64,000 nt of DNA. Source: Bacillus safensis FO-36b (GTDB taxonomy: Bacteria > Bacillota > Bacilli > Bacillales > Bacillaceae). Position 1 is the first letter of the stretch. Each line of letters opens with the position of its first letter. The notes under the pieces were generated by a model. That model searched no databases and was not told where the DNA came from. It saw nothing but the letters and a program-made list of their open reading frames with translations. Below, in pieces: positions 1-64,000 of this stretch. The stretch is taken from contig NZ_ASJD01000004.1 of assembly GCF_000691165.1 (NCBI RefSeq), positions 62,001-126,000 of the forward strand, in the 5' to 3' direction. The translations under genes and the position numbers were made by a program.

Positions 1-588
1 AGTGAGTACCTGGGCTTGAATGGTCACATCCAGGGCAGTTGTCGGTTCATCTGCAATGAGAAGCTTCGGATCACAGCTTAGTGCTATGGCAATCATCACT
101 CTTTGCCGCATGCCGCCTGATAAACGATGCGGATAATCTTTCATGATTTGCTCCGGGCGGGAAAAACCAACAAGCTTCAGCAGATCAACCGCTTTTTTGA
201 CCGCTTCTTTTTTTGAAAGTTTTTTGTGATAGATGAGGATTTCTGTTATTTGTTCTCCGATGGTTAAGACGGGATTAAGTGAGGTCATGGGTTCCTGAAA
301 GATCATAGATACATCATTACCGCGGATGCTGCATAATTCCTTTTCACTATATGTAACAAGGTCCTTTCCATCAAGTTTGATGGAACCGTCCATAATTTTC
401 CCACCCGTTCCATGAATCAGACCCATAATGGATAAGGACGTAATACTTTTGCCAGAACCAGACTCACCGACTAATGCGACAGTTTCTCCTCTGTTGATGC
501 TGAAATCAACGCCATCCACAGCAGGTATCGGTTCCTTTTTTCGAAAAAAATATGTTTTTAAGTTTTGCACTTCAAGCAGCGTGCTCAT
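1..588 (-). CDS. appD: Oligopeptide ABC transporter ATP-binding protein AppD (3' end cut by window)
   Basis: ATPase subunit of an App-type oligopeptide importer, acting on the inner face of the membrane. The visible N-terminal 196 residues contain the Walker A loop (GESGSGKS), the Q-loop ([12 protein letters not shown]), the ABC signature ([15 protein letters not shown]) and Walker B ([14 protein letters not shown]), which is the DppD/OppD/AppD pattern. I start it at the ATG complementary to 586-588, behind an AAGGAG-type ribosome site; a second ATG 4 bases upstream is in a frame that stops after six codons. The rest of the gene runs off the left edge. The AppD name rests on synteny: appD lies beside yjaZ and fabF in B. 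subtilis. By sequence alone it could be any OppD-family ATPase. Confidence 0.85.
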
Positions 589-737
589 TCATTCGCCCCT
601 TTCTCCTTAGATCAATAGAATCGAACCTGAATATTCTGTATTTTAAAAATAAAAAGAATTATTTGTATATTATTACATCGCTATGACGAAATCAAGAAGT
701 ATTTAGTAAATTTGTAATATGTCTCTTCTTATGTGAA
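589..737. promoter_or_regulatory. Gap before appD, probable app operon promoter
   Basis: Non-coding, AT-rich gap between yjaZ and appD. On the minus strand it holds TTGATT and, 17 bases on, TAATAT, a plausible but imperfect sigma-A promoter for appD. No convincing terminator for yjaZ is seen before appD begins, so some read-through is possible. Confidence 0.3.
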
Positions 738-1541
738 TTATTCACTTTGTGATTCTATCGCCTTTAAAAAGGTTTCTGCTGGCTCTGCAATCATAGACTC
801 CTCGCTGATTCGGTGCTCATTGAAATATTTTTTCACAATATAAAACCCGGTAGCGTAACCAAGCATTTTAGGGTAGTTCCCTTTTCCATAAAGAAGATTC
901 TGTATCAGCCTTTCGTCGTCCTGGACTCTTTGATCAAGATGACTGGATACCCATTTCTTGTACATACGCTGAAGCTGTTCTTCGCTATAGAAGGTGGTCC
1001 ATTTCGCTGTATAGTTTTCTCCATATCTATGATACACAGCATATTCAGCGAGCCCCTCCATCATGATTGTATCGAGGAATGTAAAGTCTTTTTCTTCTTT
1101 TGAGAGAAAATGCAGCCTGCATACATGGTGATATTCGTGAGTCAGCAATGTACCGATTCGCTCCTTCGGGGTATTTGGAGACAAAAAAAGAAAGACCTTG
1201 TCATCAAATGCCATGCCGGATTGATAATAAAATTGCTCTCTGATTTCTCTGCTGCTCTCGTTGACAGGTAAAATAAACACAGGAATGTCTGGACCTTCCC
1301 ACTGCTTTTGAAGCGTTTGATATTCTTTCATGACAAGCTTGAAGTACCCTTTTTCCTTGAGCTTGTCGATCATGTTTTTGCACGAGCTCCAAGACCGAAC
1401 CATCCCGTGATGCTGCAGGTGAGCGAGGATAGACGACCATTCTTTTTCCTCGGCCCCTTTAAAATAAGGAACAAAGCGCGCTGCAAGCTCCTGAAATGAT
1501 GATGATTGATGAATGAGATATTGTGTATTGATTAGACCCAT
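738..1541 (-). CDS. yjaZ: YjaZ, predicted zinc metalloprotease-like protein (DUF2268)
   Basis: Soluble protein of about 267 residues. The central HEYHH (an HExxH zinc-binding motif) is followed about 30 residues later by a glutamate-rich MMEGLAEYAVY segment that could give the third ligand, as expected for DUF2268 zinc-dependent protease-like proteins. The substrate is unknown. The frame opens further upstream at a TTG, but I place the start at the ATG at 1541 because a strong GGAGGTG lies 8 bases before it and the resulting length is close to the roughly 261 residues I recall for B. subtilis YjaZ. The longer start would sit inside the fabF terminator. It lies between appD and fabF, as in B. 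subtilis. Confidence 0.8.
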   Translation of the reverse strand: MGLINTQYLIHQSSSFQELAARFVPYFKGAEEKEWSSILAHLQHHGMVRSWSSCKNMIDKLKEKGYFKLVMKEYQTLQKQWEGPDIPVFILPVNESSREIREQFYYQSGMAFDDKVFLFLSPNTPKERIGTLLTHEYHHVCRLHFLSKEEKDFTFLDTIMMEGLAEYAVYHRYGENYTAKWTTFYSEEQLQRMYKKWVSSHLDQRVQDDERLIQNLLYGKGNYPKMLGYATGFYIVKKYFNEHRISEESMIAEPAETFLKAIESQSE

Positions 1542-1571
1542 ACCGCTGAGCACCTCCATTTTCATCATATG

Positions 1572-1607
1572 CAAAAAAGCGGCGATCTGTTTATCGACCG
1601 CCGCTTT
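1572..1607 (-). terminator. Rho-independent terminator after fabF
   Basis: The 9-bp stem AAAGCGGCG / CGCCGCTTT (1576-1584 with 1599-1607) is followed on the minus strand by TTTTTTG. It ends the fabHF transcript just before yjaZ. Confidence 0.8.
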
Positions 1608-1618
1608 CTCAGAAAGTA

Positions 1619-2860
1619 TTACGCTTCGTATTTTTTGAAAATAATTGTCGCATTATGCCCGCCAAAACCAAGTGAGTTACTTAAAGCCACTTGTACTTCT
1701 TTTGAACGTGCTTCATTTGCTACATAATCAAGATCACATTCTTCATCCGGTGTTTCAAGGTTAATGGTTGGAGGAAGGACGCTGTCTTTAATCGCAAGAA
1801 CAGAGAAAATGGCTTCTACTCCGCCTGCTGCGCCAAGTAAGTGACCTGTCATTGATTTTGTCGAACTGATCGCAAGCTGGTTCGCATGCTCTCCGAACAC
1901 TTCTTTAATCGCCATTGTTTCAAATTTATCATTGTAAGGTGTGCTTGTACCGTGGGCATTGATATAATCAATATCTTCCACAGACAACCCTGCATCTCGA
2001 ATCGCTTCTTTCATTGCACGGACGCCGCCTTCTCCATTTGGAGCTGGTGCTGTAATATGGTAGGCATCTCCAGTTGAACCATAACCAACGATTTCTGCAT
2101 AAATGGTCGCACCACGTTTTAAGGCATGCTCAAGTTCTTCAAGAACAATAATCCCTGCACCCTCACCCATGACAAATCCGTCGCGGTTTTTGTCGAACGG
2201 ACGGCTTGCTGTCTTTGGATCAGGATTTGTCGAAAGGGCTTTGTTCGCACAGAAACCTGCAAACGACATTTTTGTTAATGGCGCTTCTGTTCCGCCTGTG
2301 ATCATTGCATCTGCATCTCCGCGCTGAATAACTTTAAATGCATCACCAATCGAGTTTGTTCCTGTTGCACATGCTGTCACCGTACAAGAGTTAACCCCTT
2401 TTGCGCCAAGTGCAATAGAGATTTGGCCTGTCGCCATATCAGGAATCATCATTGGGACGAAGAATGGACTGACGCGTCTTGCCCCTTTATTTGAATACAC
2501 TTCAAACTGCTCTTCAAATGTTTCAAGCCCGCCAATACCAGACCCAACCCATACACCAACACGCGGTGCGATTTCATCTGTGATTTCAAGACGTGAATCT
2601 TCCAGCGCTTTTTGAGCTGCAACGACTGCATATTGTGTGAAGCGTGCCATTTTTCGCGCTTCTTTTTTCTCCATGTAATCTTCAATGTTAAAATCTTTTA
2701 GTTCTGCCGCTACTTTTGCGGTATATTCACTTGAATCGACACGTGTAATCGGTCCAACCCCTGATACACCCGCTAAAGCATTTTTCCATGTTGACTCTAC
2801 ATCGTTGCCAAGAGGTGTCAAAGCACCTAATCCTGTAACAACTACTCGTTTCTTATCCAT
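1619..2860 (-). CDS. fabF: 3-oxoacyl-[ACP] synthase II FabF
   Basis: Condensing enzyme of type II fatty acid elongation: adds malonyl-ACP to acyl-ACP in the cytoplasm. The thiolase-fold Cys nucleophile is in [12 protein letters not shown], the two active-site histidines in [11 protein letters not shown] and [11 protein letters not shown], and the C-terminal SLGFGGHNA is present. Length is 413 residues from the ATG at 2860, the same as B. subtilis FabF as I recall it. I prefer this ATG to a GTG 12 bases upstream because GGGGTG is placed 9 bases before it. It follows fabH by 21 bases and shares its FapR-controlled transcript. Confidence 0.96.
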
Positions 2861-2881
2861 TAATTTGTGCACCCCACTCTT

Positions 2882-3820
2882 TTATCGGCCCCATCGCATA
2901 GCGATTGCGCCCCAAGTTAATCCGCCACCAAAACCAACCATTACAATCACATCGCCGTCATGAATTTTTCCGGCTTCGATTTCTTCACATAGTGAAATTG
3001 GAATGGATGCTGCTGATGTGTTTCCGTATTTATGAACCGTCTTCGACATTTTTTCAACTGGAAGCTCTAAGCGTTCGCGTGCTGCTTCCATAATGCGAAT
3101 ATTTGCTTGATGCGGGATCAAGAAATCAACGTCTTCTTTTGATAGTCCAGCTTTTTCAATGACATTTACACTTGACTCTCCCATTTGTCTTACAGCAAAT
3201 TTAAATACTTCTCGTCCATTCATGATTGTATGATCTTTTTCATCTAAGTACAAGTGCTTCCCGCCGCTTCCATCTGCTCCAAGTTCAAATGATAGAATTC
3301 CTTTGCCTTCGCTGACTTCTCCCAGCACAGCAGCTCCAGCTCCATCTCCAAACAAAACAGCAGTATTACGGTCATCCCAGTCTGTAATGCGAGAAAGCTT
3401 TTCTACACCGACAACAAGCACGTGTTTGTAAGTTCCTGATTCGATAAATTGTTTTCCAGTAACAAGCCCATACATAAAGCCAGCACACGCAGCGCTAATA
3501 TCCATTGCACATGCTTTATGTGCACCGAGCTGTTCTTGAATCATGCAAGCAACTGTCGGAAATGCTTGATCTGGCGTGACTGTCGCCACAAGAATCATAT
3601 CGATATCTTCTGCAGCCACATCTGCGGCAGCTAATGCTTTTTTTGCAGCAGCAAGCGCCATATGAGATGTATTGACATCATCAGATGCAATTCTTCTTTC
3701 TTCTATACCTGTTCTAGTACGAATCCACTCGTCAGAAGTTTCAACCATTTTTTCTAAATCATGATTTGTTAATACTTTTTCAGGTATATAGCGGCCAAGG
3801 CCAATAATTCCAGCATTCAT
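2882..3820 (-). CDS. fabH: 3-oxoacyl-[ACP] synthase III FabH
   Basis: Starts fatty acid synthesis by condensing acyl-CoA (branched primers in Bacillus) with malonyl-ACP. The Cys-His-Asn triad is visible in [22 protein letters not shown] and YGNTSAASI. Length is 312 residues, usual for the family. By position it is the fabHA (yjaX) copy. It is first in the fabH-fabF transcript, with GGAG before the ATG at 3820 and a near-perfect FapR operator about 50 bases upstream, so malonyl-CoA should induce it through release of FapR. Confidence 0.96.
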
Positions 3821-3870
3821 TGAATAAGACTCCTTTTACTCATACGAGCATGTGATATTGTGATCTTATA

Positions 3871-3887
3871 TTAGTATCTGGTACTAA
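3871..3887. promoter_or_regulatory. FapR operator upstream of fabH
   Basis: TTAGTATCTGGTACTAA matches the palindromic FapR box TTAGTACCTGGTACTAA at 16 of 17 positions (consensus from memory). It sits 51 bases upstream of the fabH ATG, as in other FapR-controlled fab promoters. Confidence 0.85.
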
Positions 3888-3991
3888 TTTTAACTTATTT
3901 TTTTCTTCTTGGCAATACAAACGTCTAACCTTTCCTCTCACTTTTTTCATAGATTAATGATATATACCAATAGTAGAAAGGAACATGTGAT

Positions 3992-4225
3992 ATGGCACAA
4001 AAAGATATTTTCTCAGCAATGATGTTTGGACAGCCGATTGAGAAGGAGAAAAGCAAGACAGAGGCAAAGGAGGAACGTGCGGAGACATCTTCAAGTGAGG
4101 ACTCAATTGACTACATGCATGTCATGAATCAAATTGGGAACATTATGAACTCCATCGATGAGCTGAAGCCTGTGTTTAAAGATGTTGGTCCTATGATTAG
4201 TGCCTTCAAGAAAAAATTATCATAA
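3992..4225 (+). CDS. yjzB: YjzB, small conserved Bacillus protein of unknown function
   Basis: 77-residue acidic, Ser/Glu-rich protein with no transmembrane segment. The C-terminal half (from DYMHVMNQIG) looks like a short amphipathic helix pair. AAAGGA lies 9 bases before the ATG. It is divergent from fabH and convergent with comZ, the place of yjzB in B. subtilis. The name rests on synteny and length; no function can be read from the sequence. Confidence 0.65.
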   Translation: MAQKDIFSAMMFGQPIEKEKSKTEAKEERAETSSSEDSIDYMHVMNQIGNIMNSIDELKPVFKDVGPMISAFKKKLS

Positions 4226-4251
4226 AAAAAGCCACTATTCTGTGGCTTTTT
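4224..4251. terminator. Bidirectional terminator between yjzB and comZ
   Basis: AAAAAGCCAC / GTGGCTTTTT stem with a 6-base loop, with A and T runs on both sides. It serves the convergent yjzB and comZ, and the comZ stop codon lies inside it. Confidence 0.85.
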
Positions 4252-4432
4252 CTGATTCTGCATCTGCTTTTCCAAGCTCGTATGCTTCCTGCATGACAGA
4301 TGTAAATAATGTTAGAAGCGGCTGAAGTGCTTCAGGGTCAAGCTGAATCCCTGCTTTATCTAACTCTTCCTTCGCCTGCGGAAAATACTTCATGGCAATT
4401 TGTAAAAATTCCATCGATTTTTCGTGCTGCAT
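4235..4432 (-). CDS. comZ: ComZ, modulator of competence genes
   Basis: 65-residue soluble protein (63 in B. subtilis, as I recall). In B. subtilis ComZ lowers expression of the comG operon and is itself induced by ComK. The sequence is mostly helical, with a leucine-rich stretch (LQPLLTLFTSV) near residues 35-45. The start at 4432 is supported by GAGGAG 8 bases upstream. It lies 12 bases after med and should be co-transcribed with it, with the terminator overlapping its 3' end. I did not find a convincing pair of ComK boxes. Confidence 0.85.
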   Translation of the reverse strand: MQHEKSMEFLQIAMKYFPQAKEELDKAGIQLDPEALQPLLTLFTSVMQEAYELGKADAESEKATE

Positions 4433-4444
4433 GTCGTCGTCTCC

Positions 4445-5407
4445 TCACTTTTCATTTGGCAGTTTACCTGTTTTTTTGTATGACGCAATATCACTTTCAA
4501 TGTCTTTCACAAAAGCGTCGTCAATGGTGGAGCTAAATTTCCCCATCTCGACCACTCCTTCTTTAAAATCAAAGGAGTACTCATCTTGTTCATTTAGCTT
4601 GCCTTCATTAAACTTCTTTGCAATGATACTGTACGCCTTATCAACATGCTGTACAGTGCTCGTTAAAACTGTATGGCTGCCGAGGTTGGATTGATCGGTG
4701 ACGTATCCGATCGCTGATAAATTATCGGCTTTGATTTGTTCAATGACAGGGATATTATAACCATCACCTGCTGGATACACAACATCAACGCCCTGTTTTT
4801 TTAATTTTTGATAGAGCTCCACCGCTTTGTCAGCATCATCCCAGTTTTCGACAAACTCTGCTAATACTTGTACATGTTCATCTTGATATTTTGCTCCTTT
4901 GATAAAGCCGTCTACTTCACTTTGCCAATCGTATGTAGCAAGAATACCAATCTTTTTTGTTTTTGACATATGTGCAGCTGTCATGCCTCCGAAAAAGCCC
5001 ATCGCTTCACCTTTAAACGTCACGTTTGTGACATTGCCCGCCTGAGGCTTGTTTCCATTGACCGTAATAAATTGTATGTTTGGATAATCTTCACTGATCA
5101 AGTTAAAAATTTCACTGTATTCATTGCCATGGCCAATAATTAAATTGACTCCTTTTTTATGGAATTCTTCAATGGCATCAACGATTTTCTCCTTGTCGAC
5201 CATTCCTTCCTTATAATAAACATCTACACCAAATGTTGATTGGATACTTAATAAGCCTTTATAACCTTTCGTTCCCCAAACTTGATCATTGATCGTATCG
5301 GGGACGAGTAAACCCACCTTCTCAATTTTTCCTTTTAAAGGCGCCTGCGAGCAGGCAGTTAATAGAAGAAGGAACGAAAAGATCATGACAAGCCGCTGGT
5401 ACTTCAT
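4445..5407 (-). CDS. med: Med, BMP-family lipoprotein, positive regulator of comK
   Basis: 320 residues. The N-terminus is a lipoprotein signal with lipobox LLTACS; the rest is a BMP (PnrA/TmpC) type substrate-binding fold, shown by GLLVPDTINDQVWGTKGY, the conserved GEAMGFFGGMTAAHMS and VVYPAGDGYN. In B. subtilis Med raises comK expression and competence. I choose the ATG at 5407, with the signal peptide right after it. An in-frame ATG 27 bases upstream exists, and between them lies an ATG-GCA-TGA mini-frame directly behind GGGAG, which could couple or dampen translation. It is followed closely by comZ. It is paralogous to the BMP lipoprotein near 28 kb. Confidence 0.88.
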   Translation of the reverse strand: MKYQRLVMIFSFLLLLTACSQAPLKGKIEKVGLLVPDTINDQVWGTKGYKGLLSIQSTFGVDVYYKEGMVDKEKIVDAIEEFHKKGVNLIIGHGNEYSEIFNLISEDYPNIQFITVNGNKPQAGNVTNVTFKGEAMGFFGGMTAAHMSKTKKIGILATYDWQSEVDGFIKGAKYQDEHVQVLAEFVENWDDADKAVELYQKLKKQGVDVVYPAGDGYNIPVIEQIKADNLSAIGYVTDQSNLGSHTVLTSTVQHVDKAYSIIAKKFNEGKLNEQDEYSFDFKEGVVEMGKFSSTIDDAFVKDIESDIASYKKTGKLPNEK

Positions 5408-5498
5408 GCCATGTTCAACTCCCTTTTGCAACATGCAGTGATGAACCTGTATGTTAAATATAGGTTTATTTTATACTGAAAAAAGATAAGATGGAAGA

Positions 5499-6074
5499 TC
5501 ATTCTTGCTTTTTGTCGAAAAATGTTGAGTTTTGTCTTTTCCATTCTGCAATCATGTCTTCTGCTTGTTTGTCATCTGTTTGGCTTTCTACCTTCAATTC
5601 ATACGTCATGTCCTGTCTTTGACCTGTGTCCGAAGCCCATTGTAACAATTCCTTTGCCACATCTTCTACAAAAAGTGAATCTGCACGCTTTGTTTGATCT
5701 TCATTGAGTGTCCATGGTCCGAACATGCGAGGAAGAATAACTGCCGGCACATTCTGTTTCGCTGATTCGTTTTCAGGTTTTTCATAAAGAATCTGGTACA
5801 TGCCATGCTCTGCTTTGATGTCTTTCTGCCTGTTATGCGGTTCCTCTGATTGAATAAAAATGAGGTCATACGTGTCTTTGCTATCCTGAAGGTCAATGAC
5901 ACGAACGAGATCATTTCTGCCCAGCCACATCATCCGCTCTTCTAACAGTGCCTTTTGTTCTTCTTTAAAATCATGAGGACGCGTGATATCCACTTGAATG
6001 CCCTCTTTCATCATATATTCACAAAGTGTCAGGCCAAAAAACTCATCTGCCCCTATGATCAGTCCTGTTTCCAT
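5499..6074 (-). CDS. yjaV: YjaV, NAD(P)-binding-fold protein of unknown function
   Basis: About 191 residues. The N-terminal LIIGADEFFGLTLCEYM resembles the nucleotide-binding loop of short-chain dehydrogenase/epimerase proteins, but the GxxGxxG pattern is degenerate and no YxxxK catalytic pair is obvious, so activity is doubtful. I start at the ATG at 6074, 8 bases after AAAGGGG; a GTG two codons upstream is too near that site. It lies between yjaU and med, as in B. subtilis, which is the basis for the name. Confidence 0.65.
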   Translation of the reverse strand: METGLIIGADEFFGLTLCEYMMKEGIQVDITRPHDFKEEQKALLEERMMWLGRNDLVRVIDLQDSKDTYDLIFIQSEEPHNRQKDIKAEHGMYQILYEKPENESAKQNVPAVILPRMFGPWTLNEDQTKRADSLFVEDVAKELLQWASDTGQRQDMTYELKVESQTDDKQAEDMIAEWKRQNSTFFDKKQE

Positions 6075-6100
6075 GTTCACGTCCCCTTTTTTAATATCGA

Positions 6101-6132
6101 ATAAAAAGAAGAGCCCTTTCTATGAAGGGCTG
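6101..6132 (-). terminator. Terminator after yjaU
   Basis: AGCCCTT / AAGGGCT stem (6112-6118 with 6125-6131) followed on the minus strand by CTTCTTTTTAT. It separates yjaU from yjaV. Confidence 0.65.
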
Positions 6133-6147
6133 TTATCATCCTATTCA

Positions 6148-6888
6148 TCACAATTCTCTTTCATGCGATTTATAAAACTTGTGAATGGATTGAAAGATTC
6201 TTCTCGGATGATCAAACATATGCAGCGTGAGATCGACCTGACAATGTTCTGGATTTTTCATATGCTGATCAATAAAAGGCTTTGCGTGAAGTTCATATGC
6301 ATAAGGTGCGCCGTTTAGCCTTTGCCATATATGAATCGGTACATGAGCAGAATGAACAGGACAAGAAGGCAGTGGATACGTTTCAGCTTCCTTTTCAGAA
6401 CAGCCATAGCTCTCTGCTAACTCTTTGAGCAGCTGCTTATAAAAGAATTTGTGTTCCTTTTCTCTTTCTCGTTGTGCATCCAGATTCAGACATGGATTCA
6501 CCATCGCAATGGACCTTAGTACTTCAGGCATCTCCTCAGCAAGGCTCATAGCAACAAGTGCACCCATTCCCTCTGCGAGCACATGAATTTCCCGGTTTAA
6601 TATTTCTTGTTTTAGTGTGTGATGCACGAGCTGCTTGGCACTAAAAACAGCATCTTCGCATCCCCAGTGATTCCCATGAAGATGACTATTAAACAATGTA
6701 TATCCTTCATCCTTTAAGGCAGTTAAAAGCTGGTTTCTTCCATAATGCTGAAGCCAGAATGATGTATTTTCCTGCACAAAGTGATTTCGGTCACCGAGGA
6801 TTAGAATGCCAAAGCCATTTGGTTTTTGAGGAAGGTGAATGATGTTCCACTGGGAACCAAGCTGGAAAAAACGTTCGCTTACACCCAT
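6148..6888 (-). CDS. yjaU: YjaU, alpha/beta-hydrolase-fold protein lacking the usual nucleophile serine
   Basis: 246 residues with the layout of a small alpha/beta hydrolase: strand FGILILGD, an oxyanion-loop region, then the nucleophile elbow [18 protein letters not shown]. In active relatives this reads G-x-S-x-G; here the serine position is glycine (AEGMGA), so a classical hydrolase mechanism looks absent. A later HxW-rich segment (VPIHIWQRL) replaces the usual acid loop. It starts with ATG at 6888 behind GGAGG. By position it is yjaU, next to yjaV. It could be a pseudoenzyme or use another residue; substrate unknown. Confidence 0.6.
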
Positions 6889-7100
6889 ATGGCCAGCCTC
6901 CTTTCAGTGATTCTGCTTTCTATGATATGAACAACAACTCTTGTAGGAATAAGGAAATCCCCTAAAGACAGAAGAATTCTTTTTATTTTTATAGCAGAAG
7001 GTCTTAAAATGGTCACATAAAGGCGGAAAACAGTCTTTTCCCTTCACTTGCATCTATGGTATGATAATCAATAGATTGTTACATAAAGGACGGTGGGATT

Positions 7101-7295
7101 ATGCATTATATTATCACCCTCATTTGGACTTTTCTGCTGACACATATGGCTGGTTACATCGTTGCCTCTATGAATGGAGCTGCTTATGATTTTACGCTCA
7201 CTTCCATTCTTGCAGTTGTGTTTACGGTTATTTTATTCATCTTTGCTGAAGTAAGTCCAATGAAAGAAACGGAAAGTTCAACAAAACATTCTTAA
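7101..7295 (+). CDS. yjzD: YjzD, small membrane protein (DUF2929)
   Basis: 64 residues with two transmembrane helices (about 4-26 and 33-52) and a short polar tail. It matches the DUF2929/YjzD family in length and pattern (LTHMAGYIVASMNGA). ATG at 7101 behind GGTGGG. It is divergent from yjaU and followed by its own terminator. Function unknown. Confidence 0.75.
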   Translation: MHYIITLIWTFLLTHMAGYIVASMNGAAYDFTLTSILAVVFTVILFIFAEVSPMKETESSTKHS

Positions 7296-7306
7296 TATGA
7301 CTTGTG

Positions 7307-7340
7307 AAAAAGAGCTAAATTGATGTTTAGCTCTTTTTTC
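7307..7340 (+). terminator. Terminator after yjzD
   Basis: AGAGCTAAA / TTTAGCTCT stem (7311-7319 with 7326-7334) followed by TTTTTTC. Confidence 0.85.
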
Positions 7341-7368
7341 TTTCTTTTCAGAGTGATTGCGGCACGCT

Positions 7369-7403
7369 AAAACCCCCTGCCTTAAACATACAGGGGGTTT
7401 TTA
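7369..7403. terminator. Terminator after the MFS transporter, probably bidirectional
   Basis: AACCCCCTG / CAGGGGGTT stem (7371-7379 with 7391-7399) with T-rich tails on both strands. On the minus strand it ends the MFS gene 4 bases after its stop. Confidence 0.85.
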
Positions 7404-7407
7404 TTGT

Positions 7408-8673
7408 TTATACCTCGACGGTTTCGGACTTCTGTTTGTCCTCTGTCAAATGGCTTTTCGCAAGCCCTGTAAACAGGAAGATCGCGATACCTGATAAAAT
7501 TTCAAGGATTCCTCCGCCAGCAATGACAGGTCCCGCTCCAAATCTTTCTGCCAGGACGCCTGATACGACAGCTGCAAGCGGGAGAAAGACATTTGATGAG
7601 GCATTGATCACAGCATATACTTGCGGCTGATCCTCTTGGTCAACAGATGTTTGAATAATGACCATTTCCGGCACATTGATCGCACTGACAGCAGCTCCGA
7701 AAATAAAGGAAGCAAGCAGAACAACCGGCAGCCATGTACTCATCCCTGTCATAAAGAACGCAGCCCCTTCAATCATGCCAGCGACAATAAAGAACAAACC
7801 AAATCTCTTAATTTTCACCTTTGCCAGAGCAAAGCCCATCATAAACGCGCCAACTGCGGCAACACCTCTTAAAATGGAATACACCATGGAGTCGCTTTGC
7901 AGCGCTTCTGCTACGTATACCGCTGACAGTGCCTGCCACGGAGCTGCTGCGACATTCATTAAGATACAATACAGCGTGAGCGCAAATAAAATGTGATGGT
8001 TTTTGACAACGAGAAACCCTCTTTTTAAGTTATACAAATATGTATTCTTCGCTTGTTTAATGCCCGCTGCTTTTTCTTCATCGGTTTTCTTTAGTTTGAC
8101 CCCGATAATAAACAGACCAGAAATCACAAATAAAGCAGTGGTGATCAGCAGAGTATCTGCAGGTCCAATTAATTTAACCAAAAGACCAGCTACCATGACT
8201 GCTGCAAGTGCAACAATCTCAAAAGAAGATTGCAGGATTGCATTTGCTTTTTGAATGAGATGCTTTGGAACAATCTGCGGTAAGATCGCCACCGAAGCTG
8301 GATTATATGCTGCACCTGTTGCCGATTGAATAACCATTAATGAAATCAATAACCATAGAGGCAATAGATGCGAAAAGTGCAGAAGTGGAATAATGAGTAC
8401 AATTGTTGCTCGAACAACATCTGAAGCGAACATCCATTTAGACAAATGGTGCTTTTTCATAAGAGGTCCTAAAATTGGGGCTAACAAAGATGAAGGGAGA
8501 ACCGTTACTGCTAGAAGAAGTCCTGTACCGAGCGCTCCATCCCCTCTTAAAATCAATAGCCAAAGGACGGATGTAAAAGCAAAACTTTCCCCTGTGTTTT
8601 TAATGAGTCTTGATATGAATAATGAGGTGAAGCGTTTATTCCAAACACTTTCACTGAGATTCATCTTTTCCAT
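7408..8673 (-). CDS. MFS transporter (MFS_3 / EntS-like), added between yjzD and yjzC
   Basis: 421-residue integral membrane protein with about 12 hydrophobic helices, a central loop rich in Lys (KLKKTDEEKAAGIKQAKN), and the MFS helix 4-5 region rich in Gly/Ala (SATGAAYNPASVAILPQIV), typical of the EntS/MFS_3 group of small-molecule exporters. Start at the ATG at 8673, 8 bases after AAAGGA; other in-frame starts lie within 12 bases. I do not recall a B. subtilis counterpart at this site. The substrate cannot be told; drug or siderophore efflux is a family-level guess. Confidence 0.8.
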   Translation of the reverse strand: MEKMNLSESVWNKRFTSLFISRLIKNTGESFAFTSVLWLLILRGDGALGTGLLLAVTVLPSSLLAPILGPLMKKHHLSKWMFASDVVRATIVLIIPLLHFSHLLPLWLLISLMVIQSATGAAYNPASVAILPQIVPKHLIQKANAILQSSFEIVALAAVMVAGLLVKLIGPADTLLITTALFVISGLFIIGVKLKKTDEEKAAGIKQAKNTYLYNLKRGFLVVKNHHILFALTLYCILMNVAAAPWQALSAVYVAEALQSDSMVYSILRGVAAVGAFMMGFALAKVKIKRFGLFFIVAGMIEGAAFFMTGMSTWLPVVLLASFIFGAAVSAINVPEMVIIQTSVDQEDQPQVYAVINASSNVFLPLAAVVSGVLAERFGAGPVIAGGGILEILSGIAIFLFTGLAKSHLTEDKQKSETVEV

Positions 8674-8772
8674 CACACAAATCCTTTCAACAATATATTA
8701 CATATTTTACCTTAAGTTCTCTCTTTTTCATACTATTTATTTGAAAATTTGAACTTAATTGTTTTTTATTAT

Positions 8773-8804
8773 AAAGAAAAAAGAGGCATGACACATGCCT
8801 CTAA
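8773..8804 (-). terminator. Terminator after yjzC
   Basis: AGAGGCATG / CATGCCTCT stem (8782-8790 with 8794-8802) followed on the minus strand by TTTTTCTTT. It prevents read-through into the MFS gene. Confidence 0.8.
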
Positions 8805-8836
8805 AGTCTTATTCCTGCTGACTCTTAGTCAATTGC

Positions 8837-9016
8837 TTACGGCTTTCTTTGGTAGGTCCAAACACGATTATGGTTCGAGTTATCAGGAAAGACATCGCCT
8901 GCTTTAAGCTTAATCTTTAAAGGATCTTTCACCATACTGCCAGTTTCACCGATCTCGATATACACACCATTATTCGGTGCTTTATTCCCTGATTTAAACT
9001 GATGCTGCTGACCCAT
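8837..9016 (-). CDS. yjzC: YjzC family protein
   Basis: 59-residue soluble protein beginning MGQQHQFKSGNKAPNNG and ending NRVWTYQRKP, the typical YjzC pattern, with a compact Gly-rich beta core (GVYIEIGETGSMV). The frame continues upstream, but the start is set by AAAGGAGG 6 bases before the ATG at 9016. It sits just downstream of argF, as in B. subtilis. Function unknown. Confidence 0.85.
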   Translation of the reverse strand: MGQQHQFKSGNKAPNNGVYIEIGETGSMVKDPLKIKLKAGDVFPDNSNHNRVWTYQRKP

Positions 9017-9079
9017 TTTCATCCTCCTTTCTCGATTGATGTTATTATGTCCCGTCCCTTGCCTCTCCAATCCTTTATG

Positions 9080-9111
9080 CAAAAAGTCCCTGCTCATACG
9101 AGTCAGGGACA
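9080..9111 (-). terminator. Terminator after argF
   Basis: GTCCCTG / CAGGGAC stem (9086-9092 with 9104-9110), extended by CTC/GAG inside, then a short TTTTTGC tail on the minus strand. It ends the arginine operon. Confidence 0.8.
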
Positions 9112-9118
9112 CTTGGAT

Positions 9119-10069
9119 TTATTTGGATGTTTGATACATAAGTTCTTTCATTAACGCTTTTTGCACATGCAGGCGGTTTTCTGCCTGTTGAAATACTTTT
9201 GAGTGCGGCCCGTCAATAATATCTGCCGTCACTTCTTCCCCGCGATGTGCCGGGAGACAATGAAGGAAAATATAATCCTTTGCTGCATGACTCATCAGTT
9301 CGTTATTGACTTGATATTCTTTAAATTCAGCAAGACGTTTCTCTGTTTCTGCTTCCTGCCCCATGCTTGTAAACACATCTGAATAAATAACATCTGCATC
9401 TTTTACAGCTGCAACAGGATCTGTTGTCACGGTCACTTCTGCCCCTGATTGTTTTGCAAACTCACGGGCAGTGTCTGTGACTTCTTGAAGTGGTTCATAG
9501 CCTTTTGGTGATGCAACCGCAATGTCACAGCCTAGCTGCGCACAGCCTACCATCAAGGAGTGCGCCACGTTATTTCCGTCACCGATATAAGCCACTTTGA
9601 TTCCTTTTAAAGTACCTTTTGTTTCTTTAATGGTTAATAAATCAGCAAGCGCCTGACATGGATGTGAGTAGTCGGTTAATCCATTAATGACTGGAATAGA
9701 CGCGTATTGTGCAAGGTCTTCAACCTTCTCATGTTCAAAGGTTCGAATCATAATACCATCGACATAACCAGACAGCACCTGAGCTGTATCACTGATGGTT
9801 TCTCCTCTGCCAATTTGCAAATCATTTGAGCTGAGGAAGAGCGCATGTCCTCCTAGCTGCGTCATCCCCGCTTCAAACGAGACACGGGTTCTAGTTGAAG
9901 ATTTTTCAAAGATCATCGCTAACGTTTTTCCTTTGAATAAATCTTGATATGGGTTTTGTTTCATTTCTTCCGCTTTTTCAATTAAATATGCAATCTCATG
10001 GATTGAGAAATCTTTTAATGATAAAAAGTCTTTTCCGTATAATGCCGGTTGCACGTCGACTTGACTCAT
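9119..10069 (-). CDS. argF: Ornithine carbamoyltransferase
   Basis: Makes citrulline from ornithine and carbamoyl phosphate in arginine synthesis (cytoplasm, trimer). The carbamoyl-phosphate loop STRTR, the HPCQALAD segment, and the ornithine-binding HCLPAHRGEEV are all present. Length is 316 residues, normal. It is the last gene of the arg operon; its ATG overlaps the carB stop by 4 bases, so the two are translationally coupled, which suits channelling of carbamoyl phosphate from CarAB. Confidence 0.97.
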   Translation of the reverse strand: MSQVDVQPALYGKDFLSLKDFSIHEIAYLIEKAEEMKQNPYQDLFKGKTLAMIFEKSSTRTRVSFEAGMTQLGGHALFLSSNDLQIGRGETISDTAQVLSGYVDGIMIRTFEHEKVEDLAQYASIPVINGLTDYSHPCQALADLLTIKETKGTLKGIKVAYIGDGNNVAHSLMVGCAQLGCDIAVASPKGYEPLQEVTDTAREFAKQSGAEVTVTTDPVAAVKDADVIYSDVFTSMGQEAETEKRLAEFKEYQVNNELMSHAAKDYIFLHCLPAHRGEEVTADIIDGPHSKVFQQAENRLHVQKALMKELMYQTSK

Positions 10070-13000
10070 GCCGTCACTTCCTTTTTATATAATTCATGGA
10101 GCGATACTGGTGATACATCTCCATTTTTTCCTTGCAGGAATGCTTGAACTGTTTCATATTCGGTTAGGACTTGAACGCCGTGTGTGAGTGCTTTTACACG
10201 CTGCTCTTTTGCTTCTTCATCTTCTCCTAAATGAATATGAAGGGATTTATCTTCATTCTGCAGCCAAGATTCAAAGCTGCCAGTCCAGACGTCAAAGCCT
10301 GCATGCTTCGCTTCATCTATCAATTGCTCGCTGCCTTGTATAAAAAGGCTTCCTTTTTGCTTCCAGATCGGCGCAAATACTTTTTTCAATGCGCTTTCGG
10401 CGTTCTTGCCTACACACATTCCTTCTCCAGTCGCTTTCATTTCAGGTGTCAGCTTGAGGTCGATATCTTGAATGGCATGTGATGAGAACACTGGGAATTT
10501 GACCGCTGTCCCTCCTTTGTTTTTCGTTGCAGGGTTTAGTCCTTCAAGCGATGCACCAGCTAATAATTGAGTGGCCATTGGGATCATATCAATGCCCATT
10601 ACCTTACTGACGACTGGTACAGTCCGGCTTGCCCGCGGATTCACTTCTAATACAAGCGCCTGATCCCCTTTGATGACAAATTGGATATTCATAATGCCCT
10701 TGAATGATAATTTCTTCGCTATTTGTTCAGACGCGGTATGCACCTGCTGTTTGATGTCTTCACTGATTGAGATACTTGGTAAAATGGCAAAACTGTCACC
10801 TGAGTGCACGCCCGCTTTCTCAATATGTTCTACGATGGTTGGAATGAACGCCTTTTTTCCGTCAGAAATAAGATCCACTTCAATTTCTTTTCCCGTGACA
10901 TACTCATCAATTAAGATTGGGTATGGCAAATGATCTGGCTGATCAAGCAGTGATGCCAAATGTGCTTCTGACTGAACAACGATCATTCCCATTCCGCCAA
11001 TGACATATGATGGGCGAATTAATACAGGGTAACCGATGCTTTTCGCATGTACGAGTGCTTCTTCTTTTGAATTAGCCGTATCTCCTTTTGCGTGAGGAAG
11101 ATTCAGTTCATCAAGAAGCTGATAGAATAAATCGCGGTCTTCAAGTGCATCCAGCGTATCAAAGGACGTACCTAACAATGTGACACCGGCTTTTTCTAAG
11201 CCTTCTGCGACGTTAATCGCAGTCTGTCCGCCAAATTGGACAATGACAAAATCAATTTGTTCTGCTTCCACAACGTTTAGGATGTGCTCTAATGTAATCG
11301 GCTCAAAATATAAACGATCTGCAATCTCATAATCAGTACTGACTGTTTCTGGATTGTTGTTCATCATGATGGTTTCAAATCCAAGCTTTTGCAAGGTCAG
11401 AACGCCATGAACAGCGCTATAATCAAACTCGACCCCCTGCCCGATTCGAATCGGACCAGAGCCAATGATGAGTGCACGCCGCTTTGTTTTTTCTTGATGT
11501 TCACCATCGCTTTTGCCGAAGTACGTGGAATAGAAGTAATTCGTTTTAGCATCAAATTCCGCCGCACATGTGTCGACAATTTTAAATGAAGCAGCAATGC
11601 CGTATTCTTGACGAAGCTGCCTGATTGACTCTTCCGTGTGACCCGTAAGAAGAGCAATCGTTTCATCAAGGAAACCCTTTTCCTTTACCTTTTTCAAGGT
11701 ATCTTTTGATAGCGTCCCCTTATGATCTTTCAATTCTTGTTCGAGCGTAATCATATTCTGGAACACATGTAAGAAGAATCGATCAATTTTCGTCGTTTGA
11801 TGAATCGTTTCAACCGTTTCTTGTCTTGAAAGAAGCTCCATAACAGCGAAAAACCGGCGATCGTCTGGTGTTTTGATGAGTTCAAATAATTGTTCTGTCG
11901 ATTGCTCTTTCAGTTCTGGCAGGTGGAAGCCCTTCGTTTTAATTTCAAGTGATGCAACTGCTTTTTGAATGGCTGACTCTAAATTCCGATCAATCGCCAT
12001 GACTTCACCAGTCGCCTTCATTTTTGTGCCTAATTGACGGTCTGCCTGTTTAAATTTATCAAACGGCCAGCGCGGGAATTTCACGACAACATAATCTAGT
12101 GCCGGCTCAAAACTAGCATAGGTTGTACCTGTGAGCGGGTTTTTCAATTCGTCTAGCGTATAACCCACCGCAAGCTTAGCTGCCATTTTCGCAATCGGAT
12201 AGCCTGTTGCTTTTGATGCAAGAGCAGAAGAACGGCTGACCCGAGGATTCACCTCAATGACAAAGTATTCTTTACTGAGTGGATCAAGGGCAAATTGAAT
12301 GTTGCAGCCGCCGACTACATCCAGCGCTGAAATGATTTTCAGGCTCGCTGAACGGAGCATTTGATAATCCTGATCCGTTAATGTTTGGGAAGGTGCAACG
12401 ACAATCGAGTCTCCTGTATGCACACCAACTGGATCGATATTTTCCATGTTGCATACCGTGATACACGTATTTTGACGGTCTCTCATGACCTCATATTCGA
12501 CTTCTTTAAAGCCAGCTATGCTTTTTTCAACTAAACACTGGTGAATCGGACTCGCTAAAAGAGCTCCTTCAATGAGCGGCTTAAACGCCTCCTCTGTTAG
12601 AGCGATTCCGCCGCCTTTACCGCCAAGTGTGTATGCTGGTCTTAGGATGACTGGGAAGCCGACTTCTTTTGCAAATTGAAGAGCATCTTCCGCATTATCC
12701 ACAATTTCACTATCCGGCACAGGTTCGTTCAAATGCTTCATGAGAGCACGGAATTTCTCTCGATCTTCACCGTTTTCAATGGTTTCAACTGACGTTCCGA
12801 GCAGAGTCACCCCGTGCTTTTTCAGCACACCGGCTTTTTCCAGCTCGACAGCAAGGTTTAAAGCCGTCTGTCCGCCAAGGTTGGCTAAAAGACCATCTGG
12901 TTTTTCCTTTTCAATAATTCTTGTCACTGAATCAACTGAAAGCGGTTCAAAATAGATTTCATCAGCAAATGACTCGTCTGTCATAATGGTTGCTGGGTTA

Positions 13001-13146
13001 TTATTCACTAAGATGACTTTGTAGCCTTCTTCTTTTAAGGCCATACATCCTTGTGTTCCTGAGTAATCAAATTCTGCTGCCTGACCAATGATGATTGGAC
13101 CAGACCCGATGACTAGAATGGTTTGTATGCTTTGATCTTTAGGCAT
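10066..13146 (-). CDS. carB: Arginine-type carbamoyl-phosphate synthase, large subunit
   Basis: Builds carbamoyl phosphate from bicarbonate, ammonia passed from CarA, and two ATP. 1026 residues with two homologous ATP-grasp halves, each beginning with a glycine loop (VIGSGPIIIGQAAEFDYSG near 12 and IIGSGPIRIGQGVEFDYSA near 555), and a C-terminal allosteric region shorter than that of E. coli CarB. The place between carA and argF in an arg operon marks it as the arginine-dedicated enzyme, distinct from the PyrAB enzyme of pyrimidine synthesis. It overlaps carA by 8 bases and argF by 4. Confidence 0.97.
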   Translation of the reverse strand: MPKDQSIQTILVIGSGPIIIGQAAEFDYSGTQGCMALKEEGYKVILVNNNPATIMTDESFADEIYFEPLSVDSVTRIIEKEKPDGLLANLGGQTALNLAVELEKAGVLKKHGVTLLGTSVETIENGEDREKFRALMKHLNEPVPDSEIVDNAEDALQFAKEVGFPVILRPAYTLGGKGGGIALTEEAFKPLIEGALLASPIHQCLVEKSIAGFKEVEYEVMRDRQNTCITVCNMENIDPVGVHTGDSIVVAPSQTLTDQDYQMLRSASLKIISALDVVGGCNIQFALDPLSKEYFVIEVNPRVSRSSALASKATGYPIAKMAAKLAVGYTLDELKNPLTGTTYASFEPALDYVVVKFPRWPFDKFKQADRQLGTKMKATGEVMAIDRNLESAIQKAVASLEIKTKGFHLPELKEQSTEQLFELIKTPDDRRFFAVMELLSRQETVETIHQTTKIDRFFLHVFQNMITLEQELKDHKGTLSKDTLKKVKEKGFLDETIALLTGHTEESIRQLRQEYGIAASFKIVDTCAAEFDAKTNYFYSTYFGKSDGEHQEKTKRRALIIGSGPIRIGQGVEFDYSAVHGVLTLQKLGFETIMMNNNPETVSTDYEIADRLYFEPITLEHILNVVEAEQIDFVIVQFGGQTAINVAEGLEKAGVTLLGTSFDTLDALEDRDLFYQLLDELNLPHAKGDTANSKEEALVHAKSIGYPVLIRPSYVIGGMGMIVVQSEAHLASLLDQPDHLPYPILIDEYVTGKEIEVDLISDGKKAFIPTIVEHIEKAGVHSGDSFAILPSISISEDIKQQVHTASEQIAKKLSFKGIMNIQFVIKGDQALVLEVNPRASRTVPVVSKVMGIDMIPMATQLLAGASLEGLNPATKNKGGTAVKFPVFSSHAIQDIDLKLTPEMKATGEGMCVGKNAESALKKVFAPIWKQKGSLFIQGSEQLIDEAKHAGFDVWTGSFESWLQNEDKSLHIHLGEDEEAKEQRVKALTHGVQVLTEYETVQAFLQGKNGDVSPVSLHELYKKEVTA

Positions 13147-14200
13147 GTGCGACTTCTCTCCTTGCTTGTTTCACTTTCTCAATAAAATCATCGAATACCC
13201 ATTCACTTTCAGCAGGCCCTGGGTGTGCTTCTGGATGAAATTGAACTGACATAATCAGCTTTTCTTTATGAATGAATCCTTCTACAGATCCATCATTGAC
13301 ATGAAGGAATTTCACATCCACTTCTTTGTCATTCATGCTTTTTTCATTCACAACATAGCTATGGTTCTGACTTGTCATAAAGACACGTTTGGATTCTGTA
13401 TCCTGAACAGGATGATTCGCTCCCCTGTGGCCAAATGGCAGCTTATACGTATCTCCGCCAAGTGCAAGAGCGATTAATTGGTGACCTAGGCAGATCCCAA
13501 GTGTCGGAAATGACATCATGATGTCATGAATTGTTTTTAAATACGGTGTCATGGTTTTCGGGTCTCCAGGTCCGTTTGACAAGAGGATCGCATCCGGCTT
13601 GATCTCAAATACCTTTTCCATTTGTTTATATGGAATGACGGTTACTTTACAGCCGCGCGCTGCAAGCGAATCTGCAATTGATTTTTTAAAGCCAAAATCA
13701 ATGAGCGCCACATGCTCCTCACCGCTGCCTTGTGTGTAGATCTCGCTATCTGTCACCTGTGCGACGACATTGTCTTGTTTCATTGCAGGCGGCGTTTCGT
13801 TTTCGTCTACACTGAGCACAGCGTTCATCGTTCCATTTGCCCGGATGTTTTGCACAACTGCGCGCGTATCTGTATGTGTCAGAAGCGGGATATTCCACTT
13901 TTGTAAATAATCTTTTAAGCTGACCGCTGCAAGATGATGTGAAAAATGCTCTGCTGCCTCGTAAACAACTACCGCTTTTACTTGAGGCTTCTTGCTCTCA
14001 AAGTCTTCATGGTTAATGCCGTAATTTCCGATCAGCGGATAAGTGAAAACAATGATCTGACCTTTATAGGAAGGATCTGTGAGCACCTCTTGATAACCTG
14101 TCATACCTGTAAAAAAGACCACTTCACCTGTGATGCCAGCTTCTCCTGTCAGATCTCCTTCAAAAGAGGCTCCATCTTCTAAATTTAAATAACCCTTCAT
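13139..14200 (-). CDS. carA: Arginine-type carbamoyl-phosphate synthase, small subunit
   Basis: Glutaminase subunit that supplies ammonia to CarB. 353 residues: an N-terminal CPSase domain (GYLNLEDGASFEG..., MTGYQEVLTDPSY) and a C-terminal class I amidotransferase domain with the Cys of GICLGHQLIALALGG and the His-Glu of QFHPEAHPGP. It overlaps carB by 8 bases. A 71-base gap separates it from argD, the widest gap of the operon, and that gap holds an ARG-box-like sequence. Confidence 0.97.
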   Translation of the reverse strand: MKGYLNLEDGASFEGDLTGEAGITGEVVFFTGMTGYQEVLTDPSYKGQIIVFTYPLIGNYGINHEDFESKKPQVKAVVVYEAAEHFSHHLAAVSLKDYLQKWNIPLLTHTDTRAVVQNIRANGTMNAVLSVDENETPPAMKQDNVVAQVTDSEIYTQGSGEEHVALIDFGFKKSIADSLAARGCKVTVIPYKQMEKVFEIKPDAILLSNGPGDPKTMTPYLKTIHDIMMSFPTLGICLGHQLIALALGGDTYKLPFGHRGANHPVQDTESKRVFMTSQNHSYVVNEKSMNDKEVDVKFLHVNDGSVEGFIHKEKLIMSVQFHPEAHPGPAESEWVFDDFIEKVKQARREVAHA

Positions 14201-14237
14201 GCTTATGTCACCCCAAAATTGAATAATTAATGATATA

Positions 14238-14255
14238 AATGCATTTTTATACGTT
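14238..14255. promoter_or_regulatory. ARG-box-like sequence upstream of carA
   Basis: On the minus strand AACGTATAAAAATGCATT agrees with the Bacillus AhrC operator consensus CATGAATAAAAATKCAAK (from memory) at 14 of 18 positions. It lies about 40 bases before the carA ATG, in the only wide gap of the operon. AhrC/ArgR binding here is inferred, not shown. Confidence 0.45.
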
Positions 14256-14271
14256 TGTTTGTAAAAAAAAT

Positions 14272-15423
14272 TTACACCGAAACTGTTTTATTGGCTAATA
14301 CTTGAACAATTGTTTCGATCGCTTGATCCAGCTCTGCTTTCTTCACATTCAGCGGAGGTAATAAACGAATGACATTCGGACCAGCTGGAAGCACCAGCAG
14401 CCCTTGTTCTCTAAGAGCTGTGATATAGCCGGCGACTGGCTGATCACATTCAATACCTGCCATCAATCCTTTTCCCCGCACTTCTTTTACGATATTCAGC
14501 TGTTTGACATTTTGCAGCTTTTCTAACAGGTAATCACCCTTTTCTTTCACTTCTGAAAGAAACTCTTCTTTGAAAATGACATCGAGTGTCGCATTCACAG
14601 CCGCCATGGCAAGCATATTTCCACCAAATGTTGTACCATGTGAACCTGGCGAGAATGCATCTCCTAGAGCTTTTTTCCCTATGACTGCACCAACTGGAAA
14701 GCCGCTTCCTAACCCTTTTGCCGAAGAGATAATATCAGGGTCAAGACACGTCTCTTCGTACGCAAATGCTGTTCCTGTTCGACCGATACCGGTTTGGATT
14801 TCATCTACAATCAGCAGTGCTTCATGCTTTTTGCAAAATGCTTGAACGGCTTCTAGAAATTCTGGTGTCGCTGGATTCACTCCACCTTCACCTTGCACAA
14901 CCTCCAGCATCACCGCTGCCACATCATCGACTTCACACGCTGACATAGCGTCTGGATCATTAAACGGTACGTAGTGAAAGCCTTCTAGCATAGGACCAAA
15001 GCCAGTTTTGATTTTATCTTGGCCTGTCGCAGCCATACCAGCATACGTGCGCCCATGGAAAGAGTGCAAAAATGTGACGATATTTGTTTTCCCTGTCGCT
15101 TTACGTGCTAATTTAATGGCACCTTCATTTGCCTCTGCCCCGCTATTGCAGAAAAACACGAGATCCCCTGAACTGTTTTCTGCCAGCTTTTCTGCTGCTT
15201 TTTCTTGCAGTCCATTTTCAAATAGATTTGATACATGCCAGACGTGGTCAAGCTGTTCCTTAATGGCTTCATTGACCTTTGGGTGATTGTGGCCTAAATT
15301 TGTAACCGCAATGCCTTGTATAAAGTCTAAATATTTTTTTCCATTTGTATCGACTGCCCAAGAACCTGCTGCCTCTTTAATTTCAACATTCCACCGTCCA
15401 TAAGTTTGAAAGAGATGACTCAC
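14272..15423 (-). CDS. argD: Acetylornithine aminotransferase
   Basis: PLP enzyme that transaminates N-acetylglutamate semialdehyde to N-acetylornithine. 383 residues; class III aminotransferase landmarks are FFCNSGAEANEGAIKLAR, the PLP aspartate in LLIVDEIQTGIGRTG, and the Schiff-base lysine in ISSAKGLGSGFPVGA. Its start overlaps the argB stop by 4 bases. A related class III aminotransferase with a different role occurs at 43.5-44.9 kb. Confidence 0.96.
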   Translation of the reverse strand: MSHLFQTYGRWNVEIKEAAGSWAVDTNGKKYLDFIQGIAVTNLGHNHPKVNEAIKEQLDHVWHVSNLFENGLQEKAAEKLAENSSGDLVFFCNSGAEANEGAIKLARKATGKTNIVTFLHSFHGRTYAGMAATGQDKIKTGFGPMLEGFHYVPFNDPDAMSACEVDDVAAVMLEVVQGEGGVNPATPEFLEAVQAFCKKHEALLIVDEIQTGIGRTGTAFAYEETCLDPDIISSAKGLGSGFPVGAVIGKKALGDAFSPGSHGTTFGGNMLAMAAVNATLDVIFKEEFLSEVKEKGDYLLEKLQNVKQLNIVKEVRGKGLMAGIECDQPVAGYITALREQGLLVLPAGPNVIRLLPPLNVKKAELDQAIETIVQVLANKTVSV

Positions 15424-16196
15424 AGGACCGCCTCCTTTTGTTTCACAATTCTTGTTCCTTTAAAGGTTTCTCCTGTAAAGATACTGCCTTTGCCATTTAC
15501 GATCATCACTTCATCCACATCACCTGATAAAGCACTCAATGCGGATTGTACTTTTGGAATCATTCCCCCGGAAATAATGCCTTCATCAATGAGTGAAAGG
15601 GCTTCTTGTTCGGTGACGACATCTAATAGTTCACCATTTTTTAAAATGCCTTCAACATCTGTGACAAACATAAGCTTATCAGCCTTCATGGCTCCGGCGA
15701 CAGCTGATGCTGCTAAATCGGCATTCACATTTAAGGTTTGGCATTCTTCCGTCATAGACAGCGGCGCAATCACAGGAATGAATTGTTTTTCCATGAGTGC
15801 TTCTGCCATTTCTGGATGAACTTCTTTGATTTCACCAACGTACCCGTAAACGTCTTGATCAAGGAAATCGGCGACAAGCATCTGCCCATCTTTACCGGAT
15901 ACGCCGACAGATGAAATATCATGCTTTGCGAGCTCTGACACAAAGTATTTATTGACCGTTCCCGAGAGAACCATTTCGGCTACCTCTAACACAGGCTTCG
16001 TTGTTTTACGCTGCCCGTCAACAAATTCTGTTTTCACTTCTAATTTTTGCAGCATGTCGGTGATTTCAGGTCCTCCGCCATGCACGATAGCCAGTTTAAA
16101 TCCAGCGGCTTGAAGTGAGCGGACATTTTCATAAAAGGTATCTGAAAGTTCTCGAATGACACTGCCTCCACACTTGAACACGATCGTTTTATTCAT
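15420..16196 (-). CDS. argB: N-acetylglutamate kinase
   Basis: Phosphorylates N-acetylglutamate. 258 residues of the amino-acid kinase fold: VFKCGGSVI near the start, AIVHGGGPEI for substrate phosphate binding, and a C-terminal SGGMIPKVQSALSAL. The N-terminal extension that confers arginine inhibition in hexameric forms is absent, as in the short feedback-insensitive type. It lies 14 bases after argJ and is coupled to argD by a 4-base overlap. Confidence 0.96.
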   Translation of the reverse strand: MNKTIVFKCGGSVIRELSDTFYENVRSLQAAGFKLAIVHGGGPEITDMLQKLEVKTEFVDGQRKTTKPVLEVAEMVLSGTVNKYFVSELAKHDISSVGVSGKDGQMLVADFLDQDVYGYVGEIKEVHPEMAEALMEKQFIPVIAPLSMTEECQTLNVNADLAASAVAGAMKADKLMFVTDVEGILKNGELLDVVTEQEALSLIDEGIISGGMIPKVQSALSALSGDVDEVMIVNGKGSIFTGETFKGTRIVKQKEAVL

Positions 16197-16210
16197 GTCT
16201 ATCTCCTTCT

Positions 16211-17431
16211 TTATGTGCGATAGCTCGCGTTAATTTTCACATAATCATAGGTAAGGTCACAGCCCCATGCTGCTGCTTCACCATTCCCCTCACTCATTTG
16301 AATGAAAATCGTAATCTCATCCTGCTCTAGATATGCTTTTGCTTCCTCTTCTGAGAATGGCTGCGGTTCATTGTGTTTGAACAAACATTGTCCGCCTAAA
16401 TAGACTTCTACCTCTTCCGGTGTGACGGAAGCTGCGCTATGACCAATGGCTCCAACGATTCGTCCCCAGTTGGCATCCGTACCATATACGGCAGTTTTAA
16501 CAAGACTTGAACCAACGATTTTTTTTGCAATGATGCCGGCTTCCAAGTTATTTTTAGCACCAGCGACTTTTGCTTCAATTAATTTGGTTGCGCCTTCTCC
16601 ATCTCTCGCAATCTCTTTGGCTAAATCCTCACAAGCTAGTTTTAATCCTTCTTTAAACAATGGCCATTCTGGATGCTCTTCATTTAGTGCATCGTTTTCT
16701 GCCATGCCATTTGCCATCACGAGCACCATATCGTTTGTCGAAGTTTCTCCGTCGACGGTAATTTGATTAAAGGTCACATCCGTAATGTCACGAAGCGCTT
16801 GCTGTAAGGCTTCCTGTTCAACATTTGCATCTGTTGTGACAAAGCCAAGCATTGTCGCCATGTTCGGGTGAATCATGCCAGAGCCTTTTGCTGCGCCTGA
16901 AATGATAATCTCTTTTTCGTCTATCGTAAGAGTGTATGCTGTATTTTTAATGACAGTATCTGTCGTTAAGATCGCTTCTTCAAAATGGCCTTTTTCGGCT
17001 TTTGCTTCTTTTAAATCGGCGATGCCCTTTTTGATTTTATCCATCTCCAGACATTCCCCAATGACACCAGTAGAAGAAACAGCAATGTAATCAGGTGCTA
17101 CACCTAACATATCTGCACAGGCTGCCCGCATGTCGTATGCGTCTTTTAATCCCTGCTCACCAGTACATGCATTGGCGATAGCACTATTGACAATGACACC
17201 TTTTAATTGTCCTGTCTTTTTTAAGCTTTGTTGTGTGACTTTGAGAGGCGCAGCTTGAAAGTGACTTTGTGTGTAGACCGCTGCACTTGCTGCTGGTACT
17301 TCGCTGACGATGAGGCCAAGGTCTTTTTTTGAATAGCGCAAGCCAATGTGAATCCCCTTCGCTTCAAAGCCTTTTGGTGATGATACGTCACCGTCTATTT
17401 TGACAATGCTTTTTTCATTCAATTCGATCAT
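16211..17431 (-). CDS. argJ: Bifunctional ornithine acetyltransferase / N-acetylglutamate synthase
   Basis: Moves acetyl from acetylornithine to glutamate (cyclic pathway) and can also make N-acetylglutamate. 406 residues; the self-cleavage and nucleophile threonine is in GMIHPNMATMLGF, so the protein should split into alpha and beta chains there. The oxyanion STGVIGE motif is also present. It lies 22 bases after argC and 14 before argB. Confidence 0.96.
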   Translation of the reverse strand: MIELNEKSIVKIDGDVSSPKGFEAKGIHIGLRYSKKDLGLIVSEVPAASAAVYTQSHFQAAPLKVTQQSLKKTGQLKGVIVNSAIANACTGEQGLKDAYDMRAACADMLGVAPDYIAVSSTGVIGECLEMDKIKKGIADLKEAKAEKGHFEEAILTTDTVIKNTAYTLTIDEKEIIISGAAKGSGMIHPNMATMLGFVTTDANVEQEALQQALRDITDVTFNQITVDGETSTNDMVLVMANGMAENDALNEEHPEWPLFKEGLKLACEDLAKEIARDGEGATKLIEAKVAGAKNNLEAGIIAKKIVGSSLVKTAVYGTDANWGRIVGAIGHSAASVTPEEVEVYLGGQCLFKHNEPQPFSEEEAKAYLEQDEITIFIQMSEGNGEAAAWGCDLTYDYVKINASYRT

Positions 17432-17453
17432 GTTTGTTGTCTCCCCTGTTCTC

Positions 17454-18491
17454 TTATGGATAAAGAGGTGTCATTGTGAGGCCCGCCTCTTCATGTAAGC
17501 CTTTGATGATGTTGAAGTTTTGAACCGCTTGGCCGGCCGCGCCTTTCATGAGATTGTCTATGACCGACACGATTGTCAGTCTCCCTGTTCGCTCATCTAA
17601 ATGAAAGCCAATATCACAGAAGTTACTGCCGTATACTTCTTTCGTTTGTGGATAAACGCCGTGATCTCTCACTCTGACAAAATAGGAATCTTCATAAAAG
17701 TCTTTCATTCGCTTCATCAATTCTTCTTTTGTGACATCTGTTTTTAATTGTGTATACATCGTCGCCATAATCCCTCTTGTCATCGGGACAAGATGCGTAG
17801 AAAATGTGACGTTCGCCGTCTGCGGATTCCATTCTCTTAATATTTGCTCTATTTCTGGCGTATGCTGATGCTCATTCACCTTATAAATTTTAAAGTTATC
17901 GTTTAGTTCTGAAAAATGCGTGCCAAGTGAGGCAGATCGTCCGGCACCGGACACCCCTGTTTTTGCATCTATTATAATCATGGATTCATCGATGACATTC
18001 TGTTTGATGAGCGGTGCTAAACCGAGAAGAACTGCGGTAGGAAAGCAGCCCGGATTGGCAATCACTTCAGCCTGTTGAATTTTGTCACGATTCAGTTCGG
18101 ATAAACCGTACACCGCTTGCTGGACAGATGCTGCATCCGCTGCCCTTCGTTTATACCAAGCTTCATAGGTTGCTCCATCTTGAATGCGCAAATCACCTGA
18201 TAAATCAATGATCGGCACTCCTTGATTCATCAGCTTTGGTGTCAGTTCACTAGATACGCCTGCTGGTGTCGCTAAAAACACAGCATCTGTCTCTTGCACA
18301 ATGGCAGCCGGGTCAATGGCTTTTAATGTTTGGTCAGTCATGTTTGTCAGATGCGGATAAGATTGACTGTATGATTGCCCATCACCACTTGATGAATACA
18401 ATATACATTCCTCCACATGCGGGTGATGCTTGAAGATACGAACCAATTCCGCACCACCGTACCCTGTAGCACCTATAATACCTATTTTCAA
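17454..18491 (-). CDS. argC: N-acetyl-gamma-glutamyl-phosphate reductase
   Basis: NADPH-dependent reduction of N-acetylglutamyl phosphate to the semialdehyde. 345 residues with the Rossmann loop [16 protein letters not shown] and catalytic Cys in [13 protein letters not shown]. There is no ATG: two TTG codons lie at 18497 and 18491. I take 18491 because GAGGGTG is then 8 bases upstream and the protein begins MKIGI with the family's usual length. First gene of the arg operon, under the ARG box promoter just upstream. Confidence 0.94.
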
Positions 18492-18530
18492 CGTCAATAC
18501 ACCCTCTTGATCTTTGTGAAATTATTTAAC

Positions 18531-18558
18531 ATTATAACATGTATAAAAATTAATTCAA
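18531..18558 (-). promoter_or_regulatory. argC promoter with overlapping ARG box (AhrC/ArgR operator)
   Basis: Minus-strand -35 TTGAAT (18553-18558), 16-base spacer, and -10 TATAAT (18531-18536) preceded by TG (extended -10). Between them, 18538-18555 reads CATGTATAAAAATTAATT on the plus strand, 15 of 18 matches to the ARG box consensus as I remember it. Arginine-bound AhrC here would block RNA polymerase. Confidence 0.75.
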
Positions 18559-18592
18559 TTGTATATTTAATATTTGTTTTCATTTTTTTTCA

Positions 18593-18626
18593 ACAAAAAA
18601 ACCGCATATCTTCATGAGACATGCGG
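18593..18626 (-). terminator. Terminator after yitZ
   Basis: CCGCAT / ATGCGG stem (18602-18607 with 18621-18626), extended by ATCTTCATGAGA pairing inside, then TTTTTTT on the minus strand. It isolates the yitYZ transcript from the argC promoter. Confidence 0.75.
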
Positions 18627-18628
18627 AT

Positions 18629-19177
18629 TTATCTTTCGTTTTTGATATAGAGGACCATGAGTGCACTGCATAAATATAATATGGAGCTTGCATAAAAAAT
18701 GAAGTAAACGGTAAAGAAATCAGCAAACAGGCCGCCAAGCATAATGGCAATGGATGAAAATAGGGCTGTCCAAAAATGATAGTGACCGACTTCTTTCATT
18801 CTTTTATTCTTTGTTGTCAGATCAGTGACAAGCAGTTTCTCCCCATGTTTTTGAAAGCCGCCCAGCGCACCAAGTGCAAGCTGAATGATATACACTTGCT
18901 CCACTTCTGTTATATGCGGAAAAAGCAGCAAAAGAAACGCCATACCGAACGAATGAATGATTAAAAAGAGCCGCCTGTCGGTGGTTTCTGGCAGTTTTCC
19001 TAAAAGTAAATGAATAAACGCACCGCTTAAACCAAACAGACCATAGGCGAGTCCAAACTGTGAATAGCTTGATCCAACATTTTTAATAAAAAGAATGTAA
19101 AAGGGGAATATCAAACTGCTGGCGAAAAACAGCAGACTTTGAGAGTAGACGAACCATTTCATTGCTTTTGCATTCAT
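18629..19177 (-). CDS. yitZ: YitZ, half-length MFS-like membrane protein
   Basis: 182 residues with about six hydrophobic helices and a central polar loop ([13 protein letters not shown]). It looks like one half of an MFS transporter; an MFS needs two such halves, so it may act as a dimer or be a relic. Its ATG overlaps the yitY stop (ATGA). The name rests on the yitY-yitZ-argC order known from B. subtilis, where YitZ is also short. Confidence 0.65.
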
Positions 19178-20619
19178 TGTGTATTGTACCTCTCATAAAA
19201 GTAGTTGGTAAACGTGCCATCTGGATCTGCTTGTTTTTTCTTTTGGAAAAATACATCGGTTTTAGGATAAGCCCGCTTCATTTGCGCCTTCGTTTGATAA
19301 GGCATGTACGGTAAGTAATAGCTTCCATCGTGCCGCAGCGTGATATCTGTCATTTTTCGAATGATCCGCTCTGCTTCCGCCTTCTCTTCTTTTTCGAACC
19401 CGTAATTCACTAAAAGCACAAGGGCAAACATATCTTGTTTCGCATATGAGAGATCCGCTTTTTCATTTTTTTGAACGTAGCGGATTGTGATATTCATTAG
19501 ATTCAAATCTTCCTGTTGTAAAAAGGCTCTCATGTCATCGATGTACGCACGAAAACGGTCAACTGGGACGAAATATTCCTGCAGCACATCTGTGTCTGAC
19601 TCATTTTCATATTCCAAAAAGGCAGAATCAGAACGCATCACATTGTTTCTTGTGATCAGCTGATCATTTTGACTTAGGAAATACTTCTTTTGCAAATTCC
19701 AGAGCAGATCTTTCCCCATATCAAATCTCCTTGAAAGGCCGAGCATAAATTTCAATGGCATAACGAGTTGATCTTCTTTCAGCTCTTGATATGATTCGTT
19801 TTTTTGATCTGAAGAGAGGGAATAATTCGTCACATACATTTCTTTCAAAAAGTTTGTTTTTGCTGTTGAGATTCTGGCAAGATGCATGCGTACTTCTTTA
19901 TTGTGTTTGACATGCTTTTGAAAATAATCCGTATACTCATCGTAATCTAGAGAGGTTGTCTCCATTTTATATAATTCATTTTTTGTTAAAGAAAGATCAG
20001 CATCTAAAATGACACCGAACAATCCGTATCCCCCAATGACCGCAGAAAACAAATCATCACCTGGCTTTACTGTGACAATCTCACCATTTGCTTTTAACAG
20101 CCTAAAGGAACGTACCGTATCAATGAGTGACCCGTAGCGAATGTCACGTCCATGTGCATTTGCACTTAAAGATCCGCCAATTGTAAAGATATTCTGCGAT
20201 TGCATCACCTTCACAGCTAGGCCATATGGATTCACATATTTTTGTATATCATCCCATGTAGCACCGCTTTGAACCCGAATCGTTTTCTTTTTTGGATCAA
20301 ACGCTAAAATCTGGCGGAATTCCGTCATATCGAGCACGATGCCGTTTTCATAATATGTGTGGCCGCCCATGCTATGCTGTTTTCCGGCAATAGAAATTGG
20401 CAGGTGTTTAGCTTTTGCTTCTTTCAATACTTCTTTTAATGTGTCTATCTCTTTCCCTTGAACAACTTTTTTGATTTTGACAGGCATGAGATGACTGACA
20501 TCAGTAAAAGCCTCAAGATCCTTTTTTTTGTGTACTTGGCCTTCTCGTATAGTGATTGATATAAGAAATGCAGCAGCATATACGATCAAAAGAACGATCC
20601 ATAGCCATTTTTGTTTCAT
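19174..20619 (-). CDS. yitY: YitY, membrane-anchored FAD-linked oxidoreductase
   Basis: 481 residues. An N-terminal hydrophobic segment (about 4-24) should anchor it in the membrane, with the rest outside or as a signal anchor. It is followed by a PCMH-type FAD domain ([34 protein letters not shown]) and a C-terminal substrate domain, the arrangement of gulonolactone/alditol oxidase-like enzymes. In such enzymes a His in the GxQHS/AHG region can carry flavin covalently; I cannot prove it here. Coupled to yitZ. Substrate unknown. Confidence 0.8.
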
Positions 20620-20691
20620 GATAGGTACTCCGTTCTATAAAATTACATCCATTATATCAAGCTACTCTCTTCCTCCACCTTAATTTTTCAT

Positions 20692-20726
20692 AAAAAAACC
20701 TGGCATGAGTTCAACTCATACCAGGC
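20692..20726 (-). terminator. Terminator after yitW
   Basis: CCTGG-C-ATGAG / CTCAT-A-CCAGG stem (20699-20709 with 20715-20725), with a run of seven T on the minus strand. Confidence 0.85.
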
Positions 20727-20742
20727 ATTTTTCATTTTGTGC

Positions 20743-21051
20743 TTATTGAATACCGAGCGCGATTTTTGCGTATCTTGACATTTTGTCTCGTGTCCAAGGG
20801 GGATTCCATACGATGTGAACTTCTGTTTCTTTTACTTCTGGAAGATCACTTAATGCTTTTTTGACTTCGTCTACGATAATTGGTGCAAGAGGACAACCCA
20901 TTGATGTTAAGGTCATGGTGATATCCGCTTTTCCATTCTCATCAAGATCGACATCATAGACAAGTCCAAGGTTGACGATGTCGACATTCAGCTCAGGGTC
21001 AATCACCTGTTCTAGGGCGCCTAAAATATTTTCTTTCAATGCTTCATCCAT
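20743..21051 (-). CDS. yitW: YitW, MIP18/SufT-type iron-sulfur assembly factor
   Basis: 102-residue DUF59 protein: begins MDEALKENILGALEQVIDPELNVDIVNLGL-like and carries the conserved TSMGCPLAP with its cysteine, the hallmark of the SufT/MIP18 family that helps mature Fe-S proteins. Start at the ATG at 21051 behind AAAGGAG (8 bases); a longer frame has no support. It lies 46 bases after yitV. Confidence 0.88.
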   Translation of the reverse strand: MDEALKENILGALEQVIDPELNVDIVNLGLVYDVDLDENGKADITMTLTSMGCPLAPIIVDEVKKALSDLPEVKETEVHIVWNPPWTRDKMSRYAKIALGIQ

Positions 21052-21097
21052 GATATCCACTCCTTTTTCCATTAGTATAACGTACTTTTTCTTATGA

Positions 21098-21883
21098 CTA
21101 AACGTTTGTGCTTTTCAGATGTGTCTCAAACCAGTCAATCGTTTCGAACATCGCTTGTCTTGAGACCTTATGTCCAGCTTGTCCATCAGTGATAAAACGA
21201 ATCAGATGCGGATCCTGCTTATATTGTGTGGCTACTAACTCATCATATAGAGTTTTTGCGTGCCGGTAAGGGACGACAGGATCGTTTTCTGCATGCCAGA
21301 ATAACAGCGGTCTTTTGTTTAATCGATCTGTTTGCAGCGTTAAATCATATGGGCGCAGGGCGTCTAATTGCAGATGAACCTCTTCGTCTGTAATGTCTTT
21401 CATCAACCCTTTGTGACGCATGTCCATGATTTGTGCTTTTAGAAATGTCGTATAGTTTGGACTTCCCATCAAGCTGACAGCGGCTTTGATCCAATCATGC
21501 TTGGCAAGTGCACCAAAGGTGGTGATGCCGCCCATGGATGTACCCGCAACGCCTATCAGATCGGCTTCAATCAATTGTTTTTCTTGAAAGTATGTTTTGA
21601 GTATATCGATTTCACGAATTTCGTTCAGGACAATTTCCCAGAACTTTGATGCCAGTTCCTCTAAGCTGAGGTTTTCTGATCTTACACCATGATAAGCACA
21701 GTCAGGTAAAATGACTCTCATGCCTTTTTCCGCCAAATGGAAGGCAAAGTGTAAATTATGCTCGCGTGCACTTGTAAATCCGTGAATAAAAAATACAAGC
21801 GGCAGCGGTTTGTCTTTATTTTCAGCTTTTACGATATGTAAAAATGGAATATCGCGCGTAATTTGCTCATCAATGGTGATCAC
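21098..21883 (-). CDS. yitV: YitV, alpha/beta hydrolase (esterase)
   Basis: 261 residues with a complete catalytic triad pattern: HGFTSARE oxyanion loop, nucleophile in GVAGTSMGGIT, acid in HAENDPVVPY, and histidine in GQAGHKVSR. Family members are carboxylesterases or dipeptidyl-peptidase-like hydrolases; the substrate is unknown. It starts with GTG at 21883 behind GGAGG at a rather long 11 bases. Divergent from yitU. Confidence 0.82.
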   Translation of the reverse strand: MITIDEQITRDIPFLHIVKAENKDKPLPLVFFIHGFTSAREHNLHFAFHLAEKGMRVILPDCAYHGVRSENLSLEELASKFWEIVLNEIREIDILKTYFQEKQLIEADLIGVAGTSMGGITTFGALAKHDWIKAAVSLMGSPNYTTFLKAQIMDMRHKGLMKDITDEEVHLQLDALRPYDLTLQTDRLNKRPLLFWHAENDPVVPYRHAKTLYDELVATQYKQDPHLIRFITDGQAGHKVSRQAMFETIDWFETHLKSTNV

Positions 21884-22020
21884 AGCCTATGAATCCTCCT
21901 TTATCATTCCCGTCTTTGTTTATTTTAACATGTAGACAACAAAGATGTGATAAAGATACACTATAGAAAGAGGCGCTAACATGAATTGCCTCCTATCACT
22001 TACAGATCAAAGGAGATTTT

Positions 22021-22833
22021 ATGGAGACTAAACCTTATCTAATCGCACTTGACCTGGATGGCACATTATTAAAAGATGATAAAACCATTTCTGCGCATAC
22101 ACTTGACGTCATTCAAAAAGTGAGAGACAGCGGGCATCACGTCTGTATATCAACAGGCCGACCATTTCGTTCCAGCTCTCCTTATTATCAGCAATTACAG
22201 CTTGATTCACCCATTGTGAATTTTAACGGAGCGTTTGTCCATCATCCTCTTGATGAAAAATGGGGCAGATTTCATACGTCACTTGATCTTCAAGTAGTCA
22301 AACAGCTTGTAGACATTAGTGAAGAATATAAAGTGCATAATGTCTTAGCTGAAGTGTTAGACGATTTGTATTTCCATTATCATGATGAAAAACTCATTGA
22401 TATCTTTAATATGAATGCAAACAAAGTCACTGTTGGAGACCTTAGGGACAACCTTGGAGAGAATGTGACGAGCGTGTTAATTCATGCAAAAGAAGAGGAC
22501 GTCGGAGCCATTCGAAGCTATTTATCAGATGTTCATGCAGAAGTGATTGATCACAGGCGCTGGGCTGCCCCGTGGCACGTGATTGAAATCATTAAAACAG
22601 GCATGAACAAAGCCGTTGGACTGCAAAAGATCAGTGATTATTACGGTGTTCCTAAGGAGCGGATTGTGGCATTCGGAGATGAAGACAATGATTTAGAAAT
22701 GCTTGAATTTGCTGGATGCGGTGTAGCAATGGGCAACGGAATTGATGCCGTGAAACGTGTCTCAAATGAAGTCACTGATACAAATGAACAAGATGGGATT
22801 GCAAAGTTTCTAACGAATTACTTCTCGCTTTAA
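22021..22833 (+). CDS. yitU: YitU, HAD-superfamily (Cof-type) phosphatase
   Basis: 270 residues with all four HAD motifs: DLDGTLLKDD (I), STGRP (II), a Lys in TGMNKAVGL (III) and FGDEDNDLEM (IV). The IIB cap lies between motifs II and III. In B. subtilis YitU belongs to a group that dephosphorylates sugar phosphates and a riboflavin precursor (from memory). ATG at 22021 directly follows AAAGGAGATTTT. Confidence 0.9.
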   Translation: METKPYLIALDLDGTLLKDDKTISAHTLDVIQKVRDSGHHVCISTGRPFRSSSPYYQQLQLDSPIVNFNGAFVHHPLDEKWGRFHTSLDLQVVKQLVDISEEYKVHNVLAEVLDDLYFHYHDEKLIDIFNMNANKVTVGDLRDNLGENVTSVLIHAKEEDVGAIRSYLSDVHAEVIDHRRWAAPWHVIEIIKTGMNKAVGLQKISDYYGVPKERIVAFGDEDNDLEMLEFAGCGVAMGNGIDAVKRVSNEVTDTNEQDGIAKFLTNYFSL

Positions 22834-22921
22834 TTTTTCCATTCATACATAGCAGATGAAAGCGGGCATACTACCGTTAGACAGGTTGTCCTGTCAGCTT
22901 GTGTAAAGGGGCGGATTCCGA

Positions 22922-23074
22922 ATGGGTAAAAGAAGCAAATCGAAACGCTTTATACAACAAGGTAAAGATTCAGTCAGTCTTCATGACGCACGTTTTCCTT
23001 ACCGTTCGACACTTGAAGAGGCGGCCGAAGACAGAGGAAATATGAAGACTGATGCTTCTGGAGGTTCATTGTGA
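22922..23074 (+). CDS. Small basic protein of unknown function, coupled to yizC
   Basis: A 50-codon gene: begins MGKRSKSKRFIQQGKDS and ends with GGSL. Highly basic at the N-terminus, acidic in the middle (LEEAAEDRG), no membrane helix. AAAGGGGCGG precedes the ATG at 22922. Its TGA overlaps the GTG of yizC (GTGA), so the two are translationally coupled. A 6-bp hairpin (GACAGG/CCTGTC) lies 25-40 bases upstream. I do not recognise it with certainty; it resembles very short conserved Bacillus proteins of the DUF4021 sort. Confidence 0.7.
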   Translation: MGKRSKSKRFIQQGKDSVSLHDARFPYRSTLEEAAEDRGNMKTDASGGSL

Positions 23075-23262
23075 GAAACGAACTTTTTGATCAAGCCAAA
23101 TCGTTTACTGAAGAAGCTCTTACTTCTTCATTTTCATCTGGGTTAGAGCGTCAGCAGGCAGTCAAGCGAGCGAAAAATGCCGTATCCTCTGCATTTGCCA
23201 ATTCGACAGATGCAGAAAGAAACCAGCTGCATACCTTCCAAGACTTGCTCGATGATCTCTAA
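23071..23262 (+). CDS. yizC: YizC, DUF3813 family protein
   Basis: 63-residue helical, Gln/Ala-rich protein (ERQQAVKRAKNAVSSAFANST), matching DUF3813 in size and pattern. GTG start at 23071, with GGAGG 6 bases upstream inside the preceding small gene. It lies between yitU and ipi, as in B. subtilis. Function unknown. Confidence 0.7.
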   Translation: MRNELFDQAKSFTEEALTSSFSSGLERQQAVKRAKNAVSSAFANSTDAERNQLHTFQDLLDDL

Positions 23263-23264
23263 CA

Positions 23265-23301
23265 TAAAAAAAGCTGTTCACCTAATGTGGACAGCTTTTT
23301 C
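23265..23301. terminator. Bidirectional terminator between yizC and ipi
   Basis: AAAAAGCTGT / ACAGCTTTTT stem with A and T runs on both sides, between two convergent genes. Confidence 0.85.
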
Positions 23302-23313
23302 TGATTCCCTCGC

Positions 23314-23769
23314 TTATTTGACTTGAAATGTTTTCTTCTCCGTGATTTGTTTCAGCCCTTCTGCTTTTCCTTTAAACGTTACGACTGCTTCGTATGTTCC
23401 GGGCTTTACACCGTTTGACCATGTATCTTGAAAATCATAGGCCTCGCCTTTTTTCAGCACAAAAGTTTGGATGGCCTGTGTGAACATACGGTCTTTCGAA
23501 TAGCGGTATTGTTCATTCCCGTTTTCGTCATACACACTAAGCTCGAATTTTTGGCTTGTGTTAAAAGTAAATTCAAAATCTCGGTCTGATTCATTTTTCA
23601 GTGACATGTTAAATTGAACTGAAGAACCTTTCTGGACGGGGTCTACTGTGAGCTCAACCGTTTTTTCTCCCATTTGACCGGATACCTCCTTGTCTGGTTC
23701 ATCCTTTTTTTGTTGTCCACAAGCGGCTAAAACCAATAGAATGAGGAGAAGCACAAACCCTTTTTTCAT
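23314..23769 (-). CDS. ipi: BsuPI-domain lipoprotein (Ipi homologue with a signal peptide)
   Basis: 151 residues. Residues 1-17 form a lipoprotein signal with lipobox VLAAC, a charged linker follows, and from about residue 35 there is a BsuPI domain (VQFNMSLKNESDRDFEFTFNTSQKFE... QDTWSN). B. subtilis Ipi is, as I recall, a 119-residue intracellular inhibitor of the ISP-1 protease with no signal peptide. Here the domain should be tethered outside the membrane, so an intracellular inhibitor role is unlikely. Position between yizC and yitT supports orthology. The ATG follows GGTGGG. Confidence 0.75.
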   Translation of the reverse strand: MKKGFVLLLILLVLAACGQQKKDEPDKEVSGQMGEKTVELTVDPVQKGSSVQFNMSLKNESDRDFEFTFNTSQKFELSVYDENGNEQYRYSKDRMFTQAIQTFVLKKGEAYDFQDTWSNGVKPGTYEAVVTFKGKAEGLKQITEKKTFQVK

Positions 23770-23783
23770 CTGCTACCCACCTT

Positions 23784-24626
23784 TTAATCTCGTCTGAAAA
23801 ATCCAAGAATATTGGTTGTCTGTACAATATTTGTAAAGGCTTTTGGATCGACTTCTTTAATAATTTGTTCAAGTTCATACAGCTCATACCTTGTAATAAC
23901 GATCACCATCATTTCCTTTTGCTCGTTGGTGAATGCGCCTTTTGCAGGTACAGTCGTAATGCCTCTGACCATTTTTCCGTAAATGGCTTCTTTGATTTCA
24001 TCTGCTTTCTTCGTGACAATCATCGCGGTCAGCTTCTCATGTCTTGTATGGATGGCATCAATGACCCTTGTGGTCACATATAATGTGACAAGGGTATATA
24101 ATGCTTTCTCCCAACCTTGTAATAATCCTGCTGTAAAAATGATGATTCCATTTAAAATGAAGAAATACGTGCCAACTGGTTTATCCTTCCACTTCGCTAA
24201 AACCATAGCAACAATGTCTAGTCCGCCTGTCGATGCCCCGTATTTGAGCGTAATCCCAATCCCTACTGCGGATATGACACCGCCAAACACAGCATTTAAT
24301 AAAATATCGTGGGAAACACTCGTTTCTGGTAAAATGCCAAGGAAAATGGTCGTCAGTGCAACACTGATGATGCTGTACAAAGTAAAGGAACGGCCAACTT
24401 TCATCCAGCCTAAAATGCCGACTGGAATGTTTAAAATAAATAATAGAATCCCTGTTGATACATAAAATGGCGCATATTGATCGATTAAGCTGGATAACAG
24501 CTGGGCTACCCCTGTAAAACCGCTTGCATATACGTCAGCTGGGATTAAAAATAAATTCAGTCCAATCGCATTGAGTAATGCACCAATAACGACGACAATG
24601 AGTTTTTTTGCTTCTCCAATGAACAT
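23784..24626 (-). CDS. yitT: YitT-family membrane protein
   Basis: 280 residues: five or six transmembrane helices up to about residue 190, with the YitT motif GFTGVAQLLSSL and TGGLDIVAMVLAKW, then a cytoplasmic DUF2179 domain (about 200-275). Function is unknown; paralogues are common in Bacillus. Divergent from yitS, its classical neighbour. It ends 14 bases before ipi and may be co-transcribed with it. Confidence 0.88.
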   Translation of the reverse strand: MFIGEAKKLIVVVIGALLNAIGLNLFLIPADVYASGFTGVAQLLSSLIDQYAPFYVSTGILLFILNIPVGILGWMKVGRSFTLYSIISVALTTIFLGILPETSVSHDILLNAVFGGVISAVGIGITLKYGASTGGLDIVAMVLAKWKDKPVGTYFFILNGIIIFTAGLLQGWEKALYTLVTLYVTTRVIDAIHTRHEKLTAMIVTKKADEIKEAIYGKMVRGITTVPAKGAFTNEQKEMMVIVITRYELYELEQIIKEVDPKAFTNIVQTTNILGFFRRD

Positions 24627-24765
24627 GTTGTCATTCCTCCACTTACCATTCTCTCTATGGTTTTCCCTAAAATTTAGAATTTGAACACGAAAAGATGATT
24701 TCTATGATATAGTTAGGCTAAAAAGATGTAAAATATGGCTTATTTTTTAGAAAGAAGGGATTTAT

Positions 24766-25617
24766 ATGACTGTTCATATCATAGCAGACAGTGCTGCTGA
24801 TCTGCCTCTTTCTTATTATGATGAACATAACATAACGCTCATTCCGCTCCGCGTATTGCTTGGCGAGCAGGAATTTGAGGATTTGATCACCATTGAACCA
24901 AAACAAGTATTTGATGCGATGAGACAAGGAGCCAGTCCAAAAACGTCACAGGCTTCACCAAACCGGATCAAGGAAACCTTTGTTTCTGCCGCTCAAACCC
25001 ATACATCTGCTATCTATGTCGCTTTTTCATCAGAGCTTTCAGGTACATACCAGACAGCTGTGATGATGGCAAACGAAGTGAAGGAAGAATACCCTGATTT
25101 TGATTTACGAATCATCGATTCTAAATGCGCTTCACTCGGCTATGGGCTTGCTGTCAAACACGCTCAATCACTTGCCATTGACGGAAATACAATACAAGAA
25201 ATTGAAACGTCTGTAAAGCATTTTTGTGAATCTTTACAACATATTTTTACTGTAGACGATTTATCGTATTTAGCAAGGGGCGGAAGAATCAGTAAAGCGT
25301 CCGCATTTGTTGGCGGTTTGTTAAGTATTAAGCCCATTTTACATGTCGAAGATGGAAAACTCATCCCGCTTGAAAAAATCCGCGGACGTAAAAAACTGCT
25401 GAAACGCATTATTGAACTAATGAAAGAACGAGGAACGGATTGGTCGAACCAAACGGTCGGTATTAGTCATGGTGATGATCCTGCACTGGCGGAAGACATG
25501 AAACAGCTGATCGAAGCCGAATTTCATCCAAAGGAAATTGATATTCAGATCATCGGTGCCGCTGTTGGGTCCCATTCAGGGCCTAGCACGCTTGCGATCT
25601 TTTTTACAGGCAAATGA
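24766..25617 (+). CDS. yitS: YitS, DegV-family fatty-acid-binding protein
   Basis: 283 residues starting [15 protein letters not shown], with [11 protein letters not shown] (the conserved TSQ/SP lipid carboxylate site), [10 protein letters not shown] and the C-terminal [11 protein letters not shown]. DegV proteins bind fatty acids, and in Gram-positives act with FakA in fatty-acid phosphorylation. AAAGAAGGG lies before the ATG at 24766. Monocistronic with its own terminator. Confidence 0.9.
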
Positions 25618-25621
25618 TCAT

Positions 25622-25664
25622 AAAAAGCACCCTTCCCTGACACAACACGGGAAGGGTGCTTTTC
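25622..25664. terminator. Bidirectional terminator between yitS and the chemoreceptor gene
   Basis: Long stem AAAAGCACCCTTCCC / GGGAAGGGTGCTTTT (15 bp) with A/T runs either side, serving the two convergent genes. Confidence 0.9.
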
Positions 25665-27314
25665 TTATGAAAGTTTAAATCGCTGGACGGTTTCATTTAA
25701 CCTCGCCGTCATACTCATCAATTCTTCGACCTGTTTGTTCATTTGATGGAACGATTGCAGCTGTTCATTGGCTGAGGCAGAAATTTCTTCGCTGCCAGCT
25801 GCTGTTTCTTCTACAACTGCACTAATATTTTCAATCGAGTGCAGCACTTGTCCGCCAAGTTCTGTTGATTGCATAATTTGGTCATTTAAGACCGCCATTT
25901 CTTGTTTAATATGCTGCGCTTTTGTTTCTATATCTTCAAAGGAGTGTGAGGTTTTGTCCATCGCATCCTGCTGCTGAAGTGAAAGTTTGACCCCTTCTTG
26001 AACAGTTTGACTAATGGATTGAATGCCTCTTTCAATATGACTGACCATGTCAAAGATTTGTCTTGTTGCATTAGACGATTCATCAGCAAGCTTGCGAATT
26101 TCATCTGCTACAACGGCAAAGCCTTTTCCAGCTTCGCCTGCTCTTGCCGCTTCAATGGCTGCGTTTAAGGAAAGCAGGTTTGTTTGGTCCGCAATGTCAG
26201 AAACCGTTTTGGCCATGGCCGAGATTCCGCTGGCGTATTGCGTAAATTCTCCTGCTGATTCTTCGATTTGTCTCGTGGCATGTGTATTTTTTTCAATCGC
26301 TGTTTTTGTTTCTGTTAACGTGTGCTTTCCGCTTTCTACTGCTTCGATGGCATCCTCTGTACTGCGGATGACCGTTTGCGAGCGTTCTGAATTTTTACGT
26401 CCATGCTGGTCCATTTTCTCAATCAAGCTGACGCCGTGCTGGAGATCTTCTGAAATCGCTTGTGACCCATTGGCCATTTCGTCTGTCGAAACAGATACTT
26501 GATTCGCAGACTCCATCATTTTTTTGTTTTCATCATTCAGGTGGATCGAGAATGTCTCTACTCGGCTTGAGACATTGCTGATTTCTTTAATCAGACTAAT
26601 CAGCTGATCTGTCATTTGATTAAAGGATTCATTCAAGCCGCCGATTTCATCCTTGCGCTGAATATCCATCCGCTCCACAGCAAGATTGCCTTCTGCGATC
26701 TGCTTTGCTCTGTAGGATAGTGATTTGATGGGTGTCACGATGGATCGCGTTAATCCAATATTCAAAAAGACAGCAATGACAATCAGTGTGAGTGCTGAGA
26801 CGAGTGCACTTGTGATAATCCATTGGACATTGTCTGCTGCAGCCTCTAGATTTTGTTTATACGCTTCTTCTGCCCTTTTATTCATCGTATGCACATCGTT
26901 TAAAACGCCATCAATTCTTGCTGCCACACGTCTTGCATCCGATGCGTTTTTTTCACCAATGGCGTTGTTTGCTTCCTTGGTCCACGTGTCAAATTTTGAA
27001 TTTAACCTTGTTAATGCCTCTTTGTTCATATTTCCTGCATGTTTGTTTAGCGTTTGCAGCTGCTTTTTTGCTGTAGAAATATCGTTTTGAACGATCTCTA
27101 GCTGTTCATCTGAGAGTGTCATCGAATAATTGGTCATGGCTTGCTCGACACTTTCAAAGCTTGCCTTCGTTTTTTGTACGTTTAATAAGGTTTGCACATC
27201 TGTCTCATTTGATGATTGGATCTTTGTCATGCTGACAATGATAAAGGCGATGACGCCAACTGCTAAAAGAAGTGAAATAAGTGAGTTAAGTAAAATTTTG
27301 ACGCGTAAGCTCAT
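25665..27314 (-). CDS. Methyl-accepting chemotaxis protein with four-helix-bundle sensor
   Basis: 549-residue membrane chemoreceptor. TM1 about 7-28, an outside helical domain of about 135 residues (4HB_MCP type, with [19 protein letters not shown]), TM2 about 162-187, HAMP about 188-241, then the cytoplasmic signalling hairpin with the conserved tip [19 protein letters not shown]. It ends VQRFKLS. Its ATG overlaps the stop of the upstream BMP-family lipoprotein gene (ATGA), so the two proteins are made together. I know of no chemoreceptor gene at this point of the B. subtilis map. The natural guess is that the lipoprotein presents a ligand to it. Confidence 0.9.
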
Positions 27315-28288
27315 GATGCGTCCCCCTCTTCTTTTAGAAGCGTCTGCTTCAGCCCATTTAATTTTTTGGTCAGTGTCTCAGCATTTTTCAGGATCCGGAT
27401 TTTTGCCATATCGATTCCATCATTGCTTAAGTCATAGACAACATGACCGCTTTTCATTTGATTGTTCTTGACGAGCTGTTCACTGAATTGATAGACCACT
27501 TCATCGACTTTTTTCACCATAGACGAAATGACCGCTTTTTCAGCAGTATAGTACTGATCGCTGTCTACACCAATGGCATATTCACCCTGCGCCTGCGCTT
27601 CTTTTAATACACCGACACCTGTATAACCGGCTGCGGCATATAAAACGTCTGCTTTCTTTTTGATCATGTCTTTGGCTATTTTACTACCCTTGCCTGCATC
27701 ACTAAACGTACCGGCATAGGTGGATAAGATCTTGATTTTCGGATTGACTGATTTGGCGCCTTTTTGAAATCCTTTTTCAAAACGATGAATGACATCTGCG
27801 TCAACACCGCCAACAAATCCAATGACATCGCTTTTCGTTGTCATCGCAGCAAGTGCTCCCGCTAAATAGCTGCCTTGCTCTTCTTTAAACGTCACAGAGG
27901 TCACATTTTTCAGCTCAGATACAGCATCGATCAAAAGGAACTGCTTCTTCGGATATTTCTTTGCGACTTTTTCCAGGTCTTCTTGCATACTGAAACCTAC
28001 ACCAATGACAAGATCATTTCCATCTTTTACGAGTTCTGTCAGCCCTTTTTCATATGTATCAGTTTCTGCAATTTCTCTATAATCAAATTCAATGCCAAGC
28101 TCATCACGTGCTTTTTCTAATCCTTTAAATGATGAATCGTTAAATGATTGATCACCAAGACCATCATCTGTGAGCATAACGCCAATATGCTTCGCAGTTG
28201 ATTTTGGCGCCCCCTCCTGTTGATTACCGCATGCGGCGAGCACCATAAGCATGGCTGCCATCAGAAGTAATGAAATCTTCACTTTCAT
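27311..28288 (-). CDS. BMP-family (PnrA-like) substrate-binding lipoprotein
   Basis: 325 residues from the ATG at 28288. Lipoprotein signal with lipobox VLAAC; then a BMP fold: [56 protein letters not shown] and [17 protein letters not shown]. This pattern is near that of nucleoside-binding PnrA/TmpC proteins. An alternative ATG at 28312 also has a good AAAGGAG site and would add 8 residues. No ABC permease or ATPase genes lie nearby; instead its stop overlaps the start of a chemoreceptor gene. A sensory rather than transport role is inferred. It is a paralogue of Med. Confidence 0.85.
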
Positions 28289-28414
28289 CCAAAAACACAC
28301 TCCTTTTATCATCCTTACTCCTTTTTTATCGGATTTGAGAGGCGTTGTTTCAATGATTAGTGAAGGTTTTTCATGACTTTTTTCACAGAAAAAATCCATT
28401 ATTTAAGACAAAAA

Positions 28415-28439
28415 TAAAAAAGTGAGCAAATGCTCACTT
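28415..28439 (-). terminator. Terminator after cvfB
   Basis: GTGAGCA / TGCTCAC stem (28422-28428 with 28431-28437) followed on the minus strand by TTTTTTATTTTTG. It overlaps the cvfB stop codon. Confidence 0.75.
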
Positions 28440-29282
28440 TTTCTCGTATGTCCAGCCTTCTTTTTGGTAAACTAAATCATTTTTCATGAGATGACCTAGT
28501 GCTCGTTTAAAGGCTGCCTTGCTCATTTGAAATCTTTCGCGGATATCCTCTGGATCACTTTTGTCCCCATAAGGCATGGCGCCGTTTCTTGTTCTCATAT
28601 AGGTTAAAATTTCTTCTGCATCGACAGATAGTGCATCCTGTTTTCTAGGAAGCAGAGAAACGTTCACCGTTCCGTCCTCTTTCACTGCAATGACGCGTCC
28701 TGTCACGGTCGATCCTAATCGTGGCTCTTCCTTTCGTTCCGTGCGGTGAATAAACCCACGCACGCCTGTATCTGTCAGCATAAAAGAACCTGTCGCAATT
28801 AAACGATAGATTGTTCCAGTGATTTCTTTGTTCATTAAGGTTTCTGGTGCCTCTGTGAACAATTCACTGATCACGTCTTCTGTGGCTGGTTTTGCGAACA
28901 TTCTGCCGTAGCTTGTGACTTTCAGCATACAGTAGAGTTTGTCTCCTTTTTTCGGCCATGCTTCCTCAAAAGGCGGGAGGTGTTCTGTTGCAACAAGTGC
29001 ATCCTTTGACAGCCCAACATCAACAAATGCGCCCATGTCTTCTACCACGTCCACGACTTCTACCCAGTCGTATGTATGTGCGTTAATTGTAGGTATTTTC
29101 ATCGTGGCAGCGAGTCTTTCTTCATGATCTACATATAAGTAGACCTCTACTTCATCTCGGTCACCAATATCTTCTGTCATTTCACTGCGGTGTAAGAGGA
29201 CCGAATCTTCACCGTCTGTCAAAAAGTAGCCGTATTCCATTTCATTCTCTATTTGCAAGGTCAGTTGCTCACCTGGTCTCAT
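28434..29282 (-). CDS. cvfB: CvfB (YitL), S1-like RNA-binding protein
   Basis: 282 residues: tandem S1-type beta-barrels (about 1-62, 67-135, 148-215; note GYFLTDGEDSVLLHRSEM and GAFVDVGLSKDALV) and a C-terminal winged helix (MSKAAFKRALGHLMKNDLV). This is the CvfB layout; in S. aureus the protein binds RNA and affects virulence gene expression. GGAAGAG precedes the ATG at 29282. The YitL name is inferred from position and family. Divergent from yitK. Confidence 0.88.
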   Translation of the reverse strand: MRPGEQLTLQIENEMEYGYFLTDGEDSVLLHRSEMTEDIGDRDEVEVYLYVDHEERLAATMKIPTINAHTYDWVEVVDVVEDMGAFVDVGLSKDALVATEHLPPFEEAWPKKGDKLYCMLKVTSYGRMFAKPATEDVISELFTEAPETLMNKEITGTIYRLIATGSFMLTDTGVRGFIHRTERKEEPRLGSTVTGRVIAVKEDGTVNVSLLPRKQDALSVDAEEILTYMRTRNGAMPYGDKSDPEDIRERFQMSKAAFKRALGHLMKNDLVYQKEGWTYEKK

Positions 29283-29507
29283 GTTCTCTTCCTTCCTATC
29301 TGCCCATAAAAGAGCGTTCGTTCATCTTTTGATTCACTCTATTCTACTATACTTCTTCCTGCATGAACATCTCTAGTTCTGTTAGCTAAAGTGGACAAAC
29401 TGGACATGATTTATACGGCTGGCGGCTTTACTCTTTGATAAAGTTTTCTTCTTCTGCTATTTGCATGATAAAATAGACGCAATATCTAAACTTGGAGGTC
29501 ATGTGTG

Positions 29508-29999
29508 ATGGCAAAAGAAAGCTCATTTGACATTGTATCGAAGGTTGAACTGCCTGAAGTGCAAAACGCTGTTCAAGCAGCACTGAAAGAAATTAAAAAC
29601 CGTTATGATTTTAAAGGAAGTAAAAGTGATATTTCTCTCGAAAAAGAAGAGCTTGTCCTCATTTCTGATGATGACTTCAAACTTGAGCAGCTAAAAGATG
29701 TGCTTGTGACAAAGCTGATCAAACGAAATGTTCCAACTAAAAACATCGATTACGGAAAAACTGAGCATGCCCTAGGTGGTACAGTACGCCAGCGTGCGAA
29801 GCTGATCAGCGGGATTGATCAAGACAACGCCAAAAAGATCAACGCGCTTATCAAGCAGTCTGGCATCAAAGTGAAATCACAATTTCAGGATGACCAAGTG
29901 CGTGTGACAGGGAAAAATAAAGATGATTTACAAGAGGTGATTTCTCTTATGCGCAAGGCTGATTTGCCGATTGATGTCCAATTTATAAATTTTCGATAA
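29508..29999 (+). CDS. yitK: YitK, YajQ-family nucleotide-binding protein
   Basis: 163 residues, two ferredoxin-like repeats: [17 protein letters not shown] near the start and the C-terminal [13 protein letters not shown] typical of YajQ. Some YajQ proteins bind cyclic di-GMP or RNA (family knowledge). The ATG at 29508 has GGAGG 9 bases upstream; a GTG one codon before is less likely. Its -10 region TGATAAAAT lies about 45 bases upstream. Confidence 0.92.
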
Positions 30000-30014
30000 A
30001 TTTCAAATTTTCCA

Positions 30015-30043
30015 TTGATTATTTCTGCATTTTTCGTTACAGT
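30015..30043 (+). promoter_or_regulatory. Possible promoter of the S-box leader
   Basis: TTGATT (30015-30020), 17-base spacer, TACAGT (30038-30043) would start RNA near 30050, about 33 bases before the aptamer. A TTGACA at 30061 is an alternative -35 but would place the start inside the aptamer. Tentative. Confidence 0.3.
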
Positions 30044-30082
30044 TGATGGAAGTTCAATTCATTGACATGTTCATATTGCTTT

Positions 30083-30199
30083 CTTATCAAGAGAGGCAGA
30101 GGGACTGGCCCTGTGAAGCCTCAGCAACCGGTGTAGTAGAAATCTATTTTCTATGACCAAGGTGCTAAATCCAGCAAGCAACTGCTTGGAAGATAAGGA
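30083..30199 (+). ncRNA. SAM-I (S-box) riboswitch upstream of yitJ-metH
   Basis: All conserved S-box blocks are visible in order: CTTATC-AAGAG-GGCAGAGGGA, CTGGCCC, TGAAGCCTCAGCAACC, AAGGTGCTAAATCCAGCAAG and the closing GATAAG, which pairs with the first CTTATC to form P1. The closing strand GATAAGGAGAAGA can instead pair with TCTTCTTCTTATC at 30225-30237 (one mismatch), which would open the terminator. SAM should therefore favour the terminator and shut off the operon. Confidence 0.96.
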
Positions 30200-30218
30200 G
30201 AAGAATTACGATACAGCC

Positions 30219-30251
30219 AAAAAGTCTTCTTCTTATCAGAAGGCTTTTTTT
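30219..30251 (+). terminator. Riboswitch-controlled terminator
   Basis: AAGTCTTCT / AGAAGGCTT stem followed by TTTTTTT (30244-30250). Its 5' arm and loop overlap the partner of the antiterminator described for the S-box. Confidence 0.92.
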
Positions 30252-30277
30252 GTTACATAGAAATAAGGAGGAATACA

Positions 30278-32119
30278 ATGGGCCTATTACAAGACTTACA
30301 AAACCGCGTACTGATTGCTGACGGAGCGATGGGAACACTTTTATACTCTTACGGCATTGACCGCTGCTTTGAAGAATTAAATTTATCGAAAGAGGATGAA
30401 GTGAAACGCGTGCACGAAGCATATGTGCAGGCAGGCGCTGACATCATCCAAACGAACACATACGGTGCGAATTATATTAAACTATCCCGCTACGGCTTAG
30501 AGGAAGAAACGAAACGCATCAATACAAAAGCGGTACAAATTGCAAAAGCAGCCGCAGGCTCTGCTTATGTACTCGGAACAATTGGCGGCATTCGAACGTT
30601 TAACAAAAATGCCTACTCTATAGAAGAAATCAAACGAAGCTTTAGAGAGCAGCTGTACATCCTATTAAATGAAGAGCCTGACGGATTATTGCTTGAAACA
30701 TATTATGATATAGAAGAAGCGAAGGCTGTTCTCCAAATTGCCCGCAAAGAAACGACTCTTCCGATTGTCATGAACGTCTCTATGCATGAACAAGGCGTTT
30801 TGCAGGATGGTACCCCGCTGAAGGATGGTTTATCTGAGTTATCATCTCTTGGTGCAGATGTTGTCGGCATCAACTGCCGGCTGGGCCCTTATCACATGAT
30901 TCAGGCACTCGAAGGCGTTCCACTTTTGGAAAATTCGCATTTATCTGTCTATCCTAACAGCAGTCTCCCCTCTCTTGAAGCAGGCAGACTCGTCTATGAT
31001 ACCGATAACGATTATTTCCGAAAAAGTGCACTTGAATTTAGAAATCAGGGCGCACGTATTATCGGAGGCTGCTGCGGAACAACACCTCAGCATATTAGCG
31101 CAATGGCTGAAGCGGTCAAAGATTTAGCACCGATCACTGAAAAAGAAGTGAAGGTGTTAAAAGAAGAAATCATTTCCATCCAAGATCAGCGCACTGAGCC
31201 AGGTCTTGATGAGCTGGCTGTGAAAAAACGATCGATTATCGTAGAGCTCGATCCGCCGAAGAAGCTGAACTTCGAAAAATTTCTCGTTGCTGCAAATGAA
31301 TTAAAGAATGCTGGCATTGATGCATTGACGTTAGCCGATAATTCTCTTGCGACTCCGCGCATTAGCAATGTCGCTTGCGGCGCATTATTAAAGCAGCAGC
31401 TCGATATGCGTTCTCTTGTTCATATCACATGCCGCGACCGTAATTTGATTGGGCTTCAATCTCATTTAATGGGGCTCGACACCCTTGGATTAACCGATAT
31501 TTTAGCGATCACAGGCGATCCATCTAAAATTGGAGACTTCCCAGGTGCAACATCTGTGTATGATTTAACCTCCTTTGATTTGATTCGTCTCATCAAACAG
31601 TTTAACGAAGGCCTTTCTTTCTCAGGAAAGCCCCTTGGCAAAAAGACCAATTTTTCAGTGGCTGGCGCGTTTAACCCAAATGTGCGCCATATTGATAAAG
31701 CGGTGAAACGTCTTGAGAAAAAAATCGAATACGGTGCTGATTATTTTATTTCACAGCCTGTTTATTCTGAGGAACAGCTTGTGAAAATTCATGAGGAAAG
31801 CCGCCACTTGGATAAACCGATTTATATCGGCATTATGCCGTTAACAAGCAGCCGAAATGCAGAGTTTATTCATCACGAAATTCCAGGCATCAAATTATCT
31901 GATTCTATTCGTGACATTATGGCCAAAGCTGGCGAGGATAAAGAAAAGCAGCGAACAGAAGGCTTAGCGATTGCCCGCTCTTTATTAGATACAGCCTGCG
32001 AATTGTTTAATGGCATTTATTTAATTACTCCTTTCCTTCGATCAGATTTAACAGCAGAACTGACCACCTACATCCATCAGAAAGAAAAGGAGTCTAACGT
32101 CCATGTCAACTATCACTGA
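30278..32119 (+). CDS. yitJ: Bifunctional homocysteine S-methyltransferase / methylenetetrahydrofolate reductase YitJ
   Basis: 613 residues. The N-terminal homocysteine methyltransferase barrel (about 1-290) has zinc cysteines in VGINCRLGP and [11 protein letters not shown]; the C-terminal methylenetetrahydrofolate reductase barrel (about 320-600) has [20 protein letters not shown] for FAD/folate binding. It makes methyl-tetrahydrofolate and may use it, or S-methylmethionine, on homocysteine. The ATG follows AAATAAGGAGGAAT. SAM riboswitch-controlled. It overlaps metH by 17 bases, so the methyl-folate supplier is co-made with its consumer. Confidence 0.95.
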
Positions 32120-35100
32120 ACAGCTCAAAAAACGCATCCTCGTCCTTGATGGGGCAATGGGCACAATGATTCAAAACGCCAACCTGACAGCAGAGGACTT
32201 TGGCGGAGAAGAGTATGAGGGCTGTAACGAGTATTTGAATGTGACAGCCCCTCACATCATCTCTAAGATCCATAGGGAGTACCTTGAAGCAAGTGCTGAC
32301 CTCATTGAAACAAATACGTTCGGCGCGACAAAGCTCGTCCTTGACGAATATGGGCTTGGGCACCTTGCCTATGAACTCAATGTTCGAGCTGCGCAGCTGG
32401 CAAAGGCAGAAGCTGACCGTTTCTCCACACCAGAAAAGCCTCGTTTTGTTGTAGGCGCAATGGGCCCGACAACGAAAACATTATCTGTAACAGGCGGCAC
32501 AACCTTCAGTGAGCTCGTCAGAAATTATGAAGAGCAGGCCCGCGCCCTGATTGACGGAAAGTGTGATGCCCTTCTTTTAGAAACAAGCCAAGATATGCTG
32601 AATGTAAAAGCTGGATTCAAAGGGATTCAGGAAGCCTTTCAGCAGACGGGCATCCAATTACCACTCATGGTATCAGGAACGATTGAACCGATGGGCACCA
32701 CCCTTGCTGGTCAGGATATTGAAGCCTTTTATATCTCTCTTGAGCATATGAAACCAATCAGTGTGGGCCTTAACTGTGCGACTGGTCCAGAATTTATGAC
32801 AGACCACATCCGCACGCTCTCCTCCATTGCAAAGTCAGCGGTGAGCTGCTATCCGAATGCTGGTCTCCCAGATGAAGAAGGCCAATATCACGAATCCCCT
32901 GCCTCTCTTGCTAAAAAAATCGCCGCCTTTGCTAAGGAAGGCTGGTTAAATATTGTCGGCGGCTGCTGCGGGACTACACCTGCGCATATTCAAGCATTGT
33001 CAGATGAAGTACGCACGCTTCAGCCGCGTCATATCAACCGCGAATCACCGCAGCATACCGTATCAGGAATTGAGCCTCTTATTTATGAGGATTCGATGCG
33101 TCCTCTTTTTGTAGGCGAACGGACCAATGTCATTGGTTCTCGCAAATTCAAACGGCTCATTGCGGAACAAAAGTTTGAAGAAGCAGCAGAAATTGCTCGT
33201 GCTCAAGTGAAAAATGGCGCTCACGTCGTTGATGTGTGTCTCGCCGATCCAGACCGTGATGAGGCAGCAGACATGGAAGGCTTTTTACAAGAAGCCATGA
33301 AAAAGGTGAAAGCCCCTTTTGTCATTGATTCAACGGATAAACACGTGATTGAAAAGGCACTCACTTACTCTCAAGGGAAAGCCATCATCAATTCCATCAA
33401 CCTTGAGGATGGCGAGGAACGCTTTGAAGAGATTCTTCCTCTTGTGAAGCTATATGGCGGTGCACTTGTTGTTGGCACGATTGATGAAATAGGAATGGCG
33501 GTGACAGCAGAACGAAAGCTTGAAATTGCTGTACGTTCTCACGATTTACTAACAAAGAAATATGGTATTCCCGCAAGTGACATCATTTTTGATCCGCTTG
33601 TCTTTCCCGTAGGCACTGGAGACGAGCAATATATTGGCGCCGCTGAAGAAACGATCAAAGGCATTAAAATGATTAAGGAAACCCTGCCTGAGTGCCTCAC
33701 CATTTTAGGCATCAGCAACGTATCTTTCGGACTTCCGCCTGTTGGCAGAGAAATCTTAAATGCCGTTTATTTGTATCACTGCGTGCAAGCAGGGCTTGAC
33801 TATGCCATTGTCAATACAGAAAAGCTTGAACGCTTCGCTTCCATTCCAAAGGAAGAAATCAAACTAGCTGAAACCTTGCTTTATGAAACAAATGATCAAA
33901 CACTGGCTGAATTCACCCAATTTTACCGCGGCAAAAAGAAAACGGAGAAAAAACCAAAGATCTCCTTATCACTTGAAGAAAGGCTGGCGCTCTATGTCGT
34001 CGAGGGAACGAAAGAAGGTCTCATCGATGACCTATCCCTTGCTTTGGAGCAATATGAATCGCCGCTTCATATCATCAATGGCCCGTTAATGCAGGGAATG
34101 GCTGAAGTTGGTCGTCTTTTTAATCAAAACGAATTGATTGTAGCCGAAGTGCTTCAATCGGCTGAGGTCATGAAAGCATCTGTTTCGTTTCTTGAGCAAT
34201 ATATGGAAAAGCAGCATGCGAGCGGGAAAGGAAAGATTCTACTTGCGACTGTAAAAGGAGATGTCCATGATATCGGGAAAAACCTCGTCGACATCATTTT
34301 GAGCAATAACGGCTTTCAGGTGGTCGACCTCGGCATCAAGGTGACACCTCAAACATTGATTGAAGCTGTGCAAAAGGAAAAACCAGATATGATTGGATTA
34401 TCAGGCTTACTTGTAAAATCCGCACAGCAAATGGTACTAACCGCTCAAGATTTACAAAAAGCCAATATTTCTGTTCCTATTTTGGTCGGCGGTGCTGCCC
34501 TTTCTCGTAAATTTACGAAAATGAAAATTTCGCCTCATTATGATGGACCTGTTCTTTATGCAAAAGATGCGATGGACGGACTATCATTAGCCAATGAGTT
34601 AAAAGCGAATCCTCTTCAATTTCAAACAAAACCGCAAGAAGAGCCAGCGGCACCTTTCAAGGAAAAAGAAGGAAAGCAGCCGAAAGCTGTCATAGAATTA
34701 CTAGAAAAACGCGCAGCACTCCCGAAGGCACCGGTATTTACGCCAGAAAATACCGCACGCCATTATGTGAAGGACATCGATTTGCATCATATTATGCCTT
34801 ATGTGAATGAACAAATGCTTATTGGTCATCATCTCGGCTTAAAGGGAAAGATCAAAACCTTATTAGCTGAAAAGCACCCAAAAGCATTGGAATTAAAACA
34901 GCTTGTCACAGATCTTCTAAACGAAGGCAGAGAGAAAAACTGGTTTGCGCCAGCATTTGTGTATCAATTCTTCCCTGCCAGTTCAGACGGAAATGATTTG
35001 CATATTTATGATCCCATAGAGCCTGACCGCATCATTGAAACGTTCCAATTTCCAAGGCAGGAGAAGCTCCCGTACCGCTCCATTTCTGATTATGTACGGA

Positions 35101-35531
35101 AAAGTGATGAAAACGAGAAAGATTATATTGCCTTATTCGCCGTCACAGCCGGCGCGCGTATACGCGAGGTCGCGCAGCAATTTAAGCAGGAAGGAGATTA
35201 TTTAAAAATGCATGCTGTCCAAGCTCTGGCACTTGAGCTTGCAGAGGGATTAGCTGAAAGAGCCCACCAAGTGATTCGTGACAAATGGGGATTCGCTGAC
35301 CCAGTCGATTTTACAATGGAAAAACGATTCCAAGCGAAATATCAAGGGCAGCGCTATTCCTTTGGTTATCCAGCGTGTCCAAATCTTGAGGATCAAGAAA
35401 AGCTGTTCAAGCTGCTTCAGCCTGAAAAAATCGGCATCCATCTGACAGAAGGATTCATGATGGAACCTGAAGCATCTGTTTCAGCGATCGTCGTTTCCCA
35501 CCCTGAAGCTCGATATTTTAATGTTCATTAA
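32103..35531 (+). CDS. metH: Cobalamin-dependent methionine synthase MetH
   Basis: 1142 residues, slightly shorter than E. coli MetH. Domains in order: homocysteine-binding barrel (about 1-310, zinc cysteines in VGLNCATGP and [11 protein letters not shown]), pterin-binding barrel (about 325-590, [12 protein letters not shown]), cobalamin cap and Rossmann domain (about 640-850, [18 protein letters not shown] with the cobalt-ligand His), and the SAM-binding reactivation domain (about 885-1142, ending YFNVH). AAAGGAG is 10 bases before the ATG, inside yitJ. B. subtilis relies on MetE instead, so this gene marks a lineage difference. It needs external or salvaged B12. Confidence 0.95.
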
Positions 35532-35533
35532 GA

Positions 35534-35568
35534 CTGGACCCTCCGTCATTGGGGGTTCTTCTTTTTTG
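35534..35568 (+). terminator. Terminator after metH
   Basis: ACCCTC / GGGGGT stem around CGTCATT (with one G-T pair), followed by TCTTCTTTTTT. Confidence 0.7.
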
Positions 35569-35662
35569 ATACACGCTGAGACGAAAAGGATTTTCCTTTT
35601 TCTTATGCCTTCATATGGTACGATACATATAGATGAAATCAGCTAAGAAGGAGTTGCGTGTA

Positions 35663-36520
35663 TTGGAAAACGTTGTACAACGAACTTTAACACTTGATGA
35701 CATACCCGATCTTATCGCATTGTCAAAAGAGGTCGACTGGCCTGATTACAATGCGGATGAGCTTACATCTCTTTTAACAAACGGATATTTTACAGGTTTT
35801 TCAACAACAGATGGACAAGTGATCTCATGTGCAGGACTTTTCCAATATGATAAAGCAGCATCAATTGGTGCCGTTATTGTATCTGAGACACATCGCGGCT
35901 TAGGCCTTGCACGGAAAATGATTGACACCCTGCTTCGCAGAAGCGATCAAAGCGTTCCTGTCGTTTTAACCGCTACTGTACAAGGACAGCCCGTTTACGA
36001 AAAAATTGGATTTCAAACGGCCGGCTACATTCATACATACAAAGCACAGACCACGAATCCAGCGGCTTTTCGTGTGCCAGGCGGGATTCACCTTTCTCCT
36101 GCTGATGAAGCGGACCTTCCGTCTATTGAAGCACTTGACGAAAAAGGTGCAGGCACCAATCGATCAAGCTTTATAAGAAAGCGAATGGAACGAGCATCGT
36201 TCCGGCTGATTGCAAAGAATGAGCACCATGAAACAACTGGATTTGCCTTTGGCATCGAAACCCCTGCTAATCTAATGATTGGACCGCTTACAGCAAACGA
36301 TGAACAAACCGCTCTCTCGCTCATCCAATCACTCATCTCGTCTTATTCAGGCGCAATTCGTTTAGATATGCAGGAAGAAACTGCTGAACGCCTGCATAAA
36401 ACACTTGTTGAAGCAGGATTTACAAAAACAAACGTAGCGCATTTTATGATGATTCGCGGGAAAGAAAAACTGAATGATCCCGCCCTTTTCTATTTCCTTG
36501 CCTCTCAAGCATTTTCTTAA
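35663..36520 (+). CDS. yitI: YitI-like protein with two GNAT acetyltransferase domains
   Basis: 285 residues from a TTG at 35663 placed 9 bases after AAGAAGGAG; an ATG 30 bases upstream has no ribosome site. The first GNAT domain (about 1-130) keeps the acetyl-CoA loop (SETHRGLGLARKMID); the second half (about 140-285) is a diverged GNAT fold of the type seen in double-domain acetyltransferases. B. subtilis YitI, as I recall, has one domain of about 149 residues, so this is either an extended orthologue or a different family member at the same site. Substrate unknown. Confidence 0.7.
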   Translation: MENVVQRTLTLDDIPDLIALSKEVDWPDYNADELTSLLTNGYFTGFSTTDGQVISCAGLFQYDKAASIGAVIVSETHRGLGLARKMIDTLLRRSDQSVPVVLTATVQGQPVYEKIGFQTAGYIHTYKAQTTNPAAFRVPGGIHLSPADEADLPSIEALDEKGAGTNRSSFIRKRMERASFRLIAKNEHHETTGFAFGIETPANLMIGPLTANDEQTALSLIQSLISSYSGAIRLDMQEETAERLHKTLVEAGFTKTNVAHFMMIRGKEKLNDPALFYFLASQAFS

Positions 36521-36528
36521 AAAACAAA

Positions 36529-36561
36529 CAAGCTGTAGACACTTGATGTCTACAGCTTTTC
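36529..36561. terminator. Bidirectional terminator between yitI and the siderophore operon
   Basis: AGCTGTAGAC / GTCTACAGCT stem (36531-36540 with 36548-36557). It ends yitI on the plus strand (TTTTC) and the siderophore operon on the minus strand (TTGTTTGTTTTTT). Confidence 0.85.
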
Positions 36562-36563
36562 TA

Positions 36564-38378
36564 TTACTTCTCCCCAACTGACGAAAGAACATGAGCGAGT
36601 GCATTTGTGACCTTCCCATGCTCTGATGCATGCGGGCGGTCATCTCCATCTCCATAGCCATAATCAATCATTCGATTACGATTTAAGCAAAGCTTTGTCA
36701 GCTTCGGCTGTAATAGATCAAATAATTCAAAACGGTCTTTTAGCTGCGGGAATTGCTTTTGATACTGCTGAATTTCTTCAGCAAGCAAACGCCAAAGAGT
36801 CGTTTCATCTAACAGATTGTGATTGTCTAATACGTTGGATACATAACGCAGATTGCAAATAAATAATCCTGTAAAGATAAATTGCACCAGACCTTCTGGC
36901 GGCTCACTGCGCAGCACTTCTTTTAAATCTTCTTCTAATGAAGCTAATTCAGGCAGCGGCTGGTCACTTATATTCACATCATCAACGAAATCTTTGATCG
37001 CCAAACGATGCGGCTGATGATTTTTTAACACAAGAATTGTATTTTGCCCATGCGGTGAAAAGACTGTGCCGTATTGATACATAAAGTGCAGCAGCGGCGG
37101 CATCACGACATGGAAAAACTTCGCCATCCATTCTTTTGCTGAGAGACCTGATTTTTCAATCAGCTGCTTGATATACGGCTCACCTTCATGATCCTCATAA
37201 GTGAGTGCCGCAAGTGTAACAGGGCTCTCCCCTTCTTCTAAGTACGTATAAATGCTTTCTCTAAAAATGACACCGAGCATCTCAAGATATTGATACGGCG
37301 CACCAGGCAGTTTGCTGTAGTATGGATGATCGACATTGATACTTGCATTCTCACCTGGTAAAATGACGCGGCAGACATCAGATAAAAATGAGTCTTGATC
37401 GGCAATCCCTTTAATATGCGCTGTAATGCGCGGGGCAATGACCGTACGTTCTGATGGGAGTCCACGGTACACGAGTGTATTTAAAATACTCATTGGCAGT
37501 TTAATATGATGCTTGCCTTTGTTTGAGATATTTGTAAAGGTTCTGATCGACTGCTGCGGGATATATTGATCCAGTCCCTCTCCCAAATACACAATCCGGC
37601 GCAAGGCCAAATCTTCCGGGAAATGCTGAATAATCATATGCGTCCACTGCCACTGATGGACAGGCATCATATAATAGTCAGCTGCATTCAGTCCTTCATC
37701 CTTTAACACACGCTGAAATTGACGAATCGTGACTTCATCTAATTCTTTGGCGATCACCTGCTCATAGTTTTCATGATCGACTGCATGGAATGTCGCAAGC
37801 TCTCTATGTACAGCAATCCAAGACAGCTGCACACATTCCTGCCGTTCTGGTGCATAAGCTAAGTAATCATCGTAGCTGAATCCTATACGTCCTTTGTTAT
37901 ACACAATCCAAGGATGGCCTGTCATTTCTCCTTCAATCCATGCATAATCCGTATCTGTCAGTTCATCCGCACGAAGTGCTTTTTTCGACAGCAAATGGAC
38001 ATCGGCTAACAAAGTATGGTGAAGCTCTTTGATAAGATGGCCTGTTGTATCAGAAGACATTGGAATGATCGGCTGAATGTCTAGTAAAAACACAATGGCA
38101 CTGACATCCTTTGACCATTTTCCATCTTGACAGCACTCAATTGATTCAGCGATTGTATCAAAACTATCAAACAACCGAGGTTTTGCCAGATAACGATATT
38201 TCTTATGTTCGTGAATGATTAATTCATACTGCGCGATGCCATCCTTACAATCCAGCTCAACAGGATGAAGCATGTCCTCATACATATATTCAGACAGCAT
38301 TTTTGCCACCATTCGCTGGTTTGCCTTTTTCCAAGCAGCAGAATTCACCGCTTTTTTCAATTCATCTTGTACACTCAT
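36564..38378 (-). CDS. IucA/IucC-type siderophore synthetase (RhbF-like)
   Basis: 604 residues. NRPS-independent synthetase that joins an amine or hydroxamate to a citrate carboxyl using ATP. Family landmarks: EGEMTGHPWIVYNKGRIG near 145, PVHQWQWTHMI near 240, RTFTNISNKGKHHIKLPMSILNT and SPHGQNTILVLKNHQPHRLAIKDFVDD, together the IucA/IucC plus FhuF-like arrangement. Start is the ATG at 38378 behind GGAGG (8 bases); the longer frame is not supported. Last gene of the operon, 13 bases after the hydroxylase. By order it equals rhbF, adding the second hydroxamate arm to citrate. Confidence 0.9.
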   Translation of the reverse strand: MSVQDELKKAVNSAAWKKANQRMVAKMLSEYMYEDMLHPVELDCKDGIAQYELIIHEHKKYRYLAKPRLFDSFDTIAESIECCQDGKWSKDVSAIVFLLDIQPIIPMSSDTTGHLIKELHHTLLADVHLLSKKALRADELTDTDYAWIEGEMTGHPWIVYNKGRIGFSYDDYLAYAPERQECVQLSWIAVHRELATFHAVDHENYEQVIAKELDEVTIRQFQRVLKDEGLNAADYYMMPVHQWQWTHMIIQHFPEDLALRRIVYLGEGLDQYIPQQSIRTFTNISNKGKHHIKLPMSILNTLVYRGLPSERTVIAPRITAHIKGIADQDSFLSDVCRVILPGENASINVDHPYYSKLPGAPYQYLEMLGVIFRESIYTYLEEGESPVTLAALTYEDHEGEPYIKQLIEKSGLSAKEWMAKFFHVVMPPLLHFMYQYGTVFSPHGQNTILVLKNHQPHRLAIKDFVDDVNISDQPLPELASLEEDLKEVLRSEPPEGLVQFIFTGLFICNLRYVSNVLDNHNLLDETTLWRLLAEEIQQYQKQFPQLKDRFELFDLLQPKLTKLCLNRNRMIDYGYGDGDDRPHASEHGKVTNALAHVLSSVGEK

Positions 38379-38391
38379 CGCTTCATCCTCC

Positions 38392-39741
38392 TTATCCTTT
38401 GATTTCTTCAAATGTGTGTGCGTTCTTGTGTGTTCCAAATGTCTGGAAGACATGCTTTTGATAAAGTGGATACACGGTTTGACGAGCAAGTTCATTGATG
38501 ATCACACTGTTTCGATAAGCCCCCAGCCCCAAATCTGGAGCGCCGACCCCATGTGTATGAAGCTCTGCATTTTGTACAAAAATATCATTTTCACCCATCG
38601 TATTTGTTTTCAAACGATATTCACGTTCAACTTGGAAACGTCCTTGATCATCCCATTGAATGTGATGAGAAATAGGGTTGATAAACGGCGGCAGAACGGA
38701 TTGGTAGCCAGTCGCCAATACGACAATATCCGTTTCATGTGTAAAGTATTCTTCCTTGACCCATTGCGTGCATGAAAGTGATAATCTGCCTGTAGTTTCC
38801 TCAATCAGGTTAACCTCTGTCATGGCTTGAAGCACTGTGTTCAGCTGCTTTCCACAGGCGGAACGTTCATAAAGCAAATGATAAATATCACGAATCATCG
38901 CCGAACTGATACCTTTATACAGCAAGTCTTGCTGTTTTAATAACGCATCCTTTTTGGCTTGCGGAAGCTCATAAAAGAAATCAATATAGTCAGGGGAGAA
39001 ATACTCAAGTCCAAGGTTTGAATATTCCATTGGGAAAAATCCTTTTGACCGTGTGAACCAGTGAATATCCTTCGCGTCATCATCTGATAAAATGTCATAA
39101 AACACTTCTGCCGCACTTTGACCAGAGCCGATAACTGTCACAGATTTCCCTTTGAAACAGCCTTCTTTCTTTCGTTTTAAATAGTCAGCTGAGTGAAAAA
39201 CCTTCTCTCCTAAAGCTGGCTGGAGCGATGCGGGTATCGCCGGCTGCGTGCCAATTCCTAAGACGAGATGTTTGCTTTCAAACACCTCTACAGTTTGGTC
39301 CTTTACATGACGGACATGCACTTCATACCGCTTTTCCCCTGCCTTTTCGATCAGTGAGACAGATTCGACATTCATGCCGAATCGGCAAGAGTCTAACTGG
39401 TCAGCGACCCAGCGGCAATAATGACTGTATTCCTTGCGCGGGATATGGAAGTCTTCTAGAAAGTAAAATGAATACAAACGGTTTTGTTCCTGCAAATAGT
39501 TGAGGAAGCTATATTTGCTTTTCACATCTGCCATGCTGACAAGGTCCGCTAAAAATGGGACTTGCAGTGTTGTCCCTTCAATGAGCATCCCTGGGTGCCA
39601 GTGAAAGGCTTCACTTCTTTCAAAAAACAAAGCGTCGATTTCATTTACCTCTTCAGATAATGCGGCAAGCCCGAGGTTAAACGGGCCAATGCCGATCCCA
39701 ATTACATCCACTATATTATTTTGCTTGTTGAACCGCGTCAT
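38392..39741 (-). CDS. Diaminopropane/lysine/ornithine N-monooxygenase (RhbE/IucD-like)
   Basis: 449-residue FAD- and NADPH-dependent hydroxylase that oxidises the primary amine before acetylation. FAD loop GIGIGPFNLGLAAL, NADPH loop VIGSGQSAAEVFYDIL, and the C-terminal D-x3-L-ATGY signature (DIVVLATGYQ). Starts at the ATG at 39741 behind GGAAG, 26 bases inside the acetylase gene. In the RhbE context the substrate is 1,3-diaminopropane; the sequence alone does not separate this from lysine or ornithine. Confidence 0.9.
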   Translation of the reverse strand: MTRFNKQNNIVDVIGIGIGPFNLGLAALSEEVNEIDALFFERSEAFHWHPGMLIEGTTLQVPFLADLVSMADVKSKYSFLNYLQEQNRLYSFYFLEDFHIPRKEYSHYCRWVADQLDSCRFGMNVESVSLIEKAGEKRYEVHVRHVKDQTVEVFESKHLVLGIGTQPAIPASLQPALGEKVFHSADYLKRKKEGCFKGKSVTVIGSGQSAAEVFYDILSDDDAKDIHWFTRSKGFFPMEYSNLGLEYFSPDYIDFFYELPQAKKDALLKQQDLLYKGISSAMIRDIYHLLYERSACGKQLNTVLQAMTEVNLIEETTGRLSLSCTQWVKEEYFTHETDIVVLATGYQSVLPPFINPISHHIQWDDQGRFQVEREYRLKTNTMGENDIFVQNAELHTHGVGAPDLGLGAYRNSVIINELARQTVYPLYQKHVFQTFGTHKNAHTFEEIKG

Positions 39742-40270
39742 GGTTATACTTCCTTTCGAATCGTTCTCGATCACAAAACATCAAAAGACCTGTTTTATCG
39801 GGTAAAGTGACTGGTTTCACACGTTCGAAGCCGCATTTTTCAAATACATGAATCATTTTTTCATTGCGAATATCCGGCTCAGCAACGATTTTTTCTGTTC
39901 GTTTGTTCTGCTCAAATTGAAATGCTGTCATTTCCTGAAGGAGCGGCGCAGCAAATCCTTTTCCCACATAATCCGGCTCCCCTATTAACAGGTGGATGCC
40001 TTGATCATGCGGAGAAGGCTCATAGTAGGATTCAATGATATCCCCTTTCACGTTGTAAGCCTCAAAATAACTCATTGGCGTCCCATCAATCGTGCCTAAA
40101 TAAAGGGTTTGATGCGGATCATGTATGGCCTGATAAAAATGCTTTTCAAAAGCAGGAAATGGAATATTCAAATGCCAAAATGGGTGAACGTACTCTTCTT
40201 GCATCCACTTATGGACAAGCTGGACATCTCTTTCATATTCAGCACGAATAAACCTGATGCGATGCCTCAT
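39716..40270 (-). CDS. Siderophore hydroxylamine acetyltransferase (RhbD/IucB-like GNAT)
   Basis: 184 residues, AlcB/IucB-type acyltransferase: EEYVHPFWHLNIPFP near 28-42, GIHLLIGEPDYVGKGFAAPLL for acetyl-CoA, and a C-terminal NEKMIHVFEKCGFE. It should acetylate N-hydroxy-diaminopropane to the hydroxamate. ATGA overlap with the upstream synthetase gene; GGAGG lies 10 bases before the ATG. Confidence 0.88.
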   Translation of the reverse strand: MRHRIRFIRAEYERDVQLVHKWMQEEYVHPFWHLNIPFPAFEKHFYQAIHDPHQTLYLGTIDGTPMSYFEAYNVKGDIIESYYEPSPHDQGIHLLIGEPDYVGKGFAAPLLQEMTAFQFEQNKRTEKIVAEPDIRNEKMIHVFEKCGFERVKPVTLPDKTGLLMFCDRERFERKYNHDAVQQAK

Positions 40271-42048
40271 CCAATCAGCGCCTCCTTATGTAAAAAGAGC
40301 GGATTCAAGACAGCCGTGTAACGAGACTGTGTTTCCAGAGATCCTGTCAGCTCATCCATATCTTCAAATCTTGTCAGCAAATTCGCTTTTGAAGGAAGTT
40401 CTTTTGAGCGGAGAAGGCTGTTAGTCAGATCAGATGCTCCGTACGTCTCCTCATGAGCGAGCAATGTATCTCTCACGAGTGCCAGCAAATCTTCTTCCTT
40501 TGCTAGACCTTCTGTGCCAAAGCCATTAATGAGACCAAATAAATGATTAAAGAAGAAATAATAACGGAGTCTCTCAACGGCTACATCATCCGCACAAATG
40601 GTTTCACTTCTTACGCTCAAGTTTTGAACTAGATTTGCGAGCTTATCTTTTTTTGATTCACTATAATAGTAGCCTTGGTTGTCACGATAATAGAAAGTCT
40701 CTGGATAACCATCCTTCATTTGCACAACAGCATTTTGCTGATGGGCCTCGAGTGCAAGACCATACGTTTCAAACAGCCAGAGCATCGGTTTTAACGAAAT
40801 GGTCAAATATTGTTTAAACCAATCTTGGCTGACCGCTTCTGTTGACCGGCCTTCTGAATCTGCAAGTTTATGAATAATTCCTGCTAATCTCGATTTTCCT
40901 CCGTACGCATGATCCTGACATAGCCCAGCAATTAAGCTTGCGCCTTTTTCACGATGCAAGAATGGATTTTGACGAATGACCACTTCAAAGCCAGATTCCG
41001 CTTCATCTCCTCGAATAGAGAGATATGCAGGATCTTCAATGACACGGAATCCAGAGAATTTTTCATATAAAGAAACGCCTAATTCTGTTTTTAAGATGCG
41101 GGACATCTCTACTCCTCGATCCAGTTCCTTTTGTTTATTGATACGTAAAGAGTTCGTAATTTTCACAGGAACAGAGAATTTGAGCATGTAAGCAGAATCC
41201 TTTTGATAGACCGTTCTAAAGGATGAGGTCGCTGTGTATTCAGACCCGAGCGGTCCTAAATAAGTCAGTTTCCCCTCCTCTATATAACGCTTCACGAATG
41301 CCTTCTCCATGACCACTTTGACTTGCAGCGGATGAATCGGAATGAGCACAAATTCTCCGTTTTCTGTTAACCTATTCAGTCTCTCTGTTTCTTCTGGCAC
41401 CTGACGCGAAAGCTCTTCTAACATGAGGCTTGCCGCAGATTGTGAAATAGACGAATCCTGAAGCACAATCGAATGGTGCGCTTTAAAGTAATGAAGCTGG
41501 AAAGCTCCTTTCAGCTCAGGAGAATAGACGGCTTCCTCCTCTTCTGTCATCCCTTGTCTGCTTTTTGGTGTAGGATGTGTTAAATGTCCAAGGAGAAGTG
41601 ACTGCTCAGCCTCGATGTACTCAAAATCAGCTTGAGATAAAGCAGCTTGATCACTTTCTCTCTCCCGTAAGAATCGTTCAATATTTCGGCAGCTTAAAAT
41701 GATGCGAAGCATGAATTCATCCTCTGCATCAGTGCGGCCATATGCAATGAGGAGCTCCTTTGAACATAAAGCAACAAGTGTCGTGTAATCGACGATCGTT
41801 CCCTCTTTTTCGCTGCCACTTGGACGAAAGCGAATCGGAAAATCAAAGAGATGGCGGCCTACAGATGAAAAATATCGGATCGGAATCACAAGCTCAAGGT
41901 CTTGCTTTGCTAGTTTTGCCACGAATACAAGCGAACCATCTGCTTTCGTCTCTTTTTTTGCAGATCGATCGATTCCTGTTTCACGTAAAAAACAGTTTAA
42001 AAAGCTTTGCATAGTTGCATTTTCAGCCATTTGTTTATATTGACTCAA
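40267..42048 (-). CDS. IucA/IucC-type siderophore synthetase (RhbC-like)
   Basis: 593 residues; second NIS synthetase of the operon, with GHLTHPTPKSRQGM near 150 (the citrate/ATP region), FVLIPIHPLQVKVV, SSFRTVYQ near 270, SLRINKQKELDRG and LALEAHQQNAVVQMKDG. It begins with TTG at 42048, overlapping the decarboxylase stop (TTGA), with GGGAGGG 8 bases upstream. By order it equals rhbC and would start the condensation with citrate. Only distantly similar to the operon's other synthetase, as usual for two-step NIS systems. Confidence 0.9.
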   Translation of the reverse strand: MSQYKQMAENATMQSFLNCFLRETGIDRSAKKETKADGSLVFVAKLAKQDLELVIPIRYFSSVGRHLFDFPIRFRPSGSEKEGTIVDYTTLVALCSKELLIAYGRTDAEDEFMLRIILSCRNIERFLRERESDQAALSQADFEYIEAEQSLLLGHLTHPTPKSRQGMTEEEEAVYSPELKGAFQLHYFKAHHSIVLQDSSISQSAASLMLEELSRQVPEETERLNRLTENGEFVLIPIHPLQVKVVMEKAFVKRYIEEGKLTYLGPLGSEYTATSSFRTVYQKDSAYMLKFSVPVKITNSLRINKQKELDRGVEMSRILKTELGVSLYEKFSGFRVIEDPAYLSIRGDEAESGFEVVIRQNPFLHREKGASLIAGLCQDHAYGGKSRLAGIIHKLADSEGRSTEAVSQDWFKQYLTISLKPMLWLFETYGLALEAHQQNAVVQMKDGYPETFYYRDNQGYYYSESKKDKLANLVQNLSVRSETICADDVAVERLRYYFFFNHLFGLINGFGTEGLAKEEDLLALVRDTLLAHEETYGASDLTNSLLRSKELPSKANLLTRFEDMDELTGSLETQSRYTAVLNPLFLHKEALIG

Positions 42049-43532
42049 CGTAGTACCCTCCCGGATTGAATATGAGCGATCCCGATATCAACGATGTCAG
42101 AAAGGATTTCCTCAATATGTGTGATTGTCGTTCTCGGATTTAACAAAGTGAATTTTAAGCATGTTTGACCATCCACCACTGTTTTCGCAATGACAGCAGC
42201 TCCTGATTTGAATAACGTTCGATGGATGATTTTATTGATGTCATCCGCCCCCTTAAATCGAAACACAACTGCATTGATTTCTGGCTCAGGATTGATCACG
42301 TCAAGGTGATCATTGCTTTCAATAAGCGCGGCCACATCCTTTGCAAAATCAATGGTATGGTCAATGATGTCACCAAACCCTTCCTCACCAATCAGACGAA
42401 GAGAAAGAAGCAATTTCAGTGCGTCAAACCGGCGCGTCGTTTGGACAGATTTATGGACAAGATGTAGTATTCCATCCAGTTCATCTTCCTTTGGGTTGAG
42501 ATAATCTGCATGATAATGAATCAAACCAAAATGTCTTTTATCCTTCAGCAAAAATGCCCCGCAGGAGATCGGCTGATAAAATTGTTTATGAAAGTCAATC
42601 GTGATGGAATCAGCAAGTTCAATACCGTCTAATTTATTCCCGTAGGTTTCGCTTAATACAAGCGCTCCGCCGTAGGCAGCATCTGCGTGAATCCATAGAC
42701 CGTATGGCTTGACGATGTCATACACATCTCGAACCGGGTCAATACTGCCAAAATCAGTTGTCCCGCAAGTCGCCACTACCGCAAAAGGCAGGAGATCTTG
42801 TTCCTTTAATTCAACAAGTTTCTTCTTCAAATCGTTGAGGTCCATGCGGTGATGCTCATCTGTCTCTACCAGAACAACTGCCTGCTCCCCTAAGCCTAGC
42901 TGGGATGCAGATTTCTTCACAGTGAAATGAGCATTCTTAGAACAAAGAATTCTCATGCGGTGAGCCTCACTCGGCAAGCCTTTCTGCTGAACATTCCATT
43001 GCCATGTGTTTTCACAAAATGCATCTCTTGCAAGAAGCAGTCCCATGTAGTTAGATTGGGTGCCACCGCTCGTAAATGTCCCATCTGCTAGATTTCCATA
43101 AGAAAACTTCGCACATAGCCACTTTAAAATTTCCTCCTCAACCAAAGATGCAATACCGCTTTGATCGAAGGAATCCATTGATTGGTTAAAGGAGCTCACT
43201 ATCACCTCTGCGGCAAGTGCAGGGATAAGCGGCGGACAATGCAAATGTGCCAAGCATTTAGGATGCGATACATCAACGAGATGCGGCAAAAGGTGCTGCT
43301 GTATATCTTGAAAGACAGATTCCATTGATTCGCCAGACGGTTGAAGCTGAAATAAGGATTCGACACTAGCCGCTAATTTCCCAGGCAATATTCCGCTATA
43401 TGGACCTTGGTCTTTTTGCCACTGATCCAGTAAGCTGTCGATAGATGTATGAAGAGCCGCTCGGAAGGACTCTCTTCCAAGCTGGCTTTGATTGATAAAT
43501 AATGAATCCACAGAAGCTTTAGTTGATTGCAT
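42045..43532 (-). CDS. L-2,4-diaminobutyrate decarboxylase (RhbB-like)
   Basis: 495-residue group II PLP decarboxylase giving 1,3-diaminopropane. Visible: TFTSGGTQSNYMGLLLAR for cofactor phosphate, CGTTDFGSIDPV, WIHADAAYGGALVLS, and the PLP lysine in SITIDFHKQFYQPISCG. I start at the ATG at 43532 (GAGG 9 bases upstream), which overlaps the end of the aminotransferase by 14 bases. The pairing with a diaminobutyrate aminotransferase and IucA/C enzymes fixes the likely substrate. Confidence 0.88.
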   Translation of the reverse strand: MQSTKASVDSLFINQSQLGRESFRAALHTSIDSLLDQWQKDQGPYSGILPGKLAASVESLFQLQPSGESMESVFQDIQQHLLPHLVDVSHPKCLAHLHCPPLIPALAAEVIVSSFNQSMDSFDQSGIASLVEEEILKWLCAKFSYGNLADGTFTSGGTQSNYMGLLLARDAFCENTWQWNVQQKGLPSEAHRMRILCSKNAHFTVKKSASQLGLGEQAVVLVETDEHHRMDLNDLKKKLVELKEQDLLPFAVVATCGTTDFGSIDPVRDVYDIVKPYGLWIHADAAYGGALVLSETYGNKLDGIELADSITIDFHKQFYQPISCGAFLLKDKRHFGLIHYHADYLNPKEDELDGILHLVHKSVQTTRRFDALKLLLSLRLIGEEGFGDIIDHTIDFAKDVAALIESNDHLDVINPEPEINAVVFRFKGADDINKIIHRTLFKSGAAVIAKTVVDGQTCLKFTLLNPRTTITHIEEILSDIVDIGIAHIQSGRVLR

Positions 43533-44865
43533 CGTAAACGGCCTCTTTGAAAATAGCGATGACTTGTTCAAGCTGTTCTTCTGTCATGATCAATGGCGGT
43601 AAGAATCGAATGACGCTACCGAAACGGCCTCCTGTCTCTACAATTAAGCCTTTGTCGAAGCAATTCTTTTGAATGAGACTGGCTAGCTCAGGATTTGCTG
43701 GATAACTTCCATCCACATCCTGCTTCTCATTTGGATTGACTATTTCAGCACCAATCATTAATCCTCTTCCTCGAACATCACCAATAGCAGGTACATTTTT
43801 TTGAATGTCTTTTAGATAAGCCTGCATGCGATCCCCTAGCTGGTCTACATGATCAAGCAGATTGGTTTCTTTTATAAATTTAAGCGTAGCAGTTCCTGCA
43901 GCCATCGCCATTTGATTTCCTCTAAATGTGCCAATGTGTGCACCTGGATTCCATTGATCCAAATCTTGATCATAAATCACAACTGAAAGCGGCAGGCTTC
44001 CACCAATGGCTTTAGATAATACAATAACGTCTGGCACAATTCCCGCATGTTCAAAGGCAAACATCTTGCCTGTTCGGCCAATGCCTGATTGAACCTCATC
44101 GATAATGAGCGGAATGCCTTTTTCTTTTGTGATTCTTCTCATTTCTTTTATCCATTCAATAGATGCTGGAATTGAACCTCCCTCACCTTGTACTGCTTCA
44201 AAGATCATACCTGCTGGTGGAAGAATACCACTTTCAGGATCATTTAATACACGCTCAATATAAGAGCTGGAAATGCGGTGTGAATCTTTCCCGCCAATGC
44301 CAAATGGGCAGCGATATTCATATGGATAAGGCATGAAATGCACATCTGGAATTAACCCTTGCACTCTTTCCTTTGGAGACAAATTTCCGCTTAATGACAT
44401 CGTGCCATGTGTCGCACCGTGATAAGCACCGTGGAAAGAAAGAATGGAGCGATTTCCTGTCGCTGTCTTGACTAATTTAATCGCAGCTTCTATGGCATCA
44501 CCGCCAGTTGGTCCACAAAATTGAATTTTTGCTCTCTTTGCAAACTCTTCTGGCAGGTGAGAAAAAATTTCATTCACAAATTCTTCTTTAATTTCTGAGG
44601 TTATGTCCAACGTATGCAATGGTCTTTTTTCATGAAGCATACGTTCAATAGCTTCTATAACAACCGGATGATTGTGACCAAGTGCAAGTGTTCCTGCGCC
44701 TGCCAGACAGTCATAAAACTCTCTGCCATCTGCATCTGTCACGATCATACCCTCGGCTTTTTGCATGGCTAACGGGAACCGTCTCGGGTAAGACCTTGCA
44801 TTAGATTCTCTTTGACTTTGCTGCTCTAAAAATTGCTGATTTTTAGAAACGGTTTTGATGGACAT
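43519..44865 (-). CDS. Diaminobutyrate-2-oxoglutarate aminotransferase (RhbA-like)
   Basis: 448-residue class III aminotransferase: QFCGPTGGDAIEAAIKL, FHGAYHGATHGTMS, PLP aspartate in PLIIDEVQSGIGRTG, lysine in VIVLSKAIGGSLP. In this operon it should make L-2,4-diaminobutyrate from aspartate semialdehyde and glutamate. Start at the ATG at 44865 behind GGAGGAGTG; a TTG 18 bases upstream falls on that ribosome site. First gene of the siderophore operon, about 20 bases below a Fur box. Confidence 0.9.
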   Translation of the reverse strand: MSIKTVSKNQQFLEQQSQRESNARSYPRRFPLAMQKAEGMIVTDADGREFYDCLAGAGTLALGHNHPVVIEAIERMLHEKRPLHTLDITSEIKEEFVNEIFSHLPEEFAKRAKIQFCGPTGGDAIEAAIKLVKTATGNRSILSFHGAYHGATHGTMSLSGNLSPKERVQGLIPDVHFMPYPYEYRCPFGIGGKDSHRISSSYIERVLNDPESGILPPAGMIFEAVQGEGGSIPASIEWIKEMRRITKEKGIPLIIDEVQSGIGRTGKMFAFEHAGIVPDVIVLSKAIGGSLPLSVVIYDQDLDQWNPGAHIGTFRGNQMAMAAGTATLKFIKETNLLDHVDQLGDRMQAYLKDIQKNVPAIGDVRGRGLMIGAEIVNPNEKQDVDGSYPANPELASLIQKNCFDKGLIVETGGRFGSVIRFLPPLIMTEEQLEQVIAIFKEAVYDAIN

Positions 44866-44884
44866 AATAAAACACTCCTCCAAT

Positions 44885-44941
44885 TGATAAAGATTATCAT
44901 TTTCATTTATTAGCCTAGAGGATGTGAGATAGGAAAGTCAA
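44885..44941 (-). promoter_or_regulatory. Fur box and promoter of the siderophore operon
   Basis: 44885-44899 reads TGATAAAGATTATCA, 14 of 15 to the Bacillus 7-1-7 Fur consensus TGATAATNATTATCA. Upstream on the minus strand TTGACT (44936-44941), an 18-base spacer and TAGGCT (44912-44917) form a weak sigma-A promoter whose start would fall just before the Fur box. Iron-loaded Fur would sit on the start point. Confidence 0.8.
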
Positions 44942-45248
44942 TTGTATTCAAAAAGATGATTCAAAAAGCATATGAATGCAATATTCTCTTTTTAATGAGT
45001 ATTTTCGAGTAATTTTTACAAACCTTACTGCCATAAGGAGATGGAACGCATGAGACGGTTTGATATTGAAAAAAATTACAAATCATTCTTCCTGGTTCTT
45101 TTGTTCTACTCAACTCAAAGCGCTTATTTTATGAAGAAATTTGGATGAAATGAAGGTAGAAAATTGAAGAAGTAACATCATTTTTCTTGATATAAATGGT
45201 TTGGATGGTATAATTTCTCTGAAACATAAAGGGATGGAGGGGAATTTG
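44942..45248. other. Intergenic stretch without a gene
   Basis: AT-rich divergent region between the siderophore operon and the hexapeptide acetyltransferase gene. An ATG-AGA reading near 45051 stays open for only about 25 codons and has no coding look. TTGATA-n17-TATAAT (TTGATA at 45189, TATAAT at about 45210) is a likely promoter for the gene at 45249. No repeat or RNA structure was recognised. Confidence 0.4.
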
Positions 45249-45785
45249 ATGATTTTTACAAAGCACGATCTTCACCATTACTTAACGCAGGATAAGAAAG
45301 CATTAGCGATCACGCGCAGAAGACCAAAGTGGTTTGGGGACGATATATGGAAATATCAAAGGTATTTGCGAAAATATGAATACTATTCTAATAGCGGCGC
45401 TCTAATACGCAAATGGTTTTATCGCTATTTACATAAAAAGAAAGGCATGCAGCTTGGCTTTGATATTCCGATTGGCGTCTTTGGCCCCGGCCTTAGAATC
45501 AATCATAGTGGTCTCTTAATTGTGAATAAGCACGCAAAAATTGGGGCATTTTGTGATATTCATCAAGGGGTGAATATTGGCCAAAACCATTCCGAAAAGG
45601 ATGTACCAACCATTGGAGATCACGTATGGATTGGCCCCGGTGCTAAGCTGTTTGGAGACATTTACATTGCAAATCATATTTCAATCGGAGCAAATGCCGT
45701 GGTGAATCGTTCCTTTCATGAAGAGCAGATCGTCATTGCTGGTGTACCGGCTCAAAAGGTAAAAGAAAAAGACCCTTCTTCATGA
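45249..45785 (+). CDS. Hexapeptide-repeat (serine O-acetyltransferase-like) transferase
   Basis: 178 residues. After a basic N-terminal helical region (to about 75), a left-handed beta-helix begins (FGPGLRINHSG, AKIGAFCDIHQGVNIG, PTIGDHVWIGPGAKLFGDI, SIGANAVVNRSF, AGVPAQKV). The His of DIHQGVNIG fits the acetyl-transfer histidine of CysE-like enzymes. GGAGGGG is 6 bases before the ATG at 45249. It is not the housekeeping CysE in length; it may acetylate serine or a sugar. Its stop shares bases with the convergent membrane gene. Confidence 0.75.
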   Translation: MIFTKHDLHHYLTQDKKALAITRRRPKWFGDDIWKYQRYLRKYEYYSNSGALIRKWFYRYLHKKKGMQLGFDIPIGVFGPGLRINHSGLLIVNKHAKIGAFCDIHQGVNIGQNHSEKDVPTIGDHVWIGPGAKLFGDIYIANHISIGANAVVNRSFHEEQIVIAGVPAQKVKEKDPSS

Positions 45786-46037
45786 AGGCGCCTGATAAAA
45801 AAGAATAACACCGATCAAAACAGAGATGAGCAGCATGAGATAAAACAAGATGGTTAAAATCAAGATCGTCCAGCCCAGCCCCTTCCTCTCTGTCTTGATC
45901 AAATAAATACCGAGTACGATGGTGCTAAATAGCACGCCTAAAACAGCCCACAGCCATTTGTCTTTGTTATGTTTTGGCGCATCAAACCATAAATAGATGG
46001 CAACAGCAAGTGAAACGAATAGACCCGTTAATCTCAT
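45780..46037 (-). CDS. Small membrane protein of unknown function
   Basis: 85 residues with three hydrophobic helices (about 5-20, 29-47, 57-82) and short basic loops (KHNKDK, KTERKGLG). ATG at 46037 behind GGGGG. It converges on the hexapeptide transferase gene; the two stops share the palindrome TCATGA. I do not recognise a family with confidence. Confidence 0.65.
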   Translation of the reverse strand: MRLTGLFVSLAVAIYLWFDAPKHNKDKWLWAVLGVLFSTIVLGIYLIKTERKGLGWTILILTILFYLMLLISVLIGVILFYQAPS

Positions 46038-46132
46038 ATTTAAATTCCCCCTTATGTAAAAAAACACATTTTCTATTATTCGCTTGAAAAACCGATTTTT
46101 TTCAGTTTATTCAAACATACGATACTTTTGTC

Positions 46133-46699
46133 CTAAAATATTTTATCATTGTTCCGCGGAAGGCTTCTCCATTCTTCTCTCAACATTCCGTAGCGCATTG
46201 AATCATAATAAACCCCTTGATAATAACGGACCTTTCTCAGTCTCCCCTCAAGGATAAATCCGCAATTCTCTGCGCACCGCATCATCCGTTCATTACCTGA
46301 CCAAGTTGTTAAACCAATTCGAGGGATATCAATATGCGTAAATAACACATCAATCCAAAGATTTAATGCCTTTGTCCCAATACCCCCGCTCCAAAAGCGT
46401 GAATCATAAATGATAATGCCGCATTCAAGCCACCTCGTACGTTCATTCTCCCAATAATATGATACGGTGCCTTTGATATCACCATCTATTTCAATGCCAT
46501 ATAGCTTTTGGGGAATGGATTCTTCCTGTAAGTACCGTTTCTTAAATGCAGCAAGCGGGATTTCGTGTTCATAAAAATAAGGGGCATTCCATTTTCGATA
46601 GGACTGGTCTGATGCTTTAAATTTTAAATGCCACACCGTCTCTAAGTCCGTTTCGGTTAATGGACGTATGTTCACAAGCTCTTCCTTTTCTTTTTTCAT
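46133..46699 (-). CDS. GNAT-family N-acetyltransferase (RimJ/RimL-like)
   Basis: 188 residues: NIRPLTETDLETVWHLKFKA start, acetyl-CoA binding region YDSRFWSGGIGTKALNLWI (diverged Q/RxxGxG/A), and the NERMMRCAENCGFILEGRLR segment typical of RimJ/RimL-type acetyltransferases. AAAGGA is 10 bases before the ATG. It begins 14 bases after the AraC regulator gene and is probably in the same transcript. Substrate unknown. Confidence 0.8.
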   Translation of the reverse strand: MKKEKEELVNIRPLTETDLETVWHLKFKASDQSYRKWNAPYFYEHEIPLAAFKKRYLQEESIPQKLYGIEIDGDIKGTVSYYWENERTRWLECGIIIYDSRFWSGGIGTKALNLWIDVLFTHIDIPRIGLTTWSGNERMMRCAENCGFILEGRLRKVRYYQGVYYDSMRYGMLREEWRSLPRNNDKIF

Positions 46700-46713
46700 C
46701 TGTTCACGTTCCT

Positions 46714-47580
46714 TTACTTTGTCGTTCTTTTTGCTAAATGACGGTATTCAATCGGCGTCATGCCTTCATTTTGCCGAAACAGCTTAGAAAAATAAGTAGG
46801 GTCGTCAATACCTACATGATCTGCAATGGCAGCAATTTTTTCATTCGTTGAGGCCAGCATGCTTTTGGCTTCTTCGATTTTGAGACGATGGCTGTACTGG
46901 TTTGGCGTCAATCCATACACCGTCTGCATACATCTTGTCATGTAATCAGGATGATAGTGCAGTTTCTCTGCAAGCTGCTCCATGTGTAATTTCTCCATAA
47001 AGTGATGCTCAAGATAGTGAACCACTTCTGATGCGACAGTCTCCTTTGCAGTTGGAATATGGAATGCTTCCTTTTGCAGGTGAATGAGCATTTCCTCAAA
47101 TAATAGCTGTTTTTTCAGCGGAAGTTCAGATGCATCATGATTTAGTGCTCTCATCGCTGAAAGGTGTTTTTTTAACACACTTCGCCCTTTCACTTTTGCT
47201 AAACGGGGCAGACTAAATTCATAGGTTGCCGGCTTTTCGAAGGTCGCTTGATTTTGTTTCATATCAATCCAGTGTTCTCTCGGCCGGTTCGTCAGCTCAA
47301 ATCGGTCAATTGAGAAATGCAGCCACTCATAGTGGGTTTCCTCTTCACACGGCAGATGTCCACCATGAGACAGGCCCGGTGAGAGAATCATATATTCACC
47401 TTCTTTTACATGAAAAGCCTCCTCGCCCTCTGTCATCCATAGTTCACCTTTTGTGATATAGAGAAGATCAAATACAGTGAAGGTTCTTGAGATATGTCTT
47501 TCTCCTTGATGAAATACACCTTTACCTGAAGCAATATAAATCGGAAACGGCGGTACAGTAAATGTAATAAATCGATCCAT
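46714..47580 (-). CDS. yisR: AraC-family regulator YisR
   Basis: 288 residues: N-terminal cupin-like sensing domain (FPIYIASGKGVFHQGERHISRT, VKEGEYMILSPGLSHGG) and a C-terminal double helix-turn-helix (MEQLAEKLHYHPDYMTRCMQ, IAAIADHVGIDDPTYFSKLF). I start at the ATG at 47580 with AAGGGG 6 bases before; in-frame codons reach 47628. Divergent from a MATE exporter, the yisR-yisQ arrangement of B. subtilis, so it most likely controls that exporter and itself. The inducer is unknown. Confidence 0.78.
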   Translation of the reverse strand: MDRFITFTVPPFPIYIASGKGVFHQGERHISRTFTVFDLLYITKGELWMTEGEEAFHVKEGEYMILSPGLSHGGHLPCEEETHYEWLHFSIDRFELTNRPREHWIDMKQNQATFEKPATYEFSLPRLAKVKGRSVLKKHLSAMRALNHDASELPLKKQLLFEEMLIHLQKEAFHIPTAKETVASEVVHYLEHHFMEKLHMEQLAEKLHYHPDYMTRCMQTVYGLTPNQYSHRLKIEEAKSMLASTNEKIAAIADHVGIDDPTYFSKLFRQNEGMTPIEYRHLAKRTTK

Positions 47581-47693
47581 ATTCATCCCCTTATGAAGTC
47601 GGATTTCTCCAATAAGTTTCGGTTTCATCTCTTCTTATTATAGTCGATGCACGGTACACTATAAATCGGATTTATACGAAAGGGGGCTATGTG

Positions 47694-49070
47694 ATGAAAT
47701 CTCAAACCCTGTCATATGAAAAGGTTCAAGCCAAAGATGAGAAAACACACCCTTCATTATTTGCATTAACTTGGCCTATTTTTATCGAAATTTCTTTATA
47801 TATGCTCATGGGGAGCGCTGATACACTTATGCTCAGCCAATACTCCGATAACAGTGTGGCCGCAGTAGGTGTAAGCAACCAGCTCCTGAATTTATTAATT
47901 GTCATGTTCAGCTTCATTACAACAGGAACGACCATTGTGATTGCGCAGCTTTTAGGAGCTGACCGCAAGCAGGAAGCGACTCAAGTCGCCTATGTCTCAC
48001 TAGGAACCAACTTCTTGATCAGCTTTGTCATTAGTCTCCTCATGTTTGTGTTAGCTGTTCCAATCCTGCACATGATGGGCTTATCAAGTGAACTCATGCC
48101 GGATGCGGCGGTCTTTTTACAAATTGTCGGCCTGCTTTCTTTTATTCAAGCACTCATTATGACGTATAGTGCTATTTTAAAAAGCTACGGATATACAAGA
48201 GACACGATGTATGTCACCATCGGAATGAATTTGCTCAACGTTGCCGGCAATTATTTGGTCATTTTTGGTCCGTTTGGCTTTCCTGTATTAGGTGTCATGG
48301 GTGTTGCCTTTTCAACCTCGCTGGCTCGTTTGATCGGATTGATGGCGATGATCCTCATTGTCCGCCGCCGAATTGGATTGCGCTTTTCACTGAAGAGTAT
48401 GTTTCACATCCAGCGGACGCATTTAAAAAAGCTGCTGAAAATTGGCATTCCTTCTGCTGGAGAGCAGCTTTCTTATAACGGCTCTCAAATGATTATTACA
48501 CTGTTTATTACATTTATGGGAACGCAGGCTTTAGCCGCAAAGGTTTACACTCAAAATTTGATGATGTTTATTATGTTGTTTGGTGCAGCGATTAGCCAAG
48601 GGACACAGATTTTAATCGGGCGCCATATTGGAGCGAAAGAATTTGATGCTGCCTACCGCAGATGTATGAAAAGCTTATACTGGGCCATTGGGATCTCTCT
48701 TCTTTCTTCCACTGCTTTATCTTTATCATCGACGCATTTGCTTACCTTTTTCACTAGCAATCGTGAAATCATTGAAATCGCCGCCACACTTCTCCTATTG
48801 ACGATCATTTTAGAGCCGGGACGCTCTTTTAATATGGTCATTATTAATTCATTGCGGGCTGCTGGTGACGCGAAGTTTCCAGTGTATATGGCGATGATTT
48901 CAATGTGGGGAATTGGGCTTCCGATCGCTTATTTGTTAGGCATTCAGTTTGAAATGGGGCTCATCGGGGTTTGGATTTCTTTTATTGTGGATGAATGGGT
49001 AAGAGGTATCTTCATGTATAGGCGCTGGCGTTCCAGAGTATGGACGGAGTATCGTTTTTCTTCCACATAA
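47694..49070 (+). CDS. yisQ: MATE-family efflux transporter YisQ
   Basis: 458-residue membrane protein with 12 predicted helices; MATE features include LTWPIFIEISLYMLMGSADTLML in helix 1, AVGVSNQL, FITTGTTIVIAQLLGA, and the second-half equivalents GIPSAGEQLSYNGSQ and GAAISQGTQILIGRHIGA. It should export cationic compounds using a Na+ or H+ gradient. AAAGGGGG is 7 bases before the ATG at 47694. Divergent from the AraC regulator. It lies 3 kb beyond the siderophore operon, so a role in siderophore export is conceivable but unsupported. Confidence 0.85.
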   Translation: MKSQTLSYEKVQAKDEKTHPSLFALTWPIFIEISLYMLMGSADTLMLSQYSDNSVAAVGVSNQLLNLLIVMFSFITTGTTIVIAQLLGADRKQEATQVAYVSLGTNFLISFVISLLMFVLAVPILHMMGLSSELMPDAAVFLQIVGLLSFIQALIMTYSAILKSYGYTRDTMYVTIGMNLLNVAGNYLVIFGPFGFPVLGVMGVAFSTSLARLIGLMAMILIVRRRIGLRFSLKSMFHIQRTHLKKLLKIGIPSAGEQLSYNGSQMIITLFITFMGTQALAAKVYTQNLMMFIMLFGAAISQGTQILIGRHIGAKEFDAAYRRCMKSLYWAIGISLLSSTALSLSSTHLLTFFTSNREIIEIAATLLLLTIILEPGRSFNMVIINSLRAAGDAKFPVYMAMISMWGIGLPIAYLLGIQFEMGLIGVWISFIVDEWVRGIFMYRRWRSRVWTEYRFSST

Positions 49071-49097
49071 AAAGGACTGCGGGTGCAGTCCTTTTTT
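49068..49097. terminator. Bidirectional terminator between yisQ and the carotenoid operon
   Basis: AAAAAGGACTGC / GCAGTCCTTTTTT stem with GGGT loop, convergent genes on both sides; the crtM-like stop codon lies within it. Confidence 0.9.
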
Positions 49098-49935
49098 ACG
49101 TAATATCTTCTAAAATAAGTGCTTTTTCCTGTTTTGAAATAAATGCTCGCTCTGTAAAGACGCGGTATTCGTTTTCTCTTGTTTTATCTAAAATGGCTTT
49201 ATAAAAGTAGGCTGCTGCTTTCACCGGTATTCGTGAATAGAGCGGGAATTCATGAAGATGGTCAAAAAACTCCTCGTAGTATGCCTCTGCCTCAAAGGCA
49301 ATGTACTCCCAGACGTGCTGGAAGGCTTGATTCACAATCCCTTCCTGCAATTCTTGCTCTGTGTACCCGAATTGATCCATCACTTGCTTTGGCAAATAAA
49401 TGCGGTCTCTTTCAGCCTGATCTTCGCCGATATCTCGAAGGATGTTGGTTAGCTGCATAGCAATCCCTAACGAAATGGCTGCTTCTTTTAGCTGCTCTTT
49501 TTTACGCGGTGCAATAATGGGAAGGAGCATAAGCCCAACTGTACTAGCAACATGATAGGAATAGATGAGCAGTTCATCCAACGTTTCGTATCGCTGCTGC
49601 TCTAAATCCATCTCCTGTCCTTGGAGCAGGTCACGGAACGGGGCTTCATCCATCCGAAACTCTTGAAATGTATGCTCTAGCGCCACCCATATTGGATCAT
49701 TCCGGTCTACCTCACCTTGTAAAAATCGATCAAACGTCTCCCGAAAGGATGCAAGGTCCTCTTTTGGCGAAGGGGATTCATCTACAATGTCATCTGCTCT
49801 ACGGCAAAAGGAATATACGGCCCAGACGGCCTGTCTTTTCTTTTTAGGTAGCATGGAAAAGGCCCGGTAAAACGTTTTTGAATGGGTTTGAATGGTTTCC
49901 TCACACACTTTTAATGCTGTTTGTACATCAACCAC
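49096..49935 (-). CDS. crtM: Squalene/phytoene synthase family, probable dehydrosqualene synthase CrtM (YisP orthologue)
   Basis: 279 residues. Both Asp-rich magnesium sites are intact: DDIVD at 48-52 and DIGED at 168-172 followed by AERDRIYLP. It should couple two farnesyl diphosphates head to head. By position it is the counterpart of B. subtilis YisP, which I recall as a farnesyl diphosphate phosphatase with a degraded Asp site. Here two CrtN-type genes lie just upstream in one operon, so a C30 carotenoid role is favoured. GTG start at 49935 overlaps the desaturase stop by 8 bases. Confidence 0.85.
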   Translation of the reverse strand: MVDVQTALKVCEETIQTHSKTFYRAFSMLPKKKRQAVWAVYSFCRRADDIVDESPSPKEDLASFRETFDRFLQGEVDRNDPIWVALEHTFQEFRMDEAPFRDLLQGQEMDLEQQRYETLDELLIYSYHVASTVGLMLLPIIAPRKKEQLKEAAISLGIAMQLTNILRDIGEDQAERDRIYLPKQVMDQFGYTEQELQEGIVNQAFQHVWEYIAFEAEAYYEEFFDHLHEFPLYSRIPVKAAAYFYKAILDKTRENEYRVFTERAFISKQEKALILEDIT

Positions 49936-51403
49936 TTAGCTTCACTTCCTTTCTATCATTCAAATCTTTTAGTAGTACAGAAGCCATAAGCTTCGCACTT
50001 TGCATCACGATCGGCACCCCGCCACCCGGATGGATGGAAGCACCTGCCGCATAAAGATTATCTGTCTCACTGACCTTCACTTGCGGGCGGAAGACACCTG
50101 ATTGAAACAAATTAGGCGCAAGTCCAAAGCTGCCGCCTTCAAACAATCCTTCTCGCAAGGAATCATTTGGTGTTCTGACCTTTTTCCAGACAATCGACTC
50201 TCGCAATCTCGGAAAGCCTCTTTTCTCAAGGACATCCACCATCTTCTCGACAAACTCTGTCTCCTCTTCCCAGTTGATATGATCTCCTGAAGGAACGGGA
50301 ACGAGCATGTATAGAACACTGCAGCCTTCTGGGGCAAGAGATGGATCAATGATCGATGGATTAAATGTATAAAACGACGGGTCTTGAGGAATCGTTTTCG
50401 TTTGAAAAACTTCTTTCATATGCTGATCAAAGTGTTCTCCCATAAAAAATTGATGAACAGGTGCTTCATGATACATCTTGTTTAACCCGAGATACACCAT
50501 CACACAGCCAGAGGACGGCACGTATTTCCGGCGATCTTGTTCGTCTAAACCAAGCTGCTTTAACGCAGCTGGATAATCTCCATTGATCACAAATGCATCA
50601 GCGGTTTCATATTCATCATTTACTTTAGCTTTGACTGCCCGTTTCCCCTCAAACACCAATTGCGTGACTTCTTCATTTTTTCTTACATGCACACCCATTT
50701 TGATGAGCTGCCCTTCCAATATATCTACTAAACTCGCATATCCGCCTTTTAAATAGTAGATTCCATGCGCGTGCTCACTATAGGACACAAGCGAATAAAT
50801 AGCCGATGCTTCATACGGGTTTCCCCCAACATAGAGGGTTTGAAGTGCGTATGCATCTCGCAGGCGTTCGTCTGAGAAATATTTTTTCAGAGCACTTTGT
50901 ACCGTTCGATACGCCTTTAATTTCATTAAAATCTTCATATTCGCTTTTGTAAAAAATGTACGTTTTTCGTGAAATGATTTTTCTAGAAAGGCTTGCTGCC
51001 CTTCTTGAAACCGGTCTGTCATTTCTTCCATAAACCTCAGGAACCCTTGATCTTCCTTTGGAAATACACGTCTGATTTCATCTAGCTGACGAAGTGCATC
51101 AGAGTATTTCGTATAGGAGGTTCCATCTTGATATTGAATTGTGTACAGCGGATCAAGCTGCAGCAGATCAAGAGATGAATCGTCAATTCCTACCTCATGT
51201 AAAATGCCTTTTAACATGTCAGGAAGTAGGACAATGGTCGGACCTTCATCTACTTTATATCCTTTCTCACGTACAAAAGCAAGTCTCCCGCCAAGCCGTT
51301 CATTTTTTTCGACAAGGGTGACATCATGTCCCGCTTTTTTTAAATAAAGCGCTGAGATCATTCCGCCAATACCGCCGCCTGCAATTAATATATGTTTCTT
51401 CAT
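49928..51403 (-). CDS. crtN: CrtN-type carotenoid desaturase/oxidase
   Basis: 491 residues: FAD loop HILIAGGGIGGMISALYL with EKNERLGGRL, VDEGPTIVLLPDML as in S. aureus CrtN, YALQTLYVGGNPYEASAIYSL, and the C-terminal YAAGASIHPGGGVPIVMQSAKL (the FAD end motif). Probably dehydrosqualene desaturase. The ATG overlaps the preceding gene's stop (ATGA). Exact assignment between CrtN and the CrtNb/CrtP oxidase type cannot be made by eye. Confidence 0.8.
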   Translation of the reverse strand: MKKHILIAGGGIGGMISALYLKKAGHDVTLVEKNERLGGRLAFVREKGYKVDEGPTIVLLPDMLKGILHEVGIDDSSLDLLQLDPLYTIQYQDGTSYTKYSDALRQLDEIRRVFPKEDQGFLRFMEEMTDRFQEGQQAFLEKSFHEKRTFFTKANMKILMKLKAYRTVQSALKKYFSDERLRDAYALQTLYVGGNPYEASAIYSLVSYSEHAHGIYYLKGGYASLVDILEGQLIKMGVHVRKNEEVTQLVFEGKRAVKAKVNDEYETADAFVINGDYPAALKQLGLDEQDRRKYVPSSGCVMVYLGLNKMYHEAPVHQFFMGEHFDQHMKEVFQTKTIPQDPSFYTFNPSIIDPSLAPEGCSVLYMLVPVPSGDHINWEEETEFVEKMVDVLEKRGFPRLRESIVWKKVRTPNDSLREGLFEGGSFGLAPNLFQSGVFRPQVKVSETDNLYAAGASIHPGGGVPIVMQSAKLMASVLLKDLNDRKEVKLSG

Positions 51404-52917
51404 GAGGCGCTCCCCTTTTCTTGATGCGGCATTGTTTTGTGTGAATGTTTCTCTTTTTTAAGAATGGCATTTGTCGTGATACGTGCTGATTCTAAAATGG
51501 TTGGCAGTCCGCTTCCTGGATGTGTTCCTCCTCCAACGAGCCAGCAGTGCTTTAATTCATCAAATTCATTGTGCGGCCTTAGGACCATCATCTGCGTCAG
51601 CTGGTGGCCGAGGTTAAATGTAGCTCCTTCATATACGTAAAGGTCTTCCTCCCATTGCTTCGGTGTGATCATCCGCTCGACTTCTATATGCTGTCTCACA
51701 TTCTGAAAGCCTGTTTTCCGCTCCAATGTATCCAGCACAAGCTCTCTAAATTCATCTTGATGCGCCTCCCAATCAATACCGCTTTGGTTATTGGCAACTG
51801 GAGCCAGCACATAAAGAGCTGATTTTCCTTTTGGAGCAAGTGAGTCATCGGTTACACTTGCATTTTGAATATAAATAGACGGGTCATCTGGCAGCTCATA
51901 TGTCTTCGTAATGCCTTTGACAAATCTAGCATAATCATCGGAAAAAACGATGGTATGATGCGGCTCATCATATATGGTATCCAGTCCTAAATAAAGCATA
52001 AAGGTAGAGCAAGAGAATTTTTTCTTTTTTAATTTCTTCTCGCTGTATTTCTTTAAGAGTCCTGGCTCGACAAGCTTTGTCATCACATGTGCAAAGTCTC
52101 CATTGACGACAACCTCATCTGCTTGTATTTCTTCCCCAGATTCTAAACGAATGCCTTTTACTTTCCTTCCCTCCGTGAGCAGCTTTTCGACGCCAGCTGA
52201 CAGATGAATCTCTGCTCCAGCTTCAAGCGCGGCCTTTGCCATCGCTTCTGACAGCTGATTGACACCGCCCTTCGGATGAAATACACCTGTGTCATGTTCC
52301 ATAAACGAAAGGATCGAGAACGCACCAGGGCATTCCCACGGGGACATTCCTAAGTACTTTGATTGAAATGTAAAAGCATATTTCACTGATTCATTCGAAA
52401 AATAGTCTGACAGCACATCATACAAACTTTTATTTAGTGAAAGCTGTGGAAGTGCTTTGATCACCTTCAGGCGAAGGTAATGATGAAAGCGGTCCATTTT
52501 ACTTTGTAGAATTGGTGTCAAACGATCCATTTTGCGCTTTGTATCCTTCATAAATCTTAGATACCCTTCGCCCTCACCAGGTGCAAAGGCTTCTAATCGT
52601 TTGTACATTTCATCGCGATCCCGAATCATATCGAGCTGATTGTCTTGAAATATTAATCTATACATCTCTTTTAATTCAATCACATCAATATAGTCATAAA
52701 GATTTTTACCAGCAAAGGTGAACAGCTCCTCTGCAATATAAATCATGCTGAGAAAGGTAGGACCTGTATCAAACGTGAAATCACCAAGTTGAAACTTAGC
52801 GTTACGCCCGCCAACAAAGGGCTGTTTTTCGTATACATGAACATCATGTCCTTTGCTTTGAAGCATCATAGCTGCTGCAAGGCCCCCTGGTCCCGCTCCG
52901 ATCACAATGATTTTCAT
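51400..52917 (-). CDS. Second CrtN-type carotenoid desaturase/oxidase
   Basis: 505 residues: IIVIGAGPGGLAAAMMLQS, YEKQPFVGGRN, FDTGPTFLSM, TFQSKYLGMSPWECPGAFSIL, and C-terminal VGGGTHPGSGLPTILESARI. Homologous to its neighbour but clearly diverged, so the pair likely divides desaturation and terminal oxidation of a C30 backbone (CrtN with CrtNb/CrtNc-like). First gene of the crt operon; GGAGG 10 bases before the ATG and its own promoter just upstream. Confidence 0.78.
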   Translation of the reverse strand: MKIIVIGAGPGGLAAAMMLQSKGHDVHVYEKQPFVGGRNAKFQLGDFTFDTGPTFLSMIYIAEELFTFAGKNLYDYIDVIELKEMYRLIFQDNQLDMIRDRDEMYKRLEAFAPGEGEGYLRFMKDTKRKMDRLTPILQSKMDRFHHYLRLKVIKALPQLSLNKSLYDVLSDYFSNESVKYAFTFQSKYLGMSPWECPGAFSILSFMEHDTGVFHPKGGVNQLSEAMAKAALEAGAEIHLSAGVEKLLTEGRKVKGIRLESGEEIQADEVVVNGDFAHVMTKLVEPGLLKKYSEKKLKKKKFSCSTFMLYLGLDTIYDEPHHTIVFSDDYARFVKGITKTYELPDDPSIYIQNASVTDDSLAPKGKSALYVLAPVANNQSGIDWEAHQDEFRELVLDTLERKTGFQNVRQHIEVERMITPKQWEEDLYVYEGATFNLGHQLTQMMVLRPHNEFDELKHCWLVGGGTHPGSGLPTILESARITTNAILKKEKHSHKTMPHQEKGSAS

Positions 52918-52953
52918 TATCCTTTTTCCTCCAAATTAATTCACTTTAAGTTA

Positions 52954-52981
52954 ATTATACAAATTAGAAAGATTAGATCAA
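52954..52981 (-). promoter_or_regulatory. Promoter of the crt operon
   Basis: Minus strand TTGATC (52976-52981), 16-base spacer, perfect TATAAT (52954-52959), 37 bases before the first crt ATG. It lies after the asnO terminator, so the crt genes have independent control. Confidence 0.6.
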
Positions 52982-53017
52982 CTTTTGATGTGCTCAAAAA
53001 GTCTCATGTTATGTATC

Positions 53018-53060
53018 AAAAAAGCCGGCTTCCTTTCAACAAGTGCAAGAAAGCCGACCC
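53018..53060 (-). terminator. Terminator after asnO
   Basis: GTCGGCTT / AAGCCGGC stem (one G-T pair) flanking TTC...GAA and a loop, then TTTTTTGAT on the minus strand. Confidence 0.75.
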
Positions 53061-53064
53061 TTTA

Positions 53065-54906
53065 TTACGCTTCTATATCAATTCGATACGTTTCAAACCA
53101 ATGATGAATCTGTGCAAGATGGGCAATCAACTGCGGGCCCTTCATGAGCTGGCCATACCATGGCACATGAAAAGAAGCTCCTTCCGTTTCAATCAGCTGC
53201 TTTAATTGATGTGGGTCTAAAAATTCGTGAAGTACTGAGTCTTTTTGCGCGAGGCAGTCTGTTAGCATCTCTTTCACAGCCTGAGTATAGGCTGGATGAT
53301 GTGTTTTCGGATAAGGACTCTTCTTTCGATAAAGCACTTCATTCGGTAAAATTCCCTCTAATGCTTTTCGTAAAACCCCTTTTTCACGATTTCCATGCAT
53401 TTTCATTTCCCAAGGAATATTCCACACATATTCGACAAGACGATGATCTGCAAATGGCACACGTACCTCAAGACTAGCCCCCATACTCATTCGATCTTTT
53501 CGATCAAGCAGTGTTGTCATAAACCAGATCATATTTAAGTAAAAAAGTTCTCTACGGGCTTTATCAACGCCAGTTTCTCCATCTAAAAGAGGCGTTTCTG
53601 CCACCGTTTCTTCATATTTGCTTTGCACGTATTCCTTAAGTGACAGCTTTTTTTGCCACGAGTCTTGCAGGAGCTGAGTTCTCGCTTCAGTCGATCTCAT
53701 CCAAGGAAAACCATTCGTTTCATTTTCCATATGGAACCAAGGGTAGCCGCCAAAGATTTCATCAGCACATTCACCTGACAAGCCAACAACGAAGTCCTTT
53801 TTAATTTCTCGGCAAAACCAAAGCAAGGAAGAATCAATATCTGCCATACCCGGTAAGTCTCGAACCTCAACGGCTTCCTTCAAATAGGAAGCGAGCTCTT
53901 TTTGTCCAATGATACAGCTGTGATGATGCGTTTGAAACGCTTTTGTCATTTGATCAATCCATGGGCCGTCAGCATTCGGCTGGAATTGATTTGCCTCAAA
54001 GAATTGATCGTTTCCTTCGTAGTCAATGGAATACGTATGAAGCGGTGCTTCCCCTATTTTCTCAAAGTGCTTAGCGGCAATGGCAGTAATGGCACTAGAA
54101 TCGACGCCACCAGATAAAAATGTACATACAGGCACATCAGAGACGAGCTGTCTTGTCACGGCATCTGTAAAGAGATGCTTAATGTGCTGTGCGGTGTCAT
54201 CAAGTGAGTCGGTATGCTCCTTGCTTTTGACATTCCAATATCTCCACACGCGCAGTCCGTCTTTTGAAAAGGTCAAGGCATGTGCAGGTCTCAGCTCTTT
54301 TATCCCTTTAAACACTCCTTGACCTGGTGTTCTTGACGGTCCTAAGCCAAAGATCTCCGACAGCCCTTCATAATCGACTTTTGCTTTGATATCAGGGTGA
54401 GCAAGAAGTGCTTTGATCTCTGAACCAAATAAGAAGGAATGATGACGTTCTGTATAGAAAAATGGCTTGACGCCTAGCCGGTCTCTCCCTGCAAATAACA
54501 ATTCACGCTCACTATCCCAGATCACAAATGCAAAAATGCCATTAAAATGGGAGACACACTCTTCCTTCCATTCTGTATAGGCATGAAGAAGAACTTCTGT
54601 ATCAGAATGCCCAAGAAAGCGGTGCCCCCTTTTTAATAATTCTTTTCTTATATCCTCCGTGTTATAGAGCTCTCCATTGTATACAATCGTATAAGCATGG
54701 TTTTGATGTGTATATGTCATCGGCTGCTTTCCGCCTTCTACATCTACCACCGCTAACCTTTTATGCCCGAAAAGAACGTGCTCACTTTTCCACGTATTTG
54801 TATCATCTGGCCCTCTTTTAGATAATGTATCTGTCATTTGATTGATTACATGATCCTGTTGGATGAGCTGCTTTTTAAAGTCTGCCCAGCCTGTAATTCC
54901 ACACAT
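53065..54906 (-). CDS. asnO: Glutamine-hydrolysing asparagine synthetase AsnO
   Basis: 613 residues. N-terminal class II glutaminase with catalytic Cys2 (MCGITGW), RGPDD, the glutamine site YNGELYN; C-terminal synthetase domain with the ATP pyrophosphatase loop FLSGGVDSSAI and LSGECADEIFGGYPW. Start at 54906 because Cys must be residue 2 after Met removal; GGGAG lies 9 bases upstream. In B. subtilis AsnO (YisO) is the sporulation-linked asparagine synthetase. Neighbours yisN and (beyond the crt insertion) yisP agree. Confidence 0.93.
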   Translation of the reverse strand: MCGITGWADFKKQLIQQDHVINQMTDTLSKRGPDDTNTWKSEHVLFGHKRLAVVDVEGGKQPMTYTHQNHAYTIVYNGELYNTEDIRKELLKRGHRFLGHSDTEVLLHAYTEWKEECVSHFNGIFAFVIWDSERELLFAGRDRLGVKPFFYTERHHSFLFGSEIKALLAHPDIKAKVDYEGLSEIFGLGPSRTPGQGVFKGIKELRPAHALTFSKDGLRVWRYWNVKSKEHTDSLDDTAQHIKHLFTDAVTRQLVSDVPVCTFLSGGVDSSAITAIAAKHFEKIGEAPLHTYSIDYEGNDQFFEANQFQPNADGPWIDQMTKAFQTHHHSCIIGQKELASYLKEAVEVRDLPGMADIDSSLLWFCREIKKDFVVGLSGECADEIFGGYPWFHMENETNGFPWMRSTEARTQLLQDSWQKKLSLKEYVQSKYEETVAETPLLDGETGVDKARRELFYLNMIWFMTTLLDRKDRMSMGASLEVRVPFADHRLVEYVWNIPWEMKMHGNREKGVLRKALEGILPNEVLYRKKSPYPKTHHPAYTQAVKEMLTDCLAQKDSVLHEFLDPHQLKQLIETEGASFHVPWYGQLMKGPQLIAHLAQIHHWFETYRIDIEA

Positions 54907-55060
54907 CATCATCAGCTCCCATCCGTTTTTCCTCAAGTGTTCTCATTCAGCCTTTCTTAGTTTATGCATCGTTTCCTTGATAGTTGATTTGTCCTTTTTT
55001 CCCGGCGTATAGGACAAGCTTAATTTGGTAAGAAAAGAAAGAAGAAAGGAGCTTTTGCAA

Positions 55061-55588
55061 ATGGAAAATCGAATGAAGCAGCTTGAACGCTGCAGCCAAA
55101 GATGGTGTAATGGGTATTTGCTCATTGAAAACGGGCATTGTCTGATTGAAGATGAAGAAGGAGAGATCATGCTGCCAGAAAGTCTTCAAAGCACAATGAT
55201 CTGTTTGAAGGAAAATGACCAATGGACAAAAGGGGAATTGCTCGGTTCTATGATTCTTCATGAAAACGGGCAGTTAATAGAAGTACAGGGAGGAGAAAAC
55301 ATTCAATATACGGCGTCCCTTGCCAAAGGATGGCTTGATCTTCTCATGTTCGTACCGGAAAACGTTTTTGATCACATCCTTGACCAGATAGAGCAGCTTG
55401 GTTTTTCCGTCTATGATTGTGTTTTCTCTTCCTTTCATTCAATGCAGCGCGTCTCTTTCTTTCAGTTTTCGACAGATACGCAATCACTTGCACTTCAATG
55501 TCACTATGAGCCTGCAGCCAGCCACATTCGTTTTGAATGGACCACTTCAGACGGACAACGGATCGTTTCACAATTTGATGCCACATAA
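55061..55588 (+). CDS. yisN: YisN, conserved Bacillus protein of unknown function
   Basis: 175 residues from the ATG at 55061 with AAAGGAG 9 bases upstream. Begins MENRMKQLERCSQRW; soluble, mixed alpha/beta with no membrane helix or signal. No catalytic motif recognised. Name from its place beside asnO (yisO) and yisL. Convergent with yisL. Confidence 0.6.
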   Translation: MENRMKQLERCSQRWCNGYLLIENGHCLIEDEEGEIMLPESLQSTMICLKENDQWTKGELLGSMILHENGQLIEVQGGENIQYTASLAKGWLDLLMFVPENVFDHILDQIEQLGFSVYDCVFSSFHSMQRVSFFQFSTDTQSLALQCHYEPAASHIRFEWTTSDGQRIVSQFDAT

Positions 55589-55625
55589 AAAGGACACTGC
55601 TTCGTATAAGCAATGCCCTTTTTAT
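55586..55625. terminator. Bidirectional terminator between yisN and yisL
   Basis: AAAAAGG-A-CA-C-TGCTT / AAGCA-A-TG-C-CCTTTTT imperfect stem around CGTAT, with A/T runs on both sides. Confidence 0.8.
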
Positions 55626-55626
55626 A

Positions 55627-55995
55627 TTAAAAGATATGGAAACCGATCGGCAGACGTAAACCGAGAAGAATGGTCACAATCGCAAATACGATAAACCCAA
55701 TCAACACACCAGTCACCGATTTTCCTTTTTTCTTGCGCACTAGGACCATTTCCATGAAACCGATCACGAGGATACCGAGAATCATTTTTCCAATATACTC
55801 GCCCCCGAAACCTGGAATTTTCATTCCTGTGCGAACATACAATTCTACGCCTGTTGCGATAATGATCAAGTAGAATAAGCGAACGATCATGTGCACAATT
55901 TTAGCGCCTTTGTCGTTTTTACCTGCAAGAGCAAAGGCTACGAAGAATAAAATAATCCCCAGCACCCATGCTGTGATATGTAAATGTGTTCCCAT
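55627..55995 (-). CDS. yisL: YisL, UPF0344/DUF1516 membrane protein
   Basis: 122 residues, four transmembrane helices (about 6-24, 36-55, 66-84, 93-115), start THLHITAWVLGIILFF and the family's GGEYIGKMILGI in the middle. ATG at 55995 behind AAAGGGGG. Function unknown; its neighbour is yisK, as in B. subtilis. Confidence 0.85.
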   Translation of the reverse strand: MGTHLHITAWVLGIILFFVAFALAGKNDKGAKIVHMIVRLFYLIIIATGVELYVRTGMKIPGFGGEYIGKMILGILVIGFMEMVLVRKKKGKSVTGVLIGFIVFAIVTILLGLRLPIGFHIF

Positions 55996-56087
55996 TTGTG
56001 ATTTCCCCCTTTATCAGAACAAGTACCTTCTCATCGTACCACGAAATAAGTCGAACACAAAGCGACAATCCTGTGTCATCACGCGCT

Positions 56088-56993
56088 TTATTTGACGTGA
56101 TTTGTCAGCGTTCCAATCGGTTCAATTGTGATGTCAATTCGATCTCCAGAAGCTAAAAACTTAGGCGGTTCAAAGCCCTTCCCTACCCCAGAAGGTGTAC
56201 CTGTTGCAATGATGTCACCCGCTTCTAATGTCATCCCTTTTGAAAGAGTGGAGACAATGTCTTCAATTGTGAAGATCATTAATTCCGTACTGGCAGACTG
56301 ACGAACCTCTCCGTTTACCTTTGTTTCCACATGGAGCGCACCATGATCCTCGATCATTGACTTATGAACGATATAAGGTCCTATCGGGCAGGTTGTATCT
56401 AAGCTTTTGCCAATGAAAAATTGTTTATGTTTTTTCTGCAAATCTCTTGCCGTCACATCATTTAAAATGGTGTAACCGAATATATAATCTTGGACCTCTT
56501 CAGGAGCAATGTTTTTCCCTGATTTGCCCATCACAATGGCAAGCTCTCCTTCATAATCCAATTCACTTGTCACACCTTCATGAAGAAGAATGTCCGCTTC
56601 GTGTCCAATGACAGAAGTAGGTGCCTTTGTAAAAATCATCACGTCTTTAGGAATATCCGCCGCACTTCCCATCTCCATGACATGGTCTTGATAATTCTTT
56701 CCGACACACATGATGTTTTTAGACGGCTTTGGAATCGGCGCATGGAGTTTCACGTCCGAAAGCGGATATACATAAGAACCGCGGTCTTCTTCTTTTTTCT
56801 CAGCCCAATCAAGAAGCTGTCCTACATGTTCAACAAACTTGTCCCCCATTTTGATACACTCAGATAAAGAGTTTGGCAGTGTCTCAAGCTCAAATAATTT
56901 GGCTTCTGCCTTTTTGACGTCCATCACCCATTCATCATCAATGACTACCCCAATAAACATGCTGCTATGTATCTCACCTGTAAAAAACTTCAT
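56088..56993 (-). CDS. yisK: YisK, fumarylacetoacetate-hydrolase-family enzyme
   Basis: 301 residues. Metal-binding FAH core: DYEGELAIVMGKSGKNI with the acidic ligands, GYTILNDVTARDLQKKHKQF, and GTPSGVGKGFEP. Family members hydrolyse or decarboxylate 2-oxo acids; B. subtilis YisK has been linked to oxaloacetate decarboxylation and cell-shape effects (from memory). ATG at 56993 with GAGGGGAAG just upstream. Confidence 0.9.
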   Translation of the reverse strand: MKFFTGEIHSSMFIGVVIDDEWVMDVKKAEAKLFELETLPNSLSECIKMGDKFVEHVGQLLDWAEKKEEDRGSYVYPLSDVKLHAPIPKPSKNIMCVGKNYQDHVMEMGSAADIPKDVMIFTKAPTSVIGHEADILLHEGVTSELDYEGELAIVMGKSGKNIAPEEVQDYIFGYTILNDVTARDLQKKHKQFFIGKSLDTTCPIGPYIVHKSMIEDHGALHVETKVNGEVRQSASTELMIFTIEDIVSTLSKGMTLEAGDIIATGTPSGVGKGFEPPKFLASGDRIDITIEPIGTLTNHVK

Positions 56994-57055
56994 GTCTTCC
57001 CCTCACAATCTTCATTTCGCTAAGTTATGATGTCTCATTTTATTTCTCTACGAAA

Positions 57056-57100
57056 TAAAAAAAACCCTTTTTTATCATACTCTCTTTTAAAAAGGGTTTC
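57056..57100 (-). terminator. Terminator after the CotG-like gene
   Basis: AAACCCTTTTT / AAAAAGGGTTT stem (57062-57072 with 57089-57099), then TTTTATTTCG on the minus strand. Confidence 0.75.
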
Positions 57101-57119
57101 AAAAATGATGATTGAATGC

Positions 57120-57530
57120 TTAGCGGAAACGGCGGTACTCCCACATGTTCCCTTGATCCCATTTACGCTCAACATTTCCTCTATTTCTGGAACGATGCGA
57201 TTTCTTTCCACATCTTCGGCAAGAGCGGCTGCGTTTATGGTGATGAGAACGTTTAGATCGATGGCTGCGGCGCGACTTTCGGCTCTTCTTATTGTGGGAT
57301 CTGTGCTTGCTGCGATGTGACTTGCGGCAGCTCTTCTTCTGGTGCGATCTGCATTTGCTGCGATGTGACTTGCGGCTGCTCTTCTTATGATGAGATCTGC
57401 ATTTGCTGCGGTGTGACTTGCGGCAGCTCTTCTTATGGTGCGATCTGCATTTGCTGCGATGTGACTTGCGGCAGCTCTTCTTTTTGCTTCTGTAAGATTT
57501 TTTGCTTTTATATGACTTTTTACTCTTCAT
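57120..57530 (-). CDS. 3' part of a split CotG-like spore coat gene
   Basis: 136 codons from an internal ATG at 57530. Almost wholly Lys/Ser/Arg/His/Cys: four repeats of a 16-residue unit CRKSHRSKCRSHHKKS (48 bases each, 57300-57480 region), a His/Arg tract, then a non-repetitive tail ending WDQGNMWEYRRFR, which resembles the end of B. subtilis CotG. No ribosome site precedes this ATG, so it is probably the displaced second half of the gene whose first half is 57556-57924. Deleting one 139-bp period joins them into a single 221-residue frame. If real, the coat protein is broken in this strain. Confidence 0.65.
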   Translation of the reverse strand: MKSKKSYKSKKSYRSKKKSCRKSHRSKCRSHHKKSCRKSHRSKCRSHHKKSSRKSHRSKCRSHQKKSCRKSHRSKHRSHNKKSRKSRRSHRSKRSHHHKRSRSCRRCGKKSHRSRNRGNVERKWDQGNMWEYRRFR

Positions 57531-57736
57531 GCTTTTCTTCGAACGATAGCTTTTCTTAGAGCGATAACTTTTCTTTGAACGATAGCTTCTGTAGCTTATG
57601 TGACTTTTTCGGTTCGCTCTTTTTGCTTCTGTAAGATTTTTTGCTTTTATATGACTTTTTACTCTTCATGCTTTTCTTCGAACGATAGCTTTTCTTAGAG
57701 CGATAACTTTTCTTTGAACGATAGCTTCTGTAGCTT
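57479..57736. repeat. Perfect 119-bp direct repeat inside the CotG-like gene (139-bp period)
   Basis: 57479-57597 and 57618-57736 are identical over 119 bases, separated by 20 bases. The 139-base period is not a multiple of three, so the second copy is read in another frame and the coding sequence is split. The unit itself encodes KKSYRSKKS-type repeats. Confidence 0.92.
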
Positions 57737-57924
57737 TTTTTACTGCGGCGTGATTTACGGCGTCCACCACCGCCAAAGAACCAATGACCGCGACTTGAAT
57801 GACGAGAACGAGCTGACTTATGCGAACGTCTCGATTCTGGTTCACGATCTAAGTGATGATCACGTCCCTCACTTCGAAGTGAAGCTACTGCATGTTCAAT
57901 GTGTGAATGATCAAATGTACTCAC
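57556..57924 (-). CDS. 5' part of a split CotG-like spore coat gene
   Basis: 122 codons from a GTG at 57924, with GGGAGGGG 8 bases upstream. The first 25 residues (MSTFDHSHIEHAVASLRSEG, then LDREP) resemble the N-terminus of B. subtilis CotG, followed by a Gly patch (FFGGGG) and KKSYRS repeats. It then leaves frame in the duplicated segment and ends in an untypical KLQKLSFKEKLSL tail. CotG is a heavily phosphorylated outer-coat protein; the divergent neighbour is a CotH-type kinase. Together with 57120-57530 it is best seen as one disrupted gene. Confidence 0.7.
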   Translation of the reverse strand: MSTFDHSHIEHAVASLRSEGRDHHLDREPESRRSHKSARSRHSSRGHWFFGGGGRRKSRRSKKSYRSYRSKKSYRSKKSYRSKKSMKSKKSYKSKKSYRSKKSEPKKSHKLQKLSFKEKLSL

Positions 57925-58090
57925 GAACAATTCCCCTCCCAGTCTATCTTCGACAAAACAAACAGACAAAGCTGTTTATCTTCTCTGCTTTATGTTACGA
58001 GACTCGGTAGACAAGTGTTCGTGACGAATGCCTCTTTCCTTGAAAACTCCATGAATACCTACCAGCCGGTACAGGACATTCCTTCACTTT

Positions 58091-58099
58091 CATATCGTA
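58091..58099 (+). promoter_or_regulatory. Possible sigma-K -10 element of yisJ
   Basis: CATATCGTA fits the sigma-K -10 pattern CATANNNTA; an AC lies 18 bases upstream, slightly long for the -35. The start of RNA would be about 23 bases before the yisJ ATG. Confidence 0.35.
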
Positions 58100-58129
58100 A
58101 AGAAGAGCATATAGGAGGCTGATGAACAT

Positions 58130-59224
58130 ATGAACACAGAACCTTTAAAACAAATTGATATGTGGATTCATCCAAAGGACCTGATTGAATTAAAAAAAGA
58201 CATTTGGAACGATGAACCTGTTGAAGCTATTCTAAAAACCGGCCAAACCAAATCACATATTTATGCTTCATACCGCGGATCGCACATTAGAAAGCTTAAG
58301 AAAAAGTCCTATCAAATTGAATACCGAAAGCCAAAACAAAGACAAGGCGAATCCATCTTTCATTTAAATGCAGAGTACAATGATCCGTCGTTTATCCGAA
58401 ACAGGCTGTCCTTTTATTTCTTTGAGCAGATGGGGGTGCATAGCCCAGCCGCTTCTCATGTGTTTCTCACCATAAATGGAAGAAAGGAAGGGATTTATTT
58501 GAAAATAGAATCTGTCGATGAGTTCTTTCTTCAAAAACGGCAGCTTTCAGGAGGCGGCATTTATTATGCGGTTGATGATGACGCGAACTTCTCCCTTTTG
58601 AGTTCTTTTGATAAAAAACCAAAAAAGCACCTTCTTCTCGGATATGAGAAAAAAACGGGGACTTCTCAACATGATCAGCAGCTGAGCGAATTTATTTACT
58701 TTCTCAACACAGCGAAAGATGACACTTTTGCAGAAAAAATTGAACAATACCTAGATGTGACACAATATTTCCGCTGGCTCATCGGTGTGGTATGCACACA
58801 AAACTTTGATGGTTTTGTTCATAACTACGCCCTTTATGTAAATGAACAAGGGAGGTTTCAAGTACTTCCTTGGGATTATGATGCAACATGGGGTCGTGAC
58901 ATTCATGGAGAAGAAATGCCGTTTGATTATATCCCAGTAAACGGGTTTAATACATTAACTGCTAGATTACTAGATATCCCTTCGTTTAAAAGAGCCTATT
59001 ACACACTTTTCCAGCATGTACTCGATACACATTTTGTAGAAGACCGGCTCTGCCCAATCATAGAGAAATGGCATGAATCGATTGAGGATCGAATTGGAGA
59101 TGATCCATATACGAAAGGCCGAAAAGACATCTTGCAGTCTGAAAGAGACTTAATCCGGCAATATATCAACAAAAGACGACGTTATTTACAGACTGAGATC
59201 AAAAAAGAGATTTTTGGTACGTAA
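58130..59224 (+). CDS. yisJ: YisJ, CotH-type spore coat protein kinase
   Basis: 364 residues with the atypical kinase fold of CotH: SYRGSHIRKLKKKSYQIEY (glycine loop/Lys region, about 50-68), NAEYNDPSFIRNRL, GIYLKIESVDEFF, then the catalytic region NFDGFVHNYALY (Asp at 227) and LPWDYDATWGRD (Asp at 249 and 251). In B. subtilis CotH phosphorylates CotB and CotG on serines. GGAGG lies 11 bases before the ATG. Divergent from a CotG-like gene, which suggests kinase and substrate are encoded together. All expected acidic residues look intact. Confidence 0.88.
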   Translation: MNTEPLKQIDMWIHPKDLIELKKDIWNDEPVEAILKTGQTKSHIYASYRGSHIRKLKKKSYQIEYRKPKQRQGESIFHLNAEYNDPSFIRNRLSFYFFEQMGVHSPAASHVFLTINGRKEGIYLKIESVDEFFLQKRQLSGGGIYYAVDDDANFSLLSSFDKKPKKHLLLGYEKKTGTSQHDQQLSEFIYFLNTAKDDTFAEKIEQYLDVTQYFRWLIGVVCTQNFDGFVHNYALYVNEQGRFQVLPWDYDATWGRDIHGEEMPFDYIPVNGFNTLTARLLDIPSFKRAYYTLFQHVLDTHFVEDRLCPIIEKWHESIEDRIGDDPYTKGRKDILQSERDLIRQYINKRRRYLQTEIKKEIFGT

Positions 59225-59346
59225 GAACACTTTCGAATTTTGTCACTTTATTACTCATATTGACGAAACAGCTTTTTTTATAGAAAAATAGGGTATACTA
59301 ACCATATCCTTCTATTTGATAAAAAATGTGAGAGTTGGCGTCCGTT

Positions 59347-59508
59347 ATGATCAATTATGAAATTGAACAAAAAAGATTACATTTAATTGAGACTGCAAAA
59401 AAATTCGGGATGAATGCCGAAGAAACGATCAGGTGCAGTCAAGAGCTTGACACACTCTTAAATAAAGGCATCAAATCCACCTCTAAAGATTGCTCAAAAA
59501 AAGGGTAA
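59347..59508 (+). CDS. yisI: YisI, Spo0E-like aspartyl phosphatase
   Basis: 53-residue protein of two short helices with the family signature SQELD at about 31-35. Spo0E-type proteins remove phosphate from Spo0A and hold back sporulation; B. subtilis YisI does this and lies at the same site between yisJ and gerPA. The ATG at 59347 has only a weak ribosome site (GAGAG, about 15 bases away). GGGTATACT at 59291-59299 is a possible -10 region. Confidence 0.85.
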   Translation: MINYEIEQKRLHLIETAKKFGMNAEETIRCSQELDTLLNKGIKSTSKDCSKKG

Positions 59509-59554
59509 ACCATACATCTAATTCCTCTCATCAAAAGCTTTCAAAAAGACAATC

Positions 59555-59581
59555 ACACATTAAAAGACCCATCATAAGCTA
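59555..59581 (+). promoter_or_regulatory. Sigma-K type promoter of the gerP operon
   Basis: AC at 59555-59556, a 16-base spacer and CATAAGCTA at 59573-59581 match the sigma-K pattern AC-N16-CATANNNTA. It lies about 50 bases before gerPA. gerP of B. subtilis is a mother-cell, sigma-K-dependent operon. Confidence 0.65.
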
Positions 59582-59633
59582 TGGTGAAACGCCCAAAACA
59601 AGTGCCCTAATTTTATAAAGGATGTGCACCGCT

Positions 59634-59855
59634 ATGCCGGCTATTGTGGGAGCCTTTAAAGTAAATGCCGTCGGAACGAGCGGAGTCGTTCATGTTGGAG
59701 ACTGCATCACTATTTCTCCAAATAGTCAGGTTAAAACGTTTGCTGGCGCAGGCAGTTTTAATACTGGTGATCAATTGCGAATTAGCAACTACAAAAGTGT
59801 GACAAATACGTACGACAGTGATGTCATTGATCAACCGCTTGTTGGTAACTTGTAA
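59634..59855 (+). CDS. gerPA: Spore germination protein GerPA
   Basis: 73 residues (same as B. subtilis). Starts [11 protein letters not shown], with the [12 protein letters not shown] motif and ends DQPLVGNL. GerP proteins sit in the inner coat and let germinants pass to the receptors. AAAGGATG is 10 bases before the ATG at 59634. First of six co-transcribed genes; closely resembles GerPF, the last. Confidence 0.93.
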
Positions 59856-59869
59856 GGAGTGAGGATCCG

Positions 59870-60103
59870 TTGAACTTCTATATTAATCAAGCGATACAAA
59901 TTAATTATTTACGTGTAGAGTCTGTAAGTAACTCCTCTGTTCTGCAAATTGGGAGTGCTGGATCCATCAAGGCCCTTTCCAACCTGTATAACACGGGAAG
60001 CTACGTAGAAGCAGCGCCTGCCGCAGCAGGTACACAAGGAATTGAAGAATCTCAAGGCGCAAGCACAGCACCTTTTGTACCGCTTCAGTCACCAACAACT
60101 TAA
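59870..60103 (+). CDS. gerPB: Spore germination protein GerPB
   Basis: 77 residues, TTG start 14 bases after gerPA behind AAGGAGTGAGG. It contains YLRVESVSNSSVLQIGSAG, the repeat shared by GerP proteins, then an Ala/Gly/Ser-rich tail ending FVPLQSPTT. Coat-located germinant permeability protein by family. Confidence 0.9.
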   Translation: MNFYINQAIQINYLRVESVSNSSVLQIGSAGSIKALSNLYNTGSYVEAAPAAAGTQGIEESQGASTAPFVPLQSPTT

Positions 60104-60133
60104 GTCATCTGCAATCCCCGGAGGTGTATGTAA

Positions 60134-60748
60134 ATGTATGATTATCAGAGCAACGCTTCACAAGTATATGGCATCATTCAAAAACACTCGCAACAAATCA
60201 TGATGCTTGAAAAAAGGCTTAACGAGCTTCAGCATGAAATACAAATGATCAAAGATAAACCGACAACGAATATTGAACGGATTGATTATCAATTTGATCA
60301 ACTGAAAATCGAACGGCTGGAAGGAACGCTGAATATCGGCCTCAATCCATCTGATCCAAACAGTGTTCAAAACTTTGAAGTGGGCCAAACAACAACCCCG
60401 GGAATTGGAATGATGCAGCAAGAAATGGCTGATCAATTTTTCAATCAAACACGGCAGCTTGTCGATGCATTTTTAAATGAAGAAGCCCCAGAACTTCTTG
60501 AAGAACTAGAACAGCGATATGAAGGGTCCCTCGATGAAAGCAACAAACACCATATCATTGAGGATATTCGCAAGCAAATTGACAGCAGGATCAAATACTA
60601 TGCGGGACAGCTGCCACACCGGGAAGAAATGACACCGCTGCAGCGTTCAGAGCAAATTGCTGAATATGTGAAGCATGATGTAAAGCGGGCGATTGAGCAC
60701 TTTTTAGCCCATATTCCAAGTGAAACGAAAGGAGAGGAAAACGGATGA
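60134..60748 (+). CDS. gerPC: Spore germination protein GerPC
   Basis: 204 residues; unlike the other GerP proteins it is soluble and coiled-coil (about 18-45, HSQQIMMLEKRLNELQHEIQ), with an acidic helical C-terminal half. GGAGGTG is 7 bases before the ATG at 60134. Its TGA overlaps the gerPD ATG. Thought to scaffold the other GerP proteins (family knowledge). Confidence 0.9.
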   Translation: MYDYQSNASQVYGIIQKHSQQIMMLEKRLNELQHEIQMIKDKPTTNIERIDYQFDQLKIERLEGTLNIGLNPSDPNSVQNFEVGQTTTPGIGMMQQEMADQFFNQTRQLVDAFLNEEAPELLEELEQRYEGSLDESNKHHIIEDIRKQIDSRIKYYAGQLPHREEMTPLQRSEQIAEYVKHDVKRAIEHFLAHIPSETKGEENG

Positions 60749-60921
60749 ATTTCACAGTTGTCAACCGCAACATCGAGACCGGAAGCATTAAAGTAGTCGG
60801 GGTTTCGTCCTCTTCCCTGTTTATCATCGGGGACACAGACCATGTACAATTATCCTCGATTTTCGATACACCGCCAGAATCACTGATTATTGGCCCGTTT
60901 GTTCCTCTGGCACCTCGATAA
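60745..60921 (+). CDS. gerPD: Spore germination protein GerPD
   Basis: 58 residues, as in B. subtilis: starts MNFTVVNRNIETGSIKVVG, carries VSSSSLFIIGDTD and ends IGPFVPLAPR. ATGA overlap with gerPC and GGAGAGG 7 bases upstream. Its TAA overlaps the gerPE ATG by one base (TAATG). Confidence 0.92.
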   Translation: MNFTVVNRNIETGSIKVVGVSSSSLFIIGDTDHVQLSSIFDTPPESLIIGPFVPLAPR

Positions 60922-61352
60922 TGATCAAGCGCACATCTAAAGTGAAGTTCTCAAAGGTGAATTCTGTCGGGATTTCGAGTGTGGTTCAAATTGGTGATAC
61001 ACAAGAGCTGTGCCCGAAAGTCAAGGTTTTAGCTGTTCAACGAACCATTAGTTTGTTTTATGGCTATGAAGCGGAAAATTTAGATGCGAAAGAATTTGAA
61101 GTGTATTATGAGCCCATTCCATTGATGCTGCCAGAACGATCAGTGAGAACGGCATTTTACCATGAAAAGCCTGTGATTAAAGTGTCTTCAATCCATGTAG
61201 AAGGGGTATCATCGTCCTCTGTCTATCAAATCGGCTCTACTTGTAGAATGAATGGCGTTGCGCGAGTGAAGCATATTAGAGAGCTGTTTAGCAATGATGA
61301 AAGTCCGCAAAACTCACAAATGGACCTACCTGCGCATATGATGGTGATATGA
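60921..61352 (+). CDS. gerPE: Spore germination protein GerPE
   Basis: 143 residues (about 130 in B. subtilis). Two copies of the GerP repeat: VNSVGISSVVQIGDT near 14-28 and VEGVSSSSVYQIGST near 93-107, joined by an acidic linker. The ATG is linked to the gerPD stop. Inner coat germination permeability role by family. Confidence 0.9.
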   Translation: MIKRTSKVKFSKVNSVGISSVVQIGDTQELCPKVKVLAVQRTISLFYGYEAENLDAKEFEVYYEPIPLMLPERSVRTAFYHEKPVIKVSSIHVEGVSSSSVYQIGSTCRMNGVARVKHIRELFSNDESPQNSQMDLPAHMMVI

Positions 61353-61374
61353 CTTCGAATAAAGGATGTCGATT

Positions 61375-61593
61375 ATGCCAGCAATTGTCGGACCCATTTA
61401 CATTAACTCTATTTCTGGAGGCGTCGTAAACGTCGGTGACTCATTCTACCTGTCGCCTAAAAGTTCGTCAAAATCTGCTTTAGGCTCTGGAGCGGGGAAT
61501 ACCGGAGATTTCTTGATATTAAATAATGGCATTAGCGCCACCAACTATGTGGATCCTGACTTAAATGATCAGAATATGGTAGGCAATGCATAA
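61375..61593 (+). CDS. gerPF: Spore germination protein GerPF
   Basis: 72 residues beginning MPAIVGPIYINS, with SGGVVNVGDSFYLSPKS and ending NDQNMVGNA. Paralogue of GerPA. I use the ATG at 61375 (AAAGGATG 9 bases upstream) rather than 61366, since GerPA and GerPF both start MPAIVG. Confidence 0.93.
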   Translation: MPAIVGPIYINSISGGVVNVGDSFYLSPKSSSKSALGSGAGNTGDFLILNNGISATNYVDPDLNDQNMVGNA

Positions 61594-61594
61594 A

Positions 61595-61636
61595 GCAGCT
61601 CCTCTACACCCATTTCAAATAGAGGAGCGCTTTTTT
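61595..61636 (+). terminator. Terminator of the gerP operon
   Basis: CTCCTCTA / TAGAGGAG stem (61599-61606 with 61620-61627) followed by GCGCTTTTTT. Confidence 0.85.
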
Positions 61637-61640
61637 ATGC

Positions 61641-61940
61641 TTATTTTTTTCTGCGCTGTCTCGATTTTTTCGTTTTGACCAGCTTGCTTGCCGGCTGTTT
61701 CCGAATCCATTTGATGTACGAAGCAAGCTTTTCATCCTGCCTCAGTGCATCAATTGTATTCAAACGTGCGGCAAGCTCCTGGTTTGTAAAGAGGGCATGT
61801 ACTTGTTTATGACAAGGGATGCATAGGAAGGCAGTCGGTAAAAAAGCCCCGCCCTCTTCTCTTGGCGTTAAGTGATGTTCTGTGAGCAGGACATCTTGTC
61901 TTCCGCACATCTCACATAATCCAATTGTTTGCTTTGCCAC
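61641..61940 (-). CDS. yisB: YisB, HNH nuclease-family small protein
   Basis: 99 residues: CEMCGRQDVLLTEHHLTPREEGG then CIPCHKQVHALF give the two Cys pairs and His residues of an HNH/McrA-type zinc finger nuclease; the C-terminus is very basic (KTKKSRQRRKK), fit for nucleic-acid binding. GTG start at 61940 behind GAGGTGA. It follows sbcC by 19 bases and is probably in the addBA-sbcDC transcript, pointing to DNA repair. Confidence 0.82.
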   Translation of the reverse strand: MAKQTIGLCEMCGRQDVLLTEHHLTPREEGGAFLPTAFLCIPCHKQVHALFTNQELAARLNTIDALRQDEKLASYIKWIRKQPASKLVKTKKSRQRRKK

Positions 61941-61959
61941 CGTGTCATCACCTCAATAT

Positions 61960-64000
61960 TTACATTAATTCCATTGAGACTGTTGTCCCTTTCCCGCTTG
62001 GATCTGCTGGATGGACAATCAGTTTTTTCGGCAGCCGCATTTTCAATTCTTCCACATGGCTGATGACACCGACAGCTAAGTTTTGAGACTGTAATTTCTC
62101 TAATGCGGTAATCACTGTATCGAGCAAGTCTTGATCAAGGGTACCAAAGCCTTCATCAAGGAAAAAGAATTGCAGCGGGAACTCACCTCTCAGCTGAATC
62201 TGCGCTGAAAGAGCTAGTGCAAGCGCAAGCGACGTCAGGAAGGTTTCCCCGCCGGACAAGCTGGACACTGGACGTCTGACACCGCCATTCGCATCATCAC
62301 GCATGACAAAGCCGCCTTCTGAATCAACTTCAATCGCATACCTTTGTCTTGTCAAAATACCAAGACGGGCAGATGCATCACGACTGACACTTTCCAGCTG
62401 TTCTTCTGCTAAGAACTCAACAAATGTATTTCCTTTAAACACGGTTTGCAGCTTATCGAGCCGATCAATTTCTTGCTGCAGCTCCGCCAAGCGTTCATGA
62501 ATACTTGCAAATCGCTGGTGATTCTCTTCCATTACACGCAGATGTTCATATGCAGAGCCGCTCATCACTGTTGCTTCTTCCAATGCCTTCTCTGCCGCTT
62601 CTTTCCTCAGTTGAATATCAGTCCACTGCTTTTCATCTAGTGACTCATCTTTCAGCAGTTCAGAAATTCGCTTTAAGTTTGCGGCACATTGCTTTCTTTT
62701 ATCCTCAAATTCGTCAATTTCTTGTTTAACCGAGTGACGTACTGCCTGATTCATAAAAGCAGATTCAATCTCTTGAGGCTTATCAAAAGGAGAAGACTCC
62801 GATTCTTTAGCCCATGCTGCACTTGCTTCTTGTTTTCTCCGGTCAGCCTCTTGAAGCTGACGCTCACAGCTTGAAAAATGACTTTGTGCTTCACTAAAGA
62901 GCTCCTGCGCATGCTGTAATTGCTTGTACGATTGCTGTTCCATTTCATTGAGACGAGCAAGCGTGTGTTCAACCTCGATCAGCTCTTCAGAAATAGAGAC
63001 AGCTTTCAATGGATATCTCCCTAAATCTGTTTCATATTGATAAATGAGCTGCTGCTGGCTTTCTAGCTGATGCGCTAGTTTATCAAGTTCCTTCTCTACA
63101 TCATATATGGCTGTTTGCAGCTGTTCTTTTGCCTGCTGTTTTTCTTCCAAAAATGAAATACTTTTCTCAATACGCTCTTTATAGCCTTCCGCTTGCTGGT
63201 CCTTTTCGTCGATCTGCTTTTGCATCTCTTGTACTTGGTGCAATGTAAAGTGCGGGAAGGCCTGTTCAAATTGAGACGTTTGCTCTGAAAGCTCAGATTG
63301 AAGCTCCTTGATCAGCCCGTCTAATTCTTCGATACGCTGCTGATCAAATGTCATTTGATCTTTCGTCTTGCTTATCTCTGCTGCTTGATCGTATGTTTCA
63401 TCCATTAAACGAGCTCGTTTACGTTCAACTTCTTGAATATCTTGTTTCAAGCCTTTCCATTCTTGCATGAGATACTGCAAGGACTCCGGCTTTTGCACTG
63501 CTTCTACTGCTGCTGCAACTTCCGCACCTGGAGCTTTCTGAGATAAAAAGGCAAACTGCTTTACTAATTGATTGGCGTGCGTTTCCAATAACTGCTTGGC
63601 GGCATACATGTCTCTTGTATATTCCTCTGCCTGCTTGAGCTCTGTGTCCATCCGTTGAATCACTTCATCGATTTGTGCCACTGTTTCTTCATGGTCATTG
63701 TTTTCCAATGCCTTTGGATCATGATGAATCGATCCACAAACAGGACATGGCTCACCATCTACGAGCTCTGCCGCTAATTCTTTTCTTAATTCTGCCGCCC
63801 TAACAGCATCACGCTGTTTTAATTTTGCGAGCTTCTGACTTTGTTCTCTTTTACTCCATTCTGTAAAAGCCCGTTCGAATTCACATACATAGAAATAGAG
63901 CTGTTCAATCGCTTGAAACGATTGGTCTATTTTTTCATGATGGTCTTTTTGCTGTTTTTGAAGCTTTTCATATGCTGCTGCGGTCTGTGTTGATCGCTTT
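61960..64000 (-). CDS. sbcC: Nuclease SbcCD subunit C (5' end beyond window)
   Basis: The 3' two-thirds or so of an SMC-like ATPase that works with the SbcD nuclease on hairpins and breaks. The frame is open to the right edge. Visible: the zinc hook CPVCG near 63735-63749, long coiled coil rich in Glu/Gln/Lys on the returning arm, the ABC signature SSLSGGETFLTSLALA, and Walker B FFLDEGFGTLDQD near the C-terminus. The Walker A end of the protein lies outside. Followed by yisB. Confidence 0.95.
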   Translation of the reverse strand, partial: KRSTQTAAAYEKLQKQQKDHHEKIDQSFQAIEQLYFYVCEFERAFTEWSKREQSQKLAKLKQRDAVRAAELRKELAAELVDGEPCPVCGSIHHDPKALENNDHEETVAQIDEVIQRMDTELKQAEEYTRDMYAAKQLLETHANQLVKQFAFLSQKAPGAEVAAAVEAVQKPESLQYLMQEWKGLKQDIQEVERKRARLMDETYDQAAEISKTKDQMTFDQQRIEELDGLIKELQSELSEQTSQFEQAFPHFTLHQVQEMQKQIDEKDQQAEGYKERIEKSISFLEEKQQAKEQLQTAIYDVEKELDKLAHQLESQQQLIYQYETDLGRYPLKAVSISEELIEVEHTLARLNEMEQQSYKQLQHAQELFSEAQSHFSSCERQLQEADRRKQEASAAWAKESESSPFDKPQEIESAFMNQAVRHSVKQEIDEFEDKRKQCAANLKRISELLKDESLDEKQWTDIQLRKEAAEKALEEATVMSGSAYEHLRVMEENHQRFASIHERLAELQQEIDRLDKLQTVFKGNTFVEFLAEEQLESVSRDASARLGILTRQRYAIEVDSEGGFVMRDDANGGVRRPVSSLSGGETFLTSLALALALSAQIQLRGEFPLQFFFLDEGFGTLDQDLLDTVITALEKLQSQNLAVGVISHVEELKMRLPKKLIVHPADPSGKGTTVSMELM

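What the first reader, a model, noticed from the sequence alone, without database searches (positions are those of the whole stretch)
57120..57924. CotG-like spore coat gene split by a 119-bp perfect direct repeat that shifts the frame
Two identical 119-bp copies (57479-57597 and 57618-57736) lie 139 bp apart. The first frame (57556-57924) has the CotG-like N-terminus and a ribosome site; the second (57120-57530) has the CotG-like C-terminus and none. Removing exactly 139 bp gives one frame of 222 codons (221 residues) from 57924 to 57120. So a tandem duplication broke the gene, or reversible repeat copy-number change switches it on and off (a phase-variable spore surface), or the assembly duplicated a repeat.
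Basis: partly seen in the sequence, partly recalled or inferred. Interest (0 to 1): 0.72.

Follow-up and report, generated by a model that had tools for sequence, protein, structure and literature searches.

The report
Spore coat gene broken by duplication
In one Bacillus pumilus-group genome, the gene for the spore coat protein CotG has a stretch copied inside itself out of step, so the protein is cut in half; it looks like a recent, ordinary loss-of-function change (or possibly an assembly error) rather than an evolved on/off switch.

Summary
The repeat is in the assembly: two identical 119-bp copies, 139 bp apart, inside a cotG-like gene divergent from an intact cotH. The upstream frame has the CotG/ExsB N-terminal domain and a Shine-Dalgarno site; the downstream frame has the CotG C-terminus and no such site. 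All 16 B. pumilus-group relatives examined have one intact frame. In 40 of the 43 other genomes of the genus, 278 of 278 exact internal repeats (20 bp or more) of the CotG-like gene are spaced by multiples of three; the 139-bp pair is the only one off phase. The 20 bp between the copies is native in 12 of 16 relatives, so the second copy is the extra one, and a short piece that follows in relatives is missing: not a plain tandem duplication. Best reading: a recent duplication-plus-loss knocked out the genome's only detected cotG while leaving cotH intact. An assembly error cannot be excluded without reads. Nothing found supports an evolved phase-variable switch. Low to moderate interest.

The parts
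57556..57924 (-). cotG upstream fragment: 122 aa from GTG; 109 native residues, then 13 out-of-frame residues
   Evidence: NF047410 CotG_ExsB_Nterm 32.1 bits against cut-off 28; GGAGG 10 nt before GTG; no Pfam hit
57120..57530 (-). cotG downstream fragment: 136-aa open frame with the K/R/S/H-rich array and the conserved C-terminus; not expected to be translated efficiently
   Evidence: C-terminus resembles those of 16 of 16 relatives; no ribosome site; no Pfam or NCBIfam hit
57618..57736 (-). repeat copy A (first in gene order, in the reading frame)
57479..57597 (-). repeat copy B, the extra copy; read in another frame
   Evidence: the 12 relatives with the spacer go from it into the array without a second copy
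57598..57617 (-). 20-bp spacer = native sequence that follows copy A in relatives (SEPKKS block)
   Evidence: block present in 12 of 16 relatives, exact in G018
57282..57473 (-). in-phase 48-bp repeat array (SCRKSHRSKxRSHHKK-like units)
   Evidence: family D1
58130..59224 (+). cotH, intact CotH kinase-family gene, divergent from cotG; the only CotH match in the genome
   Evidence: Pfam CotH 4.7e-86; one match in own genome
57057..57099 (.). terminator-like inverted repeat after cotG, conserved in relatives
   Evidence: read directly; alignment of 17 sequences
56088..56993 (-). FAA-hydrolase family gene downstream of cotG, intact (context)
   Evidence: Pfam PF01557 1.8e-72

Best explanation
The gene is the B. 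pumilus-group cotG, encoding a highly basic modular spore coat protein that CotH kinase is expected to phosphorylate. Shown: a 119-bp stretch of its first repeat block occurs a second time, 139 bp downstream and out of phase, and the frame ends inside the second copy. Inferred: a recent duplication combined with a small local loss (slippage, unequal exchange or template switching in a naturally repetitive gene) knocked the gene out. The cell would make a CotG of about 122 residues that keeps the N-terminus and first basic block but loses the main array and the C-terminus, while CotH stays intact. By analogy with B. subtilis cotG mutants, spores would still form and germinate but would have an altered outer coat, immature CotB and perhaps heat sensitivity. 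Because the copies are perfect and close together, the change may collapse spontaneously at some rate, but as an accident of mutation and not as an evolved switch.
For: Exact repeat and frame break. 16 of 16 pumilus-group relatives have one uninterrupted frame of 166-219 aa with GTG start and a near-identical C-terminus. Exact internal repeats of 20 bp or more in other CotG-like genes: 27 of 27 in phase in the 16 (they lie in 6 genes; 10 have none), 242 of 242 in 22 more genomes, 9 of 9 in two more: 278 of 278 in 40 genomes. The five other repeats in the window's gene are in phase too. Spacer native in 12 of 16 relatives. Recent: copies have no differences, and ribosome site, upstream region, terminator-like repeat and C-terminus show no obvious decay. 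The new junction's 20-mer occurs in 1 of 44 genomes of the genus, this one. No second CotG_ExsB N-terminus in the genome. Literature: a B. subtilis cotG frame mutant keeps CotH, germinates like wild type and lacks mature CotB (PMC4130616); CotG's N and C termini are held responsible for CotB interaction, and spores lacking CotG are called heat-sensitive (PMC9765600); cotG deletion spores lack outer-coat striations (PMC7821199).
Against: No reads and no second strain of the species were available; the genome is a 37-contig draft. The absence of a short native piece at the new junction is also what a local misassembly of a longer in-frame array could leave. The truncated product has not been shown to be non-functional; five second CotG/ExsB-type genes of the genus have open frames of only 96-133 aa.
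Confidence: 0.67

Rival explanations
1. Assembly or sequencing artefact: the true gene has one uninterrupted frame (perhaps a longer in-frame array) and the assembler joined contig ends or dropped part of the array.
For: Draft of 37 contigs; repeat-rich gene; sole off-phase repeat among 41 loci compared, own included; a short native piece is missing exactly at the new junction, and what follows the spacer in G018 resembles, over about 9 bases, what precedes copy A, so a longer true sequence there is conceivable.
Against: Assemblers usually collapse perfect repeats rather than invent them (general knowledge); in the assembly as it stands the bases before copy A and before copy B do not match; no N in the window; not at a contig end (about 119 kb into a 306-kb contig).
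Confidence: 0.23
2. Reversible phase variation: gain and loss of the repeat unit switches cotG off and on within a population, varying the spore surface.
For: Perfect 119-bp direct repeats 139 bp apart, spacing not a multiple of three, are the right anatomy; reversible duplications inside pneumococcal capsule genes are described (PMC4243769 passages).
Against: No second allele seen (none could be looked for); 0 of 40 other genomes has an off-phase internal repeat, so no lineage-wide switch; loss of the unit would give an allele without the spacer block that 12 of 16 relatives keep, though 4 of 16 lack it; one literature search for phase variation, tandem repeat, spore coat and Bacillus found 0 papers in the held library.
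Confidence: 0.05
3. The gene still yields a two-part or full-length CotG, by translational coupling or by ribosomal frameshifting in the 107-bp overlap of the two open frames.
For: The frames overlap (57665-57559), and only 25 nt lie between the stop of the first and the ATG of the second.
Against: No ribosome site at the second ATG; 0 of 16 relatives uses two frames. Recoding signals were not searched for.
Confidence: 0.05

Closest known systems
CotG / ExsB-like modular spore coat proteins (B. subtilis CotG; NCBIfam NF047410)
   Same: N-terminal domain above cut-off, divergent neighbour of cotH, basic tandem repeats, C-terminus shared with relatives
   Different: The frame is broken here; 16 of 16 pumilus-group relatives are unbroken. 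This gene lies beside gerP and an FAA-hydrolase gene, and no cotB-sized frame lies between cotH and gerP, whereas cotB neighbours cotH in B. subtilis (PMC4130616 passage).
B. subtilis cotG frame mutant of Saggese et al. 2014 (PMC4130616)
   Same: cotG cut by a frame change with cotH left intact
   Different: Engineered one-base insertion with a stop 21 bp after the start; here a natural internal repeat whose second copy begins 327 bp after the start
Spontaneous duplications inside pneumococcal capsule genes (Waite et al. 2001, 2003; seen only as cited in PMC4022640 and PMC4243769)
   Same: Duplication inside an open frame that inactivates a surface-structure gene
   Different: There reversibility was described; here no second allele is known, and the event is not a plain tandem duplication

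Membership tests
CotG/ExsB-like spore coat protein | CotG_ExsB N-terminal domain | tested here: met
   32.1 bits against cut-off 28; only one match in the genome
CotG/ExsB-like spore coat protein | Gene divergent from a cotH | tested here: met
   CotH at 58130-59224 on the other strand
CotG/ExsB-like spore coat protein | Central positively charged tandem repeats | tested here: met
   48-bp array and KKSYRS units, but divided between two frames
CotG/ExsB-like spore coat protein | N-terminus, repeats and C-terminus in one frame | tested here: not met
   stop at 57558-57556; C-terminus in another frame. Hence a broken member, not an intact one
CotG/ExsB-like spore coat protein | Phosphorylated by CotH and assembled in the coat | not testable with these tools
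   needs spores
Repeat-mediated phase-variable gene | Direct repeat whose copy number changes the reading frame | tested here: met
   119 bp, spacing 139, remainder 1
Repeat-mediated phase-variable gene | Two or more alleles in one population | not testable with these tools
   one assembly; no reads; no other strain of the species found in the collections searched
Repeat-mediated phase-variable gene | Off-phase repeat retained in related lineages | tested here: not met
   0 of 40 other genomes; junction 20-mer in 1 of 44, the own genome

The most novel reading that the evidence does not exclude
The repeat pair flips at high frequency, so cultures contain spores with and without a full-length CotG: an accidental or selected contingency locus for spore-surface permeability in the B. 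pumilus group.
Probability: 0.06. Interest if true: 0.65.

Novelty: new member of a known kind. Interest (0 to 1): 0.22.

Why it matters
If the allele is real, it is a natural counterpart of the laboratory cotG frame mutant with cotH intact, and would let one ask how much an environmental isolate depends on CotG. The comparison also shows how strictly frame is kept in these variable arrays (278 of 278 repeats in phase in 40 genomes). If it is an artefact, it is a reminder that CotG arrays need long reads.

Tried and rejected
Chance repeat: rejected. Second cotG as backup: none found. Decaying neighbourhood: cotH, two gerPA/gerPF-family genes, gerPB, gerPC and gerPE each match their Pfam families; gerPD was not checked. 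A defect of the neighbouring gene with an SbcC-type domain that might favour duplications: its frame runs past the window edge and is 1138 codons from stop to stop, so it looks intact. Simple 139-bp tandem duplication: rejected as a full account, because the spacer is native and a short following piece is missing. A promoter for cotH behind cotG, as in B. subtilis: the region is conserved but I could not assign one. The junction 20-mer in viral contigs gave 0, as expected. Literature searches for phase variation of Bacillus spore coats (0 papers) and for cotG with frameshift (1 paper, PMC3533761; the passages concern frameshifts in other genes) gave nothing on this event. PMC3682946 (passages) says that cotG homologues missed in earlier annotation were identified in B. 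pumilus SAFR-032 and ATCC 7061. A comparison of synonymous and other codon changes in the two ends was made but is too small to use; several relatives differ by more amino-acid-changing than silent codons at the C-terminus.

Rows dropped: the 16 relatives are those whose flanking DNA aligns at 79% or more; the 27 others were not used for the single-frame count. One search missed three relatives (L013, L016, L018) through its filter, and one search recovered them. One search took the 30 loci given (48 matches listed) and dropped L057 (contig end); in each it took the longest basic-residue-rich frame, without testing that it holds the domain match. One search added L054 (G029), L059 (G006) and a second gene of G016 (1 of 1 in phase, not counted in the 278); L056 (G007) gave a frame on the wrong strand and L057 (G026) none, so both are left out. 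G008 has no match. Hence 40 of 43 other genomes.

Full report
What was checked. The window is part of contig C4 of a 37-contig, 3.73-Mb draft genome. The nearest named relatives found are B. pumilus-group species: B. safensis S-11 at 93.4% and B. australimaris at 92.6% over about 11 kb; the unnamed G043 is at 94.1% over about 3.7 kb. Minus-strand bases 57924-57120 hold two open frames. The first (GTG 57924 to the stop at 57556) has GGAGG 10 nt upstream and carries the CotG_ExsB_Nterm domain (32.1 bits, cut-off 28). The second (57530-57120) holds the in-phase 48-bp array and the C-terminus and has no ribosome site. The divergent gene is an intact cotH (Pfam CotH, 4.7e-86), the only CotH match in the genome. 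No second CotG_ExsB N-terminus was found in the genome.

The repeat. Two identical 119-bp copies lie 139 bp apart and match no further on either side. It is the only exact direct repeat of 40 bp or more with spacing of 10-1499 bp in the window, and the window has no N. 139 leaves remainder 1, so the second copy is read in another frame, and a stop follows at 57558.

Relatives. I chose the 16 other genomes of the genus in which the surrounding DNA aligns at 79% or more (from, in which 36 of 44 genomes, own included, had any match). In 16 of 16 cotG is one frame of 166-219 aa with a GTG start and a near-identical C-terminus; GGAGG stands before the start in 15 of 16 (G018 has a weaker site). Exact internal repeats of 20 bp or more number 27 in these genes (in 6 of the 16; ten have none), all spaced by multiples of three. 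The window's gene has six, five in phase, and the 139-bp pair is the only one that is not. I then took the 30 CotG-like loci given; 29 gave a usable frame and 246 of 246 repeats were in phase. Seven of those frames are genes already counted, with four repeats, which leaves 242 in 22 further genomes. Two more genomes added 9 of 9. Total: 278 of 278 in 40 of the 43 other genomes. Long perfect repeats are ordinary here (up to 162 bp, L092); off-phase ones are not. Length varies freely while frame is kept, which fits selection for an intact frame. One limit: in the 16 relatives repeats were counted only between start and stop, in the others also 400 bp beyond the stop.

Which copy is new, and what happened. 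In 12 of 16 relatives the SEPKKS block follows the first repeat block. It is the 20-bp spacer of the window (20 of 20 identical in G018), and in all 12 it continues directly into the array. In the window it continues into copy B. So copy A plus spacer is the native order and copy B is extra. A short part of the array that follows the spacer in relatives is absent here. What follows the spacer in G018 resembles, over about 9 bases, what precedes copy A in the window, a similarity that could have seeded the exchange. The event is thus a duplication combined with a local loss, in one or two steps; the data do not tell which. I did not build the deleted version.

Age. The copies are identical. The upstream region, ribosome site, C-terminus and terminator-like repeat show no obvious decay against relatives. 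The change is recent or an artefact. The junction 20-mer occurs in 1 of 44 genus genomes, this one, and in 0 viral contigs.

Function, by analogy. In B. subtilis a cotG mutant made by a one-base change keeps CotH, germinates and resists lysozyme like wild type, but CotB stays immature (PMC4130616, first of two parts of the results read). CotG's two ends are held responsible for interaction with CotB, the repeats acting as spacer (PMC9765600, introduction and discussion read); [quoted passage not shown] Spores without CotG lack outer-coat striations (PMC7821199, abstract and passages). The window's allele should resemble these, with the extra uncertainty that a truncated basic N-terminal piece may still be made. 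In B. subtilis the cotH promoter lies beyond cotG, so cotG is inside the untranslated cotH leader (PMC4130616, passage). If that holds here, the leader is merely longer; I could not assign the promoter.

Switch or not. The anatomy would allow loss of the repeat unit, and reversible duplications inside capsule genes are reported in pneumococci (PMC4243769 and PMC4022640 passages; the original Waite papers were not read). But there is no second allele, no relative with the feature, and I found no species-mates in the collections. I rate an evolved switch at about 5%. An assembly error is the main rival (about 23%, raised by 0.01 on re-checking because of the 9-base similarity). Against it: assemblers tend to collapse perfect repeats, and the place lies far inside a 306-kb contig. 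For it: the draft state, the repeat-rich gene and the missing piece at the junction.

Verdict. Observation confirmed. Interpretation partly supported: a broken CotG gene, with the event more complex than a tandem duplication and the phase-variation reading unsupported.

Noticed in passing
genus-wide CotG-like loci, e.g. L092, L096, L059: CotG-like genes of the genus carry long perfect in-phase repeats (162 bp at spacing 39; 109 bp at spacing 33; 116 bp at spacing 36), a strict keep-the-frame pattern in variable arrays.
   Followed up: partly
L008 (G030): cotG with an expanded in-phase run of an 18-bp unit (YKSKKS repeated) and without the SEPKKS block.
   Followed up: no
G005 and G033, about 1.18 and 1.27 Mb, against 3.64 and 3.68 Mb: These two genomes have a second, weaker CotH-family gene (312-aa open frame) besides the main cotH; the window's genome has a single CotH match.
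   Followed up: no
G040 C12, G031 C21, G002 C1:2815318, G025 C41, G016 C11: Second, shorter CotG_ExsB_Nterm genes (open frames 96-133 aa) in five genomes of the genus.
   Followed up: no
49928-52917: Two adjacent FAD-dependent amine-oxidase-family genes (Pfam PF01593) that look like carotenoid-type desaturases (this reading is recalled, not tested).
   Followed up: no
61641-61940: Small HNH-type protein (99 aa, PF01844 just above its cut-off) between the last gerP gene and the SbcC-type gene.
   Followed up: no
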